A DNA stretch of 50,910 nt from a virus, in IMG/VR virus record IMGVR_UViG_3300036768_001306, positions 1 to 50,910 of that record; one strand, given 5' to 3'. A program made the position numbers and the translations under genes. Shown piece by piece: positions 1 through 50,910 of the stretch. Position 1 is the stretch's first letter. The number at the start of each line of letters is the position of its first letter. The notes beneath the pieces are model-generated. The model had not been told where the DNA came from and made no database searches. It saw only the letters and a program-made list of their open reading frames with translations.

Positions 1-115
1 TTCGCGCCCTGGGGATGCTGGGTATGTATCAGATGCCGTGCGCGAGATTGATGTTGCGCTCAATGGGTTGGTGAAGGCCCTGTCGGTGATTAGAAACCTG
101 AACAATGGGAAGTAG
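1..115 (+). CDS. 3' end of small unknown protein (partial)
   Basis: The window opens inside a gene. The readable frame encodes the last 37 or so residues, ending in NLNNGK and a TAG stop at 113-115. It is identical to the C-terminal half of the complete 66-residue gene at 49489-49689, so the missing 5' part can be read there. Function unknown. It precedes the 130-residue protein with an 8-nt gap. Confidence 0.8.
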   Translation, partial: SRPGDAGYVSDAVREIDVALNGLVKALSVIRNLNNGK

Positions 116-123
116 AGGGAGAA

Positions 124-516
124 ATGAGCGCTGCATTTTACGAGATGTTGGCTGTAAATGTGATTTCGAGGGCTGCGCGGGACATGGCGTCTGTTGATGG
201 GGCGTCGCGAGAAGATACGATTGACGCGGCCATGTGGGTGTTAGGTGATGATATGGAAGAGGGCAGTTTTCGGTGGTGGTGCGCGTTGGGTGGGTTGGAT
301 GCGGATAGGGCGAGAGAGAGCGTTCTGCGATATTGCGTGAAACATCGCAATACATCAAGCGATATGCGCAACGCGTGTAGCAGGATATTGTCTGGAGAGC
401 TAACGCCGCAAGAGGCTGCAAAAATGTTTTCTGTACACACAACCGATGAGGTGTGCAATAAGCCTATGTATTCGCAGATGGAGATGGAGGTGCTATGGGA
501 TCTCCCCAGCCTGTGA
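124..516 (+). CDS. Hypothetical protein, 130 aa
   Basis: Not recognised. The 130-residue product is acidic and probably helical, with an aromatic centre (SFRWWCALGGLD) and an N-terminal stretch (MSAAFYEMLAVNVISRAARDM) that is almost unchanged in the diverged copy at 49701-50093. The start follows an AGAGGGAGAA ribosome site. It overlaps the next gene by 22 nt, so it is co-translated with a nucleotide-pool enzyme. The conservation between two strain copies despite many silent changes supports a real protein. Confidence 0.75.
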   Translation: MSAAFYEMLAVNVISRAARDMASVDGASREDTIDAAMWVLGDDMEEGSFRWWCALGGLDADRARESVLRYCVKHRNTSSDMRNACSRILSGELTPQEAAKMFSVHTTDEVCNKPMYSQMEMEVLWDLPSL

Positions 517-824
517 AGTTCGACAGCGAGAAGGTAAGGCTGGATCTCCTCCCAGTCCTACCATTGATTGCTGTGGCTAGGGTATTTCAGTTGGGGGCGA
601 AAAAGTACGGTGAATACAACTATGCAGAAGGTGACGGGTTCGAGGCATCGCGGTTGTATGCTGCTGCGCTGAGGCATTTATTCGCGTGGTGGATGGGGGA
701 AAATAACGACATCGAGAGTGGTGAGAGCCATCTTGCTCACGCTGTGTGTTGTATACTGATGCTGATGGTGAAGCATGTTGACGATCGCCCGTCTTTCGGT
801 GGAGGTGGGAAAGATGAGGCCTGA
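495..824 (+). CDS. dATP/dGTP diphosphohydrolase-like protein (MazZ/DUF5664 type)
   Basis: The N-terminal 90 residues show the pattern of the phage dATP/dGTP diphosphohydrolase domain: KFDSEKVRLDLLP, then a GAKKYGEYNY segment, a SRLYAAALRHLFAWW helix and an ESGESHLAHAVCC helix carrying the acidic and histidine residues expected to bind metal. Members hydrolyse purine dNTPs to the monophosphate and pyrophosphate, shaping the nucleotide pool during infection. It starts on an ATG after GGAGGTGCT and overlaps both neighbours. The last residues differ from the copy at 50072-50395 because of a 1-nt length change in a G-rich run near 805. PurZ and DatZ partners of 2-aminoadenine phages are not seen, so base substitution is not implied. 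Confidence 0.8.
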   Translation: MGSPQPVKFDSEKVRLDLLPVLPLIAVARVFQLGAKKYGEYNYAEGDGFEASRLYAAALRHLFAWWMGENNDIESGESHLAHAVCCILMLMVKHVDDRPSFGGGGKDEA

Positions 825-1086
825 GGAGTGCAAAAGCGTATACGGCATTGACCCGCGAGATGTCGAGGGCATGATGGGGTGGTGGATAGTTGATGAAGTA
901 TCGGCCGCGCGTGCGGCTAAGAAAGGAGGTGACCGTGTACAACCAGGGATGTTGGCGGTGCTGGTAAGGGGTGGTGTGGATACAAGTTGGGTGCATGCAA
1001 AGGTGAACTTTGTGCACGAACAGGTTTTTTATGAAACAGGTGTTAGGGTTTTGTATTTCCGTAAGCAATGGTGGAGGGAGAAATGA
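814..1086 (+). CDS. Hypothetical protein, 90 aa
   Basis: Not recognised. The start ATG at 814 lies inside the end of the previous gene and follows GGTGGGAAAG; the stop forms an ATGA overlap with the lysin gene at 1083. The protein has an aromatic N-terminal half (GMMGWW) and a predicted beta-rich C-terminal half ending in VLYFRKQWWREK. The paralogous strain copy at 50392-50664 has the same length. Translational coupling suggests it belongs to the nucleotide/lysis operon, but no role can be assigned. Confidence 0.75.
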   Translation: MRPEECKSVYGIDPRDVEGMMGWWIVDEVSAARAAKKGGDRVQPGMLAVLVRGGVDTSWVHAKVNFVHEQVFYETGVRVLYFRKQWWREK

Positions 1087-1598
1087 GTCAAGATGCGCGT
1101 TTGGAGTGGTTGAAGAAAGTTTATAAGGCTGCAAAGTCTGTGTTGATGGAGGGGGAGTATTTCGGGGATGCTGGCGTGATTGCCGCGCAGGCCGCTCTGG
1201 AAAGTGCGTGGGGGCAAAGCGAGCTTGCGCGTCAGGCAAATAACTTGTTCGGGATAAAGACTGGGAAGAGTTGGAAGGGGCCGTGGCTTGAGATGCAAAC
1301 GCTTGAGTATGATAGCCATGGAGAGCCGTACATTCTCAGGCAGAAATGGAGGGCGTATAGCTCGTATGAAGAGTGCATCAGGGATTACCTGAAGATCATC
1401 AACACCAAGCCATGGTTTGCTCCTGCTGTAGAAGCGGCGAAAAAGCGAGACCCGAAGGGATACCTTTACGGGTTGCTTCCTGGGGAGAATAAGCCTGGCT
1501 GGGCCACTGATCCTAAGTACGCTGATAAGGTTTGGCGTATTTATGAAGCATATCATCTCGGAGAGTGGGGAAAGAATCCTGCTTATGCTGAAGTATAG
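1083..1598 (+). CDS. GH73 glucosaminidase endolysin
   Basis: Residues 1-130 form a GH73 (FlgJ/LytD type) N-acetylglucosaminidase domain that cuts the glycan strands of peptidoglycan at lysis. Diagnostic is the motif AAQAALESAWGQSELA, with the glutamate acting as general acid, followed by ANNLFGIKTG. A conserved YSSYEECIRDYLKII helix and a C-terminal PGWATDPKYADKVW motif follow. There is no signal peptide, so export presumably depends on the holin at 3174-3620. The ATG at 1083 overlaps the previous stop; an upstream in-frame codon at 1068 is less likely. A second GH73 gene lies at 2254-2760. Confidence 0.92.
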   Translation: MSQDARLEWLKKVYKAAKSVLMEGEYFGDAGVIAAQAALESAWGQSELARQANNLFGIKTGKSWKGPWLEMQTLEYDSHGEPYILRQKWRAYSSYEECIRDYLKIINTKPWFAPAVEAAKKRDPKGYLYGLLPGENKPGWATDPKYADKVWRIYEAYHLGEWGKNPAYAEV

Positions 1599-2235
1599 TG
1601 ATATTTCCGTCGAGCTCCTTGACTGCATGGGGAACGACCTCACGGTCGTGAATGCCGCGCGTGTGTCGTTCGCCAAGCAGTCTACGGTGTTTAGCGAGAA
1701 AGATGAGGCCTTGATTGCGTATTTGGCGCGAAATGGGCATTGGACGCCATTCGCCCATCCACACCTATCGTTTCGTATCAAGGCCCCGATATTTGTTGCA
1801 CGGCAGCTGGCGAGGCACCAGGTTGGGTTGGTGTGGAATGAGGTGTCGCGCAGGTATGTGGATACACAGCCCGAGTTCTACCTACCTGTATGGAGGAAGA
1901 GGGCGGAGAATGTGAAGCAGGGGAGTGGGGAGGAGTTCGAGGATGCTCGCGGTCTAAGTCAGCTGTTGCACAATCTCTATGACCTAGCATTGTTCACCTA
2001 CCAGGAGTTGCTAGACCGAGGTGTGTGCCCTGAACAAGCGCGCGTTGCATTGCCTGTTGGTGTGATGACAGAATGGGTGTGGACGGGGTCGCTGTATGCG
2101 TTCGCGCGAGTGTGCAATCTGCGTCTTGACAAACATGCGCAGAAAGAGACGCGGATGGTGGCTGAGAAAATAGCTGAGTATTTGCGCCAGAGATTTCCTG
2201 TGAGTAGCAGATATTTGTTGAGTGTGCACGATTGA
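1585..2235 (+). CDS. thyX: Flavin-dependent thymidylate synthase ThyX
   Basis: The 216-residue protein matches ThyX, which methylates dUMP to dTMP using methylene-tetrahydrofolate and FAD. The signature is present at residues 77-91: RHQ, then WNEVSRRY, corresponding to the family RHRxxSxNxxSxRY motif with the usual third Arg replaced by Gln. An N-terminal VNAARVSF and a GHWTPFAHP segment also fit. The ATG at 1585 follows GGGGAAAG and overlaps the lysin gene by 14 nt; the in-frame ATG at 1543 lies deep inside that gene. Placing thyX between two lysin genes is unusual. It acts with MazG and the MazZ-like enzyme on the dNTP pool. Confidence 0.93.
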   Translation: MLKYSDISVELLDCMGNDLTVVNAARVSFAKQSTVFSEKDEALIAYLARNGHWTPFAHPHLSFRIKAPIFVARQLARHQVGLVWNEVSRRYVDTQPEFYLPVWRKRAENVKQGSGEEFEDARGLSQLLHNLYDLALFTYQELLDRGVCPEQARVALPVGVMTEWVWTGSLYAFARVCNLRLDKHAQKETRMVAEKIAEYLRQRFPVSSRYLLSVHD

Positions 2236-2253
2236 TATGATATACTTGACAGC

Positions 2254-2760
2254 ATGGTGGGCATACTTCTCGCTACTGCGCTTGCATCACAGCAAGCATT
2301 TTTTTTAGAAGTCCGCAGCGATGTTGTTGCTGTGCAGCGTGAGATTTTTGGCAATGAGAATATCTCAATTGCGAATGTGATAGCTGCACAGGCCGTTTTT
2401 GAAAGCGCGGCTGGAGAGTCTTTGCTGTCAAAACGGTACAACAATCTTTTCGGGATTACTGCTGGTAGGGGGTATAATGGAAGTGTCGTGTGGCTTCGTG
2501 AGCGGGCAACCGGCAAGATGGTGAGGTTCAGAGCGTATGCATCTCGGAGAGAGTGCATAAGAGATTATTTTCTGATTCTGATGAAATCGAAGTACTATCA
2601 GGACGCCTACCAATCTATGCTGAGAGGTGATATTGATGGGTTCATATCTGGTCTTCTTCCTGTGGTTGTGAATGGTAAGGTCGTAGAGCCAGGATGGGCC
2701 ACTGACCCGCTGTATCGTGAAAAGTTGTATAATGTGATACGGAGGTGCGCCAATGTTTGA
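2254..2760 (+). CDS. Second GH73 glucosaminidase lysin
   Basis: A paralogue of the lysin at 1083-1598: IAAQAVFESAAGESLLS carries the catalytic Glu, followed by NNLFGIT, SRRECIRDYFLI and EPGWATDPLYREKLY. It differs by a short hydrophobic N-terminus (VGILLATALA) that could be a signal-anchor, so this copy might be exported without a holin. No clear Shine-Dalgarno precedes the ATG at 2254, although ATATGATATACTTGACAGC upstream is AT-rich. The ATG is preceded by only an 18-nt gap after thyX. The next gene begins inside its last codons. Two different GH73 lysins in one phage suggest layered or redundant lysis. Confidence 0.88.
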   Translation: MVGILLATALASQQAFFLEVRSDVVAVQREIFGNENISIANVIAAQAVFESAAGESLLSKRYNNLFGITAGRGYNGSVVWLRERATGKMVRFRAYASRRECIRDYFLILMKSKYYQDAYQSMLRGDIDGFISGLLPVVVNGKVVEPGWATDPLYREKLYNVIRRCANV

Positions 2761-2929
2761 TGTGTTGATCAGCTTCGTATTTGGGGTGTTCGTAGGGATT
2801 GTGGCCGCTGCGCTTGTGACTTCGCACAACATTCAGAAGTACAAGGGTTACGCTGAGGTCGTTGAGCGCGAGCGTGTCGAGTTGCAGCGTAAGCTGATTG
2901 AATTGCAAGCAAAACTGAAGAACAGGTGA
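2753..2929 (+). CDS. Small membrane protein, TM plus coiled coil (58 aa)
   Basis: A short gene that starts within the end of the lysin gene after ACGGAGGTGCGCC. Residues 3-24 are a hydrophobic segment (VLISFVFGVFVGIVAAALV); residues 35-58 are charged and heptad-like (VVERERVELQRKLIELQ). A single N-terminal membrane segment followed by a coiled coil, next to lysins and a holin, resembles inner-membrane spanins or accessory holins. No lipoprotein partner is adjacent, so the spanin assignment stays tentative. Confidence 0.7.
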   Translation: MFDVLISFVFGVFVGIVAAALVTSHNIQKYKGYAEVVERERVELQRKLIELQAKLKNR

Positions 2930-2930
2930 T

Positions 2931-3164
2931 ATGATGGATTGGGCTGCCCTCGTTCCAACTACATTGCTAGGTGTACTTGCGTGGTTGATACGCGAAGATA
3001 GGAATCGCACGCTCAAGCGGTTGGATGAGATTGCCTCAAAGATAGATGCTCTATCTTCTCATTTGAATAATGTTTCTGTAGAGCTCACCGACAGAGTGGC
3101 GAGGCTAGAGGGTTTGATAGAGAAGCATGAGCAGCTATTGCAGCGCAGAAGGTATTCATTCTAG
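2931..3164 (+). CDS. Small membrane-anchored coiled-coil protein (77 aa)
   Basis: Residues 3-20 (DWAALVPTTLLGVLAWLI) form one membrane segment; residues 25-70 are an amphipathic helix with heptads (RLDEIASKIDALSSHLNNV). The design repeats that of the previous gene and resembles XhlA-type lysis accessory proteins in reverse orientation. The ATG at 2931 or 2934 follows AACAGGTGAT, a modest ribosome site. Its neighbours, lysin upstream and 3-TM holin downstream, point to a lysis-cassette role; the exact function is not known. Confidence 0.7.
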   Translation: MMDWAALVPTTLLGVLAWLIREDRNRTLKRLDEIASKIDALSSHLNNVSVELTDRVARLEGLIEKHEQLLQRRRYSF

Positions 3165-3173
3165 GAGGGAAAT

Positions 3174-3620
3174 ATGGCTTTGCCGGTGTGGCTTGGAGAG
3201 GTTCTGCGACCTATAGCAGATGTGATAGATGAACTGCATACGTCTGCAGAGGAGAAGGGACAGGTCAGGGCAGCATTGCTCAAGGTACAGATTGACCTGG
3301 TGAGTAAAGTGCTGGAATATGAGGCCGAAATCGCTAAAGCGCAGCGTGATGTGATTGTTGCCGAGGCGTCTGGAGAGAGCTGGATGCAGCGGTCGTGGAG
3401 GCCGCTGTTGATGCTCACGTTCACGGCGATTATTGCCTGGCAATATCTCATCTACCCGATCATTTCGGCAATCTTCCCCAAACTCCCAACTGTTACCTTA
3501 CCGTCTGAGATGTGGACGTTGCTGACCGTAGGAGTGGGTGGGTATATAGTTTCGCGCAGTGGGGAGAAGATTGCGCAAACTCTGCGTAGCGCGAGGGACT
3601 ATGAAAGTAACCGAGATTAG
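3174..3620 (+). CDS. Holin of the 3-TM family
   Basis: The 148-residue protein follows the holin_3TM (GTA holin) pattern. An N-terminal amphipathic part ends in EASGESWMQRSWRPLLML. Membrane segments follow around residues 78-98 and 112-130, with a GGYIVSRSGEKIAQ motif near the C-terminus. Such holins open the inner membrane to let cytoplasmic endolysins out. The start follows a strong GGAGGGAAAT site. It overlaps the next gene's start by about 20 nt, linking lysis to the downstream metallophosphoesterase. Confidence 0.85.
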   Translation: MALPVWLGEVLRPIADVIDELHTSAEEKGQVRAALLKVQIDLVSKVLEYEAEIAKAQRDVIVAEASGESWMQRSWRPLLMLTFTAIIAWQYLIYPIISAIFPKLPTVTLPSEMWTLLTVGVGGYIVSRSGEKIAQTLRSARDYESNRD

Positions 3621-4479
3621 CCTGCCATACAACGATACCATTGGTTTGGTGTTTCTATCGGATGTGCACTTTGACTCTCCTAAATCTCAGCATGCGAGGC
3701 TCAAGTCTGCGCTCAATGAGCTGAGCAACCTTCACTTTGGTGGGAGACCGCTGTACATCAGCATCATCGGTGATGTGATGGATATGATCCTCCCACGCGA
3801 CCAGAAACGCTTCACCCCCTCCTCCTCTCCCAAAGAAGTTGCGTGTGAAGACGATTTCGTCATGTCTCGCATTCGCTATACTGCTGAGGTTATTGACAGC
3901 GTCTTTTCTGGAAATGTTGTGGCGTTCATTGGAAAGGGAAATCATGAAGAAAAGGTGCTGTTCTATCACGGCATCTCCCCAACGAACGAGCTTGCTAAAA
4001 TGCTTGCCGAGAGGGGAAGGCTTGTGCATGTGGGGGAGTATACTGGTGTGGTGAGATTCAAGTTCGATATGACGCCCCATGCTGCAGGGAACATGGCGCG
4101 TATTGCTGAGTTCTCTGTGGCGTATCATCATGGAGCGTGGGGTGGAGAGTATGCCAAGGGTTACCTCGGGGCAATCAGGTATTTCTCGGCCATAGAGGAC
4201 ATTGATGCTGCCGTATATGGGCATAATCACATGTCAAGGCAGGATGTGATTGCTAGGTGGAGGAAAGTGGCGGGAAACAAGTACAGTAAGGTAAGCATTC
4301 CCGTCATCAACCTCGGGTCGTGGTATAATGGGGAGGAGAGCAATGGGGTGACTTCGTACGTTACCGAGGCTGGGAAGACGCCGCAGCCGTATACCTTGGT
4401 GACGTTTGCGGTTACGGTCTCCCCATTGCATGGTAGGTGGAAGGTGAGTGCACCGTACATGGTGATGCATGCTGGATAG
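3601..4479 (+). CDS. Calcineurin-like metallophosphoesterase
   Basis: All metal-binding motifs of the binuclear metallophosphoesterase fold are visible in order: LSDVHFD (about residue 19), IGDVMD, GKGNHEE, AYHHG and YGHNHM. Such enzymes cleave phosphomonoesters, phosphodiesters or nucleic-acid ends; the substrate cannot be told from sequence. The ATG at 3601 (MKVTEISLPY) follows GCGAGGGACT; an in-frame start at 3559 lies within the holin gene and is less likely. Its place directly behind the holin is odd for a nucleic-acid enzyme. It could serve late DNA processing or be an accessory gene. Confidence 0.85.
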   Translation: MKVTEISLPYNDTIGLVFLSDVHFDSPKSQHARLKSALNELSNLHFGGRPLYISIIGDVMDMILPRDQKRFTPSSSPKEVACEDDFVMSRIRYTAEVIDSVFSGNVVAFIGKGNHEEKVLFYHGISPTNELAKMLAERGRLVHVGEYTGVVRFKFDMTPHAAGNMARIAEFSVAYHHGAWGGEYAKGYLGAIRYFSAIEDIDAAVYGHNHMSRQDVIARWRKVAGNKYSKVSIPVINLGSWYNGEESNGVTSYVTEAGKTPQPYTLVTFAVTVSPLHGRWKVSAPYMVMHAG

Positions 4480-4488
4480 GAGGTTGGT

Positions 4489-4704
4489 ATGGGTGACTGG
4501 ATGGAAGAGGATGATTACAACTCCCTGCCCATGGTTGGGTGGGATGAGATTTCCTTCCGCTCCTTCCCTGATGAGGAAGGGAAGACATTGGTTGTGATGT
4601 ACATTGAAGACGATCCCGTGCTGATGTTCGATGAGGATGGGGCGGAGCAGCTGATTGCTGCGATTCAGGAGGCGCTAATCTCTTCCGGCGATGAAGAGGC
4701 GTAG
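4489..4704 (+). CDS. Small acidic protein, 71 aa
   Basis: Not recognised. Very acidic, with the pattern of a short beta hairpin (KTLVVMYIEDDPVLMFDEDGAEQLIAAIQEALIS) followed by a C-terminal helix. This resembles the small strand-helix proteins at 42452-43209 and 45928-46410, although similarity is weak. It starts after GGAGGTTGGT and sits 9 nt behind the metallophosphoesterase. Confidence 0.7.
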   Translation: MGDWMEEDDYNSLPMVGWDEISFRSFPDEEGKTLVVMYIEDDPVLMFDEDGAEQLIAAIQEALISSGDEEA

Positions 4705-4706
4705 CA

Positions 4707-5027
4707 ATGCTGCTGGTGAAATCCGGGGATACGTTCGAGCGTAGCGTTGCTGTTTACAACGATGATGGTTCGCCTGCGAATCTCTCTGGTGTAAGTGTGC
4801 TCATGCACATTCGAGATTCGGCTGGGGTGTTGGTGTTGGTGGCGAGCACTGCTAATGGCATGGTGACGATTAGCGGGAATAAGATCAACATCACCATCCC
4901 CGCCGCCTCAATGGCTCTCCCTACCGGATGGTATTTCTACGATGTCGAGGCCACCTACCCAAGTGGTAAGGTGAAGACGCACGAGACCGATGTGATTATG
5001 GTGACGGAGGACTACACGCACGTGTAG
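4707..5027 (+). CDS. Baseplate-upper-protein-like beta protein (106 aa)
   Basis: The start MLLVKSGDTFERSVAVYNDDGSPANLSG and a following VSVLMHIRDS strand resemble the N-terminal beta-sandwich of phage BppU-type or tail-fibre adaptor proteins. The whole protein is predicted to be beta and lacks catalytic motifs. It begins 2 nt after the previous stop. Although near the convergence with the tail operon, it is on the other strand. A structural role in the virion is an inference from fold resemblance. Confidence 0.65.
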   Translation: MLLVKSGDTFERSVAVYNDDGSPANLSGVSVLMHIRDSAGVLVLVASTANGMVTISGNKINITIPAASMALPTGWYFYDVEATYPSGKVKTHETDVIMVTEDYTHV

Positions 5028-5042
5028 CCCATGGAGGTGCGT

Positions 5043-5219
5043 ATGGCTCGCAAACCCCGGCTCGGGAGTGGAAAGAGGTTCGCGGCGCTGAAGCGCAAGC
5101 TGGCCAGGCGTGGGGTGAAGAACCCTGGAGCTCTGGCCGCGTTTATAGGAAGAAAGAAGTACGGCAAGCGACGCTTCCAGAAGCTAGCAGCCGCCGGGAG
5201 GAGACGGAAGGCGAAGTAA
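5043..5219 (+). CDS. Very basic small phage protein (58 aa)
   Basis: Roughly two in five residues are Lys or Arg: KRFAALKRKLARRGVKNPG, then AAFIGRKKYGKRRFQK. Similar small basic proteins occur near tail or lysis genes of many phages; their function is not established, though nucleic-acid binding is plausible. The ATG at 5043 follows GGAGGTGCGT; the in-frame ATG at 5031 would include the ribosome site. It is the last gene before the convergent terminator. Confidence 0.75.
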   Translation: MARKPRLGSGKRFAALKRKLARRGVKNPGALAAFIGRKKYGKRRFQKLAAAGRRRKAK

Positions 5220-5258
5220 AAGTGCGATATATTTGACTTATAGGCGCGTTTGATGATG

Positions 5259-5284
5259 AGGGGGGTATAAACATATACCCCCCT
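5259..5284. terminator. Convergent hairpin terminator
   Basis: A perfect 11-bp stem (AGGGGGGTATA with TATACCCCCCT) and a 4-nt loop lie between the last plus-strand gene (ends 5219) and the last minus-strand gene (ends 5331). The position and symmetry suit a bidirectional terminator, though U-runs are weak on both sides. Confidence 0.75.
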
Positions 5285-5330
5285 ATATTATCTTCGATTG
5301 TAGGGCAACGTCGTGCAAGCGCAGGGCATT

Positions 5331-5783
5331 CTACACGTCGTCTTTCGACGGTGTTGAGTCGGGTGGTGGTGGGAGTTGTGGGGTTGGAGTGGGCAGTTCT
5401 GATGGTGGCTGTTGCTCGACGGACCGCTCTTCACGCTGCTTCTCAACGCGTTCTGCATAGTCATGAACAACATCGTCTTCTCCACCACGCAGGCGCTCAT
5501 CGGCGTCTTTCGCAAACTGATAGGCAAGCTTGATGATGTTGTCTGGCTGAAGCAGCGCATCTTCGAAGGCTGTATGCGCCCTACCGTTATTTGGTAGGGC
5601 AATATTGACAGAGTAATCTATGGGCTGTGCTCCAGATTCTGCAGCCTCTTTGCTAGCATATATTGCAAGTTCAACCTGTATTTGTTTGGTTTCGTAGTTT
5701 ATTACTACGAAGCGAATACGAGCATAAGCTCTGTCGAGTTCATTTCCATACCTTGTGTGATAAGCGTTAAGTAAAATACCCAT
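5331..5783 (-). CDS. Hypothetical protein with proline-rich tail (150 aa)
   Basis: The last gene of the virion operon. Residues 1-110 are mixed alpha/beta and not recognised; the C-terminus is proline-rich (PPSELPTPTPQLPPPPDSTP), typical of flexible linkers in virion proteins. It starts on ATG after GCGGAGGTATT, 22 nt from the tail-tip gene, with a TATAAT sequence (5805-5810) overlapping that gene's stop. It might be a minor tail or late cytoplasmic protein; nothing decides this. Confidence 0.7.
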   Translation of the reverse strand: MGILLNAYHTRYGNELDRAYARIRFVVINYETKQIQVELAIYASKEAAESGAQPIDYSVNIALPNNGRAHTAFEDALLQPDNIIKLAYQFAKDADERLRGGEDDVVHDYAERVEKQREERSVEQQPPSELPTPTPQLPPPPDSTPSKDDV

Positions 5784-5804
5784 AATACCTCCGCGTCTAT
5801 ATGT

Positions 5805-5810
5805 ATTATA
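5805..5810 (-). promoter_or_regulatory. TATAAT box before 5783 gene
   Basis: Exact TATAAT on the minus strand, 22 nt before the ATG, preceded by CTG. No good -35. It is one of six such boxes just upstream of minus-strand genes. Confidence 0.35.
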
Positions 5811-8730
5811 CAGGACCTATGACCATAACGAATATGGGCAAATACCCAGATGTTCCGCTTCTGTTCACAGTGACAGAACTTGTAGTGAAATTGCTAATCC
5901 AAACCTGTTGATTACCCTCAGGCGTCACTGCGATACCAGGTCGTTCTGCAAATGTTCTGTCAAAATTTATAGTAACACTAGATTGTCCGTTCGGTATTCC
6001 AGATTCATAGCGAAATATAGCCCAAGGAACGCACACACCACCATAATATCCTACCATGAAACAATTGCGTGGATGCTGGAGTTGAATGAGTGTTTTCGAG
6101 TTTTTTGTCCCAATTGGGACAAATTGCTGGCGCATTGATGTGCTATCAATATATGCTCCTGAGAATATCTTGCCTATATCATTTTGTCCACTAACGGTCC
6201 CTGTTGCAGATGCGCTGTAGATAACGCCATTATCAAGCTGTAATGTTGCGATTATGGTGCTTGAGTATACATTTGTGAATATATCTGCAACCACACCATC
6301 AGAAACAGACACCTTCCATGACCACGAGCCACTCCCGGAAGTTGATATATAGCGTGATGCTATAGTACGTCTAGACGCATCATCGCACACAGAAATCGTT
6401 CCGGTTCTACCAGAAGGTATTGAATAATTTACGCTAATTTGCAGCCATGGATCGCTATCTGAGTGAAGCGAGGGTGTGTAGTAATATGTAGCAGATACGC
6501 TGACTGATGCAATAGATGTAAATGGCACAAACGATATAGAAGATCCACTCCCAACTGTCCCCATGTTGTTTACAGGATATACTGTTACAGTGTGAGTCAT
6601 CTGTGGATCTTCAACATCGAAGGAGCATTGATTTGTGTTTCTGGCAAACTCACCAAGAGTTTTCGTATTTGCTCCAACTGTAAGTGTCACCCTATATCCG
6701 CGAACGAACGACGATTGTGATAGCGCCCATCCAACTGTTGCACGATATCTCGTCTGCCCTTGTGCGCCTATTGCTTGCACTGTATACCACAGTCCGCTAA
6801 CAGAAGGCGGTGACTGTGTTGGATCGGGGTATGAGGTGCTAGCACGGGATTCTGTGTATAGCACCCAGGTATGCGATGTGGATTCATCGTATTGTGAATC
6901 CCTGGCGAGATAATGGAAGGTTTCTGCTGTTACATTTGCCAAACCATTATACGTATTGTAATCAACAGATTTTATGAACACCACTGGGTAGACCGTGGTG
7001 TATTGTGGTGTGGAAGTGGGGATGCCCCAAACGAAGCCTTTGGCGTTATAGAGAATAATGTTTGTCGTTGAGTTACCATTAAGGTATGCAAAGATGCTTA
7101 GAAAGTTTGGTGCATATGACCATGAAGTGCGCAAATCGGCTTGCACTATATCAAAGCTGTAGCTGCTATCCCCAAGAACAACATTATACCCAGAGGCGTT
7201 GACGCTTGTCACGCCAGATGTGGTTACAGAATATGGAGTGTCATTGTGATAGAGCACGATCCTGTTGGTGCTACTCGCCCAGTGTAGCGCAATAGTGTGT
7301 GGTATGTTCGTTGTCTTGTTATCAAGTGTAAAGTTGTACGCATTCCCAGCAAGCCTGACGCTCACCCCTGTGGATGTGAGACTAACTCCAAAACCAGTGG
7401 TTGTCGTCCCGTAGTCAACAAGTTTGACGTTGCTCGTTGGCCATGAGCTTCCACGCGGGACAAAAACAATCCCCACTGCCAATTCATTTGTTGGGTGGTT
7501 GGCTGGTGTGATAGAAAGAGTGGTGTTGTATAGAGCCACTCCAGTCTTGGCATGATTACTGTCTTTCAATACAGCCACATCCCCAGCAGAAACATTCTGC
7601 GGCGTGGTAAACTGCACTGTTCTTACATCACATATAGACTGCATGTGTATGCTGTGGGCCAGTCTCTTGGCTGTGATTGCATCAGATGTGAACTGCAGAT
7701 TGGCATTCAGCGGTTGATAGGGCTGCCACCCAATCTCGAATACCGGAGAGATAGATTGTTGACGTGCGGACTCTCCTTTTCGATTGACATCTTCATATTC
7801 AACTATAACATGCGTAGGAGCATAATCAGGTAATATAGTTGATACCTGCACCTGTTTATCGAATCTGTTTGGAGATGAGATTATATAGGAATCATCAATG
7901 GTGTATGCAGGAGAGACATTATCACGATAGATGGTGCACTTTAGCTTACCATCAGGAGTAAGCAACACATCACCAAAGTATTCACCAAGAATATCTTTCG
8001 CATGAGCTAGCGCTGTTTTTTGATTGTCAATAATAGCTGATGCATAGTACATCATATATGCGTAACTATCTATTGTTTCGCAAAACGACGCCGCACTCTG
8101 CCAAGACGCCTGATCATAGTTCGTGCTATTCCATGCTATATTTCCAGCATCAGGCGCCATCAACATATCAAGTGCATGTAAAACAGGATTTGCTGTGTAA
8201 ACAGTTGTTCCGGTGTTCGGGTTGTAGCACTTTCTACCCTGTACTTGTGCTCGAAGTTCCGGTATCCCACCGAAAATTTGACTATAAGGATCTATGCGCA
8301 CAACAATGTACGCCAACCCAGTGAAACGCTCTACATGGTCAGGATAGGCCGATTGTATTAGCGGGTCCACTGACGTTTGTGTGCCTGTATAAGTGTTATA
8401 CGTCACTCCAAGGGTATTGATATCCTTCCCATCCAACTCGATGTACTGATATGCATCAATGCCATTCCATGCTAAAGATATAGCATATGCAATCACAAGC
8501 TGATTACTCGAAGTGTTACCTACAAGGAACACCCTCCCGCCAACCCATCTCTGTCCATATACCATTGGGATGGGGAGGTATTCTGCTCCCTGCATATTTC
8601 TTGAGCTTTCACGAGGCTCCCCACCTCCACCCCCCCCACCATTCCCGCCTCCGGGAGTGATGGGCACAGGTATCGGCCACGGAGCAGGTGGGGCACCAGG
8701 AGAGATGTGGCGACGTGGAGAACGAGGCAT
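5806..8730 (-). CDS. Tail tip / central hub protein (gpJ-like)
   Basis: A 974-residue protein in the position of lambda gpJ, the last large tail gene. The N-terminus is Pro/Gly-rich (GGGNGGGGGGG, residues 28-38). Residues 45-400 match the phage tail-tip pattern: LPIPMVYGQRWVGG, a QYIELDGKDI strand, and a helical ALDMLMAP segment. The C-terminal half consists of beta-sandwich domains rich in Ser/Thr/Tyr (about residues 640-850) and a final PGIAVTPEGNQ domain that may bind the receptor. It forms the distal tail structure that contacts the cell. It overlaps the preceding gene by one base. Confidence 0.85.
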   Translation of the reverse strand: MPRSPRRHISPGAPPAPWPIPVPITPGGGNGGGGGGGEPRESSRNMQGAEYLPIPMVYGQRWVGGRVFLVGNTSSNQLVIAYAISLAWNGIDAYQYIELDGKDINTLGVTYNTYTGTQTSVDPLIQSAYPDHVERFTGLAYIVVRIDPYSQIFGGIPELRAQVQGRKCYNPNTGTTVYTANPVLHALDMLMAPDAGNIAWNSTNYDQASWQSAASFCETIDSYAYMMYYASAIIDNQKTALAHAKDILGEYFGDVLLTPDGKLKCTIYRDNVSPAYTIDDSYIISSPNRFDKQVQVSTILPDYAPTHVIVEYEDVNRKGESARQQSISPVFEIGWQPYQPLNANLQFTSDAITAKRLAHSIHMQSICDVRTVQFTTPQNVSAGDVAVLKDSNHAKTGVALYNTTLSITPANHPTNELAVGIVFVPRGSSWPTSNVKLVDYGTTTTGFGVSLTSTGVSVRLAGNAYNFTLDNKTTNIPHTIALHWASSTNRIVLYHNDTPYSVTTSGVTSVNASGYNVVLGDSSYSFDIVQADLRTSWSYAPNFLSIFAYLNGNSTTNIILYNAKGFVWGIPTSTPQYTTVYPVVFIKSVDYNTYNGLANVTAETFHYLARDSQYDESTSHTWVLYTESRASTSYPDPTQSPPSVSGLWYTVQAIGAQGQTRYRATVGWALSQSSFVRGYRVTLTVGANTKTLGEFARNTNQCSFDVEDPQMTHTVTVYPVNNMGTVGSGSSISFVPFTSIASVSVSATYYYTPSLHSDSDPWLQISVNYSIPSGRTGTISVCDDASRRTIASRYISTSGSGSWSWKVSVSDGVVADIFTNVYSSTIIATLQLDNGVIYSASATGTVSGQNDIGKIFSGAYIDSTSMRQQFVPIGTKNSKTLIQLQHPRNCFMVGYYGGVCVPWAIFRYESGIPNGQSSVTINFDRTFAERPGIAVTPEGNQQVWISNFTTSSVTVNRSGTSGYLPIFVMVIGPV

Positions 8731-9272
8731 TAGCTACCCTCCCGAAAAATGATTTTATCATTATCGAGCAACAATCTCCTAAAACCACCAAAAAACGCTG
8801 TCCTTGCGTTTGACTGACAGGCCGTCCATGTCTTCAGACACGTGTTGGCATATGGGCATTCGTTCGTGTTCGTGTATCTACACTGCTGCATGAATAGCTT
8901 TGGTAGGCGAGCGCCCCAGAACGACGCCGGTGGACCGATAGATACCTGAAATTTGTTTTCAAGTGTCGCAACAAACTGCTCTACTATCCCAGTGAAAATA
9001 ACCGTGTCAGACAGAGACTGCATGTCATTGCCATAAATTTTGTATAGCTGTACACCATTCCTGAAGAAGTCAAGATAGTTCTTCCCATAAAATATCCCAT
9101 ACTTGTCAATCATCTCAAATCTGATCGAAGATGTTGTTGGGGAAGAGATGTTATTCAGCTCCACACCAGAGACTGGAAGGGGCAACCACGTCCCGCTAGG
9201 AGACGAAGAGACTTGCTCGTCAGCAAACACGTATAGTTGCCCAAACAGCTTCATCCCAAGCAGTACAATCAC
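8730..9272 (-). CDS. Minor tail protein L-like with four cysteines
   Basis: The C-terminal third carries QQCRYTNTNEC, PYANTC and TWTAC followed by FFGGFRRL. This is the cysteine pattern of gpL/DUF2163-type tail proteins; in lambda gpL four Cys hold an iron-sulfur cluster at the tail tip. Gene order (tape measure, tail protein, L-like, J-like) agrees. The start is a GTG at 9272 with GGAGG five bases upstream, directly abutting the previous stop; an ATG seven codons in is possible. Confidence 0.82.
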   Translation of the reverse strand: MIVLLGMKLFGQLYVFADEQVSSSPSGTWLPLPVSGVELNNISSPTTSSIRFEMIDKYGIFYGKNYLDFFRNGVQLYKIYGNDMQSLSDTVIFTGIVEQFVATLENKFQVSIGPPASFWGARLPKLFMQQCRYTNTNECPYANTCLKTWTACQSNARTAFFGGFRRLLLDNDKIIFREGS

Positions 9273-10322
9273 TTACACCTCCATAATCATCATACCGACA
9301 ATGGACGCTTTGTCAACAGGAGCCAAGAACTGATACTGCAGCCTATTTGCACCTTCACCGCTCTGCGTAACCAATAGACAGTTTGGAAGGTAGATCCTTC
9401 CAGCCACAATACCACTCGATGCAGCAGTTGTGTATCGTGTGAGGTACGCCCTTCCATTGGAGTCAATTGGACGCGCTGATGTATCAGTAGCCACATACCC
9501 AATAGAAGACATGTCAGACGATGTGGTAACCAACTGTCCAGGAGCAATATACATTGCAGCAACAGGATGCCAAACATCAAAATCCAACGAATCAGATACA
9601 TTCAATGCTCTGAATTCTACACCAAGATAATTGTTTGTCGTCGGAGAGCCTGCAGCGCTCACCAACGTCCATCCACTGCTACCAGGGACATCAACATATG
9701 TTCCGGCATTCCCACTATACCTTATCCCAACACGAACAGTTTTCGTTCCACCATTTTTCACCCAGCAACTCACTCCCCATTTTGAACTCGTAGTGGTAGC
9801 AATATCACTCCTAATCTGCACCAGCTTTTCATTGAGAGTCCCGCCAGATGTCTGAATCCTCCAGGCCGTACTACCACCAATGGGATCAGGCCTTCCGGAT
9901 GTCCGTGTTACCGTTGCGCTGCCAAGTGCTTGCCATACAGATGTCTGCGATAGGTCCTCAGAATATTTCAGGAGATTTTCCCTTCCTTCCCACCAGTTTG
10001 TTGGAAGGGAGACGATTGTTCCTGCAAGAAAATCGGACAGTGTTCCATATATAGTTGAGAGCGATACGGATTTGGCGTGCGGGTAGAGCGTATTCATGGA
10101 AAATGTACTCTCCCCAAAGTTTATCTGTCCTAGAAACTGAAACCACGCATCTTGAGCGGTCTTGTCATACAGCTCGAACGTCCCATACCCCCTCCACTTC
10201 CCATTACTCCCCCAGCGTACAGTCGTTGCAGATTGCCGCGTGAAATACGTATACACAGGCAGGATAATCTCCTCCTGCCAATCAGCGGCCAATGGGTAGA
10301 GAACAGAAGGAAAGTTCGGCAT
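9273..10322 (-). CDS. Distal tail protein with lectin-like domain (349 aa)
   Basis: Residues 1-110 (MPNFPSVLYPLAADWQEEI, RWGSNGKWRGYGTFELYD) look like the minor tail component preceding gpL-like proteins in siphoviruses. Residues 115-260 (ENLLKYSEDLSQ, WQALGSATVTRTSG) resemble a jelly-roll carbohydrate-binding domain of the type inserted in tail proteins. A sugar-binding role on the tail tip is inferred. It begins 3 nt after the tape measure and has GGGAGTGAGTT as ribosome site. Confidence 0.72.
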   Translation of the reverse strand: MPNFPSVLYPLAADWQEEIILPVYTYFTRQSATTVRWGSNGKWRGYGTFELYDKTAQDAWFQFLGQINFGESTFSMNTLYPHAKSVSLSTIYGTLSDFLAGTIVSLPTNWWEGRENLLKYSEDLSQTSVWQALGSATVTRTSGRPDPIGGSTAWRIQTSGGTLNEKLVQIRSDIATTTSSKWGVSCWVKNGGTKTVRVGIRYSGNAGTYVDVPGSSGWTLVSAAGSPTTNNYLGVEFRALNVSDSLDFDVWHPVAAMYIAPGQLVTTSSDMSSIGYVATDTSARPIDSNGRAYLTRYTTAASSGIVAGRIYLPNCLLVTQSGEGANRLQYQFLAPVDKASIVGMMIMEV

Positions 10323-10325
10323 AAC

Positions 10326-13300
10326 TCACTCCCTCATACTGAGTCTCACGAGGTCGGCTTGACCCCACACATCAGCCAACAAACCCTTATCGAGCGTGAT
10401 ATTCACACTCACAGCCCCACCTAAAGCGGCGAACCGCGAGGCCAGTTCTTCACTTGCAGCGCGCACAACATCCAGCGCATTGGCAGCGTTTGTTGCCCCA
10501 TACGCCAACTCTCCAAGCGGAGTGCGCCGTCCTGGTTCTTGAGGTTCGCCACCACCATCACCACCGCCATCTCCGTTCCCTCCACCCTCACCTGGCTGCG
10601 TAGGAATGGGTTGCGGCGGGGCGAGGGCAGCAACAGCACCCTGCAGGCTAGTGATGAAGTTGTTCAACTCGCTGTTGGCACGAGAAACTTCATCAATCCA
10701 CGTACCAAGCAGTTGATTCGCTGTATTGAGAGCTGGATTGAGGTTATCCTTCACGAGGTTAGTAAGATTATTCAAGACATTCTGTAGATTAGACCTCTCC
10801 CCAGCAATATCATCAGCCAACCCAGAAAGCTGCGATAGCAACTGAGTTCGCGCACCCTCCCACTGTGTCCTGAACTCATTGAGTTTATTTTGCGCGACAG
10901 TAGACACATCAGGGAGGAGCATTTGTAACCACTCGTTGACGCTCACAAGCTGCCCATTTCCTATATCAAGCTTTACTTGATCCCCCATCTGCCGCAGCAT
11001 ACCTGCATACCGCAGCAACTGCTGCACGATGTCATTTACCTCTTCAGGAGAGGTGGCCTGTGATAGCATCTGATACAGATTGTGCATTTGGTCAACAATG
11101 TACTGCGCTTTGCCCTGCACATTCCCAGATTTATCGAACTCCTCAAGCTTGATGTCTTCAAGCATGGAGTTGATAGATTCATTGATTGACTTAGTAGCTT
11201 CATCAATCGAGCGAGCAAAATCATCAAGTGCCTGCATTGCCTCATTGAAGCTACTCGCCATTTCCCTGAACCGAGCAATCTTTTGCTCAGGAGTGAGGGA
11301 ATCGAGACCTTGCTTCAACTCTGTAATGCGATTGATTGCCTTACCTATTGTGTCAGCAAATGTCTGTGCAGAGTTCTTATTCAAATCTGCTGTCCATTGA
11401 AAGATGTTGCGATTCATCAGCTCGCCAATATTGTCAAACTCCTTCTTCAACTCATCGAGTTGGTCTATCCATTGCTTGATGGCATCAACGAGCTGCATGA
11501 TGGCCTGCGCCGAGCGCAACACCTCTTGAGCAAACTTCTGCAGCTCCTCAGGATTGCGAGCCTCACTCATCCCACGAAGCGCATCCGTGAACTCACCGCT
11601 CAACTCCGCCACCAATCCATTGAAATCAGTTTGACGCAGCTCTGTCAAACGCAGCTCTCGCTGATAGTCTTTGAACGACTCATTGAGCTGCTCTTGCAAG
11701 TTTACTAGGCTACGCAAATATTCGATGTTGTTGTTATACAGTTCCTTTGCCTGTTCCAGCAGATTATTGTATGTCTCTAGGCTGGTGTCAATATCACTCC
11801 CAGCGACAGCCTGAAAGACGTTCTGCATCTTTGTGAACTGCTTTGTGAAATCCTCTTGCCAGTGCTCCCTGCTGCCTTTCTTGATATCACTGATAATGGT
11901 GTTAATATCTTTGCCCGTCTCTTCGAGAGCATCACGTATATTGACTAGCAGCGCCACCCAGTTCTGGAAGCGCTCCATGACCTTATCGAACTCACCGGTG
12001 CTGAAGGCCTCCTTCCACTGCGCCATTACCTGCTCACTCACACCCAGGTTTGCCTGAAGGATGGCACGAGCAACGGCTGGGAAGGCATACTCCACCATAG
12101 CCTGTGGCAGGGTGTTGTTCATAAACGCTTGCAGAGCATTCTGCAGGTTCTTGGTTTCACGCTCATACCAACCATCATCCGGCCCGGTGAGCTTGAACTT
12201 GCTCCAGTCAATATTCAGCGAGCTCAACAACAACACACCAATGCGATAGAACCCACGACGGATTGAGTCATATCGCTCTTGCAACTGCCGCTGTATGGCT
12301 TGCTCTTCCTCTTGCGGCACCCCACCAGTAATCTCCCCAACACGCACACGGTTGAACGCAATCCTAAACTGATATCTAATCATGTTCTTCCCATCGCCAG
12401 CAAACCACCCTGCGATGGCAGCTATGATGGCCGCTATGACTGCAGCATAAGGATTAGCCGGCCAGAGTGTAGAGGCCACAGAAGCCGCTGTCGCAGCAAA
12501 TCCAATAGAAGATGCGACACGATTGCCTTTCTGCATCCCATAGGCTGCAATCATCGTCCCAAGGGAGAACATGAGCTGCCTTACCTGCCCACTCTCACCA
12601 AACGCTCCCTTCTTCTCCCCACCAAGAACATTCTTCCACCAATCCTCCACTCCAGAACTTCCAAGCATACCAGGCGTTTTTACAATCTTACCGCTAGCAT
12701 CAGTTATCTGCTTCCCAAACAACCAATCAATCAACCCCCTACCAAGCGTGCTCCCGAAAATCCTCCCGAGCGACTTGAACGCCTGCTTGAACCCATTCAT
12801 CACACTACCAGACTCGAAGGCATTTACGACAGACTGTGCAAACGACTGCGCCCATTGCTTCGATATTTCATCACCAGCAGAGCTAATGAAATTTTTCAAC
12901 CCACCAGCAGAATACTCAACTGTAGCCTTCAAATTATCAACGATATCACTTGCAATCTCTTGCTCATCCTTGAGCAAATTGACAATCTCACGCAGAATCT
13001 TCAGGCGCTCTTCATCTGTTGAAGCGTGCTGCGCAGCAACGGTAAGCTGCTGACGCATCACTTCCAAAGTACGCAGTGCAGCATCAGCATCGAATGCCCT
13101 CCCAAACACCGATTCAAATGCTTCTGGAGAGGACTTATATATTCTAAACTGCTCAGTTATCATATCAATCGAGTCCTTGAACTTGTCAATCAGCTCTTTG
13201 GTTTGCTTATTGACATTTTTATCAGCTGCTTTATAAATAGTATTGATGAAATCACTCATCATTTCAATAGCCTTCATTTTCTGCTCATCACCCAACGATG

Positions 13301-16300
13301 CACGAGATATTTCATCAAGAGTCTTCTTCAGAGCATCAGAAGCTTCAGCAATAATAGCGCTGTCGTTCAACTTAGAAAAGGCATCTACAATATCTTTCGA
13401 TAGGCTATTGCGCAGTGCCTCACCAACAGGACCTTCGTCACGCAGCGACATAGCAAGTTCAAATCGCTCACGCAGTTCGCGCAGCTTCTTTTCGAGATTC
13501 TGCACGGGTATATTGCTGAGTATAGCTATCATATTGTTTATCTGCTCGTTCATCTTCATCCCTGCGGCCTTCTGCGCATCGGCACTCTCTTCCATAGAGC
13601 GCGTATACTCGACTATCTTTCCACGCAGAGACTCTATTTTATGAACAGCCACGTCAACAGGAATCTCCCCATGCCTCGCCATCTGCTCATAAGCCTCGAT
13701 CGTGTCGAGCAGCGGCTTGCGCATTGCTTTGGCATATTCAGCCTGCGTCTCAAAAATCAACTTGTTAATTTTGTTGAGCTCCTCAAGGTAAGCAGTGGCA
13801 TACTTAGCATTGACTTGCTTAGCATCATTGTAGGCCTTTTGAGCTAGATCCTGAGCATCCCTGAACGCCTTGATGCGCTGAGTATACCCAGTAACGATGT
13901 CATAGCTCTTACCAAGCTCAACATTTGCTTTGATTTGCTCCATTTGCTTTTCAAACGCCTCGCGCAGATGTATAAACACTTCCGCGAAAGCCTTGGCTAC
14001 ATCAGCCTGCAGAAGCAAAGCAGAATCAATCTTTTCTCTGTCAACGCGCTTGATTGCATCAATAACCGCAGCTGATATACCATATTTCTTCGCTTGTTCC
14101 TGAGAGATATTACTCACAAAATCATACAGATTCTTGAACATATCAGTGACGAGTTTTTCAATAACAGTTTTCTCGTCACTTCCAACATTCAGCAGCTCAG
14201 ACCACATTTTGTACTGAGCCTGCTTGCGTTCCTCGATTGCTTGCTGAACGGCCTTATCATTCTGACGGTATATGAGCATTAATGCAGGAAGAGAAGTAGC
14301 AAACAGCGCAGTCCTGATGTTAATAAGCTTGAGTTTTTCCCAGGTACTCATATCCTCAAGGCGCTTTTGTGGCGGCAGTCCGCTCTCACCACCACCCTCT
14401 CCTCGCAAACGCTGCATCAAACTCGCTATCCCGCCAAGAAGATCTCTGACTGTTTGCAATGCAGCGATATAGATAGGGCTTTGAGCAACAGCCTTCCCCA
14501 TCTCCGCCTTTACCTGAGCCCACTCCTCGCTAATAGCGCGGGAAAGGTTGGCAGCGGTATTCATGGTGGCGATGAAGTCGCCACGGTCAGAGGCAGTGCC
14601 CATGATGAGCGAGATGGCTACAGCTTGAGCACGCTGCAGCGCGGTCAAATCACCGGCAGCCTCGCGTATCCCGGTTGCGAGGGCATAGAACTTCAACGTG
14701 AGCTCGGATACGTCAATACCGAGCGCACGCAGGGGGCGGATGTTGCCCTGCAAACCAGAAAGCATGGCCTCGGTGACCTTGGCGATTTCTTTGTTACGCA
14801 GGGAGGCGATATCAATAGCCAACAACTGCAGCAGTTTAGACAGGCGCGCCGCATCTTCCATGGCAATACCCATGTTGCTGAGTATCTCCGTCCAGTTAGC
14901 CGTCTCTTGCATCAACCTGTAACGATTCATTTTCAATGCAGAGGAGACAGCATCAACCCACTTTTGCATTTTTTCCGCGCCCTGCCCAAACACAACATTG
15001 AAATAGTTCTGTGTCTCTACAGCATCAGCCCCAGCCTTGATGAAATCACCAATAACCGCAACAATGTCCTTGAACAGCCCGAACGCCCTGTTGACCACGA
15101 ACGAGAACACCGAGATTTTCAACAGCCCTCCCCACAATGCATTCAAACCCTGAGATGCGAAGTTCAGTGGGGATTGCAATTTCGAGATTGCAGCAGCATA
15201 CACGTCGGCACCTATGGCACCTGCCTTGAACGCAGCCTCGACCTCTGCCATTTGCGTGCGCAGCTGCTTCAACCACCCACCAGCCTGCTTAGCAGCGAAT
15301 AGTTCGCCTGCCAGAGCCGCCCCACGCTCTATAGCTCCTGGTTGTAGGGAAATGCCTTTCGCTGCATACTGCGCAATCAGATGGCTCTCAGTGCGCGCCA
15401 AACGTTGCGAGCGAGCAAGCTCCTCATAGGACTTTGCAGCCTTCTCGACGGCAGAAATGTTTTGCCTGGTTTCTGCGTTGAGAGCCCGCACAGCCTGTTT
15501 GTACTGCTCCAAACTCATCGCCCCAGATTTATACAGAGCGTACAGAGCAGAGATTTTCTGCCGTTTCTCCTCTAGCAGCTGATTGGTGTTTGGAAGGTAG
15601 CGACGCATGAGCTCAAGGGAGCGATTGTATAGCTCCTGAGCCTGCGCGACATCCTTCATCTCGCTCAGCTTCACACCAAAAGGGGATGTTCCTGTGGCAG
15701 CCTGAGCGCGAGAGAACATGGAGAAGAATCTACTCATCTCTTGTTCTTGTTTTTGCAATGCTTCGGATTGTTTCGTATACTCAGACCGCACAAGCTCCAA
15801 AGCTTTCTCGTACTGCTCTGCGCTAATCCTCCCGCTCTTGTACGCTGCCTCTACAGCAGCAAGCTGAGTGAGGTATTTGTTGTACAGAAGAGTAGATTGC
15901 GAGAGCGTGCGGTTCGAGATTTCAACACCCTGCGATATAAGCTTCTCTGCTGAGGCGACATCCCGCAGTGTCACTCCAAGTTCTTTCGCCAATCGTACAC
16001 GTATCTCTTCTACAGCTATCTGACGCTCATAGTTTCGCGAGATGATATCCTTAGCTCGCTCACCTTCCCCCTCCCCAATCCTCCCAGCCTTCATCAAAGC
16101 ATTGATTTTCGCTATCGCATCAGCGCGAGCTCTCGTGAGCTTCTCGATACTCCCGGTTTCGCTCTCGATAACAGAACGATAGAGAGCTTCTGCCTGCGCC
16201 AGTAGCTTCACGCCGTCAATGCTTTTATCTACAGCCTGCCCATGCATCCGCATGGTTGCTGTATAGCTGCGCATGGCTTTGTCAGCAAGCTCTTGCATCT

Positions 16301-16919
16301 CAGCCTCGCGCCTCTTCTCTTCCTGCAGTCGCTTCGCCTTCTCAAGAGCCTCCTGCAGCTGCTGCCTCTCCATGGCAATCAGCTCAGTGGCGCGAGATTT
16401 GCTAATCATCCCGCTGAAAAACCCGATTACAGCGCTCTGATAGTTCTGCAGAGAGCGCACAGCCTCGGTCGTGTCAACCTTGAGGGCCTGGCGTATATCC
16501 TTCCTCCATTGCTCAAGGGCTTTCAGTGCGTCGGCATGCGGAGTGTCTTTGAACGCCATGGAGATGATAGAGGACATCTCCTGGAAGGTACGTTCAACGA
16601 TGCTCTTCTGCTTCTCACCGCTGTTCGCGAACACGACTTCGATGCGCTTTGCGTATCGCTCGGCCTCGGCAAGGGCGGTTTTCGCGGCCTGCACGGCCCT
16701 CCACTCGAACTGCTTTGACATGAGAGCAAGCGCGCTAATGCGCTGCTCTGTTAGGCTGTCGCTTTTCGTAATGGCAGGGCGCTCGCCACCACGCGTACCA
16801 CCACCCTTTCCTGCCCTAGCGACACGATTCAGCGCCTCGGCAAGACCCTCAAGCTTCCTTCGTACCTCGTCAATGCCCTCAGCACCAGAGACAATAATGC
16901 GGGATTGTAGCTGCGCCAT
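10326..16919 (-). CDS. Tape measure protein (2197 aa)
   Basis: The longest gene and clearly the tail length ruler: long heptad-rich helices, few Cys, a hydrophobic segment near residues 620-650 (LLKISVFSFVVNRAFGLF) and another around 1500 (VIAAIIAAIAGWFAGDG). The C-terminal domain holds a Pro/Gly linker. By the usual 0.15 nm per residue, the tail would be about 330 nm, long for a 50-kb genome. The ATG at 16919 (MAQLQSRIIV) with TGAGGGGC upstream is preferred to a TTG at 16934. It follows the frameshifted chaperone pair, as in lambda. Confidence 0.93.
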   Translation of the reverse strand: MAQLQSRIIVSGAEGIDEVRRKLEGLAEALNRVARAGKGGGTRGGERPAITKSDSLTEQRISALALMSKQFEWRAVQAAKTALAEAERYAKRIEVVFANSGEKQKSIVERTFQEMSSIISMAFKDTPHADALKALEQWRKDIRQALKVDTTEAVRSLQNYQSAVIGFFSGMISKSRATELIAMERQQLQEALEKAKRLQEEKRREAEMQELADKAMRSYTATMRMHGQAVDKSIDGVKLLAQAEALYRSVIESETGSIEKLTRARADAIAKINALMKAGRIGEGEGERAKDIISRNYERQIAVEEIRVRLAKELGVTLRDVASAEKLISQGVEISNRTLSQSTLLYNKYLTQLAAVEAAYKSGRISAEQYEKALELVRSEYTKQSEALQKQEQEMSRFFSMFSRAQAATGTSPFGVKLSEMKDVAQAQELYNRSLELMRRYLPNTNQLLEEKRQKISALYALYKSGAMSLEQYKQAVRALNAETRQNISAVEKAAKSYEELARSQRLARTESHLIAQYAAKGISLQPGAIERGAALAGELFAAKQAGGWLKQLRTQMAEVEAAFKAGAIGADVYAAAISKLQSPLNFASQGLNALWGGLLKISVFSFVVNRAFGLFKDIVAVIGDFIKAGADAVETQNYFNVVFGQGAEKMQKWVDAVSSALKMNRYRLMQETANWTEILSNMGIAMEDAARLSKLLQLLAIDIASLRNKEIAKVTEAMLSGLQGNIRPLRALGIDVSELTLKFYALATGIREAAGDLTALQRAQAVAISLIMGTASDRGDFIATMNTAANLSRAISEEWAQVKAEMGKAVAQSPIYIAALQTVRDLLGGIASLMQRLRGEGGGESGLPPQKRLEDMSTWEKLKLINIRTALFATSLPALMLIYRQNDKAVQQAIEERKQAQYKMWSELLNVGSDEKTVIEKLVTDMFKNLYDFVSNISQEQAKKYGISAAVIDAIKRVDREKIDSALLLQADVAKAFAEVFIHLREAFEKQMEQIKANVELGKSYDIVTGYTQRIKAFRDAQDLAQKAYNDAKQVNAKYATAYLEELNKINKLIFETQAEYAKAMRKPLLDTIEAYEQMARHGEIPVDVAVHKIESLRGKIVEYTRSMEESADAQKAAGMKMNEQINNMIAILSNIPVQNLEKKLRELRERFELAMSLRDEGPVGEALRNSLSKDIVDAFSKLNDSAIIAEASDALKKTLDEISRASLGDEQKMKAIEMMSDFINTIYKAADKNVNKQTKELIDKFKDSIDMITEQFRIYKSSPEAFESVFGRAFDADAALRTLEVMRQQLTVAAQHASTDEERLKILREIVNLLKDEQEIASDIVDNLKATVEYSAGGLKNFISSAGDEISKQWAQSFAQSVVNAFESGSVMNGFKQAFKSLGRIFGSTLGRGLIDWLFGKQITDASGKIVKTPGMLGSSGVEDWWKNVLGGEKKGAFGESGQVRQLMFSLGTMIAAYGMQKGNRVASSIGFAATAASVASTLWPANPYAAVIAAIIAAIAGWFAGDGKNMIRYQFRIAFNRVRVGEITGGVPQEEEQAIQRQLQERYDSIRRGFYRIGVLLLSSLNIDWSKFKLTGPDDGWYERETKNLQNALQAFMNNTLPQAMVEYAFPAVARAILQANLGVSEQVMAQWKEAFSTGEFDKVMERFQNWVALLVNIRDALEETGKDINTIISDIKKGSREHWQEDFTKQFTKMQNVFQAVAGSDIDTSLETYNNLLEQAKELYNNNIEYLRSLVNLQEQLNESFKDYQRELRLTELRQTDFNGLVAELSGEFTDALRGMSEARNPEELQKFAQEVLRSAQAIMQLVDAIKQWIDQLDELKKEFDNIGELMNRNIFQWTADLNKNSAQTFADTIGKAINRITELKQGLDSLTPEQKIARFREMASSFNEAMQALDDFARSIDEATKSINESINSMLEDIKLEEFDKSGNVQGKAQYIVDQMHNLYQMLSQATSPEEVNDIVQQLLRYAGMLRQMGDQVKLDIGNGQLVSVNEWLQMLLPDVSTVAQNKLNEFRTQWEGARTQLLSQLSGLADDIAGERSNLQNVLNNLTNLVKDNLNPALNTANQLLGTWIDEVSRANSELNNFITSLQGAVAALAPPQPIPTQPGEGGGNGDGGGDGGGEPQEPGRRTPLGELAYGATNAANALDVVRAASEELASRFAALGGAVSVNITLDKGLLADVWGQADLVRLSMRE

Positions 16920-16936
16920 ATGCCCCTCAGTCAAGC

Positions 16937-16942
16937 ATTATA
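16937..16942 (-). promoter_or_regulatory. Extended -10 box before tape measure gene
   Basis: TGCTATAAT on the minus strand, 18 nt before the ATG, sits between the chaperone and tape-measure genes. A TTGACA at 16951-16956 is only 8 nt away, too close for a canonical sigma-70 pair. Confidence 0.4.
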
Positions 16943-16952
16943 GCATATATTG

Positions 16953-17279
16953 TCAAGTATTTCTCGCCGCTTTTTCAAGCTGTTCGCGCTCTATCTCTAT
17001 CCACACCCGCTCAAGAATCAGCAACGCATCTACGATTTCTTTGTCTCTCATCCCGTAAAAAGAAAGGAGGGGCATAACACCCCCCCAATCCAACCCACTC
17101 GCAACAGATGCGCTCCCCATCCCAACAGGAACAGTGCGATAGCGCATTTGAGTGCTTACAAGCCCCCATGCAGCTATGGCTTGCAACACCCAATCATAGA
17201 ACTCACCACAGAGCTGCTTTGCGTAGTTCTCATCAACATGCCCGCGAAATGCCTTGCGGGCATACTCAGCTAGGCTTTT
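16953..17279 (-). CDS. gpT-like tail chaperone extension (made by -1 frameshift)
   Basis: This frame has no convincing start but is open from the slippery site to a stop just before the tape measure gene. Read after a -1 slip it continues SLAEYARKAF, ENYAKQLCGEFYDWVLQA and so on for about 108 residues, adding to the 166-residue upstream protein to give a fusion of 272 residues. This is the arrangement of lambda gpGT: the extension recruits tail tube protein to the chaperone-coated tape measure. The TTG at 17189 is an unlikely independent start. Confidence 0.8.
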   Translation of the reverse strand, partial: KSLAEYARKAFRGHVDENYAKQLCGEFYDWVLQAIAAWGLVSTQMRYRTVPVGMGSASVASGLDWGGVMPLLSFYGMRDKEIVDALLILERVWIEIEREQLEKAARNT

Positions 17280-17770
17280 CCCGCTTGTTCCTCACGCTTT
17301 ACAGCGAGCTGAATGGCTTTCTCGAACAGCACGTCGAACGCAGCGGTTTCAGCAAGAGCGTCGCGCACATCATCGCTATATTCCACAGCCGTTTCCTCTT
17401 GCGTGTCAGGGTCAACGGCTTTCAGCCCCTCCCAGTTGTGCACCATGTCGCGAACGATATGCAGCCTAACTTCGTAGTCACCCCAAGAGTTCGCAGAACG
17501 TCCTTTACAACGAGGGCAAATCTCTCTCCCACGCTCAGCAGTAATCTCCCCATTCTGCGACTGCTCCTTCAGACTCACCAACCCACTACCCCCGCACTCC
17601 TGGCAGATGTTGAACTTACGCGCATATTGCTGCAGCTTCGTGCGGGTGATAGGAAGGAGCAAAAACTTCGCCCCAGCACATACCTCAGGCACCTCGACCC
17701 ACACAGGTTTAGAAAAACGACTGATGATAGCGGTTGTTAGCAAAGTACCCATAGTTTCACCTCCTGGCAA
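17270..17770 (-). CDS. gpG-like tail assembly chaperone (166 aa)
   Basis: The protein between the tail tube and tape measure genes, as expected for gpG-like chaperones that coat the tape measure before tube polymerisation. It contains ICQECGGSG and ICPRCKG, a pair of CxxC motifs that may bind zinc, which is uncommon in this family. The C-terminal helix (FDVLFEKAIQLAVKREEQAGKA) ends at a TAG just past a GGGAAAA slippery heptamer in the right phase. The start follows CAGGAGGTGAAACT. No similarity in sequence to lambda gpG is claimed; position and frameshift are the evidence. Confidence 0.8.
   Translation of the reverse strand: MPGGETMGTLLTTAIISRFSKPVWVEVPEVCAGAKFLLLPITRTKLQQYARKFNICQECGGSGLVSLKEQSQNGEITAERGREICPRCKGRSANSWGDYEVRLHIVRDMVHNWEGLKAVDPDTQEETAVEYSDDVRDALAETAAFDVLFEKAIQLAVKREEQAGKA
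17276..17282 (-). promoter_or_regulatory. Programmed -1 ribosomal frameshift site GGGAAAA
   Basis: Heptamer G GGA AAA in the zero frame, five codons or fewer before the TAG stop of the gpG-like gene. Slipping one base back opens the gpT-like frame to 16953. It is the same class as the lambda site GGGAAAG. Confidence 0.85.
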
Positions 17771-17772
17771 GT

Positions 17773-17778
17773 ATTATA
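17773..17778 (-). promoter_or_regulatory. Extended -10 box before chaperone gene
   Basis: TGTTATAAT on the minus strand, directly after the hairpin at 17788-17809 and before the GGAGG of the chaperone gene. It could restart transcription beyond the terminator; a -35 is not recognisable. Confidence 0.4.
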
Positions 17779-17787
17779 ACACAAAAT

Positions 17788-17809
17788 GGGCCCCAGTTTC
17801 CCGGGGCCC
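17788..17809 (-). terminator. Intra-operon hairpin after tail tube gene
   Basis: GGGCCCC pairs with GGGGCCC around an 8-nt loop, followed on the minus strand by ATTTTGTG. It lies 24 nt past the stop of the tail tube gene. A partial terminator would raise tail-tube mRNA over chaperone and tape-measure mRNA, matching protein demand. Confidence 0.65.
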
Positions 17810-17832
17810 GTAACACGTCACGACAAACCAGA

Positions 17833-18819
17833 TTAGATGGTCCAAGCCGTCCCAAAATCAGCAACAGGCGATTTGAGAGTGATTTGCAAAGAAGTGTTCT
17901 CGGTGGCGTTTTGGTCGGTTGGGTAGAAGCGCAGCTGCACGTTACGCTCGCCCTCCCCGATGTTCGGGAACTGCTCGATGTACACATCGCACTTCGGCAT
18001 GAGAATCTCCAGCGGATGAGTGGTGTCGGAAGGGTTTGTGAGGGTAACCTTCAGAGAGTGCTGGTTAGAGTCAACGAGAGCGCGCAAGTCATCGCTCCCA
18101 ACAGTCCACACACCAGTCACATCAACAGAGAACTCATTCCACTGCCCGAGCAGCACATACTCACCCCAGCGCTGCCCATTCAGCACACCAGGAGAGGAGG
18201 CGTAACGACGGGCGTTGATGGATACGTCAGTGACAAGAATGTTCGACGTGCCGTCAATGGCCACAGAAGCCAACCACACTGGGTAGACGGGGTCGGTGAA
18301 GAGGTCAGGGACGGAGTCGAGCGGGGTGACGTTGAAAGACGCCTTCCCCGTTCCAAGGAAGTCAACAGAAAACTCGGCCTCGGAAGGCTCCTTGGCAATG
18401 CGCATCGTCATGCCGATTGCCTTCACGGCATTCATCCGGTCAGCGACGTTGTTCAACTGATCCTGGATTTCGATGGTAAGACTCCCGCCCTCAGGATCCC
18501 CAATCTTGAATACATGAGTGTATGGGTCGGCACTGCCGGTAACGGTTGCCGGGCCAAAGAGCTTGTGGAACATCAACCCCATCCAGTCACGCTGCGCGAT
18601 AAAAGAAACCCTTCCGTCAGCAACGTAGAAGCCCCTACCGGGACGCGAGGGGTTGAAGTTGGTGGGGCGACGCTTCGTATCACCACGCTGCTCCCTACCC
18701 CAGAAGCTCAAATCACCAGTGGTGGTAGGACCCTGCTTCCCAATGGTTCCCGGAGTCCCAAAAGACGTTTCATGATAAAACACATACTGCGTTTTAGGTC
18801 CAAAGCGAAAATTAGGCAT
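17833..18819 (-). CDS. Major tail tube protein
   Basis: A 328-residue beta-rich protein in the tail tube position. Typical features are the N-terminal YHETSFGTPGTIGK segment, DGRVSFIAQRDWMGLMFHKLFG, and a domain with SLTIEIQDQLN and GMTMRIAKEPSEAEFSVDFLG as in phage tail tube proteins; the C-terminal third forms an extra Ig-like domain. Hexamers of it would build the tail. The start uses the GGAGGTGTGATATG cassette shared with three head genes, consistent with high expression, and the gene ends at a hairpin. Confidence 0.82.
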   Translation of the reverse strand: MPNFRFGPKTQYVFYHETSFGTPGTIGKQGPTTTGDLSFWGREQRGDTKRRPTNFNPSRPGRGFYVADGRVSFIAQRDWMGLMFHKLFGPATVTGSADPYTHVFKIGDPEGGSLTIEIQDQLNNVADRMNAVKAIGMTMRIAKEPSEAEFSVDFLGTGKASFNVTPLDSVPDLFTDPVYPVWLASVAIDGTSNILVTDVSINARRYASSPGVLNGQRWGEYVLLGQWNEFSVDVTGVWTVGSDDLRALVDSNQHSLKVTLTNPSDTTHPLEILMPKCDVYIEQFPNIGEGERNVQLRFYPTDQNATENTSLQITLKSPVADFGTAWTI

Positions 18820-18820
18820 A

Positions 18821-19033
18821 TCACACCTCCTTCAGCTTACGCTTAGAGTGCGCACTAGGCTTCTCTGTATCAGCAGTACGCACAATAAATCCACGCCTCT
18901 CCAATCCAGAAAGAACATGCTCAGGAAGAGTAGACTCGTCAACTTCGATAGGATGGCGAGTGATAACGAACGGAACACCGGAGAGGCGCACCTCCTCGAA
19001 TGGGTAGGTCTCTGGTAGGCAGATTTTAATCAT
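18821..19033 (-). CDS. Small protein, 70 aa
   Basis: Not recognised. Residues 5-55 (PETYPFEEVRLSGVPFVITRHPIEV, ERRGFIV) resemble the short beta proteins often found with head-tail completion genes; the C-terminus is basic. It abuts both neighbours with one-base spacing, so it is translationally coupled with the completion protein upstream. Confidence 0.65.
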   Translation of the reverse strand: MIKICLPETYPFEEVRLSGVPFVITRHPIEVDESTLPEHVLSGLERRGFIVRTADTEKPSAHSKRKLKEV

Positions 19034-19458
19034 CAGAATTCCCCTCCCAAGTTGATACGATATGTCTGACGATAAATGAGTGCCGTTGGTAGAAGCTCAT
19101 CTAACACCTCATTGACTATTGTAGCATACGACCCAGGATATGATGTGATGATTTCTTGTCTCAGCGTCTTGTACACCCCTTCCATCACGGTGAACACATC
19201 ATCCTCATCCTGTGGTGCAGGATACCTCCCGATGATGTACACAGAGACGTTCGCGAAAATCGGTTGGCGACGCGTCCCAATAGGCGTGACCTGACCAAAA
19301 TCACTCCCATCATACCCAACAAGCACGGCTGGGAGGTTATTGACAGCATAATCTAGCATGGCATTCCCACCAAGCCTTTCCACAAAGGCGGCCTTCACCA
19401 AAGGCGAGTTGCGCAGCTTGTTCACAATGCTATCGAGCATTTCATTAATGACAGCCAT
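19033..19458 (-). CDS. Tail terminator / completion-like protein (141 aa)
   Basis: An alpha/beta protein with an N-terminal helix pair (INEMLDSIVNKLRNSP), a central FANVSVYIIGRYP strand and a helix rich in acidic residues before a final RQTYRINLG strand. This follows the fold order of small tail-terminator proteins (gpU/DUF1834 type) that cap the tail tube. The location between the head-completion and tail tube genes agrees. Starts after CAGGAGGGTAT. Confidence 0.65.
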   Translation of the reverse strand: MAVINEMLDSIVNKLRNSPLVKAAFVERLGGNAMLDYAVNNLPAVLVGYDGSDFGQVTPIGTRRQPIFANVSVYIIGRYPAPQDEDDVFTVMEGVYKTLRQEIITSYPGSYATIVNEVLDELLPTALIYRQTYRINLGGEF

Positions 19459-19474
19459 ATACCCTCCTGACAGT

Positions 19475-19480
19475 ATTATA
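19475..19480 (-). promoter_or_regulatory. TATAAT box before 19458 gene
   Basis: TGTATAAT on the minus strand, 17 nt before the ATG and just past the stop of the upstream gene. No clear -35. Confidence 0.35.
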
Positions 19481-19482
19481 CA

Positions 19483-21030
19483 CTACTTTTTCCTGCGACC
19501 TGGAGACTTTTGTCTGTACGCCGTCACCGTGCCGCGGCTGGTCTTAACCTCTACCCTCTCCCAACTCCCATGTTTCGGAGGTGAAGTGAGCAGTTGAGTG
19601 AAACGCGTGTTGCGCTTTCCTCGATTTGAGGAAGCAGACTTTGGCTGAGGAGTATGGTACGTCGCTGTGGTGATGCGATCCTGTCTCGCTTTTCCTTTCC
19701 TCCTCAGCTTGCCACGTCTCTTGTACGAAGCCTTCACCCTGCGCTCGTGCTCTGCCGTGATTTCCTTCAGATAATCCTCTAGCAGCTGACGATGCTTTCT
19801 CACAGAAAATGCGCCACGCTTACTCCTCAGTTGCCTAATGGGAGCTTCGCGTAGTGGTTCAAGCTCAGGCATCTTCCACCTCTCTCTCCTCCCAAACAAC
19901 TGAATATCAGGATGGGATAGTAGTTCCGGACGATACTGGCCACGCTGAATGCCTGTTAGAATGCTCCACTTCGTATCCATGATCTCCTCCAAAGTAAACC
20001 CAAGCTTGCTGGAAATAAAACGATCAAAAGCCGTATGCACCAGAGAGTCAACAACAGGACGGTCAACCAGGTCATTCCTCCAGAATGGACGGGCAGGGAC
20101 GGTGACTTGGTGGGCAGCAACAAAGCGGTATGGATGAGGCGCCCCGGGCCACCACAGCGCCATTGCCCCCTTCCACTTCGCTCCGGGATAAACGCGTCGA
20201 AACAGCTTCTGCAGATAGTACTCTGTCACCTGCGCCCGGCGAAAGGCCAACATCTCTTTTCGCTCATAGACACGAGACGTAACGAAACGCGGCGGCTGCA
20301 ACATGCCACGCGGTGCAATGACGTTCGAATACGACTCAATCATCCTATATCTCTTGCCGTGTAGATGTATCAGCCCATAAAATGGAATGCGCGTATCGTA
20401 CATTATTTGCAGTGCATTGTCTCCTACAAGATTGAGTCGCACGTGCATATTGTCAATGATTGAGTGATAGAGCTTTCCTGTAAAGTAGAGCAAGTCATTG
20501 CTTCTCCTCTTTAGCAACCACCACTTACTCATTGGTTGCCAGTACACAGGAGCACTGCTTTTATCATCCTCACTGGGGATGGATTTGCTCTGAAAGATTT
20601 GTGTAATAAGATTTTTCTGAGCTCGCAGCAGCGTTTCCGATGCAAATCCCCTCAGATATTGCATAAACTCAGTCATCATGCGCTCGCGCTTTTCAGGAAC
20701 GATGTATGAAAAGTCTATAGCAACTGTCATCCCCAAAGACGTTTCATATGGTGAGAGCTCCGCGCCAGCACCAAGCTCTATCGTCACCCAATCCCTAGAG
20801 AACTCAGGCTCCACTCCAACACTGAGCAGGCAACGATAGAGAATGCGCCTGGTACGATATTGATTTGGTTTGAGGAAGATTGATTCTATTGGAGGGAGGT
20901 TGACACCACTGAAAAGCGCGGTACGCGCAACAAGCCTACGAACATCCTCCCCAAAAAGCCCCTGCCAGCCAGTACTCTCTAGCAGAGTAGAAACAACATC
21001 GCCATCAAGAGAAACACGCACCCTGCCCAT
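19483..21030 (-). CDS. Virion morphogenesis protein, Mu gpG-like but extended (515 aa)
   Basis: The segment YWQPMSKWWLLKRRSNDLLYFTGKLYHSI matches the core of Mu-type virion morphogenesis (tail completion) proteins, where a 'plain serine/threonine ... tG.L..s' helix is typical. Those proteins are usually 150-200 residues; here an N-terminal 120-residue domain and a very basic C-terminal 120 residues (RRVKASYKRRGKLRRKGKARQ) are added. The long form may combine connector functions that are separate genes elsewhere. No separate MuF-like gene is seen. It abuts the gp36-like gene. Confidence 0.6.
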   Translation of the reverse strand: MGRVRVSLDGDVVSTLLESTGWQGLFGEDVRRLVARTALFSGVNLPPIESIFLKPNQYRTRRILYRCLLSVGVEPEFSRDWVTIELGAGAELSPYETSLGMTVAIDFSYIVPEKRERMMTEFMQYLRGFASETLLRAQKNLITQIFQSKSIPSEDDKSSAPVYWQPMSKWWLLKRRSNDLLYFTGKLYHSIIDNMHVRLNLVGDNALQIMYDTRIPFYGLIHLHGKRYRMIESYSNVIAPRGMLQPPRFVTSRVYERKEMLAFRRAQVTEYYLQKLFRRVYPGAKWKGAMALWWPGAPHPYRFVAAHQVTVPARPFWRNDLVDRPVVDSLVHTAFDRFISSKLGFTLEEIMDTKWSILTGIQRGQYRPELLSHPDIQLFGRRERWKMPELEPLREAPIRQLRSKRGAFSVRKHRQLLEDYLKEITAEHERRVKASYKRRGKLRRKGKARQDRITTATYHTPQPKSASSNRGKRNTRFTQLLTSPPKHGSWERVEVKTSRGTVTAYRQKSPGRRKK

Positions 21031-21468
21031 CTACTCACTGTACTCCTCGTTCATAGCAGTGAGGATGTCAGGACGCAGCGAGAGCGACTTGACAGCCACA
21101 TTCCCACTCTGCGATGTCGCTGCTGGAGGGAGTGGTAGGTCAACAGCTCCAGCAAGGAGCTGATTCAACCAGCTATACGCCCAATCAATCAACCGTTCGA
21201 GTGGAGGGGGGATTTCGGCCGATGGTTGGCGAGCGTAGATGCGCTCTATCGCCAAGTATGACGTGACATCGGTAAGGACCTTAGGAACAGGAGATGGAAA
21301 TGGGGTTGGGTAGCCAGCAGAGCGAAGAAACGAGTCAACCAGCGACTCCGATGCGGAGATGGCCGCATCAACAACACCACCTACCGGCGCCCCAACCCCA
21401 TCCGTCAAACGCTCGATCTCTTCGGGGTCGAAGCGGGTGAGTATATCATCCCGCGTCGCATACGCCAT
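21031..21468 (-). CDS. Head-tail connector, Mu gp36-like (DUF1320)
   Basis: The start MAYATRDDILTRFDPEEIERLTD is the hallmark of DUF1320 connectors, followed by AISASESLVDSFLRSAGYP and a VTSYLAIERIYA helix. These proteins sit between portal and tail. Its place after the capsid gene agrees with the Mu-like head module. The start uses a GAGGTGTGATATG cassette. Confidence 0.85.
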   Translation of the reverse strand: MAYATRDDILTRFDPEEIERLTDGVGAPVGGVVDAAISASESLVDSFLRSAGYPTPFPSPVPKVLTDVTSYLAIERIYARQPSAEIPPPLERLIDWAYSWLNQLLAGAVDLPLPPAATSQSGNVAVKSLSLRPDILTAMNEEYSE

Positions 21469-21469
21469 A

Positions 21470-21679
21470 TCACACCTCTAGGAAAGAAAGCAGCGCTTCC
21501 TTCTCCTGCTCGCTCAGCTCGATCTCCTGACCTGCAGAATAGATACGACCCCTGAACACCACGTTGTGCTTCAACTTGTACACACCACCACCATGCTCGG
21601 ATGGAGGAACAGCGGGGGGAGCTGGTGCTCCCCCCTTATCCTCTTCCACCGTCACAACGCTCTTTTTAGGACGCGGCAT
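21470..21679 (-). CDS. Small head protein, 69 aa
   Basis: The N-terminus is Lys/Glu/Pro-rich and disordered; residues 33-69 (YKLKHNVVFRGRIYSAGQEIELSEQEKEALL) form a compact beta domain like those of small Mu gp35-type proteins that follow the capsid gene. Likely a minor head component. It is separated from its neighbours by only 1 and 12 nt. Confidence 0.65.
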   Translation of the reverse strand: MPRPKKSVVTVEEDKGGAPAPPAVPPSEHGGGVYKLKHNVVFRGRIYSAGQEIELSEQEKEALLSFLEV

Positions 21680-21691
21680 ATTTCACCTCAC

Positions 21692-22660
21692 TTACGAAGC
21701 GCAGTTAGTAATCACCGCACCGGCCTGAGGCATAGCCACCCACGGCTTGACGAACTCGGTGTAGTCAATCTCAGTGACGTAAGGATTGACCTCCCACCGA
21801 GTCACCACACCGAGCACCTCCTGATCCCCGCTCTTACCCCAAGAGGCAATCGCGGTAAACCCGAAGGACGGTTCTTCGCTTCCAAGACCACTGGACGGGC
21901 GATACAGGAGATACGCACTATCCGTCCAGAACGGTTTGAAGGCGCTCCCATCCCAGTACATCCCATCACCAAGGTAGCCCTCTTCAAATCCAAAGAAGCG
22001 ATAGAACTGCTCGAACGTAGGATAGCCGGGAGCCTCCACACCAAGAATCGTCTTATGGACGTTGGTGTTGGTCTGGGCGGCCCGCCAAGCGTCAGCCCCA
22101 AGAACAAGCACGTTCGGGCGCACACCAATCAGCTTGCGTACCTCTTCAATCGCCTTGAGAATGTGCTCGACAGGATCGGAGACGGAGTTCCCACCGGACT
22201 TCACATCCCACTCATTACCAGCGGTGATGTTCAGCGTATACCCAAACGTAGTCCCAGCCAGCAAATCAGCAATGGATTTCTCGCGGGCATTCAGCACGAG
22301 ACGCTTCGCCAGCATGGCGGCGCGCTCGAAGGGGTCCCAGGGAACAGCAGAGAGAGACGCGGCGCGAGACTCGCGCACATCAATCTTCGCCCCCAGGGTT
22401 ACCTCATCGAGCGTATACTCCTGCAGCGAGCGAGTGACGCTGACGGTGTGCGGGAGACCATAAAGCGGGCGTCGAATCACCTGATCGTTCGGGACTTCGA
22501 ACATCTCCTTGTTGTACACAGGCAAAACGACGCGCAGCGAGTTGAACGTCACCAACGGAAGGACCTTGGTGCCAATATACCCGGTTGGTACGTACCCAAG
22601 GGCCTTGCCCGTAAGTGGTTCGGAAATATTACCGTACAGCTGAGAAATACGATCGGCCAT
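21692..22660 (-). CDS. Major capsid protein
   Basis: A 322-residue protein in the capsid position with features of HK97-fold, Mu-type capsid proteins: a central ERAAMLAKRLVLNAREKSIADLLAG helix, NVLVLGADAWRA (the conserved beta/alpha element of the A-domain) and a C-terminal TRWEVNPYVTEIDYTEFVKPWVAM strand. The first 30 residues are not a long scaffold domain. It uses the GGAGGTGTGATATG initiation cassette, like the tail tube gene, as expected for a highly expressed protein. Confidence 0.85.
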   Translation of the reverse strand: MADRISQLYGNISEPLTGKALGYVPTGYIGTKVLPLVTFNSLRVVLPVYNKEMFEVPNDQVIRRPLYGLPHTVSVTRSLQEYTLDEVTLGAKIDVRESRAASLSAVPWDPFERAAMLAKRLVLNAREKSIADLLAGTTFGYTLNITAGNEWDVKSGGNSVSDPVEHILKAIEEVRKLIGVRPNVLVLGADAWRAAQTNTNVHKTILGVEAPGYPTFEQFYRFFGFEEGYLGDGMYWDGSAFKPFWTDSAYLLYRPSSGLGSEEPSFGFTAIASWGKSGDQEVLGVVTRWEVNPYVTEIDYTEFVKPWVAMPQAGAVITNCAS

Positions 22661-22680
22661 ATCACACCTCCATGTTCAGC

Positions 22681-23055
22681 TCAGTACAGGTACGCATACC
22701 CGTACAGCACACCGTCAATAGTCTTTTCATACAGCACATACCCAACGGCAAGAGAATCAGCATCAGAAGACGTAAGGTAAGCAAAGCTCGAAGCGTTGCT
22801 CGGTTTGATCAACCACTTATCAGTAGCCCCGTGCGCAACAGCAAGCTTCACAAGCACATAGGAGCCCTTGCGAGCAACAGGAATAACTTCCCCATTGGGA
22901 GTTTCGTCAAGAGCCGCCCCAACGAAACGGTCCTTGTTAATCGCACCAAACGGGACGCAAACCGGAGCACCGGTAACGATGGTGCTACCGCTGGTGTTCT
23001 TCACACCAAGCGCCTCCCCAAACAGCTGATTCTCGTAATAAAAGCTCACGGCCAT
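22681..23055 (-). CDS. Head decoration / DUF2190-like protein (124 aa)
   Basis: A small beta-rich protein right upstream of the capsid gene: NTSGSTIVTGAPVCVPFGAI, DETPNGEVIPVARKGSYVLVK and YVLYEKTIDG. The 'tG.pV ... a... G.v.V' pattern fits DUF2190-type capsid decoration proteins. It would bind the outside of the shell. Starts with the same initiation cassette as the capsid gene. Confidence 0.7.
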   Translation of the reverse strand: MAVSFYYENQLFGEALGVKNTSGSTIVTGAPVCVPFGAINKDRFVGAALDETPNGEVIPVARKGSYVLVKLAVAHGATDKWLIKPSNASSFAYLTSSDADSLAVGYVLYEKTIDGVLYGYAYLY

Positions 23056-23071
23056 ATCACACCTCCCTTAG

Positions 23072-24448
23072 TTACCTCATCCACGGCGGGGTGATGGTCA
23101 ACCCGGTTTCGCGCGGTACGGCAACGCGAGGGTTATGCGGCACCCCACCAACATTTGCAACCGGCAGGGCCATCAACAACTCCTCAGCCAGCTGCAAATC
23201 CATACGAGCAACACGCTCTACAGCAGAACGCAAGGCATCACTCCCCAGGCGAGAGCTGTAACGTTCGAGCAGCATAGCAACACGCAGCTCAAGCAGCTCA
23301 GCGCGCAGCTGATCGCGCTCTCGCAGAAGCTCCTCAACCTCGTCAACAGGAACCTCATCGCTCACTTTAGCAACATCAGCGTGAGAAAACTCATGTGTTT
23401 CAGTTGGCTCCTGCGACGGCGGAGTGATGCTCACCTTCACGCTCACTTCAGGCTGCTGCAGCGTAGTAGTAACCACGCTCTCCTGAAGCTGCACCACTTC
23501 CGTTGTAGACATCTGCACCTCCTTTCCGCTATCTACCACGGCCTCATTACCGTCATAAACACGAGCGATATAATCGTACACCCACATATCCTCCACAACC
23601 TCATCCACCATCCCAAGGTCAAGCGCCTCTTGCGCAGAGTAAAGCTTGGCCTTTTTGATTTCATCAGCAACATCTTCGCTCAACCCTCTATATTTTACCA
23701 CATCGTTAAGAAACATCCCACCAATATTGTCAACTTCATGCTGCAACCTGTTCAGCACGCTCTCAGTGTTCTCCCTGAAGATCGAGTGGTCACCCTTCGC
23801 CTCACCAGTAGTGATGAGGCGCACATCAACACCGCTGTTATCGAGTGCTTTCGTTACATCAACCTTCATCATAATCGCCCCAACACTCCCGACCTCAGAA
23901 GAGCGCTTGGCAACGATCTTGCTCGCGGCGCTCGCCAGGTAATACGCAGCAGAAGCAGAGAGCGAATCAACGAACGCAATGACAGGTTTTGAAGAGGCAA
24001 TCTCGCGAATCTTAGCCGCAGCCTCGGGCACCCCCGATGCCAACCCTCCAGGAGAGTCAATATCGAGCACAATCTCATCCACCTCCTGATTCGAGGCAAG
24101 CGCATCAATCTCCCCAACAACCCCCTCCAAATCCACGAGGGGAAGGAAAGAGCCCTTCACAGCCCGAGGCACCACCATTCCACGCAAGCTCACCACCCCG
24201 ACGCTCTTATTGCGCACCCTCCCATCAGGAAGGGTTACGGTTGCAGGCGTGGTGACGATTACAGCGCTTTTCTCACGTGGCTCTTCATCAGTAAACAGAG
24301 ATTCCGCAGCACGCTCTCGTTCATCTTCGTTTGCAGGAAAGAGAAGATGAAGCAACGCATCCGCTGCCTTCGAGCAAAGCAGCAGCACCTCCCCAACAAA
24401 CATCTGCCTGATGCGATTCAGAACACGAGTAGACAGAGTAATCATCAT
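23072..24448 (-). CDS. S49 (SppA-type) prohead protease, possibly fused to scaffold
   Basis: Residues 70-290 are a ClpP/SppA-fold serine protease: DEIVLDIDSPGGLASGVPEA, the nucleophile in SLSASAAYYLAS, then EVGSVGAIMMKVD and a Lys later in the domain (VKYRGLSEDVAD and KKAKLYSAQEALDLGMVDEV are family hallmarks). Residues 320-440 form a coiled coil (VEELLRERDQLRAELLELR) that may act as built-in scaffold, since no separate scaffold gene exists. It would trim head proteins during maturation. The first ATG overlaps the portal stop as ATGA. Confidence 0.88.
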   Translation of the reverse strand: MMITLSTRVLNRIRQMFVGEVLLLCSKAADALLHLLFPANEDERERAAESLFTDEEPREKSAVIVTTPATVTLPDGRVRNKSVGVVSLRGMVVPRAVKGSFLPLVDLEGVVGEIDALASNQEVDEIVLDIDSPGGLASGVPEAAAKIREIASSKPVIAFVDSLSASAAYYLASAASKIVAKRSSEVGSVGAIMMKVDVTKALDNSGVDVRLITTGEAKGDHSIFRENTESVLNRLQHEVDNIGGMFLNDVVKYRGLSEDVADEIKKAKLYSAQEALDLGMVDEVVEDMWVYDYIARVYDGNEAVVDSGKEVQMSTTEVVQLQESVVTTTLQQPEVSVKVSITPPSQEPTETHEFSHADVAKVSDEVPVDEVEELLRERDQLRAELLELRVAMLLERYSSRLGSDALRSAVERVARMDLQLAEELLMALPVANVGGVPHNPRVAVPRETGLTITPPWMR

Positions 24449-25593
24449 TGCCCTCCTTGCACTTGTTCCGCAGGCTTAAACCCAGCCTTCTTCAAAGCAT
24501 CATTGTAGTCAAAAGGCACTCCTGAACGCGCCAGCAGCGAGATAGCCTGCAGCATTCTAAACGTAGGCAGCTCCTCCACCCAGTTCAGAGACACACGAAT
24601 ACGTCCATCTCGATTCAGAGCAACGAGCGCTTGATTCGCCATGCGCTCGAACAGCAAGCGAATCATCTCCCCATCAGAGCAAATCATCGTATCTAATCCA
24701 TACGTAGCCCTGATGCTATCCGCCGCCTTCCCACCCTGCCCATATATCCCTGTTTGCACAGTCGCCTCAGAGGAGAGAATGGCACGCTTGATAGCCCTAT
24801 CCAAACGGTCAACGAGCATGTCGAACGCCCTACTCCCATCGAAGCGATCGTCAGCAAGCAGGTTGACCTCAAGCCCTTGCGGCAGGGCGGCTACAGCGTG
24901 ATTCTTGAGCTCCTCAAGCAGCTCCGTGATGTACTCAGCCACGCTGCCTGTGTAGTTACTAGGAAGCACAATACTCCCAGGAGCGTACTTTCCTAGCACG
25001 GGTGGGTCGCCTAGGCGTTCAGCGTAAATCGCCCAGTCTTGCAAGACGTAATATTTCATCACCCAGGCAACAGCCACAGAACGCATCACAGCGCTTGCGG
25101 GTGGGTCGAAGGGGTTGTAAGTGACGATGAAAATCTGCGATTCGTAGTTCGCGAGCGGCTGCCAGCCTTCGTCTTGAATGTATACATACCCCTCACCGCT
25201 GCGAAAATCAATAGCGGTGTGGGGAAGGGCGATGATGTCTTGTGGTAAGGAGTTTTCAGGAGAGTAGACGAGCTGAACAGCACTATACCCGTACATAGGG
25301 AAGAGGGCGATCATAGGTAAGGCAGCTTTGATGTTCATGCGATTGAGCGCATCTACCACGTCCTGCACATTACCCTCTTCAGCCTCGAAGCGATAGCTCG
25401 CGGACATCACACCCAGCTGCCTCTGCTGCACAGCAGCCATGACATCCGCATCGCGAGTGAGAATCGTGTTGAAGATTTTTGTTTGATTGAGAGAAGACAT
25501 GCTTTGAGACAGCGCCTGAACGACAGAGTCGAACGTCACTCCAAACGCTGTCTGAAACAAAAATTGAGCGTCTGGTTTTGATATACCGTACAT
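24445..25593 (-). CDS. Portal protein, Mu gp29-like (DUF935)
   Basis: The 382-residue product shows DUF935 hallmarks: TRDADVMAAVQQRQLGVMSA near the N-terminus, WVMKYYVLQDWAIYAERLGDPPVLGKY in the middle and AIKRAILSSEATVQTG near residue 270. Portals form the dodecameric ring through which DNA is packaged. The ATG at 25593 (MYGISKPDAQ) follows AGAGGGTTT; the GTG at 25605 would include that site. A TATAAT lies upstream at 25610. Confidence 0.88.
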   Translation of the reverse strand: MYGISKPDAQFLFQTAFGVTFDSVVQALSQSMSSLNQTKIFNTILTRDADVMAAVQQRQLGVMSASYRFEAEEGNVQDVVDALNRMNIKAALPMIALFPMYGYSAVQLVYSPENSLPQDIIALPHTAIDFRSGEGYVYIQDEGWQPLANYESQIFIVTYNPFDPPASAVMRSVAVAWVMKYYVLQDWAIYAERLGDPPVLGKYAPGSIVLPSNYTGSVAEYITELLEELKNHAVAALPQGLEVNLLADDRFDGSRAFDMLVDRLDRAIKRAILSSEATVQTGIYGQGGKAADSIRATYGLDTMICSDGEMIRLLFERMANQALVALNRDGRIRVSLNWVEELPTFRMLQAISLLARSGVPFDYNDALKKAGFKPAEQVQGGQ

Positions 25594-25609
25594 AAACCCT
25601 CTCACGTAG

Positions 25610-25615
25610 ATTATA
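25610..25615 (-). promoter_or_regulatory. Extended -10 box before portal gene
   Basis: TGATATAAT on the minus strand, between the terL stop and the portal start; the same nonamer occurs before terS at 27633. No matching -35 was found. Confidence 0.4.
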
Positions 25616-25620
25616 TCACA

Positions 25621-27015
25621 CTACACCCACAGCTTAGACAGACGTTTTCTTTCACTTTCCCTTCCTGCACCTCGAACACGCTGTACACGCAATGGGGAAG
25701 TGGTTTTTCCTCTCATCCCCACATCGCTTGCCGAAACGGCGCGCTCAGGGGCGAGACGATTATACAGCATCGAGAGAGCATCAATGATGTCATCGCTCTC
25801 GTGCTTCCCCCCGGTCCATGAAAGCATCTCAGAAAGGGCATCCTTCAACCACTCAGATGCGATGAAAAACACCCTCCCATGCTGCATAGCAGAACGCAAA
25901 GGAGTTGAGCGCGTGATTTTATCAGCAGCAGGGCGAACGAACTCTGTGATGCTCACCCCAGCCAAAAGACGCTTCAGGCTCTCGGCCAGCGACACTCCAG
26001 CCGCCCCAGGCTGTTGCTCGAAAAGCTGTACGACAGGTAGGTGAAGTTGAGCAGCGCGCTTGTTATCATCCATAGCAGTCCGCAGAATGAGCTCATCTCT
26101 CTCCCCAGGAGGGAGTTTGCACGTCACCACATCCATGACGAGCACCCTGTACTCCCCATCACCGCGCATGTATAGCACTCCTAGCGCCCCGGCCGTCTTA
26201 TCTCCGCGTGTCGTAGCAGCCAAATCCCACGCCCTCACCATCATTGACGGCTGCATCTTCCATGCAAGCACGTCCTGCATCGTAACGCTCCTCACCCAAT
26301 CGAGAGAAAACAAATCAGAGACAGGACGCACATCCCAATCGCCTTTGAGCAGCTGCTCGCGCGTGACAGGGTCGAGGTGTTGCAGGTTCTTCACATATTC
26401 ATCCACATCGAGGTATGGGTTGTCATAGACAGTGGCAGGGATGTAGAGGCGCTCGTGCTTAGGGGCGGATGATGTGATGAAGCGCGCCCTCACCCATTCA
26501 TGCCCCACCCCTCCAGGGTTCGTGGCAGCGCGCATGCGCAACGGAACGCTTACGCTTGATGTTTTGCGCAAACGAGAGAACATGTAGAGATACTCTTCTT
26601 CGCGAAACTGCGTCAGCTCATCAAATCCTATGAAGTGATACTCAGCTGATTGATACTTGAAACGATCCGATGGCGATTTCATATACCCGAATGAAAGCGT
26701 CGCTCCCGAAGGAAACGTCCACGTCTTGCTGTGCTCATTCCATTTCGCATCGCTGCCACTCAACCATTCCTTCGCCCTATCCATCAACGCTCCAGGCTGA
26801 GCGAGGTCCGTGAACGTCTTTCTGAAGATGATAGCGTTGTATCCCGGAACGTCAACGTATTGCAGAGCAGCCATGAGCAGCGCGGCCGATTTTCCTCCCC
26901 CTGCCGCCCCACCGTAGAGAATCTCAGGGATGAAGTCGAGCATCAAGAAGAGCTGTTGCTTTGCTGTGGGAACTATAGGAATGTACTCACTCCACTTGAG
27001 CTGTAGGTTCTGCAT
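25621..27015 (-). CDS. terL: Terminase large subunit
   Basis: The 464-residue packaging motor. The ATPase part has Walker A GGAAGGGKS (residues 35-43), Walker B with catalytic Glu in HFIGFDELTQF, and a coupling motif ATNPGG. The nuclease part begins with VRAWDLAATTRGDKTAGA, with an Asp expected to bind metal, and a second acidic site HESDDIIDALSM near the end. It cuts and pumps concatemeric DNA through the portal. It overlaps terS by 29 nt. Confidence 0.95.
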   Translation of the reverse strand: MQNLQLKWSEYIPIVPTAKQQLFLMLDFIPEILYGGAAGGGKSAALLMAALQYVDVPGYNAIIFRKTFTDLAQPGALMDRAKEWLSGSDAKWNEHSKTWTFPSGATLSFGYMKSPSDRFKYQSAEYHFIGFDELTQFREEEYLYMFSRLRKTSSVSVPLRMRAATNPGGVGHEWVRARFITSSAPKHERLYIPATVYDNPYLDVDEYVKNLQHLDPVTREQLLKGDWDVRPVSDLFSLDWVRSVTMQDVLAWKMQPSMMVRAWDLAATTRGDKTAGALGVLYMRGDGEYRVLVMDVVTCKLPPGERDELILRTAMDDNKRAAQLHLPVVQLFEQQPGAAGVSLAESLKRLLAGVSITEFVRPAADKITRSTPLRSAMQHGRVFFIASEWLKDALSEMLSWTGGKHESDDIIDALSMLYNRLAPERAVSASDVGMRGKTTSPLRVQRVRGAGRESERKRLSKLWV

Positions 27016-27613
27016 TTTCGCTCACCTCTCCTGTCAACAATGATGCTTCTGCCCCTTCTTCTCCACTAGCAAGAAGTTGTGTGAAAAGCTGTTGCAGTTC
27101 TTGCAAGCGCTCTTTTGAAGAAATCTGTTTCGTAGCATCAATGCTGACAGATGCTGTGAAAAACTGCGCTTTCTTAGGAGCAGCCAACCCAAGAAGCTCG
27201 ATGCGCTTCGCAATCGCCCATTTCACGATTTCGAGATACTGTGGGTCCCCAGGGGGGAGGGATTCTTCTTCGACGCGCTCGTATTCGTAAGGCGACCCTG
27301 ATGTTGCCCCCGTGCCTCGCTCTTGAATCTTGCGGCGCTTCGCGGCTTGACGAGATGTTTCATACGCTTGCCATGCCTGCTGTTCGATGAGTTCGAGCTT
27401 TTTCAGCTCGATGGCGATGTGCGCATCCAAATCCAGAGCCGTCTTCTCCTTCCACTCCTCCATCACCTGCTGCAGAATGCTGGACATTTCTCGCGCAGAC
27501 ACACCGAGCTCATGAGCGATATCCCAGACATCATACCCACGAAGGAGCATGAGCGCTGCAACACGAGCTTTCTCAGCATCAGCCAGTTCCGTTCTCGGGA
27601 AGCCGCAGTACAT
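26987..27613 (-). CDS. terS: Terminase small subunit
   Basis: The first gene of the virion operon. Residues 10-55 hold a helix-turn-helix (ARVAALMLLRGYDVWDIAHELGVSAREMSSIL) for recognising the packaging site; a central helical oligomerisation part (IAIELKKLELIEQQAWQAYETS) and an acidic tail that contacts TerL follow. It starts after AGGAGGTTAGA, downstream of a TATAAT box and a long polypurine leader. Confidence 0.85.
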   Translation of the reverse strand: MYCGFPRTELADAEKARVAALMLLRGYDVWDIAHELGVSAREMSSILQQVMEEWKEKTALDLDAHIAIELKKLELIEQQAWQAYETSRQAAKRRKIQERGTGATSGSPYEYERVEEESLPPGDPQYLEIVKWAIAKRIELLGLAAPKKAQFFTASVSIDATKQISSKERLQELQQLFTQLLASGEEGAEASLLTGEVSENAEPTAQVE

Positions 27614-27632
27614 TCTAACCTCCTGCGTGTTG

Positions 27633-27638
27633 ATTATA
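27633..27638 (-). promoter_or_regulatory. Extended -10 box before terS
   Basis: TGATATAAT on the minus strand, 20 nt before the terS ATG, inside a leader with repeated ACGCAT motifs. Candidate proximal promoter of the virion operon. Confidence 0.45.
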
Positions 27639-27718
27639 TCACATGCGTGTTCGATGCGTGTTATGCGTCTTTATGTGCGCCTTATGAGCCTTTTATGAGT
27701 CTTTTCAAGATGAGCTAA

Positions 27719-28003
27719 ATTACCCCCTTCTCTCCCCTATGGTTCCTTTTCCCCCCACCTCCCTCTCCCTCTACGCTCCCCTTCCCCCTCCTCTCTCTCT
27801 TTCTCTCTTCTCTCTCACACTCTCTCTTCTCTCTATCTCACTCTCTAATTCTTTAATACTTAGTATGCTTTAAGCATTCACCCCCTACCCCTTCTCACTC
27901 CCTCTCCCTCCGGTGTTATATTCACTTGCCCCCTTTTTTCTCCTTAACCCCTCTCATCCCCCTATCCCCCTCTTGTCTAATAAAATATTAGACACCCATC
28001 TCC
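27719..28003 (-). repeat. Polypurine leader of the virion operon (polypyrimidine on plus)
   Basis: About 280 nt without a gene. The plus strand is almost all C and T with CTCT and CCCC runs. On the minus strand it reads AAGCATACTAAGTA, a short AT-rich stretch, then GAGAGTGAGATAGAGAGAAG and GAGAGTGTGAGAG. The same ordered elements recur in the opposite orientation at 39828-39920. In both places they precede a large operon in its sense direction, so they may be a shared promoter or leader element. Confidence 0.7.
27975..27993. promoter_or_regulatory. Perfect palindrome GTCTAATA/TATTAGAC
   Basis: An 8-bp perfect inverted repeat with a 3-nt AAA centre within the pyrimidine tract. AT-rich in a C-rich setting; looks like an operator or a small hairpin in the virion-operon leader. 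Confidence 0.5.
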
Positions 28004-28067
28004 CCCAACTTAGCTCGACTCTGACGCGGTGACCTCGTTACACGGATGGATGGCTTGGATGGTGTCC

Positions 28068-28096
28068 TTGACAGAATGACAGACTTGTGTTATGAT
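28068..28096 (+). promoter_or_regulatory. Sigma-70 promoter of the tRNA gene
   Basis: TTGACA (28068-28073), exactly 17 nt spacer, TATGAT (28091-28096). The predicted start is about 20 nt before the tRNA. The best canonical promoter in the window. Confidence 0.85.
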
Positions 28097-28123
28097 ACGG
28101 CTGAGGGGTGAGCGAGCGCGGGT

Positions 28124-28200
28124 TGGGCTGTAGCTCAATCGGAGAGAGCACCCGCCTTATAAGCGGGAGGTTTCTGGTTCAACTCCAGACAGCCCAACCA
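28124..28200 (+). tRNA. tRNA-Ile(UAU)
   Basis: A complete 77-nt tRNA with encoded CCA: acceptor TGGGCTG/CAGCCCA, D stem GCTC/GAGC, anticodon stem CCCGC/GCGGG with loop CTTATAA (anticodon TAT), T arm TCTGG-TTCAACT-CCAGA. It would read AUA isoleucine codons directly, without the lysidine-modified CAU tRNA most bacteria use. The first pair is U-A, unusual for isoleucine tRNAs. It stands alone in the control region with its own promoter. Confidence 0.92.
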
Positions 28201-28535
28201 AGCGAGCGAGTGGTTTTTACTGCTGCCTAAAAGATACAACGCAGCAGCTAAGCATAGATTCTTTACGCACTGCTCAGTGCACTGAGTAAAAGTACGCAGC
28301 GAACTGAGTAAAACGCATGCTGACAACGATAGTGGTCAATGCGGTGGTTGTGAAATGTTGCGCATGTTCGTGACGGGAAATGAGGGTTTCGTGAAGTGGC
28401 AAAATTTGGTGGAGTGGTTCGCCACTGCATTTGATTCCTCGTCTCGATTTTCGGTTCCATCTAACTCGCTGTACTGCAACACCTTACGCAACGCTCTTAC
28501 GCTCTGCAGAGATTGAATCTCAGCATGTACGATTC
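28201..28535. other. Non-coding stretch after tRNA
   Basis: No convincing gene. Visible are a short palindrome GCACTGCTCAGTGC (28267-28280), the direct repeat ACTGAGTAAAA (28278-28288 and 28305-28315) and an AGTGG/CCACT inverted repeat. No clear terminator for the tRNA transcript was found. Confidence 0.5.
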
Positions 28536-28584
28536 TGTGACAATCGTCAAACTTGCGATTACATGAAAAAATCGTGAGCAAGCT

Positions 28585-28600
28585 TGGCATGCTTTTTGCG
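28585..28600 (+). promoter_or_regulatory. Sigma-54-type promoter P1 (plus)
   Basis: TGGCATG-CTTT-TTGC with exact GG-N10-GC spacing; preceded by CT as in the consensus. Directed toward the early operon. Confidence 0.75.
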
Positions 28601-28675
28601 TACATGCTAAGCTATTATGCTTCAAGCATTTACGCTTATGCTCTAAAGCATTGAGCTGCAACGGTTTACAGCATA

Positions 28676-28691
28676 AGCAAGATTCATGCCA
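28676..28691 (-). promoter_or_regulatory. Sigma-54-type promoter M1 (minus)
   Basis: Minus strand TGGCATG-AATC-TTGCT, correct spacing, directed toward the tRNA and virion operon side. Confidence 0.75.
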
Positions 28692-28787
28692 AGATTCAAG
28701 CTTGCTGTGTGATCGTGCAAAGAGCATGTCTCAACATGTGCAATATTGCGACAAATCGGTGACAATATTGTGACGGCATGCTTCGGT

Positions 28788-28803
28788 AGCAAGTCTCATG
28801 CCA
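28788..28803 (-). promoter_or_regulatory. Sigma-54-type promoter M2 (minus)
   Basis: Minus strand TGGCATG-AGAC-TTGCT, correct spacing, flanked by TCT as in M1. Confidence 0.75.
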
Positions 28804-28867
28804 AGATTCACCGTTGATGTTACAAAAACGTGACAAATCGAGCGTGATTGTCATGGTCTCAACAAGT

Positions 28868-28883
28868 TGGCATGGGTCTTGCA
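28868..28883 (+). promoter_or_regulatory. Sigma-54-type promoter P2 (plus)
   Basis: TGGCATG-GGTC-TTGCA. Its -12 element forms the palindrome TTGCATATATGCAA with that of M3. Confidence 0.78.
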
Positions 28884-28887
28884 TATA

Positions 28888-28903
28888 TGCAAAAACCGTG
28901 CCA
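28888..28903 (-). promoter_or_regulatory. Sigma-54-type promoter M3 (minus)
   Basis: Minus strand TGGCACG-GTTT-TTGCA, a perfect consensus match, facing P2. Confidence 0.8.
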
Positions 28904-28908
28904 ACGCT

Positions 28909-28924
28909 TGGCACGAAACTTGCT
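28909..28924 (+). promoter_or_regulatory. Sigma-54-type promoter P3 (plus)
   Basis: TGGCACG-AAAC-TTGCT, perfect consensus match. Confidence 0.85.
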
Positions 28925-28948
28925 ACGCGTTACAAGCGGCGTCAATCT

Positions 28949-28964
28949 TGGCACGTTGCTTGCA
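28949..28964 (+). promoter_or_regulatory. Sigma-54-type promoter P4 (plus)
   Basis: TGGCACG-TTGC-TTGCA, perfect consensus match. Its -12 element forms TTGCAATTGCAA with M4. Confidence 0.85.
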
Positions 28965-28966
28965 AT

Positions 28967-28982
28967 TGCAAGAATCGGGCCA
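28967..28982 (-). promoter_or_regulatory. Sigma-54-type promoter M4 (minus)
   Basis: Minus strand TGGCCCG-ATTC-TTGCA, one mismatch in the -24 element, facing P4. Confidence 0.65.
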
Positions 28983-29053
28983 AATTCTGGCTTTATACGT
29001 CTTAACTTTACCATTTAGGGGGTTTGGGGGGTGGCGGGGGAGGTGGTGTGTGT

Positions 29054-29187
29054 GCGTGGGTGGTGCGTGGGTGGTGCGCGGGTGCGTGGGTGGTGCGTGG
29101 GTGGTGCGCGGGTGCGTGGGTGGTGCGTGGGTGGTGCGTGGGTGGTGCGCGGGTGCGTGGGTGGTGCGTGGGTGGTGCGTGGGTGGT
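29054..29187 (+). repeat. G-rich tandem array (11-bp and 8-bp units)
   Basis: Ten copies of GCGTGGGTGGT interspersed with three copies of GCGCGGGT in the order 2+1, 2+1, 3+1, 3. The plus strand and its RNA could form G-quadruplexes. Frames through the array give low-complexity Val/Gly/Trp peptides and are not credible genes. It lies just downstream of the P4 start. Confidence 0.9.
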
Positions 29188-29226
29188 GTGGTGCTACACA
29201 CCACCACCCAACCCCAACGGTTGGGG
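29182..29226 (+). ncRNA. Two hairpins closing the G-rich array
   Basis: GGTGGTGTG pairs with CACACCACC (29182-29205), using the last array unit, and CCCCAA pairs with TTGGGG (29212-29226). In RNA these compete with G-quadruplex formation in the array. Confidence 0.55.
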
Positions 29227-29250
29227 GGTGACTACATCCAACCCCGGCTA

Positions 29251-29329
29251 GGTAGTGCGGTATGCTTTGCCACGGGAAACCGTCTCGGTTACGCTCTGGC
29301 GAGCGTCACTACCGCTGGCGCAAGAGCAT
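29251..29329 (+). ncRNA. Structured leader RNA: three-way junction with pseudoknot
   Basis: A stem GGTAGTG/CACTACC (29251-29257, 29307-29313) encloses two hairpins, AACCG/CGGTT and ACGCTC/GAGCGT. The single strand ATGCTTTGC (29262-29270) inside it can pair with GCAAGAGCAT (29320-29329) outside, a pseudoknot with one bulge. It lies upstream of the first gene's SD-proximal pseudoknot and may correspond to the first member of the tandem pairs seen further on. A strong GCCAACCG/CGGTTGGC hairpin (29379-29401 area) follows. Confidence 0.55.
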
Positions 29330-29405
29330 CGGCTACCAGTAACGGCGTGTTGGTGCGTCACCCCCCGCGGTTTCACTTGCCAACCGTGCTAGCCGGTTGG
29401 CGCAA

Positions 29406-29469
29406 GCTTGCGTCACGCAATAAACGCTCACGCACGTGACGCAAGCAAAAAAAATAAATTGCGTGAGCG
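29406..29469 (+). ncRNA. SD-proximal pseudoknot PK0
   Basis: Helix 1 GCTTGCGTCACG/CGTGACGCAAGC (12 bp). Loop bases CGCTCACGCA (29425-29434) pair with TGCGTGAGCG (29460-29469) across an A-rich 13-nt loop. The Shine-Dalgarno GAAGGGGG begins at the next base, before the ATG at 29482. Confidence 0.85.
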
Positions 29470-29481
29470 GAAGGGGGAAAC

Positions 29482-29679
29482 ATGAAAACTGCAGAGTTTG
29501 CCATCCATGAACTTCCGGAAAGCTTGCGCAAGCAAATCTTGACGCTTGCGCGAAAGCGCGCGTTGACGGCAGAGCAACGCAAAATCGCACGCGCCGTTGA
29601 CGCACTACGGCGCGCAGGGATTGACGTTGACGCGCCGGAAATTCCGCTCCCCGATTCAATCACGATCCGCTTGCGTTGA
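29482..29679 (+). CDS. Early protein, 65 aa, unknown
   Basis: First gene of the early operon. A basic, helical N-terminal two thirds (LPESLRKQILTLARKRALTAEQRKIARAV) and a short strand-like C-terminus. Not recognised; size, charge and position are typical of phage host-takeover proteins. Translation starts right behind pseudoknot PK0, and a terminator hairpin follows the stop, so it can be made as a monocistronic message from the sigma-54-type promoters. Confidence 0.75.
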   Translation: MKTAEFAIHELPESLRKQILTLARKRALTAEQRKIARAVDALRRAGIDVDAPEIPLPDSITIRLR

Positions 29680-29680
29680 T

Positions 29681-29722
29681 GGTGCAAGGGGGCTTGCTAG
29701 CGGCCCCCTTTATTTTTGCACC
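29681..29722 (+). terminator. Terminator-like hairpin A
   Basis: AAGGGGGC pairs with GCCCCCTT followed by TATTTTT, within an outer GGTGCA/TGCACC. It directly follows the stop of the first early gene. Confidence 0.75.
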
Positions 29723-29728
29723 TAGGCA

Positions 29729-29787
29729 CCTACCCGCAAGTTTTGCGAGTTTTCCTTGCGAGTAGGAAAACGCAAATAAAAACTCGC
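29729..29787 (+). ncRNA. Pseudoknot A1
   Basis: Helix 1 CCTACCCGCAAG/CTTGCGAGTAGG with one mismatch. Loop GCGAGTTTT (29745-29753) pairs with AAAACTCGC (29779-29787). First of a tandem pair. Confidence 0.75.
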
Positions 29788-29788
29788 T

Positions 29789-29855
29789 TAGCGCGCAGAA
29801 ATTTTTCCCGGTTTTGATTTTTGCGCGCTAAAAAAAATCAAAAAACAAAACCGGG
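29789..29855 (+). ncRNA. SD-proximal pseudoknot A2
   Basis: Helix 1 TAGCGCGCA/TGCGCGCTA. Loop CCCGGTTTTG (29807-29816) pairs with CAAAACCGGG (29846-29855); third loop 15 nt, nearly all A. The AGGGAGG ribosome site starts at the next base. Confidence 0.85.
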
Positions 29856-29866
29856 AGGGAGGAAAC

Positions 29867-30076
29867 ATGTACGAAGTCGTTTTGGCTCGCAAGGAGAAAA
29901 ACGGAATTTACCGTCAGGTTTTTCATGCTGTGGACAAAACGCCATGGCGAGCGAAAGAGATCGCCGTGCAGTTGAAGCTATTTCGAACCTATATGGACGG
30001 TAACAGAGAGCAAATTTTCTCGGACCTGGACGGTAAATACAAGATGTACGTAACTCGGATTGATCGTTGGTGGTAG
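29867..30076 (+). CDS. Early protein, 69 aa, unknown
   Basis: Small basic protein (MYEVVLARKEKNGIYRQVFHAV, then KYKMYVTRIDRWW) with strand-helix-strand character. Not recognised. It is framed by pseudoknot A2 upstream and a terminator-like hairpin downstream, whose first stem TTGGTGG/CCACCAA includes the stop codon. Confidence 0.75.
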   Translation: MYEVVLARKEKNGIYRQVFHAVDKTPWRAKEIAVQLKLFRTYMDGNREQIFSDLDGKYKMYVTRIDRWW

Positions 30077-30094
30077 AAAAACCCACCAATGATC

Positions 30095-30137
30095 ACGGTG
30101 CGTTTTAGGTCCGAACCCTTGCGCACCGTTTTATTTT
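30095..30137 (+). terminator. Terminator-like hairpin B
   Basis: ACGGTGCG pairs with CGCACCGT, followed by TTTATTTTTTTT and then the motif TCGTCATTTC also seen after hairpins C, E and F. Confidence 0.8.
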
Positions 30138-30150
30138 TTTTCGTCATTTC

Positions 30151-30201
30151 CTTCCACGGTTAAGCGCGGTCACCGTGGAAGAGAAAAAACAAGCACCGCG
30201 C
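30151..30201 (+). ncRNA. Pseudoknot B1
   Basis: Helix 1 CTTCCACGGT/ACCGTGGAAG. Loop GCGCGGT (30164-30170) pairs with ACCGCGC (30195-30201) across a 13-nt A-rich loop. Confidence 0.85.
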
Positions 30202-30208
30202 AAACAAT

Positions 30209-30259
30209 CTCTAGCGTATTGCCCGCGAGTACGCTAGAGAGAAAATAAAAAATCGCGGG
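30209..30259 (+). ncRNA. SD-proximal pseudoknot B2
   Basis: Helix 1 CTCTAGCGTA/TACGCTAGAG. Loop CCCGCGA (30222-30228) pairs with TCGCGGG (30253-30259), immediately followed by the AAGGAGG ribosome site. Confidence 0.88.
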
Positions 30260-30273
30260 AAGGAGGAACAAAG

Positions 30274-30585
30274 ATGAGGATTCGCACTCTGGAGTTGCAC
30301 CTTGAGTTTGACGATTTTACCTCGGATCAGCCAGAAGATCGCGTGTGGGGAGATACAACATTTCTTTCAACAAATAAATGGTCATACGGCGCGATGTTTG
30401 GAAAGGATGGGCAAACGTATATTACAATCGAGGAATTTGCCAATCCAACGCGATATGGTTGGGTCATTCTTGATGTGAATCTTGGCAGAGTAAATTACAC
30501 AGAGTGGCTACCTGGAAAACACATGCGATTGCGAGTGGCCTATGAAAGAGCAATAGTCGAGATTCACTTTCCAAAGAAACATTGA
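30274..30585 (+). CDS. Early protein, 103 aa, unknown
   Basis: Mostly beta structure (MRIRTLELHLEFDDFTS, KWSYGAMFGKDGQTYITIEE, RLRVAYERAIVEIHFPK). Aromatic-rich, no catalytic motif. It has a similar strand pattern to the 84- and 99-residue proteins that follow, so these may be distant relatives. Behind pseudoknot B2. Confidence 0.75.
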   Translation: MRIRTLELHLEFDDFTSDQPEDRVWGDTTFLSTNKWSYGAMFGKDGQTYITIEEFANPTRYGWVILDVNLGRVNYTEWLPGKHMRLRVAYERAIVEIHFPKKH

Positions 30586-30593
30586 CGCACATT

Positions 30594-30637
30594 CCCCGGG
30601 CAAGATTTTCAAATCTACCCAGGGATTAAATTTTTTC
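30594..30637 (+). terminator. Terminator-like hairpin C
   Basis: An imperfect stem with AAGATTT/AAATCT at the loop end and CCC/GGG at the base, followed by TTAAATTTTTT. The loop-end helix AGATTT/AAATCT is shared with E and F. Confidence 0.65.
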
Positions 30638-30647
30638 GTTTCTCTCG

Positions 30648-30700
30648 GCATCAAGTTTCGTGGGCGCTTGATGCTGGGGGGGTAAAAAGAAATCGCCCAC
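30648..30700 (+). ncRNA. Pseudoknot C1
   Basis: Helix 1 GCATCAAG/CTTGATGC. Loop GTGGGCG (30660-30666) pairs with CGCCCAC (30694-30700). Confidence 0.82.
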
Positions 30701-30704
30701 AATT

Positions 30705-30755
30705 CTCTAGCGCTTTAGCATCCCCGGGTGCTAGAGAAAATCTAAATGGGGGATG
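30705..30755 (+). ncRNA. SD-proximal pseudoknot C2
   Basis: Helix 1 CTCTAGC/GCTAGAG. Loop CATCCCC (30719-30725) pairs with GGGGATG (30749-30755). The following AATGGAGG contains the ribosome site. Confidence 0.85.
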
Positions 30756-30768
30756 AATGGAGGAATGG

Positions 30769-31023
30769 ATGGTAATCGAACGCAACAATCTTTATGAGTA
30801 CGAATGCGGCGCTGTTAATGTAATTTCATCGTATCGTTATGGGGAGGATTTGTATGAAATTGGAGAACTGGCCGATGATGATGCCATGGCGTTAGGGATT
30901 AACGGAAAGTACACGCATATAGATTGGAATGGCAGGCCAGCGCTCTATTCAATAACATGGAGAAAAAACTCTGCTATGGTAACATTTAGAAGTGGATACA
31001 AAATGAGTATTACATTCAAATGA
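30769..31023 (+). CDS. Early protein, 84 aa, unknown
   Basis: Beta-rich small protein with IDWNGRPALYSITWRKNSAMVTF, not recognised. Two in-frame ATGs exist: 30757 would place the GGAGG inside the gene, whereas 30769 has GGAGG five bases upstream, as after the other pseudoknots; 30769 is chosen. It is followed by a normal 22-nt spacer, not a pseudoknot. Confidence 0.7.
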   Translation: MVIERNNLYEYECGAVNVISSYRYGEDLYEIGELADDDAMALGINGKYTHIDWNGRPALYSITWRKNSAMVTFRSGYKMSITFK

Positions 31024-31045
31024 TTATAGACGGAGGTAGAGAGAA

Positions 31046-31345
31046 ATGTACATTGCATACGACGCGCAGTTGCTTACAACGTTGAGAAATATGGAGTATC
31101 ATCAAGGAGATTGGCAGTTTCCGGCAAAACTTTGGAAGTCTGGGAGATGGTTGTTCGATTTCGAACTTCCAGACTCTGAAGAATTAAATCATTGGGGAGG
31201 TGACATATACGCAAGAGTGGTTTGGACACCAAATCCGAACGATATCTACACAATTCTGTACAGAGTCCGTTTACGCAGAGACGGACAGTGGGTGATAACA
31301 CACGAAAGAAAAGATGGCGAAGGATTTGTTCGGGTGTTTGAATAA
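31046..31345 (+). CDS. Early protein, 99 aa, unknown
   Basis: Small aromatic protein (GDWQFPAKLWKSGRWLFDFELPD, YTILYRVRLRRDGQWVITHER) with a beta-sandwich look. Not recognised. It starts after GGAGGTAGAG without a pseudoknot, so it is probably co-translated with the previous gene as one unit. The stop lies inside a TTCGGGT/ACCCGAA hairpin preceding terminator E. Confidence 0.72.
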   Translation: MYIAYDAQLLTTLRNMEYHQGDWQFPAKLWKSGRWLFDFELPDSEELNHWGGDIYARVVWTPNPNDIYTILYRVRLRRDGQWVITHERKDGEGFVRVFE

Positions 31346-31361
31346 ATACCCGAACAATTCC

Positions 31362-31404
31362 CCCCGAGAAAGATTTCTAAATCTCCTCGGGGAAAATATT
31401 TTTT
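31362..31404 (+). terminator. Terminator-like hairpin E
   Basis: CCCCGAG pairs with CTCGGGG beyond an AGATTT/AAATCT helix, followed by AATATTTTTTTC. Confidence 0.75.
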
Positions 31405-31413
31405 TCATCATCT

Positions 31414-31467
31414 CCCCATATATTTTTTCGCGCGGAAATATATGGGGGGTATCGAAAAGTCGCGCGA
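31414..31467 (+). ncRNA. Pseudoknot E1
   Basis: Helix 1 CCCCATATATTT/AAATATATGGGG (12 bp). Loop TCGCGCG (31428-31434) pairs with CGCGCGA (31461-31467). Confidence 0.85.
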
Positions 31468-31470
31468 TTT

Positions 31471-31521
31471 CTCTAGCGCTTTAGAATCCCCCGGGCGTTA
31501 GAGAAAAAGATATCGGGGGAT
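31471..31521 (+). ncRNA. SD-proximal pseudoknot E2
   Basis: Helix 1 CTCTAGCG/CGTTAGAG with one G-U pair. Loop ATCCCCC (31486-31492) pairs with GGGGGAT (31515-31521), then AAAGGAGG. Confidence 0.87.
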
Positions 31522-31538
31522 AAAGGAGGAAGGCAACA

Positions 31539-31784
31539 ATGCTGGCGTTGATGAGGTTTTATGGTCCTACATACGCTCGTGGAGCTAGGTGGAAGATTGA
31601 GGATAACAAGCTTAGGACAAGATGGACAACATACAAAAATCAAGACAGTCTCAAACGGGAGGTCGAACTTGTGATGAGTGAATACAGCAAGATGGTGAAC
31701 GAGCAGCTGGAGGTGGTTGATGTTATGGACCTTCATCCGTTGATGGAAGATACAATCCTGGTTGTACTTCGAGAGCTGAAGTAA
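31539..31784 (+). CDS. Early protein, 81 aa, unknown
   Basis: Basic N-terminal half (FYGPTYARGARWKIEDNKLRTRW) and an acidic helical C-terminal half. Not recognised. Behind pseudoknot E2, with terminator-like hairpin F after the stop. Confidence 0.72.
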   Translation: MLALMRFYGPTYARGARWKIEDNKLRTRWTTYKNQDSLKREVELVMSEYSKMVNEQLEVVDVMDLHPLMEDTILVVLRELK

Positions 31785-31801
31785 CACACGACATTCTCTT
31801 T

Positions 31802-31846
31802 CCACGGGCAAGATTTTTAAATCTACCAGTGGAGATATTTTTTTTC
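31802..31846 (+). terminator. Terminator-like hairpin F
   Basis: A base stem CCAC/GTGG and inner AGATTT/AAATCT with internal mismatches, followed by TATTTTTTTTCGTCA. Confidence 0.65.
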
Positions 31847-31853
31847 GTCAATT

Positions 31854-31908
31854 CGAACACGCACTTTATGGCGCGGGGGGGCGTGTTTCGTTCGATTAGC
31901 ACGCGTCA
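31854..31908 (+). ncRNA. Pseudoknot F1
   Basis: Helix 1 CGAACACGC/GCGTGTTTCG (one bulged T). Loop TGGCGCG (31869-31875) pairs with CGCGTCA (31902-31908), one G-U. Confidence 0.75.
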
Positions 31909-31912
31909 AAAA

Positions 31913-31963
31913 CTCTAGCGCTTTAGCATCCCCGGGCGTTAGAGATAATTTATACAGGGGATG
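31913..31963 (+). ncRNA. SD-proximal pseudoknot F2
   Basis: Helix 1 CTCTAGCG/CGTTAGAG. Loop CATCCCC (31927-31933) pairs with GGGGATG (31957-31963), followed by CATGGAGGG. Confidence 0.87.
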
Positions 31964-31975
31964 CATGGAGGGTAT

Positions 31976-32245
31976 ATGGCTAATAACGTTACAGTAACTC
32001 TAAAACAGGTGAGAGAGTTTGTTTTGGGGGAACTCCGCAAGAAGGGAGATGCTGGAGCTACTCCGCTAGAACTAGGGGTCGCTTTAGAAAACTGGTTGAA
32101 GGAAAGAGGCGTGGATATAAGCAATGGAATTGGAACAATCATAGAAGCAATTATTTGGGATCCGGTGTTCAGGAAGCTGACGCGATTCGATGGTGAAAGA
32201 ACGCGTCTTGTTGAATATAAAGAGAAAGAAATGGAAAGGAGGTAA
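31976..32245 (+). CDS. Early protein, 89 aa, winged-helix-like
   Basis: The sequence VRQ-like helix TLKQVREFVLGELRKKGDAGATPLELGVAL, a second helix and a LTRFDGERTRLVEYK wing suggest a winged helix DNA-binding fold, so it may be an early transcription regulator. This is a pattern judgement without a family match. The ATG at 31976 has GGAGGG upstream; the ATG at 31961 overlaps helix 2 of the pseudoknot and is rejected. Confidence 0.68.
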   Translation: MANNVTVTLKQVREFVLGELRKKGDAGATPLELGVALENWLKERGVDISNGIGTIIEAIIWDPVFRKLTRFDGERTRLVEYKEKEMERR

Positions 32246-32250
32246 GTGCA

Positions 32251-32559
32251 ATGCTGCACGTTAGGTTTGAAGATGAGTATGCACGGCAGCTTTTGGAAAA
32301 TATTCTCAGCAATGAGTACTGGATTGAATCCAACATTCCAGACGAGCATGGACTGCTAGTTACGTTGATATCCAAGATGGGGGATGAATACTACGATCGT
32401 CCAAATGTTTACCTGATAACCTATCATGGTATTTTTGAGCCGTCTGACATATCGCTTATCCGCGGATTCATTTACGGCGGGAAGTTCTATGACCACGAGT
32501 TTTCCATGCGCACGGGGGTGTGCATGGTAGGAAGGCCTTCAGCTATCTACTGGAGGTAA
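32251..32559 (+). CDS. Early protein, 102 aa, unknown
   Basis: Mixed alpha/beta protein (EDEYARQLLENILSNEYWIES, YLITYHGIFEPSDISLIRGFIY). Not recognised. It follows the winged-helix-like gene by 5 nt with GGAGGTAAGTGCA as ribosome site and is the last of the cluster of small early genes. Confidence 0.7.
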   Translation: MLHVRFEDEYARQLLENILSNEYWIESNIPDEHGLLVTLISKMGDEYYDRPNVYLITYHGIFEPSDISLIRGFIYGGKFYDHEFSMRTGVCMVGRPSAIYWR

Positions 32560-32577
32560 GAAAAAACACATAAACCA

Positions 32578-32634
32578 GCACCCCCGGGTATCTCCCCGCG
32601 GTACTCGGGGGTGCAAATATTTTAACACGCGGGG
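32578..32634 (+). ncRNA. SD-proximal pseudoknot G (single)
   Basis: Helix 1 GCACCCCCGGGTA/TACTCGGGGGTGC (13 pairs, one G-U). Loop CCCCGCG (32594-32600) pairs with CGCGGGG (32628-32634), followed by AAAGGAGG. No terminator hairpin and no first pseudoknot precede it. Confidence 0.88.
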
Positions 32635-32647
32635 AAAGGAGGAAAGT

Positions 32648-34663
32648 ATGAAGAACATCGGTGTGTGTGGGTCTAGCACTCGTAAGTGGTTTGTTCCCAC
32701 CAATCCCGGAGAGAATTTCCCGAACGTGCACCTCGAAATGAAATATGGGGAATACGAAGTAGAGGAATCGCCGTACCACGCGACTTATTACTCGACATTT
32801 GAGCAGGCTTTCGATGCTTTTCGTCAGCTTGTAGGCGAAATCCGCTTCCCCCAAACCCAAAAAATTCAAGGGCTACTGCACTGCCGAATTCCGGGCGTTC
32901 CCTTCCAGGGATTCATTTGGATTGATAGTGAGGAAGATGTTCCATTCGCATGGGAATGGGCATCTAAATACTATGGACGTGTTTTCGCACGCCCGTGCCC
33001 ACTCATTCCTCGACATGGGTTTGTGGAAAGCCGTGAAATCCATAGTGAGCAACAGCTGCGAGAGTTGCTTGCTGAAGTAAAGCAGGCAGATCCTGATGGC
33101 GAGATTTTGCTCACGTCTCTGATTGAAGCTGATTGGAATGCCATTTATACAAATGGCATGATTTACATTGGGCGCGGTCATGATGGTGCGACTGCTGGAA
33201 AAGCGGTGAAGTTCTTCCCGGTTTCTGAACCGGTTATTTTCGGATGGAAGTATGATTGGGGAACTCCATTTGTTGAGCTGGTGCGTGGTGCTACTGGATG
33301 GATTACCACGCAGTTCCGTGGGGGCCCAAAGGTTGAAGCAAAGCGCGATTTTATTCCACATGAAATTGTGGTTCGTGAAGTGATTTGGGTTGACCCAGAT
33401 CATGTAGATGCTCTTGAATGGGAGAGAAGAATGAAATCTCTCCCGGAGGGAGTAGTTGTTTATCACCCCGGGGGATCGCTTACGTGCCACACAGCAATTC
33501 ATGCGATTATTAACAAGGTTCCATACATAACTTCTTTCGAGCCGAAGGTGGGGGATACTCTCTCGCCAACGCAGCAAGTGAATCTTAAGACTCCACATTG
33601 GAAGCAATACTTTCTGGCGGGGTTTAAGCTTACATGCTCGATGGTTGATAGGTGGAAGGCGCCTGAGACTGCGAAAATGGCGATATACGCCTTCCACCAT
33701 CTCTCAACGTCCTCGGAGGTTTCGCATAGACAGCTCGCCGCATTTTTCGCTGGCGTGTGGGCTCGCTTGGGAGCCGCATTGGTTCTCGGTGAACAGCGGC
33801 ATCATGGACAGGCGATTCATTACTATGACAATTGCAAATTGTTCGAGAGTGGGAAGGATAGAAGCGAAGTTTATGAGGAGACAGTGTACTACAGTGATGC
33901 TGAGCTATTGCAGAAACTGCAAATCGCTATTAGGTGTATGTCGCACTGCCGCTGGCACCACCAGTATGGGGGTAAAAAGTGGGCTCGTTGCGGAAAGAGC
34001 GTACTAAAGATGATCAAGGCGTGCAGGTACGAAACGCTAATCGGGCACTGGAATAACTCGGTAAACCTGGCGCATAATGGAGGGTGGTGGTTCAACAAGC
34101 TATTGTACAAGGCGGATTTTGACCGTATGGGGGATGATTTCGCCACCCAACTCCACATCATCCCGGAGTTGGTGTGTACAACCGAATGGATTGAGCAAAT
34201 TCAAGGAGAAATTCTACGACAGAAAGCACACCCCTCGAAACTCTTAGACATTCAGCAGTCTCAAGGGCGTATAATAAAGCGCTTGCTGACCGCTTCTTCG
34301 CTCAATATCACCTCCGTGCTCAGCGGGGCAATCAACTACGCGGAGTGGAAATACGAGGAGTTCGGTGAAGAGGCTAGATGGCGGTTTGTTGATACGAAAG
34401 ATATCAAGCTGCAATTCAGGTACAATCACAGGCACAGCATCATTCTGAACCTCACGGAGGAAATCAGGCAGCAAATTCTGGAGGTTTGTGGCGATAATCA
34501 TGAAGAGCTGTTCACACTCCCATCTCTTGCTGGATCGTCAGCGCTTTACGCTCCAGCGAAAGTATATCTCAACACGCAGCCTGATTATAAAGGGCACCGC
34601 GTGGTAATCAAGCTGTGTGTTGGGAGGGGGTCTGTAGCCATCGTTGCAGATTCTAAGTGGTGA
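32648..34663 (+). CDS. Large early protein with ATP-grasp-like and phosphohistidine-swivel-like domains
   Basis: A 671-residue protein. Residues 273-305 (YHPGGSLTCHTAIHA, then VPYIT and VGD) match the phosphohistidine swivel of PEP-utilising enzymes (PEP synthase, PPDK, rifampin phosphotransferase), with His281 as the phospho-accepting residue. Upstream, residues 100-240 (VFARPCPLIPRHGF, ILLTSLIEADWNAIYTNG, GRGHDGATAGK) have ATP-grasp character. Residues 320-671 are helical, Trp- and His-rich (CMSHCRWHHQYGGKKWARCG) and unlike known partner domains. I infer an ATP-driven phosphotransferase acting on a host molecule. It has a private pseudoknot leader and is followed by a phosphatase gene. Confidence 0.75.
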   Translation: MKNIGVCGSSTRKWFVPTNPGENFPNVHLEMKYGEYEVEESPYHATYYSTFEQAFDAFRQLVGEIRFPQTQKIQGLLHCRIPGVPFQGFIWIDSEEDVPFAWEWASKYYGRVFARPCPLIPRHGFVESREIHSEQQLRELLAEVKQADPDGEILLTSLIEADWNAIYTNGMIYIGRGHDGATAGKAVKFFPVSEPVIFGWKYDWGTPFVELVRGATGWITTQFRGGPKVEAKRDFIPHEIVVREVIWVDPDHVDALEWERRMKSLPEGVVVYHPGGSLTCHTAIHAIINKVPYITSFEPKVGDTLSPTQQVNLKTPHWKQYFLAGFKLTCSMVDRWKAPETAKMAIYAFHHLSTSSEVSHRQLAAFFAGVWARLGAALVLGEQRHHGQAIHYYDNCKLFESGKDRSEVYEETVYYSDAELLQKLQIAIRCMSHCRWHHQYGGKKWARCGKSVLKMIKACRYETLIGHWNNSVNLAHNGGWWFNKLLYKADFDRMGDDFATQLHIIPELVCTTEWIEQIQGEILRQKAHPSKLLDIQQSQGRIIKRLLTASSLNITSVLSGAINYAEWKYEEFGEEARWRFVDTKDIKLQFRYNHRHSIILNLTEEIRQQILEVCGDNHEELFTLPSLAGSSALYAPAKVYLNTQPDYKGHRVVIKLCVGRGSVAIVADSKW

Positions 34664-34691
34664 GGAAAAAGAAGGAAAGGAGGGAAAAGAA

Positions 34692-35378
34692 ATGGCGTGG
34701 CAGGGTCATATCTTCGATCGTGAAACCAATTGCCATCACGGGAATGTTCTTCTCGGCCAAACTGGGATTATTCGGTTGTTTGGAGGCGGAGAAACCCGTG
34801 GGGTAGAGCTTCTTGAAGCAGATGTTGTGATTTGCCTTCTCCCAACTCCACCAAAACAGGTAGAATCCCCTATCGGCATTCCAGAAGAGATTGCACATTA
34901 CTTCGACCTCAAGGTGAAGATGCCACCGATAATCCATATGCCAATACAGGACTACTCCACCCCAAAGTTCGGGAGGAGATTGTGGCTGAAGTTTGTAGCA
35001 GGACTAGATAAGCTGGCGACTGAATTTTCAGAGGAGAATGGGAGGCCATTGGATTTGTTGGTTTACTGCACTGGTGGTCATGGCAGGACAGGTATGGTAC
35101 TTGCAATTCTCGCGTGGGCGTTCGGGTTGACAAAAACCGATCCCGTAGCTTTCGTTAGAAGGCATTACTGCCACGAAGCTGTAGAAACCACAAGTCAGGA
35201 GGTGTATGTAGAACAGGTGACTGGGATAAAAGTGAAAAGAAGCGTAAAGGCAAAAGGTTTCGATTGGGACACACCAAATACAGGGGCGTTGACCACCCAC
35301 GGAATGGGTGGTACAATAGTAAGCGGCGGGGCAGTAAGCATCCCAGCCTCGCAGAAGAAAGGAGGGAAGAATGATTGA
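34692..35378 (+). CDS. Dual-specificity / tyrosine phosphatase-like protein
   Basis: The 228-residue protein contains the PTP signature CTGGHGRTG (Cys126, Arg132), preceded by a VYC strand and followed by a MVLAILAWAFG helix. A general-acid Asp may lie in the PIQDYSTP loop (around residue 87). Such enzymes remove phosphate from Tyr, Ser/Thr, lipids or RNA caps. The C-terminal 40 residues are Gly/Ser-rich. The ATG at 34692 follows GGAGGGAAAAGAA; the upstream in-frame ATG at 34644 overlaps the previous gene. Next to the phosphotransferase-like gene it hints at phage control of a phosphorylated host target. Confidence 0.82.
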   Translation: MAWQGHIFDRETNCHHGNVLLGQTGIIRLFGGGETRGVELLEADVVICLLPTPPKQVESPIGIPEEIAHYFDLKVKMPPIIHMPIQDYSTPKFGRRLWLKFVAGLDKLATEFSEENGRPLDLLVYCTGGHGRTGMVLAILAWAFGLTKTDPVAFVRRHYCHEAVETTSQEVYVEQVTGIKVKRSVKAKGFDWDTPNTGALTTHGMGGTIVSGGAVSIPASQKKGGKND

Positions 35379-35607
35379 TTATATCAATGTCAGCGACGTG
35401 GTAGAAATCATCAAACTTGCGAAAAACAAAGAAGAAGCTGCGCGAGCTGCAACGAAGGTGTTGCACCTTCTAGTGCAGCTGCGTAATCCCGACGTAAGAG
35501 ATGAAAAGGGAAATCGCCTCGGCGCGCATGCTTTTGCGCGCTGGAGGTATGCTATGGAACAGGAGTTGTTTGAGGCTATTGTTGAGCTTCTGCAAACCAT
35601 TGAGTGA
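35371..35607 (+). CDS. Small helical protein, 78 aa
   Basis: Almost wholly helical (VVEIIKLAKNKEEAARAATKVLHLLVQ, then MEQELFEAIVELLQTIE). Not recognised. It overlaps the phosphatase gene by 8 nt, with GGAGGGAAGA as ribosome site, and precedes the SSB-like gene by 13 nt. Confidence 0.7.
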   Translation: MIDYINVSDVVEIIKLAKNKEEAARAATKVLHLLVQLRNPDVRDEKGNRLGAHAFARWRYAMEQELFEAIVELLQTIE

Positions 35608-35620
35608 AAGGGGGATTGAT

Positions 35621-35893
35621 ATGAACACCATCGTTGTCATCAAGGGTCAGGTAACCAACAAGCAGGTGATTAGCAAAACAAAAGATGGGAGGGATGTTTA
35701 TCAGATTGTTTTTGAACAAACCCTCCCCGTCAAGTTCTTCTCTGACCCGGGAGATGTTATTGGAAGGCAGGTTGTAATCACTGGTCGGCTGAGCGGATAT
35801 CGAAACAAAAACGATAACCTCTTTGTAAGCGTCATTGCTGACGAAGTGAACATCATCGAAGGAAATAAAGAGGAGGGTGACGTAGAATGGTAA
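35621..35893 (+). CDS. SSB-like OB-fold protein (90 aa)
   Basis: A short OB-fold of the single-stranded DNA-binding type: IVVIKGQVTNKQVI, DVYQIVFEQTLPVKFF, GDVIGRQVVITGRLSGY and NLFVSVIADEVNII correspond to the five strands of SSB, including the typical 'v.v.GrL' element. The acidic end (NKEEGDVEW) is a very short version of the SSB tail. It would coat ssDNA for the ERF annealase and replication proteins. The ATG at 35621 follows GGGGGATTGAT; the longer upstream frame overlaps the previous gene. Confidence 0.72.
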   Translation: MNTIVVIKGQVTNKQVISKTKDGRDVYQIVFEQTLPVKFFSDPGDVIGRQVVITGRLSGYRNKNDNLFVSVIADEVNIIEGNKEEGDVEW

Positions 35894-36099
35894 CAAGATG
35901 TTCGCTATGCAATATGCCAGTTGTACTGGCATGGCTGAAGCCGGGGCATTTGCCCTGGCTTCTGCTTTCTATACCTGACCACAAAGTACGCTGTGTTTTG
36001 TGTGCTAACAAGAGGTACTATGCGATACTCGCGCAAATCAAGAGCGAGTATCGCAAGATCAAGGAAACCCTAAAGGAGGTGAACTATGAGATGGTTTAG
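35887..36099 (+). CDS. Small zinc-ribbon protein (70 aa)
   Basis: Two CxxC pairs (CSLC near residue 5 and CVLC near residue 36) frame a hydrophobic PGHLPWLLLSIP segment, indicating a zinc-binding fold, followed by a basic helix. Function unknown; DNA or protein contact is likely. It starts inside the SSB gene end and overlaps the following start, so the three are coupled. Confidence 0.7.
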   Translation: MVTRCSLCNMPVVLAWLKPGHLPWLLLSIPDHKVRCVLCANKRYYAILAQIKSEYRKIKETLKEVNYEMV

Positions 36100-36430
36100 T
36101 GTATCATGGGCTTGGAGTGAAGATGTAAAGCGCCTTCCGCTAGAAGCACGGTTGTATGGGCATGCTTGCATTGGAGAGAATGATGTAGAGGTTTACGTCA
36201 GCGAAAAGCGATGGGAGACAGTTGTCACAATCAAAAATCCTAGGAGCGATGTAACATTTCACATCTCGGCGAACAATCCTGAGGATATGGAGTGGTTGGC
36301 GCTAAAAATCTTGGAGGGGTGCCGTAAAGAACGAGAGCGCATTTTGCGCGCTCTTGAGGAGCAAGAAGGCGCGCGTATTCTGCGCGAAGAAATGGAGGAG
36401 GCAAATGAGCAAGCTGCAGAAGCAAAATAG
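36086..36430 (+). CDS. Strand-helix protein, 114 aa
   Basis: An N-terminal beta part (EVYVSEKRWETVVTIKNPRSDVTFHIS) followed by PEDMEWLALKILEGCRKERERI and a long charged helix rich in Glu and Ala. The middle resembles the small paralogous proteins at 42452-43209 and 45928-46410. Role unknown. Overlaps both neighbours. Confidence 0.7.
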   Translation: MRWFSVSWAWSEDVKRLPLEARLYGHACIGENDVEVYVSEKRWETVVTIKNPRSDVTFHISANNPEDMEWLALKILEGCRKERERILRALEEQEGARILREEMEEANEQAAEAK

Positions 36431-36794
36431 GGGATTAGCGTTTGTTGACCCACAGGAAAAGCGTATATACTGTGCGGGGTGTGGAACATGGATGAGATAT
36501 GAAGGATGCGACATTGCGCAAATGGATACGGGCGAGTGGGTCGGTGAGTTCTATATTGATGAAGAGCCGTTCGCGTTTTTCTACTGGGAGATTGACGACA
36601 GTCTAATAGCGAAGTTTTGCGGTGATAACAATCTCCCCCTGATTCGTGATACAGTGATTCTTTGCAAGGATAGCGCAGCGTGCTTTGGAAAGTTTGAAGA
36701 ACATGAACCTGAGTATGCTATGTTTCTCTCGGCTATAGAGGATAATCTAATCAAGTTCTATAATCAGAAGAAAGGAGGAAAGCATGGCAAATAA
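36405..36794 (+). CDS. Cysteine-containing protein, 129 aa
   Basis: One CxxC pair (YCAGCGTW) and two later Cys (ILCKDSAACF) suggest a zinc site; the middle is acidic and aromatic (EFYIDEEPFAFFYWEIDD). Not recognised. The ATG at 36405 after GGAGGAGGCAA is preferred over 36354, which lacks a ribosome site. It overlaps the ERF start by 11 nt, tying it to recombination genes. Confidence 0.7.
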   Translation: MSKLQKQNRGLAFVDPQEKRIYCAGCGTWMRYEGCDIAQMDTGEWVGEFYIDEEPFAFFYWEIDDSLIAKFCGDNNLPLIRDTVILCKDSAACFGKFEEHEPEYAMFLSAIEDNLIKFYNQKKGGKHGK

Positions 36795-37398
36795 CATCTA
36801 CGAGGCTTTGGCTAATGCGCAGGGTGAGTTTGGGCAGATCGTGAAAGACAAAACAGCGAGGGTAAAGACAAAATCTGGGTATGAATATTCTTACAAGTAC
36901 TGCGATCTCGGAACGTTGTTGCGCATTGTCACTCCCGTTCTTCACAAACATGGACTGGTAATCTATCAGCTTCCATATCGTGATGAGAACAAAGTTGGAG
37001 TGCTAACTGTATTGAAACACATCCCAACTGGCGAGGAGCTCTCCTCGGAGTTTTACCTCACAACCGACGATCCTACTCCGCAGACTATCGGAAGTTTGGT
37101 GACTTATGCGAGAAGGTATGCCATTCAATCCATGCTGGGAATCGTTGCTGAGGAAGATGATGATGCGATTATAGCACAGGGATTGCAGGTTGTAGAGGGA
37201 GCGACACAGGAACAACTGCAGGAAATCGAGCGATTGATTTCTGAGTTAGAATCGCTGCAGAATGATAAGACAATTCGGCAGCGATGGATGACGTTTATGA
37301 GAATCAAAACGCTAAACGAACTCTCGAAGGAACAGGCGCAGAAAGGGATTGAAGTGCTCAAGACGAAGTTGGAGGTTGCACGTGGGACAAAGAGTTGA
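36784..37398 (+). CDS. ERF-family single-strand annealing protein
   Basis: The 204-residue protein carries ERF hallmarks: IYEALANAQGEF at the start, YKYCDLGTLLRIVTPVLHKHGLVIYQ, and the signature TIGSLVTYARRYAIQSMLGIVAEEDDD. ERF recombinases anneal complementary ssDNA and work with a 5'-3' exonuclease, here the following YqaJ-like gene. The C-terminal 70 residues are helical. Starts after AAGGAGGAAAGC. Confidence 0.92.
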   Translation: MANNIYEALANAQGEFGQIVKDKTARVKTKSGYEYSYKYCDLGTLLRIVTPVLHKHGLVIYQLPYRDENKVGVLTVLKHIPTGEELSSEFYLTTDDPTPQTIGSLVTYARRYAIQSMLGIVAEEDDDAIIAQGLQVVEGATQEQLQEIERLISELESLQNDKTIRQRWMTFMRIKTLNELSKEQAQKGIEVLKTKLEVARGTKS

Positions 37399-38059
37399 GT
37401 TAGTGCAGCGAACCGAAGCGTGGAAAGAGTGGAGAGGGGGGGCGCTTTTGCCCCCCCATATCTCTCCAAAGTTCACGATCGGGGGGAGTAGCGCGCCTAT
37501 TGCGTGCGGAGTTTCACCGTACAAATCTCCAAAATCACTTGCGCGAGAAAAACTCATAGGAAAAGAAAACACTTTCATCACCGAGCAAATGCGTAAGGGG
37601 ATGGAGATTGAGGGTCCAATGCGCTTGTACATTCTAGAAAAGTTCGAGCGAGATATGGTAACCGAAGCGTGCTATGAGCGAGAAGATTGTCCGCGACTCA
37701 TTGCCTCTCTCGATGCCATTGACGATCTCGAAAACATATACGAAATCAAATACTCTGAAAACGAGAACATCCTGCAGGCATACATCTTTGATGAAACCCC
37801 TCCAATATTTCACGTTGTTCAGTTAGCACATCAGGTTATGGTTGTACATGAGAAGGCGAATGTGCATCAATCTTTCCTGATTTTCACGGATGGGATTGAC
37901 GTTTATCCATACGAGGTGATATTCTCGCAGGAAATGCTCGACAGACTTCTTTCACATGAGCTCTGGTTTTGTGATAATATTCTTGATATTGCGGAGGGGA
38001 TGCGCAATGTTGAACCACAACAATTCTCAGGAATGTATAGCGTACGCAAGATTGCTTGA
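37382..38059 (+). CDS. YqaJ-like recombination exonuclease
   Basis: Residues 25-120 follow the YqaJ/lambda-exonuclease fold: GGSSAPIACGVSPYKSPKSLAREK, MRKGMEIEGPMRLYILEKF, CPRLIASLDAIDD and YEIKYS, giving the Asp and Glu-x-Lys of the PDDEXK site. It resects 5' ends to feed the ERF protein. The GTG at 37382 with TTGGAGGTTGCAC upstream is the best start and overlaps the ERF end by 17 nt. Confidence 0.88.
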   Translation: MGQRVELVQRTEAWKEWRGGALLPPHISPKFTIGGSSAPIACGVSPYKSPKSLAREKLIGKENTFITEQMRKGMEIEGPMRLYILEKFERDMVTEACYEREDCPRLIASLDAIDDLENIYEIKYSENENILQAYIFDETPPIFHVVQLAHQVMVVHEKANVHQSFLIFTDGIDVYPYEVIFSQEMLDRLLSHELWFCDNILDIAEGMRNVEPQQFSGMYSVRKIA

Positions 38060-38561
38060 AGCGATTTTGTTGCAAGCGATAAAGGATTTATCATCACCGT
38101 CGAGTCGCGTACGGCGCGACTCTTTTATTTTTTTGCGCGATCATGCTAGCGACATCATAGAAACGATAAACTACATTCGTAGAACTGACGGGGTCGTTCT
38201 TAGCGCGCAAAAAGTTTTGGAGTTTTTAGAAATGCATGAAAAAAATTTTGACGAGTTTTCTGCAGCGCTTGCGCAAAACTGGTTGGAAGAGTGTCTCATC
38301 ACCGGGGTTATAACTGACGAAGATGTCCCACGCATCGAAATCATGATAGCAGCATCGCCACAGGAGGCCATCCAAACAATGTACGAGATGGCCATGCGCC
38401 ACGCCGAACGGCTACTGGCCGACCTTTCGATGCTCATCGAAATGAAGGCCCTTGACCACGGCACTATAATGAACATAGCAGAAAAGCCGCTCTGGGAGCT
38501 TAGCCTCCCATGGGAGGTAATAGCACTGGTGGAGGAGCTGGTGAATGAAGCAGATGCTTGA
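38007..38561 (+). CDS. Helical protein, 184 aa, unknown
   Basis: Entirely helical with a repeated acidic amphipathic pattern (QKVLEFLEMHEKNFDEFSAALAQNWL; EAIQTMYEMAMRHAERLLADLSMLIEM). Not recognised. The ATG at 38007, preceded by GGAGGGGATGCGCA, lies 53 nt inside the exonuclease gene; the longer frame from 37956 is unlikely. A likely partner of the recombination or primase genes it joins. Confidence 0.65.
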   Translation: MLNHNNSQECIAYARLLEAILLQAIKDLSSPSSRVRRDSFIFLRDHASDIIETINYIRRTDGVVLSAQKVLEFLEMHEKNFDEFSAALAQNWLEECLITGVITDEDVPRIEIMIAASPQEAIQTMYEMAMRHAERLLADLSMLIEMKALDHGTIMNIAEKPLWELSLPWEVIALVEELVNEADA

Positions 38562-39357
38562 GGCGGCAGCAGAATACATTCGTCTTGGGTATGGAGTCGT
38601 GCCGCTTGCTGAGTTGTCAAAGATCCCGCACCACACCCTCGCACCGCGAGGGCTGCATAGCGCCATCACTGATTATGACGGCTGGGAGAGGCTGTACGAG
38701 GCAGCAGAGCGTGGAGAGCGCTTTGGAATAGGGATCTTGCCACCACGCGGAGTGATCGTGCTCGACATAGATGAGCCGCGCGGAGCAAGCCTCATCGAGC
38801 GCCTCGCCTCGCACCTGCCACTAGGCGACTGTCCGCTGCAGCTCACCCCCAGTGGCGGGATGCATTATATCATGGCGGTCAAGGACTCGCAAGACTCTAT
38901 CACCGCCACCACGCGCAGGCAAGGGATAGACATAAGAGGCAACGGCAGGGCATACATCGTAGCCTATCCAACGGTGATAACCCGCGATGATGGGAAGATG
39001 GCTGGGTATCGCTGGGTGAGGCCGCTCCTGCCGCCAAGTCACCTCCCGGCCGTCCCATGGAAGGGCGAGGGGGGTCTGAGCGGGGTGTTCGAGCGCAAGC
39101 CGCTGACAGTCAAGGCCTTACGCATTGACAACTATAGTGGTCAAAGCAGGGGGGATCTTCAGCCTTTGCTTGACCGCATTGCGTACGCAAGAAGGGGGGA
39201 GAGACATAACACGTTGCTGCGGTGTGCTTTAGCTGCGGTACTGGGGGGTGCTAGAGACGAGCATTCGATCGAGATGATTTTTCGAGCAGGGGTTAGCTCT
39301 GGGTTGAGCGAGTTCGAGGTGCGCAAGGTACTTGAGTGGGTGCTTAGCCGCGTGTGA
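38545..39357 (+). CDS. Prim-pol (bifunctional DNA primase/polymerase N-terminal) protein
   Basis: The 270-residue protein has the archaeo-eukaryotic primase-like fold: an N-terminal AEYIRLGYGVVPLAEL segment, the metal-binding GVIVLDIDEP (DxD), the TPSGGMHYIM motif with catalytic His, and GIDIRGNGRAYIVAYPT. The C-terminal 80 residues (YARRGERHNTLLRCALAAVLGG) resemble the primase C-terminal linker. It lacks a helicase domain; the DnaB-like gene at 44590 would provide that. Last gene of the early operon. Confidence 0.88.
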   Translation: MKQMLEAAAEYIRLGYGVVPLAELSKIPHHTLAPRGLHSAITDYDGWERLYEAAERGERFGIGILPPRGVIVLDIDEPRGASLIERLASHLPLGDCPLQLTPSGGMHYIMAVKDSQDSITATTRRQGIDIRGNGRAYIVAYPTVITRDDGKMAGYRWVRPLLPPSHLPAVPWKGEGGLSGVFERKPLTVKALRIDNYSGQSRGDLQPLLDRIAYARRGERHNTLLRCALAAVLGGARDEHSIEMIFRAGVSSGLSEFEVRKVLEWVLSRV

Positions 39358-39369
39358 TGTGTACGATTT

Positions 39370-39482
39370 TCGGTCATGCAGTTTCCTCCTCTTCCCCCCT
39401 TCTCTCTCTCTGGTCTCTCCTTCCCCCCATACCCCCTATTCTCTCTATACTCTCTCTTAACCCCCTATCTTCTCCTTCCGGT
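39370..39482. repeat. Polypyrimidine tract after primase gene
   Basis: About 110 nt of CTCT and CCCC runs on the plus strand just behind the early operon. Similar in composition to 27719-28003. No terminator hairpin is visible for the primase transcript. Confidence 0.6.
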
Positions 39483-39522
39483 CTTCTACACAAGAGCTTT
39501 AAAAATCTTTTAGCAAGTGCTC

Positions 39523-39692
39523 TGTTATACGCTGTACTCTAGAAGCTGCTTAAGTATCTGTAAGCAGCAAGCAGCAAGCGTAAATACTTTAAGCACGAAC
39601 TATGTTATACGCTATGTACTACAAGCTGCTATGACTATACACTCCCCATTTCCTGTAAGACGTTGTTATACGCATAGATCTACAAGAAGCTG
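39523..39692 (+). repeat. Three iteron-like repeats TGTTATACGC...AAGCTGC
   Basis: Direct repeats of about 28 nt start at 39523, 39603 and 39664. Each contains TGTTATACGC, then an AT-rich centre and AGAAGCTG or CAAGCTGCT. Spacings are about 80 and 61 nt. Iteron-like repeats of this size commonly bind replication initiators; the replisome organizer at 43213 is a candidate partner. Confidence 0.7.
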
Positions 39693-39725
39693 TAGCGTGG
39701 GGAGAGGGGGGAGAGAATGCTTAAA

Positions 39726-39920
39726 AGCATGCAACGTTAGTATTAAACATACAGCGTTCTTAAACACAAACGGACGGGAGAGAAGGGGGTATGCTTTAAA
39801 ACATGCTAAGTTAACATACAGAGTATTAAGCATGCTAAGTAGACATACGAGGGAGATAGGAGAGTGTGAGAGGGAAGAGGGAGAGGGGGAGGAGAGGGAG
39901 AGAGGGGGGAGAGGGGTATC
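39726..39920 (+). repeat. CATGCTAAGT...ACATAC repeats and polypurine tract
   Basis: Three copies of a motif close to CATGCTAAGT(N2)ACATAC start near 39728, 39802 and 39831, followed from 39848 by GAGGGAGATAGGAGAGTGTG and 70 nt of almost pure purine. The same order of elements appears on the minus strand at 27880-27720 before the virion operon. Confidence 0.7.
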
Positions 39921-40311
39921 TGAGATGAGACAATGTCTCAAAATCCTGGACTGGATATGGGGGGATGTGGGCAACACGCAGTCAAGTTCAATGCGTTCAA
40001 TGACTTACGTGCCTTATAGGGACCGTGGGAGGGTGACGCTAGTCATGGCGTCTAAGACTGCCTCGTAGAATGCCCCGCGCTTGCACGAGGTTGGCTCAGG
40101 ATCGAAGATGATGGGGGGGTCAGTATCTCTATATCCCCCCAGCACCCTCGAACGTTTATAGAGGCGATATATCGCGCGTCCTTGAGAACATGCGCGGTAG
40201 CGAGCTTCATACGATGCATAGGCATTATAGCTAGGTAGCTACTGCATCGTGAGATGCCATTGGCCTCGAAGCGCGTTTACAGCTGTCTCTTATGACCCGT
40301 GCGCTGGGGGT
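39921..40311. other. Gene-free region with palindromes
   Basis: No credible gene. Contains a GGGGGG/CCCCCC hairpin (40113-40140 area), the perfect palindrome GCGATATATCGC (40164-40175) and a long hairpin (40211-40250). Together with the upstream repeats it is a reasonable origin candidate. Confidence 0.5.
40211..40250. repeat. Inverted repeat ACGATGCA/TGCATCGT with inner TAGCTA pair
   Basis: An 8-bp outer stem (40211-40218 with 40243-40250) and a second stem TAGCTA-GG-TAGCTA within. Could form a cruciform or a protein-binding site near the supposed origin. Confidence 0.6.
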
Positions 40312-40336
40312 CTTGACGTTGGAGGTAAACTGAAAA
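40312..40336 (+). promoter_or_regulatory. Box CTTGAC-N-GGTAAACTGAAA, copy 1
   Basis: CTTGACGTTGGAGGTAAACT followed by GAAAAC, 30 nt before the gene at 40366. Two more copies precede genes at 41287 and 45928. Not a canonical sigma-70 pair because the spacing is only about 7 nt; TGGTAAACT/AGGTAAACT may act as an extended -10. Confidence 0.55.
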
Positions 40337-40365
40337 CATGGGGATGAACGAGGGAGGGCTGAGCA

Positions 40366-40692
40366 ATGACCAATTACCTGTTGCGTAGGTTCTTCTGGAT
40401 GATTTCTAAGCTGCGGTTTTACGCAGTGAACGGGCAGTGGTGGTGCGCTAAGATGCAGGCTGAGATGCTCTACGATGTTGCACTGCGCCTTGGTGGAGAG
40501 TACTGCCCGGCGGTGCATGAGATTTCCGGGGCGCTGTGTGATGGGAATATAAGACGATTTGGGAAGCTGGTGGAGAGGCTGTACCATCAGGTCGGGAGAA
40601 GCGACCCAGATCTAGCGAAGACGCTTGAAACCTTCCGTCGTAACTCGTTTTGGGAGTATAACTACCGGGCGGATGGGTGGAAGGAATCGTAG
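40366..40692 (+). CDS. Hypothetical protein, 108 aa
   Basis: Not recognised. Helical, with an aromatic N-terminal part (MTNYLLRRFFWMISKLRFYAVNGQWWCAK) and LDxP-like end. Good ribosome site (GAGGGAGGGCTGAGCA) and an upstream CTTGAC box support it. Its last 245 nt are antisense to the end of the minus-strand metallopeptidase frame, so one of the two 3' ends may be shorter than annotated. Confidence 0.62.
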   Translation: MTNYLLRRFFWMISKLRFYAVNGQWWCAKMQAEMLYDVALRLGGEYCPAVHEISGALCDGNIRRFGKLVERLYHQVGRSDPDLAKTLETFRRNSFWEYNYRADGWKES

Positions 40693-41200
40693 GTGCTATA
40701 TGTTGTATCTCTTGCTCAAGGCGGTTGAAGTATGGTAGCAGGCATTTCTCGACTATGACACTATCCCATTCATTCGACTCCTGCGGTGAGTGATGTGCCC
40801 TGCCCGTGACGTGCACGGATTCGTGGAGGATGGTGAGGACGCGTGCTTTCAGTGGGAGAGTGAAGAATACCGGGCAAAGCACAACTACGCTGGTGTTTGG
40901 GATGGTGTAGGCGATGATGTCGTGTTCTACGCATGGGCGTTGTAGCTGCTTGTTCTCAGTGCCTACCCATAGAGCATAGTACACGGCGTTTGCATATGTG
41001 CCGTCAGCCTTCCCTGTTACAGCCAGCTGGCAGGCTGGTGAGGAGGCGGCAGAACGGGCGGCCTGCCATGCCGCTGTGAGCGTAGAGGCTTGCCGGCAGG
41101 TCATGTGGCGCATGAGTGGAAGGTGGTCTGGCTGGAGCGTGCAGCACGCTGCCATGAGGGCTGGTGGGAGCGCGTGCATGAGGAGTTTCACATAAGTCAT
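40448..41200 (-). CDS. Lipoprotein-like HExxH metallopeptidase, antisense to operon
   Basis: The only long minus-strand frame in the right arm. Residues 1-19 look like a lipoprotein signal (LMHALPPALMAAC with Cys19 or Cys20). Residues 121-155 hold HESVH, with a third His in GRAHHSP and acidic residues after it, a zinc-peptidase pattern. Beyond about residue 170 the frame runs antisense to the 40366 gene and is proline-rich and doubtful. No Shine-Dalgarno is visible; TATAAT overlaps the ATG (TTGTATAATG), so a leaderless message is possible. Likely an independently expressed accessory gene acting in the cell envelope. Confidence 0.6.
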   Translation of the reverse strand: MTYVKLLMHALPPALMAACCTLQPDHLPLMRHMTCRQASTLTAAWQAARSAASSPACQLAVTGKADGTYANAVYYALWVGTENKQLQRPCVEHDIIAYTIPNTSVVVLCPVFFTLPLKARVLTILHESVHVTGRAHHSPQESNEWDSVIVEKCLLPYFNRLEQEIQHIAPTIPSTHPPGSYTPKTSYDGRFQASSLDLGRFSRPDGTASPPASQIVLYSHHTAPRKSHAPPGSTLHQGAVQHRRASQPAS

Positions 41201-41247
41201 TATACAACATGGGCTTCTGTAGGGTTGCTGTGATGTTTGACGGGGGT

Positions 41248-41272
41248 CTTGACAGGGGTGGTAGACTGAAAG
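41248..41272 (+). promoter_or_regulatory. Box CTTGACA-N-GGTAGACTGAAAG, copy 2
   Basis: CTTGACAGGGGTGGTAGACT followed by GAAAG, just before the GGGAGG of the gene at 41287; same layout as copies 1 and 3. Confidence 0.55.
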
Positions 41273-41286
41273 TAGGGAGGTGAATG

Positions 41287-41520
41287 ATGAGCGAGCCATT
41301 GATTGAGGGCGGGAAGTTGGTTAGGTTGTGGAACGGGCGGCTGGGAGCTGAGGGTGTCCCAGGTGCGAAGCGTGGCTTGCTAGTGCATTCTGCGTCTACG
41401 CACCGAGTCTCCGGAGGGCACGCAAGCGGGGTGTATGTGCTAACCAAGAGAGTCATGAGAGGCAGTGATTTGTGGTACGCGAGGAGGGCGTATGAAAGCA
41501 TCGAAAGAGTTGTGGAATAA
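41287..41520 (+). CDS. Hypothetical protein, 77 aa
   Basis: Not recognised. Basic, with a Gly-rich middle (RLGAEGVPGAKRGLLVHSAS) and C-terminal helix DLWYARRAYESIERVVE. The ATG at 41287 is six bases after GGAGG; the ATG at 41284 is three bases after it. Follows the CTTGACA box. Confidence 0.65.
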   Translation: MSEPLIEGGKLVRLWNGRLGAEGVPGAKRGLLVHSASTHRVSGGHASGVYVLTKRVMRGSDLWYARRAYESIERVVE

Positions 41521-41566
41521 CATGGATGCGGCTTTCAGTATGTTTCGCGAACAGAAGGAGGCATAA
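41492..41566 (+). CDS. Tiny overlapping ORF (24 aa)
   Basis: Starts at ATG 41492 with GAGGAGGGCGT before it and ends in TAA directly joined to the next ATG. The peptide begins MKASKELWNN and ends FREQKEA. It may mainly couple translation between its neighbours. Confidence 0.4.
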   Translation: MKASKELWNNMDAAFSMFREQKEA

Positions 41567-42052
41567 ATGTTTGTGGCCATGCTTGATGAAGACGGCATGA
41601 ACTATGCTTTGGCGGAGGTGGTGCGGTGGACTTGCTGCAACTGCGGCGAGCAGTGGTGGGAGATTGACGCCTGGCCGAACGATGTTCCGCCTAGGTATAA
41701 GCCGCCAGATACATGGAAGGGTGGGGTGTTCGTGCGCGAGACGCGAGTAACAAGCGTTTCGGTTTTCGCGGTTAGCTCGATTCTCAGGCGTGCGCGCCTA
41801 TATATAGTCGGCGGCAGGGTCTATCAAGGATTGTTTACAGTTGGCAGATTTCGCGAGTGCGGCCTCATTCAACCAGAACCTGGCTGGGAGATGGTTGCGC
41901 AATACAGTTTCCCATGGACAAAGCCTAGTCGCGTCCTCGCTATGTGGCGCGCTTATGGCAGAGACAGAGAAACAGAGTCTATTAGTGACCTGAAGGATAA
42001 GACGGCCAAATCTTGCAGCTGCTGCAGCGAACGGCAGCCGGCAAGTGGTTAG
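41567..42052 (+). CDS. Zinc-finger-like protein, 161 aa
   Basis: An N-terminal TCCNCGEQWW pair and a C-terminal SCSCCSE cluster could bind zinc; the middle is beta-rich (VSVFAVSSILRRARLYIVGGRVYQG). Not recognised. Good ribosome site AGAAGGAGGCATAA. Overlaps nothing else of note. Confidence 0.65.
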   Translation: MFVAMLDEDGMNYALAEVVRWTCCNCGEQWWEIDAWPNDVPPRYKPPDTWKGGVFVRETRVTSVSVFAVSSILRRARLYIVGGRVYQGLFTVGRFRECGLIQPEPGWEMVAQYSFPWTKPSRVLAMWRAYGRDRETESISDLKDKTAKSCSCCSERQPASG

Positions 42053-42063
42053 GGGGATGGCAC

Positions 42064-42459
42064 ATGACGGAAGCGAAGCGTCGTAAGGATATATGGACGC
42101 GCATGTATGATGCTATGGAGCGTTTTGGCGAGCCACAAGATGTGGTGCTGAAGTCCTATGATAAGAAGATAACGGTGCGAGCTTATTTTGGGGGACCGTG
42201 GGCCATTCATAAGACGCTTGTTGATGTGAGCGACGTATCGGATAAGAGGGTGGTGGAGATGGAGGGTATGTGGGATTTGACGCATTGGAGGACGGGGTGG
42301 ACTGTCGTCTGGGACCAATGGAAGGAGAACTTGGCGCTTTTGGCTGAGTTGCTCAGCCGACTGGATGGATGGGAGAGTGACGATTTTAGCACTCTCCCCA
42401 TCCGTGAGGCGCATACCATCATTGAGGCTTGGAAGGCGGGGGAGGTGGATGATGTCTAA
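42064..42459 (+). CDS. Hypothetical protein, 131 aa
   Basis: Beta strands (KKITVRAYFGGPWAIHKTLVDVSD) then WTVVWDQWKENLALLAELLSRLDG helix: a larger relative of the small strand-helix proteins that follow. ATG at 42064 after AGGGGGATGGCAC. Overlaps the next gene by 8 nt. Confidence 0.65.
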   Translation: MTEAKRRKDIWTRMYDAMERFGEPQDVVLKSYDKKITVRAYFGGPWAIHKTLVDVSDVSDKRVVEMEGMWDLTHWRTGWTVVWDQWKENLALLAELLSRLDGWESDDFSTLPIREAHTIIEAWKAGEVDDV

Positions 42460-42706
42460 GGCTGTTGTAGATGCTATCGTGTCTACGGACCACGGTTTTC
42501 AAGCTATCTGGTTGTTGGTGCACGTTTCTGATAGAAGCGTATGGATCACTTTTGAGGAATCTAATAGCTCTGTGAGAATATCCACAGCGACTCCTGAAGA
42601 AATGCGAGCTCTGTTGAATACCGCGCTGCGTCTGCTGGATGAAGCTGTTGCTGAGCATGAGGAACGCGGCGGTGGAGAACAGGATGGAGAAGAGTATGGC
42701 GAATGA
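42452..42706 (+). CDS. Strand-helix family protein 1 (84 aa)
   Basis: VWITFEESNSSVRISTATPEEMRALLNTALRLLDEAV: a beta hairpin followed by a helix, the shared pattern of a local paralogous family (also 42696, 42961, 45928, 46144, partly 36086 and 4489). ATG 42452 is six bases after GGAGG. Function unknown. Confidence 0.68.
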   Translation: MSKAVVDAIVSTDHGFQAIWLLVHVSDRSVWITFEESNSSVRISTATPEEMRALLNTALRLLDEAVAEHEERGGGEQDGEEYGE

Positions 42707-42941
42707 GATTCACGGTTTCTTGATTCAGGTTAAGCGGGGCGTAGAGGGTGTCAAAACGGAGGTTCTTAGGAATGGGATGGTTATTCTTCGCATAGAAGGT
42801 GATGGTGTAATCATCGAGTTTGTCTCGCCCTCCGCAAATGAGCTGTGTAGTCGCCTGTGTGAGATTGTTGGAGAGATAAAGGCTAAGGCGCATCTCGCGG
42901 ATTGTGAGGCTGTCACTTGGTGTGATGGGTGCGAGACTTAG
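42696..42941 (+). CDS. Strand-helix family protein 2 (81 aa)
   Basis: The pattern is clearest here: VEVLRNGMVILRIEG-type hairpin, VIIEFVSPSANELCSRL and EIVGEIKAK helix. C-terminal CDGCET adds a CxxC. Overlaps the previous gene; ATG 42696 follows GGAGAAGAGT. Confidence 0.68.
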   Translation: MANEIHGFLIQVKRGVEGVKTEVLRNGMVILRIEGDGVIIEFVSPSANELCSRLCEIVGEIKAKAHLADCEAVTWCDGCET

Positions 42942-42960
42942 AGTGTGGGAGGCGAATAGT

Positions 42961-43209
42961 ATGATAGCCGAACACATTGTTTGCAGGACTCATGCCGTGC
43001 AGAAGGCAAAGATCGTGCGTGTAGTTGTTGAGGACGGTCAGGCAGCTCTTCTGTTTGAAGGCGACTGCGGATGGATAGAAATTTTTTCACACTCTGCTAA
43101 AGAGCTGAGTCGGTATCTGCGGAAGCTTGCTGAGGAGATAGAGGCAAGTGATCGGTTTGCTGCCGCGGATGCCGCAGCCAAGCACGGTGAGGGTAATGGA
43201 CAGGGGTGA
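42961..43209 (+). CDS. Strand-helix family protein 3 (82 aa)
   Basis: IVRVVVEDGQAALLFEG, WIEIFSHSAKELSRYLRKLAEEIE: closely parallels protein 2 in residue spacing. An Ala/Gly-rich tail follows. ATG 42961 after GGAGGCGAATAGT. Precedes the replisome organizer by 3 nt. Confidence 0.68.
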   Translation: MIAEHIVCRTHAVQKAKIVRVVVEDGQAALLFEGDCGWIEIFSHSAKELSRYLRKLAEEIEASDRFAAADAAAKHGEGNGQG

Positions 43210-43212
43210 GAT

Positions 43213-44301
43213 ATGTCGGAAGCGTGGTGGAAAACAAGGAAAATCACCACTCATGAGTTGGCACTGTTGCTTGAGGTTGACGAGCGGCGTGTGGCCGACA
43301 TGATGTCCACGCTCAAGCCTGAGAGAGACGGTGAGGATTGGATAGTTGCGTCGTGGTTTTTTCATATTCTAAGAGATTATCGTCGTTTGAGAAAAATCGA
43401 AGTAGATTTTGAAGTGAAAAATCTTGATGAAAATAGCGAAAGCGAATTTCTTTTCCCACAAGAATCTTCTGGAGATTTGCTAGATGAAGTTATGAAGCTG
43501 TACAATGAAATGCTCGGAGAACATCTTCCTCCAGTCCGTTTGCGTTCTGCGTGGAGAGAAAAGATGGTTAAGGCTCGTACAAAACAGTATCTGAAAAATC
43601 TCGATGGCTGGAGGAGATATTTCGAAATTGTTCTTCGCTCACCGTTTCTGCTAGGAAAAAGCAGCGTTGTTTGGAGGGCAAATTTTGATTGGTTGATTCG
43701 CCCGAATAATATGACAAAAGTTCTTGATGGGGTGTATGTCGAGGGAACATTCAATGAGTACGAGAAGGTGAAGGAAGAGAACGATATTCGCATTGGGACA
43801 GTGATGAAGAGAGATATTAGTTTGTTAGCATCAACGTTGCGAAAAATTGCTGCAGCTGTCGAGCGCAATGAGTATCACTGGTTGGCTCTTCCCAAAAAGC
43901 AAAACAAAGTTTTCATGACAAATGCTCGCTTGGCATTGGCTGTATCTACCGGAGTGGTGAACAAGAAAAATTATCGTGCGCTAATGGATGCGTGTGGGTT
44001 TTCTGATGATGATACTGTTTATGTTTTGAGCGAGGATTACTATGAAGTACTACGACCAGTACTGGAAGCCGCTAAGATGGGGGAGTTGGGAACCAGTCTA
44101 TGGACCCAAAATGTTGCTGCGGCGGCTGTGGGTATATTGCGAAAAGGAGAAGATTTTATGGCGAGGCACAGTGGTTTTCTATCTGCCATCACTGGGGCGT
44201 ACGATGTCAGCAGCGAACGAGAGAGGCGTAGCGCAGCTTCCGAACGCCTATCCCAAATACTGGTGCCCGCAGGTACATTCGCCGCATTTTTTGGGGAGTG
44301 A
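43213..44301 (+). CDS. Replisome organizer / helicase loader-like protein
   Basis: The 362-residue protein begins with a small helix-turn-helix (KITTHELALLLEVDERRVADMM). The middle has the phage replication-protein pattern LYNEMLGEHLPPVR, REKMVKARTKQY, RRYFEIVLRSPFLLGKSS and WRANFDWLIRPNNMTKVLDGVY, known from DnaD/replisome-organizer C-terminal regions that bind DNA and load helicase. Unlike common relatives, 150 further residues follow. It would recognise the origin, perhaps the repeats at 39523-39850, and deliver the DnaB-like helicase at 44590. Confidence 0.82.
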   Translation: MSEAWWKTRKITTHELALLLEVDERRVADMMSTLKPERDGEDWIVASWFFHILRDYRRLRKIEVDFEVKNLDENSESEFLFPQESSGDLLDEVMKLYNEMLGEHLPPVRLRSAWREKMVKARTKQYLKNLDGWRRYFEIVLRSPFLLGKSSVVWRANFDWLIRPNNMTKVLDGVYVEGTFNEYEKVKEENDIRIGTVMKRDISLLASTLRKIAAAVERNEYHWLALPKKQNKVFMTNARLALAVSTGVVNKKNYRALMDACGFSDDDTVYVLSEDYYEVLRPVLEAAKMGELGTSLWTQNVAAAAVGILRKGEDFMARHSGFLSAITGAYDVSSERERRSAASERLSQILVPAGTFAAFFGE

Positions 44302-44593
44302 ATACAGCGGTGGGGTGCTGCATGGCCTAGACATTTCTGATGAACCTGGAGTGTATGTCTTCTCCACTGAAGAGAAAGACGTGCTTTTCGCGTATAGCAC
44401 GCAGAACCTTCTCGACGGGATGAGGGTGCTCGATATACAGCACGTAGATTTAGGTGAGGAGATTATTCGCTGCGACAAGCCAGAGCGCGCCCCGCTTACG
44501 TTTTTCCTCCCAATAGTGTACGATAAGAAAGTTGCCGGGACGCTTGGAGTGTGGTGGATGAAGCAGCGAGAACTGGAGGCGGTGCTAACGTGA
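44204..44593 (+). CDS. Hypothetical protein overlapping replisome organizer (start uncertain)
   Basis: An open frame runs from 44042 to 44593, overlapping the previous gene in another frame. The non-overlapping part (YSGGVLHGLDISDEPGVYVFSTEEKDVLFAYS, RAPLTFFLPIVYDKKVAGTLGVWW) looks like a real beta-rich domain. The best starts are ATG 44204 or GTG 44315; neither has a strong ribosome site. The stop overlaps the helicase GTG start. Not recognised. Confidence 0.5.
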   Translation: MSAANERGVAQLPNAYPKYWCPQVHSPHFLGSEYSGGVLHGLDISDEPGVYVFSTEEKDVLFAYSTQNLLDGMRVLDIQHVDLGEEIIRCDKPERAPLTFFLPIVYDKKVAGTLGVWWMKQRELEAVLT

Positions 44594-45885
44594 TAGGCAA
44601 GCAGCAGCGAACATTATTGCAGCGAGCTGTTATTCGTTACCTGTTCTCTGTTGACAGGTATCGCAGGGCCGAGCTGTGCGGTGAGGTGCCACGCGAGGCG
44701 TTCTACGAGAATCCTGGAGCGGCGCTGCTGTATGACGTGGCTGTTTTTGCTGATGATGAGCGCATCAGCAGGACTGATGTTCTGAAGTTACTGGAAGCCA
44801 GAGGATGCTCGGCACGTGAGATAGACCTCGCGCTGCACGAGTACGATATCGCGCTCGATGCGTCTGGTGCGTACTGGAAGGGGGAGCTCGGTGAGGGGTT
44901 CTATCAAGGCGCGCTGCTGAAGCTGCTTGAGGATGTGCGCCTGCGAGGGCAAAGAGAGAGACTTACGCAGGCTCTGCGGGCTATTGGGAGTGGGGATGTT
45001 GGGGCGGTAGAGGCGATTCTGCGCGATGCACTGAGCGTCTTAGATCATCACCAAGTGCAATACGGAGTGGAGACGCTCGATAGATATGTCGAGCGATGCC
45101 TCAACGAACTGCTGCGTGGCGGGAATGAGATTCCTCTTGCAGGCAGCATACTCTCTCCGCTGCTTTCTGAGGTGCGCTATGGAGATATGATGGTGATAGG
45201 TGCTCGCCCAGGAGTGGGGAAGACAGCCATGGCGGTGCAGCTTGCGGCTGAGCTGGCTGGGATGCACAATCTTCCAGTGATGTTTGTTACGCTGGAAATG
45301 TCTTCACAGCAAATCTTCCGTCGTTTCGCGCAGCATTTCACGCGTGGGGAGAGCGAGCGTCTATTGCGAGAGCGCAGTGATGCTATCGTCTTGCTGCTAG
45401 ACGCGCATGCTGACGTGATGCGTAATATCACTCTTGTGGAACAGCCCGCGGCGCGTCCTGAGGATGTCGAGGTTGCGATTAGACGCGCCTCACCTAAACC
45501 GGCCGTGGTTGTGGTGGATTATTTGCAGCTCATGTCTCCGCCGTCGTACGGGAGGGCGAAGAGCAGCGGGAATAGGGTGCAGGAGCTTGGGGAGATTACG
45601 CGGAGGATGAAGGCCCTTGCGATGCGCGAGAGAGTTGCGCTGGTGATGCTGGCGCAGCTGAACCGCAGGGTTGAGCAAGATGGGAGGTCAACGATTATGC
45701 TCTCTGACCTGCGCGACTCCGGGACGATCGAACAAGACGCCGATTATGTGCTATTTCTCTCCAGGGGCAACGGTAGTGATGTAAGCGTGCAGCTTGCCAA
45801 GAACCGCCATGGCGCTGTAGGTGAGATGATGTGCTTGTTCGATGGGGAGGCTATGACGTTTGCCTTCGAGGGCATGGTGAAGTAG
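44590..45885 (+). CDS. DnaB-like replicative helicase
   Basis: The 431-residue protein has a reduced N-terminal helical domain and a RecA-like C-terminal motor: Walker A GARPGVGKT (near residue 204), TLEMSSQQIFRRF (H1a), Walker B VVVDYLQLM (near residue 307), LAQLNRRVE and DLRDSGTIEQDADYVLFL (H3/H4). It unwinds the fork 5'-3' as a hexamer, loaded by the 43213 product, and would pair with the prim-pol primase. The GTG at 44590 forms a GTGA overlap with the previous stop; GGAGGCGGTGCTAAC upstream. Confidence 0.93.
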   Translation: MIGKQQRTLLQRAVIRYLFSVDRYRRAELCGEVPREAFYENPGAALLYDVAVFADDERISRTDVLKLLEARGCSAREIDLALHEYDIALDASGAYWKGELGEGFYQGALLKLLEDVRLRGQRERLTQALRAIGSGDVGAVEAILRDALSVLDHHQVQYGVETLDRYVERCLNELLRGGNEIPLAGSILSPLLSEVRYGDMMVIGARPGVGKTAMAVQLAAELAGMHNLPVMFVTLEMSSQQIFRRFAQHFTRGESERLLRERSDAIVLLLDAHADVMRNITLVEQPAARPEDVEVAIRRASPKPAVVVVDYLQLMSPPSYGRAKSSGNRVQELGEITRRMKALAMRERVALVMLAQLNRRVEQDGRSTIMLSDLRDSGTIEQDADYVLFLSRGNGSDVSVQLAKNRHGAVGEMMCLFDGEAMTFAFEGMVK

Positions 45886-45888
45886 GGA

Positions 45889-45913
45889 CTTGACAGGAGT
45901 GGTAAACTGAAAG
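45889..45913 (+). promoter_or_regulatory. Box CTTGACA-N-GGTAAACTGAAAG, copy 3
   Basis: CTTGACAGGAGTGGTAAACT followed by GAAAG, between the helicase stop and the gene at 45928; same distance to the ribosome site as copy 2. Confidence 0.55.
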
Positions 45914-45927
45914 CAGGGAGGAAGACG

Positions 45928-46137
45928 ATGAGTGAACATGGGAAAGTAACCAAAGGCGTCTGGAAGACTGGACCTGTGGAGGTAAGGATCTATGGAGACA
46001 AGGAGCATGTGATTGTGGGGTTCAAAAATGAAGATGCAGAGTACAGTTTGTATGGTAGTCCATCGGTGGTTGTGAATCTGTTCCGTTGGTTGGCGGAGAA
46101 AGTCAAAGAGATTGAGAGCTCTGCCACTTGGAGGTGA
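45928..46137 (+). CDS. Strand-helix family protein 4 (69 aa)
   Basis: GPVEVRIYGDKEHVIVGF, YSLYGSPSVVVNLFRWLAEKVKEIE: hairpin then helix as in proteins 1-3. Follows copy 3 of the CTTGACA box with GGGAGGAAGACG as ribosome site. Unknown role. Confidence 0.68.
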   Translation: MSEHGKVTKGVWKTGPVEVRIYGDKEHVIVGFKNEDAEYSLYGSPSVVVNLFRWLAEKVKEIESSATWR

Positions 46138-46143
46138 TGGGTT

Positions 46144-46410
46144 ATGGCAAGTGACAAGGACATGCGTTTATGGATGAGTGTTTTGAGAGATGTTGAAGAA
46201 CTTGCAGTTGAGTTAACTGAGGATGGGGAGGGCATTTTGCGTGTTGTAGACGGTGATGTGTTGATAGAGTTGAGCCACCCCGACGCGAGATGGTTTGCCA
46301 AGCGGTTGCGTGAGCTGGCTGATGAGTTAGAGACGCTCATCGAGACAGGCGGTGTTTTTTGGGGTGGTATAAGGCGAAGGCCGTCTGACCAAGAGAAGGG
46401 GCAGGATTAG
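46144..46410 (+). CDS. Strand-helix family protein 5 (88 aa)
   Basis: ILRVVDGDVLIELSHPDARWFAKRLRELADELETL parallels protein 2. C-terminus basic. Six nt behind protein 4 with TTGGAGGTGATGGGTT as ribosome site. Unknown role. Confidence 0.68.
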   Translation: MASDKDMRLWMSVLRDVEELAVELTEDGEGILRVVDGDVLIELSHPDARWFAKRLRELADELETLIETGGVFWGGIRRRPSDQEKGQD

Positions 46411-46420
46411 AGAGAAAAAG

Positions 46421-46903
46421 ATGAATACAGCATACGAGCGTTGCAGCGATTATCGAGACGAATGGCTCACCCCACCATGGATAATCGAGCTGCTTGGACC
46501 ATTCGACCTCGACCCATGCGCCCCTGTGCGTAGACCGTGGAGCACGGCTGCTGTGCACTACACGATTGAAGATAATGGGTTGTGGAGGGAATGGCAAGGT
46601 TTGGTGTGGCTCAATCCGCCATACAGCAATCTCTTACCATTCCTGCGGCGCATGGTGGAGCATGATAATGGGATCGCGCTGTTGTACGCCAGAACGGATA
46701 CGGAGTGGTTTCATAAGTATGTGTTCGATAGGGCGCGTGAGTTGTTTTTTCTGAAGGGGAGGTTGAGGTTTTATGATGTGGAGGGGAGAGAAGCAAAAAA
46801 CAGCGCTGGTGCCCCATCAGTGTTGGTGGCGTATGGTGAGGAGGCGTGTGAACGTCTAGCACGCCTCTCGAATGAAAAGGGAAAACATGTTTATTTACGA
46901 TAG
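46421..46903 (+). CDS. Dam-like phage DNA N6-adenine methyltransferase
   Basis: The 160-residue protein matches the phage DNA N-6-adenine methyltransferase family: DEWLTPPWIIELLGPFDLDP near the start, YTIEDNGLWREW, and the catalytic LNPPYSN motif, followed by GIALLYARTDTEWFH and KGRLRFYD. Such enzymes methylate adenine, often to escape host restriction. No partner nuclease is seen. Starts on ATG after AGAGAGAAAAAG. Confidence 0.9.
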   Translation: MNTAYERCSDYRDEWLTPPWIIELLGPFDLDPCAPVRRPWSTAAVHYTIEDNGLWREWQGLVWLNPPYSNLLPFLRRMVEHDNGIALLYARTDTEWFHKYVFDRARELFFLKGRLRFYDVEGREAKNSAGAPSVLVAYGEEACERLARLSNEKGKHVYLR

Positions 46904-46912
46904 GAGGGTGTT

Positions 46913-47050
46913 ATGGTAATGACGGCTGTTGCTGTGGCAATCGAGGTTTTAGTGATTTTGGTGTTGGTGTTGGCGTTGGAGAATGCTGTGTGGGTAAGGG
47001 ATGCCATTGTGGCAATGCTGACCATTCTTGGAGGGGAGAAGAAGCAATGA
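46913..47050 (+). CDS. Small transmembrane peptide (45 aa)
   Basis: Starts after ATAGGAGGGTGTT. Residues 5-22 are a hydrophobic stretch of Val, Leu and Ile (AVAVAIEVLVILVLVLAL) and a second, weaker one follows; C-terminus GGEKKQ. It overlaps the next start as ATGA. Membrane peptide of unknown role; a holin, antiholin or exclusion function are options. Confidence 0.65.
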   Translation: MVMTAVAVAIEVLVILVLVLALENAVWVRDAIVAMLTILGGEKKQ

Positions 47051-47205
47051 TTCATCTGGTCCTTGGAGGTGTGGCGCTGTTTTTGGTGTTTAGGGTTTAT
47101 CGTGTTTTGGTGGCTACTGTTATGGCGATGGGGAAGCTTGGTGGTGAGGCAATGACGCGCGAACAATCGAAAAGGCCCGTCATTGTACCAAAGGGGGTGA
47201 ACTAA
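47047..47205 (+). CDS. Small transmembrane peptide (52 aa)
   Basis: MIHLVLGGVALFLVFRVYRV is a likely membrane segment, followed by a basic, proline-containing cytosolic tail. The start overlaps the previous stop and has GGAGGGGAGAAGAAGC upstream. Probably acts together with the preceding membrane peptide. Confidence 0.65.
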   Translation: MIHLVLGGVALFLVFRVYRVLVATVMAMGKLGGEAMTREQSKRPVIVPKGVN

Positions 47206-47507
47206 TGCGCACTGTTTCTGTGACAGCGTTGATGTGGTATGGGTACGATAGCGACGATGAAGAAGCTATTGCCATGGCGTGGGATGCAATGGGAGAGGGG
47301 AAGAGTTTGGTTGATGTGAGCGGGCCGATCGAGAGCAGAATGGTGAAGTACTTCCAGGACAAGACTGGTGTTGTGAAGCAGGCTGTTGAGGCAGCGACAA
47401 AGGCCGCTGGAGCGGAGGATTATATCGTCCTTGACTGGGGAGAGGCGATGACCATGGCAACGATGGCTGAGATTTTGGGAGGGGCTGTTGCCGGAACTAC
47501 TCACTAG
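47205..47507 (+). CDS. Hypothetical protein, 100 aa
   Basis: Not recognised. Strand at the start (RTVSVTALMWYGYDS) then Ala-rich helices (KQAVEAATKAAGAEDYIVLD, AMTMATMAEILGGAVAG). TAATG overlap with the previous gene and AAAGGGGGTGAAC as ribosome site. Confidence 0.65.
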   Translation: MRTVSVTALMWYGYDSDDEEAIAMAWDAMGEGKSLVDVSGPIESRMVKYFQDKTGVVKQAVEAATKAAGAEDYIVLDWGEAMTMATMAEILGGAVAGTTH

Positions 47508-48366
47508 CGTGCGGCATATGGGATGGTACGGGAAGTACCTCCCACAGGTGTTGGAGAGGTGGTTTTGCACGTCGTACGATAAGGCGGTTGCGGCGTACGT
47601 AATCACCCGCATCCCAGCCATCGTGCACACATACAGAGTGATGGATGCAACGGCAACCTCTCCACTCTCGATACCGCGTATTCGCAGGGGCGAGTTTCTT
47701 GACGCGCTGTTGTGGTGGTATAAGAGGCTTTTCGGAAGGATGCCAGAGCAGAGCGAGCGCAACACAATCAAGGTGCATGCGTCTTCTATGCGGCACGTTG
47801 GATGGCAAACAGGCGTTGTGGTTGACGATGATGAGCGCACCACATACGTCCTCCCATCCCGTCATGATATCGCCGGATTGAGCGTCAAGTTCCCTGGCAC
47901 GATGGCATATGTCTACATGCTCTCTGTTTTGGATGGGAGGTTTACGGTCGGGGCGTCAATGTACGAGCTGCGGAAGGTGCTGTCTAAGGCGCTGCAAACG
48001 AATCGCGTCAACCCTGCGTACGCGCTCTCAAGCATTTCTGTCGAGCGTGGAGGGCCTGTTGTACAGTGTGGTAAGGATCCTGTCGAGCTTGCGGGGATGA
48101 GCGATAAGTCGCGCCTGGTTTGGTACAGCATCGAGTCCATTTGCTCCAGCATTCTCTCCTACCAATGCCATTGTGGAAATAAGTTTCTTTTCGCTCCTGC
48201 TCTTGGAAGGGGACTCGGAAACATCAGCATTCAACCAAATCACTCGCTGAGTTCTGGGTGGGATGTTGTGCTTTGCAGGATTTGCAATAGGCAAACCCTC
48301 CCGGATTTGGCGTTTGCATTGAATCGTGTGAGGATATATGAGCTCGAAGCGTGGACCGACATGTAA
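47488..48366 (+). CDS. Zinc-binding protein, 292 aa, unknown
   Basis: A C-terminal zinc knuckle (YQCHCGNKF, then VVLCRICNRQTLPD) follows a 200-residue mixed domain with GEFLDALLWWYKRLFGRMPEQSERN. Not recognised; zinc-ribbon ends of this kind are common in phage DNA-related proteins. The start is probably TTG at 47488, five bases after GGAGGGG, overlapping the previous gene; ATG 47518 is the alternative. Confidence 0.62.
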   Translation: MPELLTSVRHMGWYGKYLPQVLERWFCTSYDKAVAAYVITRIPAIVHTYRVMDATATSPLSIPRIRRGEFLDALLWWYKRLFGRMPEQSERNTIKVHASSMRHVGWQTGVVVDDDERTTYVLPSRHDIAGLSVKFPGTMAYVYMLSVLDGRFTVGASMYELRKVLSKALQTNRVNPAYALSSISVERGGPVVQCGKDPVELAGMSDKSRLVWYSIESICSSILSYQCHCGNKFLFAPALGRGLGNISIQPNHSLSSGWDVVLCRICNRQTLPDLAFALNRVRIYELEAWTDM

Positions 48367-48739
48367 GAGGGTCAAGGGAAGAGTTCGCGAGTGTGAGTTC
48401 AAGTCTAATCTTGAAAAAGAGTTCTATGCTTACCTCAAGCTGATGAGGAACAATGGGAAGATCAAGTGGTTCAGCTACGAGCCGTTTTCTCTGAAAATAG
48501 GGGCAAACATGCAGTATCGCCCTGATTTTGCAGTGATTACTGATGATGATGAGCTTGTGTTTTACGAGGTGAAGGGCTTTATGCGGGAGGATTCATGGAT
48601 TAAGCTGAAAGCTGCTGCCTCTCGCTATCCATTTGCTTTTTATCTTGTGAGAAAGAATCGCGGACATTGGCAGATTGACGAAGTCCCGAGTGATTTCAAC
48701 TATGATTACATCGAAGACGTGGGAGGTGAAAATGCTTGA
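48338..48739 (+). CDS. DUF1064-type PDDEXK nuclease
   Basis: The 133-residue protein follows the DUF1064 pattern: FKSNLEKEFYAYLKLMRNNGKI, then QYRPDFAVIT and FYEVKGFM, giving the Asp and Glu-x-Lys of a PDDEXK site, then SWIKLKAAASRYPFAFYLV. Related phage proteins are thought to be junction- or end-processing endonucleases. It begins within the end of the previous gene. Confidence 0.82.
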   Translation: MSSKRGPTCKRVKGRVRECEFKSNLEKEFYAYLKLMRNNGKIKWFSYEPFSLKIGANMQYRPDFAVITDDDELVFYEVKGFMREDSWIKLKAAASRYPFAFYLVRKNRGHWQIDEVPSDFNYDYIEDVGGENA

Positions 48740-49058
48740 TTTTGCGACGTATTTGACGCAGCTTGCCAACTTGATTTATCAGGATAATGCGAAGAAAGGG
48801 TTTTGGGATAAGGAGAGAAACTTCGCGGAGGCGATGATGCTTGTTGTCACTGAGCTGAGCGAAGCCGTCGAAGCTGCTCGGCATAACAACCCACCAAGCG
48901 AGCGTGTTGATGCCGGTGAGGTCGAAGAGGAGATTGCTGATGCCATTATTCGCTTGCTTGACTGGTGTGGTGGGAAGGGGATTGACATCGGGAGGATTGT
49001 GATGGAGAAGCTTGAATACAACAGGACGCGCCCATATTTGCATGGGAAGACGTTTTAG
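48732..49058 (+). CDS. MazG-like nucleotide pyrophosphohydrolase
   Basis: A single MazG-type four-helix domain: VVTELSEAVEAARHN (ExxE metal site), EVEEEIADAIIRLLDWCGGKGIDI (EEiaD) and EKLEYNRTRPYLHGKTF at the end. It hydrolyses dNTPs or alarmones; with ThyX and the MazZ-like enzyme it tunes the nucleotide pool. ATG 48732 overlaps the nuclease gene by 8 nt after GGAGGTGAAA. Confidence 0.88.
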   Translation: MLDFATYLTQLANLIYQDNAKKGFWDKERNFAEAMMLVVTELSEAVEAARHNNPPSERVDAGEVEEEIADAIIRLLDWCGGKGIDIGRIVMEKLEYNRTRPYLHGKTF

Positions 49059-49067
49059 GAGGTGCAT

Positions 49068-49481
49068 ATGCTTCTAGCTTCCGTTATGTTGTTGCTGCAA
49101 GTTGCTATAGGACAGTCTCTCCCACCAGTTGATACCGAACCACCACCGCAGGATTATCGCACTCCACGTAGGGTCTTGCTGCATAGCTGCGAGCGCGTAT
49201 TCTACTTGGCTCATCCTGCGACGTGGGAGGCTATCGAGGTGTACTGCCCGAATGGGTGTAGGACGTATTGGATGGATTTGTATGATGATGTTACCGGAGG
49301 GTGCGCAACGCATAGAGAGGAGCTCCCTCCAAGCACAACTCCGCATGTGTATCTCAACCCGCACCGCAGCATTATTTTGATTGTCGAGGGCGCTTCCGAG
49401 CTTCGTTCGCGCAATCCTATTTGTTGGTTCCCGATAAATGCTGAGAGGGTGATTCAATCAGGCAGTGTGTGTGCATTTTGA
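49068..49481 (+). CDS. Secreted cysteine-rich protein, 137 aa
   Basis: A classic signal peptide (MLLASVMLLLQVAIGQS) without a lipobox is followed by about 120 residues with seven Cys (HSCERV, YCPNGCRTY, GGCATH, PICWFP, SVCAF), which should form disulfides outside the cytoplasm. Not recognised. Starts after TAGGAGGTGCAT. It could guard the infected cell's envelope against further phages or aid lysis; evidence is only its topology. Confidence 0.7.
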   Translation: MLLASVMLLLQVAIGQSLPPVDTEPPPQDYRTPRRVLLHSCERVFYLAHPATWEAIEVYCPNGCRTYWMDLYDDVTGGCATHREELPPSTTPHVYLNPHRSIILIVEGASELRSRNPICWFPINAERVIQSGSVCAF

Positions 49482-49488
49482 GGTGTGT

Positions 49489-49689
49489 ATGTCGAAAAGA
49501 GAGTATATTCAATACAACGCGACGCAACTCGTGAAATACGCGAAGGAGATTGATTTGTTTGCGCGGTTGATTTATTCGCGCCCTGGGGATGCTGGGTATG
49601 TATCAGATGCCGTGCGCGAGATTGATGTTGCGCTCAATGGGTTGGTGAAGGCCCTGTCGGTGATTAGAAACCTGAACAATGGGAAGTAG
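49489..49689 (+). CDS. Small helical protein, 66 aa (complete copy)
   Basis: MSKREYIQYNATQLVKYAKEID, then a LVKALSVIRNLNNGK end; helical. Its last 115 nt are identical to 1-115. Not recognised. It precedes the 130-residue gene, as at the left end. Confidence 0.7.
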   Translation: MSKREYIQYNATQLVKYAKEIDLFARLIYSRPGDAGYVSDAVREIDVALNGLVKALSVIRNLNNGK

Positions 49690-49700
49690 GAGGAGAAAAA

Positions 49701-50093
49701 ATGAGCGCTGCGTTTTACGAGATGTTGGCTGTAAATGTGATTTCTAGGGCTGCACGGGACATGGCGTCTGTTGATGGGGCGTCGCGAGCTGATACTATAG
49801 ATGCATTCATGTGGTTATTTGGGGATGATGTTGAGGAGGGGAGTTTTAGGTGGTGGTGCGCCCTGGCTGGATTGGATGCGGAGATGGCAAGAGAAAGCGT
49901 GCTACGGTACTGCGCAAAGCATAGGAGTACATCGGGCGACATGCGCACCGCATGCAGTAGAATATTGTCTGGAGAGCTTACTCCACAAGATGCAGTAAGG
50001 ATGTTTGCCGTACACACAACAGATGAAGTGTGCCACAAGCCTGTGTACTCACAGATGGAGATGGAGGTGCTATGGGATCTACCCAGCCTGTGA
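49701..50093 (+). CDS. Hypothetical protein, 130 aa (second copy)
   Basis: Variant of the 124-516 gene with the same length. The first 28 residues are identical; differences cluster between residues 29 and 80 (for example AFMWLFGDDVEEG against AAMWVLGDDMEEG). A conserved C-terminus QMEMEVLWDLPSL leads into the next gene. Unknown role. Confidence 0.75.
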   Translation: MSAAFYEMLAVNVISRAARDMASVDGASRADTIDAFMWLFGDDVEEGSFRWWCALAGLDAEMARESVLRYCAKHRSTSGDMRTACSRILSGELTPQDAVRMFAVHTTDEVCHKPVYSQMEMEVLWDLPSL

Positions 50094-50395
50094 AGTTCGA
50101 CAGCGAGAAGGTAAGGCTGGATCTCCTTCCGGTCCTGCCGCTTATGGCCGTTGCTAGGGTATTTCAGTTGGGGGCGCAAAAGTACGGTGAATACAACTAT
50201 GCAGAAGGTGATGGATTGAGTGCATCGCGGTTGTATGCTGCTGCGCTGAGGCATTTGTTCGCGTGGTGGGGCGGTGAGGACAGCGATAATGAAAGCGGTG
50301 AGAGCCATCTTGCGCATGCGGTGTGTTGTATACTGATGATGATGGTGAAGCATGTTGATGATCGCCCGTCTTTCGGTAGAGGAGGGGAAAGATGA
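50072..50395 (+). CDS. dATP/dGTP diphosphohydrolase-like protein (second copy)
   Basis: Variant of 495-824, with the same catalytic region (GESHLAHAVCC) but ending RPSFGRGGER where the left copy reads on to GGGKDEA, due to a one-base length difference. The stop forms an ATGA overlap with the next gene. Confidence 0.78.
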   Translation: MGSTQPVKFDSEKVRLDLLPVLPLMAVARVFQLGAQKYGEYNYAEGDGLSASRLYAAALRHLFAWWGGEDSDNESGESHLAHAVCCILMMMVKHVDDRPSFGRGGER

Positions 50396-50664
50396 GGCCC
50401 GAGGAGTGCAAAAGCGTATATGGCATTGACCCGCGAGATGTCGAGGGAATGATGGGGTGGTGGGTGGTGGATGAGACGGCTGCCGCACGTGCGGCTAAGA
50501 AGGGGGGTGACCGTGTACAACCAGGGATGTTGGCAGTGCTGGTGAAGGGTGGTGTGGATACAAGTTGGGTGCATGCAAAAGTGAATTTTGTGCACGAACA
50601 GGTTTTTTATGAAACTGGTGTGAGGGTTTTGTATTTCCGTAAACAATGGTGGAGGGAGAAATGA
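50392..50664 (+). CDS. Hypothetical protein, 90 aa (second copy)
   Basis: Same length as 814-1086 with a few conservative changes. ATGA overlaps at both ends. Confidence 0.75.
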   Translation: MRPEECKSVYGIDPRDVEGMMGWWVVDETAAARAAKKGGDRVQPGMLAVLVKGGVDTSWVHAKVNFVHEQVFYETGVRVLYFRKQWWREK

Positions 50665-50910
50665 GTCAAGATGTGCGTTTGGAGTGGTTGAAGAAAGTGT
50701 ATAAGGCTGCAAGGTCTGTGTTGATGGAAGGGGAGTTTTTCGGTGATGCTGGTGTGATTGCCGCGCAGGCTGCTCTGGAGAGCGCGTGGGGGCAAAGCGA
50801 ACTTGCGCGTCAGGCGAATAACCTGTTTGGGATAAAGACTGGGAAGAGTTGGAAGGGGCCGTGGCTTGAGATGCAAACGCTTGAGTATGATAGCCATGGA
50901 GAGCCGTACA
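50661..50910 (+). CDS. GH73 lysin, 5' part (second copy, truncated by window end)
   Basis: The first 83 residues of a variant of the 1083-1598 lysin, including AAQAALESAWGQSELA and NNLFGIKTG. The window ends within the gene. Confidence 0.85.
   Translation, partial: MSQDVRLEWLKKVYKAARSVLMEGEFFGDAGVIAAQAALESAWGQSELARQANNLFGIKTGKSWKGPWLEMQTLEYDSHGEPY

Follow-up and report, generated by a model that had tools for sequence, protein, structure and literature searches.

The analysis of a viral DNA stretch of 50,910 nucleotides (IMG/VR record IMGVR_UViG_3300036768_001306, hereafter the window) outlined an array of eight predicted sigma-54 sites in its noncoding control region, and comparative searches revealed that such arrays are widespread in phage sequence and not peculiar to the phage of the window. 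The best explanation for the array is that it constitutes a bidirectional docking array for sigma-54 RNA polymerase, gated by host activators, to which we assign a probability of roughly 0.5; the main rival explanation is that it acts as a sponge for the same polymerase or its sigma factor.

The array spans positions 28585-28982 and comprises instances of the TGGCAYG-N4-TTGC motif (Table 1). The original prediction had listed eight matches in this interval, four per strand; the coordinates and strands hold, but a scan with the pattern TGGCAYGNNNNTTGC returns seven exact sites, the eighth presenting a single mismatch. The same scan bore out the claims that all eight sites conserve the GG-N10-GC spacing and that three of them (28889, 28909 and 28949) carry the full TGGCACG-N4-TTGCW consensus. 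A W follows TTGC in seven of the eight sites, whereas a T before TGG and a Y as the last spacer base are present in all of them, and by sequence (GG-N10-GC with TGGCAYR and TTGCW) they belong with sigma-54 sites. The two face-to-face pairs (28868/28889 and 28949/28968) present 6 and 4 bp between their TTGC boxes, the sites at 28889 and 28909 form a back-to-back pair, and orientation thus changes about every 20 bp in the right half of the cluster. The core of the pair formed by sites 7 and 8, TTGCAATTGCAA, is as in Pseudomonas phages, with a BLAST match to phage SYP, and the TACGCGT flank on the 3' side of site 6 is also present in Pseudomonas phages SYP and phiPMW.

Table 1. Predicted sigma-54 sites and other features of the control region in the window.
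Feature	Sequence	Position	Strand	Remarks
Sigma-54 site 1 (predicted)	TGGCATGCTTTTTGC	28585..28599	+	exact match, 18.1 bits; unpaired
Sigma-54 site 2 (predicted)	TGGCATGAATCTTGC	28677..28691	-	exact match, 20.4 bits; unpaired
Sigma-54 site 3 (predicted)	TGGCATGAGACTTGC	28789..28803	-	exact match, 18.7 bits; unpaired
Sigma-54 site 4 (predicted)	TGGCATGGGTCTTGC	28868..28882	+	exact match, inverted repeat, 18.5 bits; left half of face-to-face pair
Sigma-54 site 5 (predicted)	TGGCACGGTTTTTGC	28889..28903	-	exact, full consensus, 20.9 bits; right half with site 4
Sigma-54 site 6 (predicted)	TGGCACGAAACTTGC then TACGCGT	28909..28923	+	exact match, 20.4 bits
Sigma-54 site 7 (predicted)	TGGCACGTTGCTTGC	28949..28963	+	exact match, inverted repeat; left half of face-to-face pair
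Sigma-54 site 8 (predicted)	TGGCCCGATTCTTGC	28968..28982	-	one mismatch (TGGCCCG), 18.9 bits; right half with site 7
Noncoding control region		27614..29481		1.9 kb, between leftward late and rightward early/replication blocks
Sigma-70-like promoter of tRNA-Ile gene	TTGACA-N17-TATGAT	28068..28096	+	outside array
tRNA-Ile gene		28124..28200		within noncoding control region
Short repeats	GTGACAAT / GACAAATCG / CAATATTG	28529..28855		direct repeats between sites

The claim that so many sites could not credibly arise by chance was upheld. The observed count was reached in none of 100 dinucleotide shuffles of the window, and the number of exact sites expected analytically is 0.05 for the entire window, counting both strands, or 0.0004 for each 400 bp. 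Only two further matches with at most one mismatch, both isolated, were detected in the 50.9 kb (12547 and 16388). When scored with a matrix built from 42 intergenic sense sites in Escherichia coli sigma-54 ChIP-seq data (PMC4591121), the array sites reach 17.6-20.9 bits, against 15.8 for the highest-scoring site in the rest of the window. All eight rank between the 71st and 98th percentiles of those E. coli sites, above glnA and pspA, and Markov simulations yielded at most three sites of 11 bits or more in any 400 bp.

The control region separates a late block, with RNase E-like, terminase, portal and protease genes, from an early/replication block encoding ERF, Prim-Pol and DnaB. The short repeats interspersed with the sites are located at the distances expected of activator-binding sites, and are possible candidates for such elements. 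The array is bordered directly on its right by G-rich tandem GTGCGTGGGTGG repeats on the plus strand (29011-29220), and a long tract rich in pyrimidines (27719-27990) is found on its left side. An Rfam scan matched the tRNA alone, and no DnaA boxes were detected in the window. The sequences of the closest relatives (L001 and L002, with terminase identities of 94% and 92%) end just before the array; ERF and Prim-Pol scans for relatives spanning it returned none, and a scan with the 671-aa early protein returned a single, distant one (L004).

Face-to-face pairs of sites were identified in at least 119 IMG/VR stretches from many unrelated lineages, and back-to-back pairs in 68 stretches, while control searches over IMG/VR with the reversed face-to-face pattern or with an N5 spacer in place of N4 did not return any matches. 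The face-to-face pattern produced only four matches in 85,000 bacterial and archaeal genomes (257 Gb), searched with a narrower pair gap (0-12, versus 0-24 in IMG/VR). Within contigs, the sites are limited to one or a few clusters, with the reversed control nearly nil, and in some phages up to 14 alternating sites are tiled. Classified by the proteins that they share, the loci from the first scan and the cultured records form 58 groups, the lineages not being fully independent and the gene calls in related loci being crude. In a phage contig of 335 kb (L136), a pair is located 97-141 bp upstream of most genes in an early region; between 257500 and 277400, about 19 intergenic cassettes present a pair with core TTGCATTAAGCAA, followed by a conserved AT-rich AACTCTAAAAAGATAT element, a ribosome site and a gene. 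Repeated intergenic cassettes in two other contigs (L177 and L056) have sigma-54 sites flanking GGGGCCCC hairpins. The cyanophage marker psbA was absent from 48 records, and no array has as yet been observed in a phage marked as cyanobacterial. The original view that phages depending on sigma-54 for their main early promoters are hardly known is at odds with this prevalence, although no published description of such arrays was found in the open-access literature, most subscription journals falling outside it.

The arrays behind these statistics were found by motif search, and the comparison of matrices rests on 240 distinct sites from 39 lineages that lie outside the searched pairs. Their composition correlates with that of the E. 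coli ChIP-seq sites over the core positions (r=0.84, permutation p 0.002), and phage and E. coli sites (PMC4591121) share the -24/-12 sequence, the GG-N10-GC spacing and the degeneracy at each position. Both sets have the invariant GG and GC and a W behind TTGC, and they agree in their C/T and G/A ambiguities, with C/T frequencies at the Y position of 0.60/0.38 in the phage lineages and 0.57/0.33 in E. coli.

No sigma-54 DNA-binding domain was detected in 48 related records other than the window, and none of 49 records, the window among them, encodes a sigma-54 activator domain, which led us to discard a phage-encoded sigma-54 or activator among the records tested. A common phage regulator was discarded as well, the terminase large subunit being the only protein family that recurs across lineages, and a reported sigma-54 factor of Studiervirinae proved to be a weak HHpred match in another phage. 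The rpoN gene is present in all four metagenome-assembled genomes carrying face-to-face pairs in the genome collection. Pseudomonas and Vibrio, the hosts of the cultured carriers, have RpoN, and we know of no other protein with a motif of the TGGCAYG-N4-TTGC type. That a single specificity recurs in unrelated phages, which have no regulator in common, speaks for a conserved host protein, and sigma-54 fits this role. The ligand is hence likely to be a host factor, sigma-54, and the proposal of sigma-54-type recognition is well supported by the strict spacing, the E. coli-like degeneracy, the rpoN genes and the Pseudomonas and Vibrio hosts. Recognition of the sites by sigma-54 is, overall, highly likely.

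The regular pitch of about 20-23 bp, the alternating orientation, the frequent closeness to terminase and the pre-early location in T5-like Vibrio phages would also suit another ligand, such as a phage regulator, a replication initiator or a packaging protein, with a motif merely resembling the -24/-12 elements. This reading is unlikely, given that the same specificity appears in unrelated phages lacking a common regulator, that the N4 spacer is strict and the degeneracy no different from that of sigma-54 in E. coli, and that the gap between paired sites varies from 3 to 7 bp.

BLAST searches with array sequences matched Pseudomonas phages (Pakpunavirus, phiPMW and vB_PpS_SYP) and T5-like Vibrio phages (VCPH and a group of several hundred records, of which D419 was inspected), these many records amounting to few independent lineages. 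Weak matches in Salmonella, Klebsiella, Listeria and Pseudoalteromonas phages were set aside, no array being present in the two inspected. SYP, phiPMW and PAK_P4, which belong to different groups, have conserved -24/-12 boxes in the pair but differ in both spacers, and a conserved element adjoins the pair. Three Pseudomonas phages of different groups present a conserved noncoding TCTCCGGTGCTCGG-N6-CCTGCGTTGCCCGC element between sigma-54 sites (L128, 12040-12105; L132, 5990-6105; L131, 6035-6110), a tentative candidate for an activator-binding element; neither L131 nor L132, the two that were scanned, has an Rfam match to it. The six exact sites of PAK_P4 form two clusters, and all of them fall within the two RNA-seq-based antisense RNAs that are annotated for the part examined (43 kb, 49.8-93 kb), a coincidence that is suggestive only, the ends of these RNAs having been rounded by the depositors and as17 beginning upstream of its sites. 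In Vibrio phage VCPH (L133, 1607-2880), the array lies with DnaA-box-like TTATCCACA repeats between the pre-early A2-A3 genes and the rightward genes, a junction at which T5-like phages are thought to halt first-step DNA transfer. A host protein also figures in the Pakpunavirus K5, a Pseudomonas phage, where SrpA has been described on a TATC-N-GATA palindrome (PMC5945682); the palindromic, host-protein setting would be common to both cases, but the sequence differs, and the SrpA palindrome was rejected as the array motif.

The sites are predominantly intergenic, with 58 of 1078 (5%) inside ORFs against a coding fraction of 68%. In gaps between tandem genes, 127 phage sites are co-directional and 141 opposed, compared to 42:8 in E. 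coli (p 1e-6, with crude gene calls), and single sites behave similarly (35:28 versus 42:8, p 0.002); across the arrays, the orientation toward a transcribed gene that is characteristic of promoters is not observed. Intergenic sites in E. coli are mostly single and gene-directed (42 sense, 8 antisense; PMC4591121), whereas phage sites are clustered and form pairs on both strands. These results bear on the notion, advanced in the original prediction, that the sites are the main early promoters of the phage. The excellent consensus, the four plus-strand sites facing the early block and the plausible spacing between plus-strand sites and some genes of L136 and L178 agree with ordinary one-directional sigma-54 promoters for the main early genes. 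Nonetheless, the other four sites face the opposite way, the nearest late gene being about 1 kb from the minus-strand sites; 530 bp separate the last plus-strand site from the start of the nearest early gene, several facing pairs overlap and co-direction is lacking, which makes this interpretation highly improbable.

The same lack of orientation toward genes is compatible with a sponge, in which the array would titrate host sigma-54, or park its polymerase, while the phage DNA is being replicated, with no need for transcription, and would thereby damp responses that depend on sigma-54, for example phage shock, motility or nitrogen control. Array sites stronger than most natural E. coli sites, their intergenic placement, their dense alternation and the absence of a phage activator all favour such a role. 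Facing pairs, however, cannot both hold holoenzyme and would represent wasted capacity, yet gaps of 3-7 bp are strongly preferred; moreover, one pair precedes most early genes of the 335-kb phage by 97-141 bp, and the PAK_P4 clusters overlap antisense RNAs. A sponge, with the damping that it entails, is therefore possible but doubtful. Both this reading and bidirectional promoters predict occupancy by sigma-54.

The geometry of the pairs was analysed in 182 distinct instances, with predicted starts separated by 13-20 bp (peak at 19, within 18-20) and a gap of 70% A+T between paired sites. Bidirectional sigma-70 promoters have divergent starts 7-25 bp apart, with a peak at 18 bp (PMC10268837). 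Like the phage pairs, as predicted, they combine facing core elements, a common melting zone and starts about 18 bp apart, but they rely on a symmetric -10 element, whereas the phage pairs present independent half-sites with sigma-54 elements that would be fired only by an AAA+ activator. The two halves of a pair are less alike than shuffled partners (0.27 versus 0.31), which argues for independent polymerase half-sites and not for a hairpin or a perfect palindrome. RNA hairpins, terminators or chance are hence exceedingly improbable sources of the arrays: the sites have a palindromic look and one terminator-like stem is present (sites 5 and 6, 28896-28916, with a 9-bp stem and then TTTTT on the minus strand), but partner spacers are less complementary than shuffled ones, most pairs lack a subsequent T run, and chance is excluded by the shuffles, the analytic expectation and the reversed and N5 controls. 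The cores TTGCATATATGCAA (28868-28903) and TTGCATTAAGCAA (L136) resemble the LuxO activator box TTGCA-N3-TGCAA, a likeness to which the facing of two TTGCA elements may in itself give rise.

The pair geometry, with starts 16-20 bp apart and an AT-rich gap, the independence of the sites and the L136 cassettes favour bidirectional, activator-gated promoters. Computation establishes the sites, their sigma-54 match, their recurrence in unrelated phages, the pairing, the intergenic location, the lack of orientation toward genes and, for the records tested, the absence of a phage-encoded sigma-54 or activator; that sigma-54 binds, where transcription starts, that a host activator is needed and what the array is for are inferred. 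The array would provide high-affinity docking sites for the host sigma-54 RNA polymerase, and much of it would operate as bidirectional promoters, in which facing half-sites, with -12 elements 3-7 bp apart, could load one polymerase either way over a common AT-rich melting zone. In the preferred geometry, the predicted starts are on opposite strands, with 16-20 bp between them. Closed complexes poised at the sites would fire only while a host enhancer-binding protein is active, a requirement that would follow from the absence of a phage-encoded sigma-54 or AAA+ activator in the records tested, and transcripts would then leave the control region both leftward (antisense or toward the late side) and rightward (toward the early side). 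The lack of a preference for gene direction speaks against a pure promoter model, an objection softened by bidirectionality, and the up to 14 tiled sites exceed what a promoter needs and likewise weigh against a promoter reading.

T4-type phages contain mobile early-promoter cassettes, with sigma-70 promoters and stem-loops, between early genes; the cassettes of the 335-kb phage also repeat between early genes, but use sigma-54 pairs. Polymerase carrying sigma-54 stays inactive unless a host condition, for example nitrogen limitation, envelope stress, motility or RNA damage, is signalled by an AAA+ activator, and a tie of infection to such host states, as initially proposed, is a reasonable inference. 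It seems fairly probable that many unrelated phage lineages share a convergent strategy, overlooked so far, in which face-to-face sigma-54 polymerase arrays in the early control region serve as a host-state-gated bidirectional switch, a sigma-54 sponge, or both. The presence of arrays in cultured Pseudomonas and Vibrio phages, including the Pakpunavirus phages studied for therapy, makes the question directly testable. If true, many strong sites in the control region would let phages read the state of the host at entry, or partly disarm its stress response, and the arrays suggest an overlooked route by which phages couple their fate to a host regulator or deplete it.

Follow-up and report, generated by a model that had tools for sequence, protein, structure and literature searches.

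An uncultured phage, probably of hot-spring origin, has in its first early mRNA leaders a set of elements that, judged from their sequence, are self-contained H-type RNA pseudoknots (PKs), for which a function in 5'-end protection and ribosome-site insulation is tentatively proposed. The phage is represented by IMGVR_UViG_3300036768_001306 (positions 1-50,910, all of which is referred to here as the window), and the leaders studied lie within 29406-32635 on the + strand. The predicted fold, its nature as + strand RNA, the placement next to Shine-Dalgarno (SD) sites, the tandem arrangement and the hairpin with U-run upstream of the tandems are supported by sequence and by statistics. The initial annotation had drawn at least 12 PKs in about 3.2 kb; the 12 are all recovered at the positions it gave, and an automatic scan of the region finds PKs far above the level in shuffled sequence.

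Architecture of the leaders

The 12 elements share one geometry, with a first stem (S1) of 10-15 bp, loop L1 of 1-7 nt, a second stem (S2) of 7-10 bp, L2 of 0-2 nt and L3 of 7-15 nt, and each has the two interleaved helices, short L1 and sufficient L3 of the H-type class. L3 is A-rich (61% A, compared with 30% across the region). The long S1 and L3 recall the IBV-type frameshift PK, in which S1 spans about one helical turn and a long L3 lies in its shallow groove; that PK follows a slippery site within a coding overlap, whereas the PKs of the array are in leaders, 5' of the start codon. Seven PKs end 0-3 nt 5' of the SD of seven early genes, and five further PKs lie 0-6 nt upstream of an SD-adjacent one, forming PK1-PK2 tandem pairs, in agreement with the arrangement originally described.

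All features below are on the + strand. PK0 (29406-29469; S1 29406-29417/29435-29446, 12 bp; S2 29425-29434/29460-29469, 10 bp), with an L1 of 7 nt and an A-rich L3 of 13 nt, is followed after 1 nt by the SD of gene 1 (29482-29679, 65 aa, no family). A terminator-like hairpin with U-run (29685-29717, fold z -2.9) separates gene 1 from PK A1 (29729-29787; S1 29729-29740/29755-29766, S2 29745-29753/29779-29787), which is followed by PK A2 (29789-29855; S1 29789-29801/29818-29830, 13 bp; S2 29807-29816/29846-29855, 10 bp; L3 AAAAAAAUCAAAAAA), whose 3' end is at the SD of gene A (29867-30076, 69 aa, no family). The next hairpin with U-run (30094-30141, fold z -4.5) lies between gene A and PK B1 (30147-30201; S1 30147-30160/30172-30185, S2 30164-30170/30195-30201), and PK B2 (30208-30259; S1 30208-30218/30230-30240, S2 30222-30228/30253-30259) ends at the SD of gene B (30274-30585, 103 aa, no family).

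The three hairpins with U-run further downstream belong to repeat family D3. One (30593-30636) lies between gene B and PK C1 (30642-30700; S1 30642-30655/30667-30680, 14 bp including 3 G-U; S2 30660-30666/30694-30700), followed by PK C2 (30703-30755; S1 30703-30714/30727-30738, S2 30719-30725/30749-30755), the SD of gene C (30769-31023, likely start 30769, no family) 2-3 nt on, and gene D (31046-31345) 3' of gene C. Another (31360-31405) separates gene D from PK E1 (31412-31467; S1 31412-31426/31435-31449, 15 bp; S2 31428-31434/31461-31467), which is directly followed by PK E2 (31468-31521; S1 31468-31479/31495-31506, S2 31486-31493/31514-31521), in which L3 is short (7 nt) unless outer S1 pairs open; the SD of gene E (31539-31784, 81 aa, no family) is 1 nt on. 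The third (31799-31846) is located between gene E and PK F1 (31855-31908; S1 31855-31865/31878-31888, S2 31869-31875/31902-31908), the weakest PK; PK F2 (31912-31964; S1 31912-31922/31935-31945, S2 31926-31933/31957-31964) then precedes, by 1-2 nt, the SD of gene F (31976-32245, likely start 31976, no family), behind which lies a gene at 32251-32559. This gene and gene D, both inside units, have neither a PK nor a hairpin with U-run. The array ends with the single and strongest element, PK G (32578-32635; S1 32578-32590/32602-32614, 13 bp; S2 32593-32600/32628-32635), whose 3' end is at the SD of a 671-aa early gene (32648-34663) that has distantly related homologs in other phages. At about 35.6 kb lies a gene for an SSB-like product.

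All five tandem pairs thus stand 5-11 nt after a terminator-like hairpin and U-run, which is missing at PK0 and G. The presence of this element upstream of every tandem pair was not part of the initial annotation. The five hairpins have the G+C-rich stem and following U-run of intrinsic terminators (fold z -2.7 to -4.5); a strict terminator scan is passed by the first only, and the U-tracts before C, E and F are imperfect. Because the hairpin and U-run directly precede the tandem pair, no space is left for a promoter between them, and because the PK1 sequences are mutually unrelated, the PK1 stretch is unlikely to double as a conserved promoter. A probable early promoter of σ70 type (28068-28096, +; TTGACA-N17-TATGAT), which an alignment shows to be conserved in the relatives L003 and L004 as TTGACA-N17-TATAAT, probably reads through the whole array.

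Support for the fold and the strand

At cut-offs of -30, -33 and -36 kcal/mol, scanning of 29406-32650 yields 11, 10 and 8 PKs, compared with 0.035, 0.005 and 0 per dinucleotide shuffle, respectively. On the + strand of the window exactly seven PKs, and no others, precede an SD and start codon (shuffle mean 0.7). For 11 of the 12 elements the PK fold is 7.8-15 kcal/mol more stable than the nested one; for F1 the gain is only -1.6 kcal/mol. When S1 is fixed and only the 3' flank is shuffled, S2 pairing beats chance overall (Fisher p ~3e-10), with C2 (0.25), F1 (0.32) and B1 (0.09) not individually significant and C1 captured only partly by the test.

The stems contain 16 G·U oppositions but just 2 A·C, and L1 is shorter than L3 in all 12 elements, which, given an S1 of 10-15 bp, is the only arrangement that makes steric sense in a right-handed H-type PK. 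Both features indicate that selection acts on the + strand RNA, not on DNA palindromes. Forcing the PKs to form raises the predicted SD accessibility in five of the seven leaders (B from 0.15 to 0.48, F from 0.20 to 0.79, G from 0.63 to 0.94), with no rise for genes 1 and C.

Relations among the elements and searches for relatives

B2, C2, E2 and F2 are sequence paralogs copied within the genome, and the 12 PKs are therefore not independent cases. Among these four, two base pairs are altered on both sides, a result equalled in 37 of 500 shuffles. The suggestion of compensatory change within one genome holds to this extent, but does not extend to the other elements, which have the geometry in common and are unrelated in sequence, and so represent recurrence of structure rather than covariation by descent.

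Rfam covariance models run over the whole window match only a tRNA at 28124, with no PK above the gathering threshold; BLAST of one leader against INPHARED gives chance matches only, and an Infernal model (R1) built from B2, C2, E2 and F2 recovers these four and gives no convincing match elsewhere. Searching IMG/VR with five single proteins and one DNA pattern gives one distant homolog (L002) and none with the leaders, and scans of genome contigs for relatives give no matches. A terminase search identifies L003 and L004 (85% DNA identity), whose contigs end at about 28.3-28.5 kb of the window, short of the leaders; one nearest relative is from a 38-52 °C spring. No PK cluster at SDs is present in L002, L010 or the 11 loci with distant homologs of the 671-aa gene (L011-L021, one of which is the contig of L002 again). 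Thermus phage P23-45, HK022 and Geobacillus TP-84 served as control phages. In P23-45 (57% GC) chance PKs are numerous, and the one candidate before its DnaB gene, with a mismatched S2 and no A-rich loop, was judged to be one of these.

Nothing resembling the array was found in Rfam, INPHARED, PLSDB or the relatives recovered, and within this scope it seems to have no counterpart among the RNA families and phages we know of. The view that these leaders form a family of tandem H-type PKs with no described match is supported by the fold scan, the link to SDs, Rfam, the Infernal model and the INPHARED search.

Alternative explanations

Overlapping DNA palindromes, either operators or leftovers of duplication, might mimic PKs by accident, and the region does contain paralogous repeats and inverted repeats; this reading is highly improbable and was rejected, being largely refuted by the G·U bias, the loop asymmetry in 12 of 12 elements and the excess of S2 partners with S1 fixed. 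Sensing of a ligand or of temperature through S2, with the leaders acting as riboswitch-like elements or thermosensors, is very unlikely. The SAM-II and preQ1-II riboswitches do use PKs adjacent to the SD, but the array has no conserved unpaired core, its loops and stems vary freely in sequence, Rfam gives no match and the SD is outside the PK. Type III toxin-antitoxin RNA has a negligible probability: ToxI likewise comprises tandem H-type PKs upstream of a gene, with A-minor contacts and a terminator-like hairpin nearby, but its PKs are short repeats with a 4-bp S1, bound by ToxN (PMC8860590), compared with an S1 of 10-15 bp here. The hairpin precedes the PKs here rather than lying between PK and gene, and this reading was rejected since the PKs are not near-identical tandem repeats and Pfam, PHROGs and PADLOC reveal no homolog of the ToxN toxin in this phage.

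A translational operator regulon, in which a phage or host protein such as the SSB-like product would bind the PK shape and shut off several early genes, is a rather doubtful reading, although PKs touch the SDs of seven genes. In the gene 32 leader of T4, T2 and RB69, too, an H-type PK with coaxial stems precedes the SD of a phage gene, and gp32 operator recognition is relaxed in sequence and strict in structure (PMC535899), just as shape but not sequence is kept here. However, that leader serves one gene with one PK of ~28 nt, which occupies the 5' end of the mRNA ~40-67 nt before the start, and the operator depends on a long A/U-rich stretch free of structure and containing UUAAA repeats, which follows the PK and precedes or covers the ribosome-binding site (PMC535899, PMC3014915); the array instead involves seven genes and 12 larger PKs, in tandem, with the SD directly adjacent (0-3 nt after S2) and no such stretch. 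No second PK is known at the gene 32 leader, and in our scan the leader of the SSB-like gene itself carries no PK. Transcription control, with the PKs as nascent-RNA antiterminators that would let polymerase pass the next hairpin, seems unlikely. It would account for the alternation of PKs with terminator-like hairpins and the lack of promoter space, and HK022 put RNA is also a cis-acting structured RNA of early phage leaders, near terminators. The put element comprises two stem-loops of ~70 nt with a triplex, its copies are alike in sequence and not at an SD, and a single copy per operon reaches at least 10 kb (PMC9378689), so that one copy would be enough; the PK sequences are unrelated, the U-tracts at the C, E and F hairpins are imperfect, and the exact placement of PKs at the SD would be left unexplained.

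Proposed role and significance

The roles listed in the initial annotation (control of translation start, protein binding, protection of mRNA ends) are all conceivable; the surroundings of the PKs favor end protection and ribosome-site insulation over a translational operator. In the reading we prefer, held with somewhat less than even confidence, a long early transcript would be divided at U-rich linkers and the PKs would provide a 5' barrier and an open ribosome site. Transcription from a single early promoter, about 1.4 kb before the array, would pass the hairpins, and the transcript would be cut in the U-rich single-stranded linkers by an RNase E- or Y-type enzyme, giving each freed mRNA a hairpin at its 3' end and a double PK at its 5' end. 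The double PK would block 5'-end-dependent decay (e.g. by RNase J), while the last PK would tie up all upstream sequence and so keep the SD free, allowing small early proteins to be strongly translated at elevated temperature. Segmentation does not account for all seven leaders, as no such hairpin lies upstream of PK0 or G.

Some of these steps have precedents: RNase Y prefers AU-rich single strands beside, and perhaps 5' of, structure, structure at the 5' end stabilizes mRNA (PMC3997798), and compact folded RNA can halt RNase J1 (PMC5760640). The proposed block of 5'-to-3' decay is shared with exonuclease-resistant RNAs (xrRNAs), which occur as tandem copies in flaviviruses, and with bacterial 5' stabilizers; however, xrRNAs are ring-like folds in the 3' UTRs of RNA viruses and not simple H-type PKs (PMC5760640), and the bacterial stabilizers are hairpins or bound ribosomes (PMC3997798). 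A more general reading, which we consider possible but doubtful, is that the region is a string of cassettes (3' hairpin and U-run, PK1, PK2, SD, gene) in which tandem PKs would cap the 5' end and insulate translation in a general way that does not depend on sequence, so that one long transcript, once cut, would give rise to equally protected single-gene mRNAs.

With 12 PKs, largely in tandem, set against the ribosome sites of seven genes, the array suggests that pseudoknots could be a standard building block of phage leaders. Since a single geometry is represented by about a dozen natural variants that differ in sequence, the rule of shape versus sequence can be tested directly. If the PKs function as 5' caps, they would represent the counterpart, in bacterial viruses, of exonuclease-resistant RNAs, and could serve as heat-stable expression parts.

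Structure and strand of the leader pseudoknots

Between positions 29406 and 32635, manual reading and a script identify 12 interleaved helix pairs of a single geometry, with a first helix (S1) of 10-15 bp, a first loop (L1) of 1-7 nt, a second helix (S2) of 7-10 bp, a second loop of 0-2 nt and a third loop (L3) of 7-15 nt. These predicted H-type pseudoknots form five tandem pairs (A, B, C, E and F; e.g. A1 upstream and A2 on the Shine-Dalgarno (SD) side) and two single elements (PK0 and G). The initial annotation had drawn at least 12 same-geometry pseudoknots in about 3.2 kb, and a scan scoring stacked pairs of helices, with loop lengths confined to set ranges, bears this out, finding 11 non-overlapping elements at ≤-30 kcal/mol in the region versus 0.035 in dinucleotide shuffles, and one in the remainder of the window + strand. 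With S1 fixed and the 3' flank alone shuffled, the S2 partners are jointly above chance (Fisher p ~3e-10, assuming independent elements, which B2, C2, E2 and F2 are not); S2 of C2, F1 and B1, taken singly, does not reach 0.05. When pseudoknots are charged 9.6 kcal/mol in a simple energy rule, which gives approximate pseudoknot energies, the pseudoknot has an advantage of 7.8-15 kcal/mol over the best nested alternative in 11 elements, and of only 1.6 kcal/mol in the twelfth, F1.

The stems contain 16 G-U pairs versus 2 A-C mismatches, as would be predicted for pairing maintained in + strand RNA. In all 12 elements L1, running across the deep groove of S2, is shorter than L3, which has to bridge the 10-15 bp of S1; with the loops in the reverse order, as on the opposite strand, most elements could not form for steric reasons. 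Overlapping DNA palindromes were rejected as an explanation, since they would be strand-neutral, in contrast to the G-U bias and the loop asymmetry. Pseudoknots with minor-groove contacts typically have an A-rich L3; here A makes up 61% of L3, against 30% of the whole region, and U makes up 60% of L1.

Placement before early genes

A search for a pseudoknot followed within 8 nt by an SD site and then a start codon returns exactly seven matches on the window + strand (shuffle mean 0.7), namely PK0, A2, B2, C2, E2, F2 and G, the same seven that had been proposed to abut SD sites. The gap between the end of S2 and the SD is 0-3 nt, and the members of a pair are spaced by 0-6 nt. Downstream of gene G the window has no SD-linked pseudoknots. 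The same search of 661 kb of other strands gives nine scattered matches, nearly all weaker or intragenic. With the phage's other genes as the training set for a codon measure, each of the eight early ORFs gets its highest score in its own frame; none has a match in Pfam, PHROG (above noise) or PADLOC. In A2 (29802-29860), an alternative 15-bp S2 would cover the SD (UUUUUCCCGG.../CAAAACCGGGAGGGA) at the loss of S1, a possible switch present in this leader only.

Cassettes, candidate promoter and upstream DNA

A hairpin plus U-run, placed where the preceding gene ends, lies 5-11 nt upstream of every one of the five tandem pairs. Three of the five hairpins are mutual repeats (family D3), and B2, C2, E2 and F2 are repeats too (family D2), so entire cassettes were duplicated. 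The upstream pseudoknots have only their fold in common, which makes a promoter concealed within them unlikely. A sigma70-type sequence at 28068-28096 (TTGACA-N17-TATGAT; TTGACA-N17-TATAAT in the related contigs L003 and L004) is the strongest early-promoter candidate and would give a leader of ~1.4 kb. It is kept in all three phages, even in L004, where the tRNA-Ile(TAT) behind it is missing.

The DNA at 28500-28980, downstream of this promoter and ahead of the first genes, is densely set with TTGGCA/TGCCAA inverted repeats, has GTGACAAT repeats as well, and resembles operator or iteron DNA. At 29010-29195, G-rich units of 11 and 8 nt (GTGCGTGGGTG/GTGGGTGGTGCG) are arrayed in tandem, with a hairpin after them (29202-29230); the array is possibly an origin, a G-quadruplex or an assembly-breaking repeat, and the L003 and L004 contigs stop before it. 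Directly before PK0, the untranslated, strongly folding 29195-29405 (z -2.4) may hold more structured RNA.

Possible function

The simplest use of the order hairpin, U-run, pseudoknot, pseudoknot, SD would be transcript processing. RNase E or Y would be suited to cutting the single-stranded, U-rich linker that separates the two structures, so that one mRNA would carry a hairpin at its 3' end and the following one a pair of pseudoknots at its 5' end. RNase Y favours AU-rich single-stranded RNA beside structure (PMC3997798), and RNase J1 can be stopped by a compact 5' fold, as demonstrated for a different fold (PMC5760640); by analogy, the pseudoknot pair could stop it too. If a single promoter drives transcription, the early hairpins must be passed by the polymerase or leaky; downstream of gene G, from 40 kb on, terminator-like sites are not in excess in the early region.

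A leader wholly folded into pseudoknots would also be unable to pair with the SD, and SD accessibility rises in five of the seven leaders when the pseudoknots are forced, a figure without a null model. The main rivals to processing are a translational repressor that recognises shape, on the pattern of T4 gene 32, and antitermination on the pattern of HK022 put, each of which shows specific misfits to its model.

Relatives and novelty

The 50.9-kb IMG/VR virus carries head and packaging genes (terminase, portal, protease) leftward, and early and replication genes (Erf-like, primase, DnaD-like, DnaB-like) rightward from 29.4 kb. Its closest contigs, L003 and L004 (85% DNA identity; terminase 93-94%), span the structural half only and end just before the leader region. 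L003 comes from Chocolate Pots hot spring, Yellowstone (IMG taxon 3300010938, 38-52 degrees C), from which we infer a likely warm-spring origin of the phage. A long pyrimidine-rich stretch (27720-27990), which gives the leftward late genes a purine-rich leader, is kept in both contigs; an inverted repeat (TGTCTAATA/TATTAGACA) lies nearby.

About a dozen other phages encode distant homologues of the 671-aa early protein whose gene lies behind G (32648-34663). One such locus, L010, keeps the order terminase, small early genes, 671-aa gene and dual-specificity phosphatase-like gene; the 671-aa gene adjoins a phosphatase-like gene in the window phage and in MW202742. Loci with homologues of this gene, L010 included, have no such pseudoknot leaders. 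The view that no described phage family has this layout holds in what was searched: no Rfam family matches the leaders, the early region has no BLAST match in INPHARED, one leader has none in PLSDB, a covariance model recovers its own members and no others, and the literature searched contains no publication describing such leaders. Together with the homologue loci, these negatives make the tandem layout look like a trait of this phage's lineage, as read from one genome. Phage mRNA leaders with a pseudoknot are already known as a class; the number of pseudoknots, their tandem design and the cassette structure are not.
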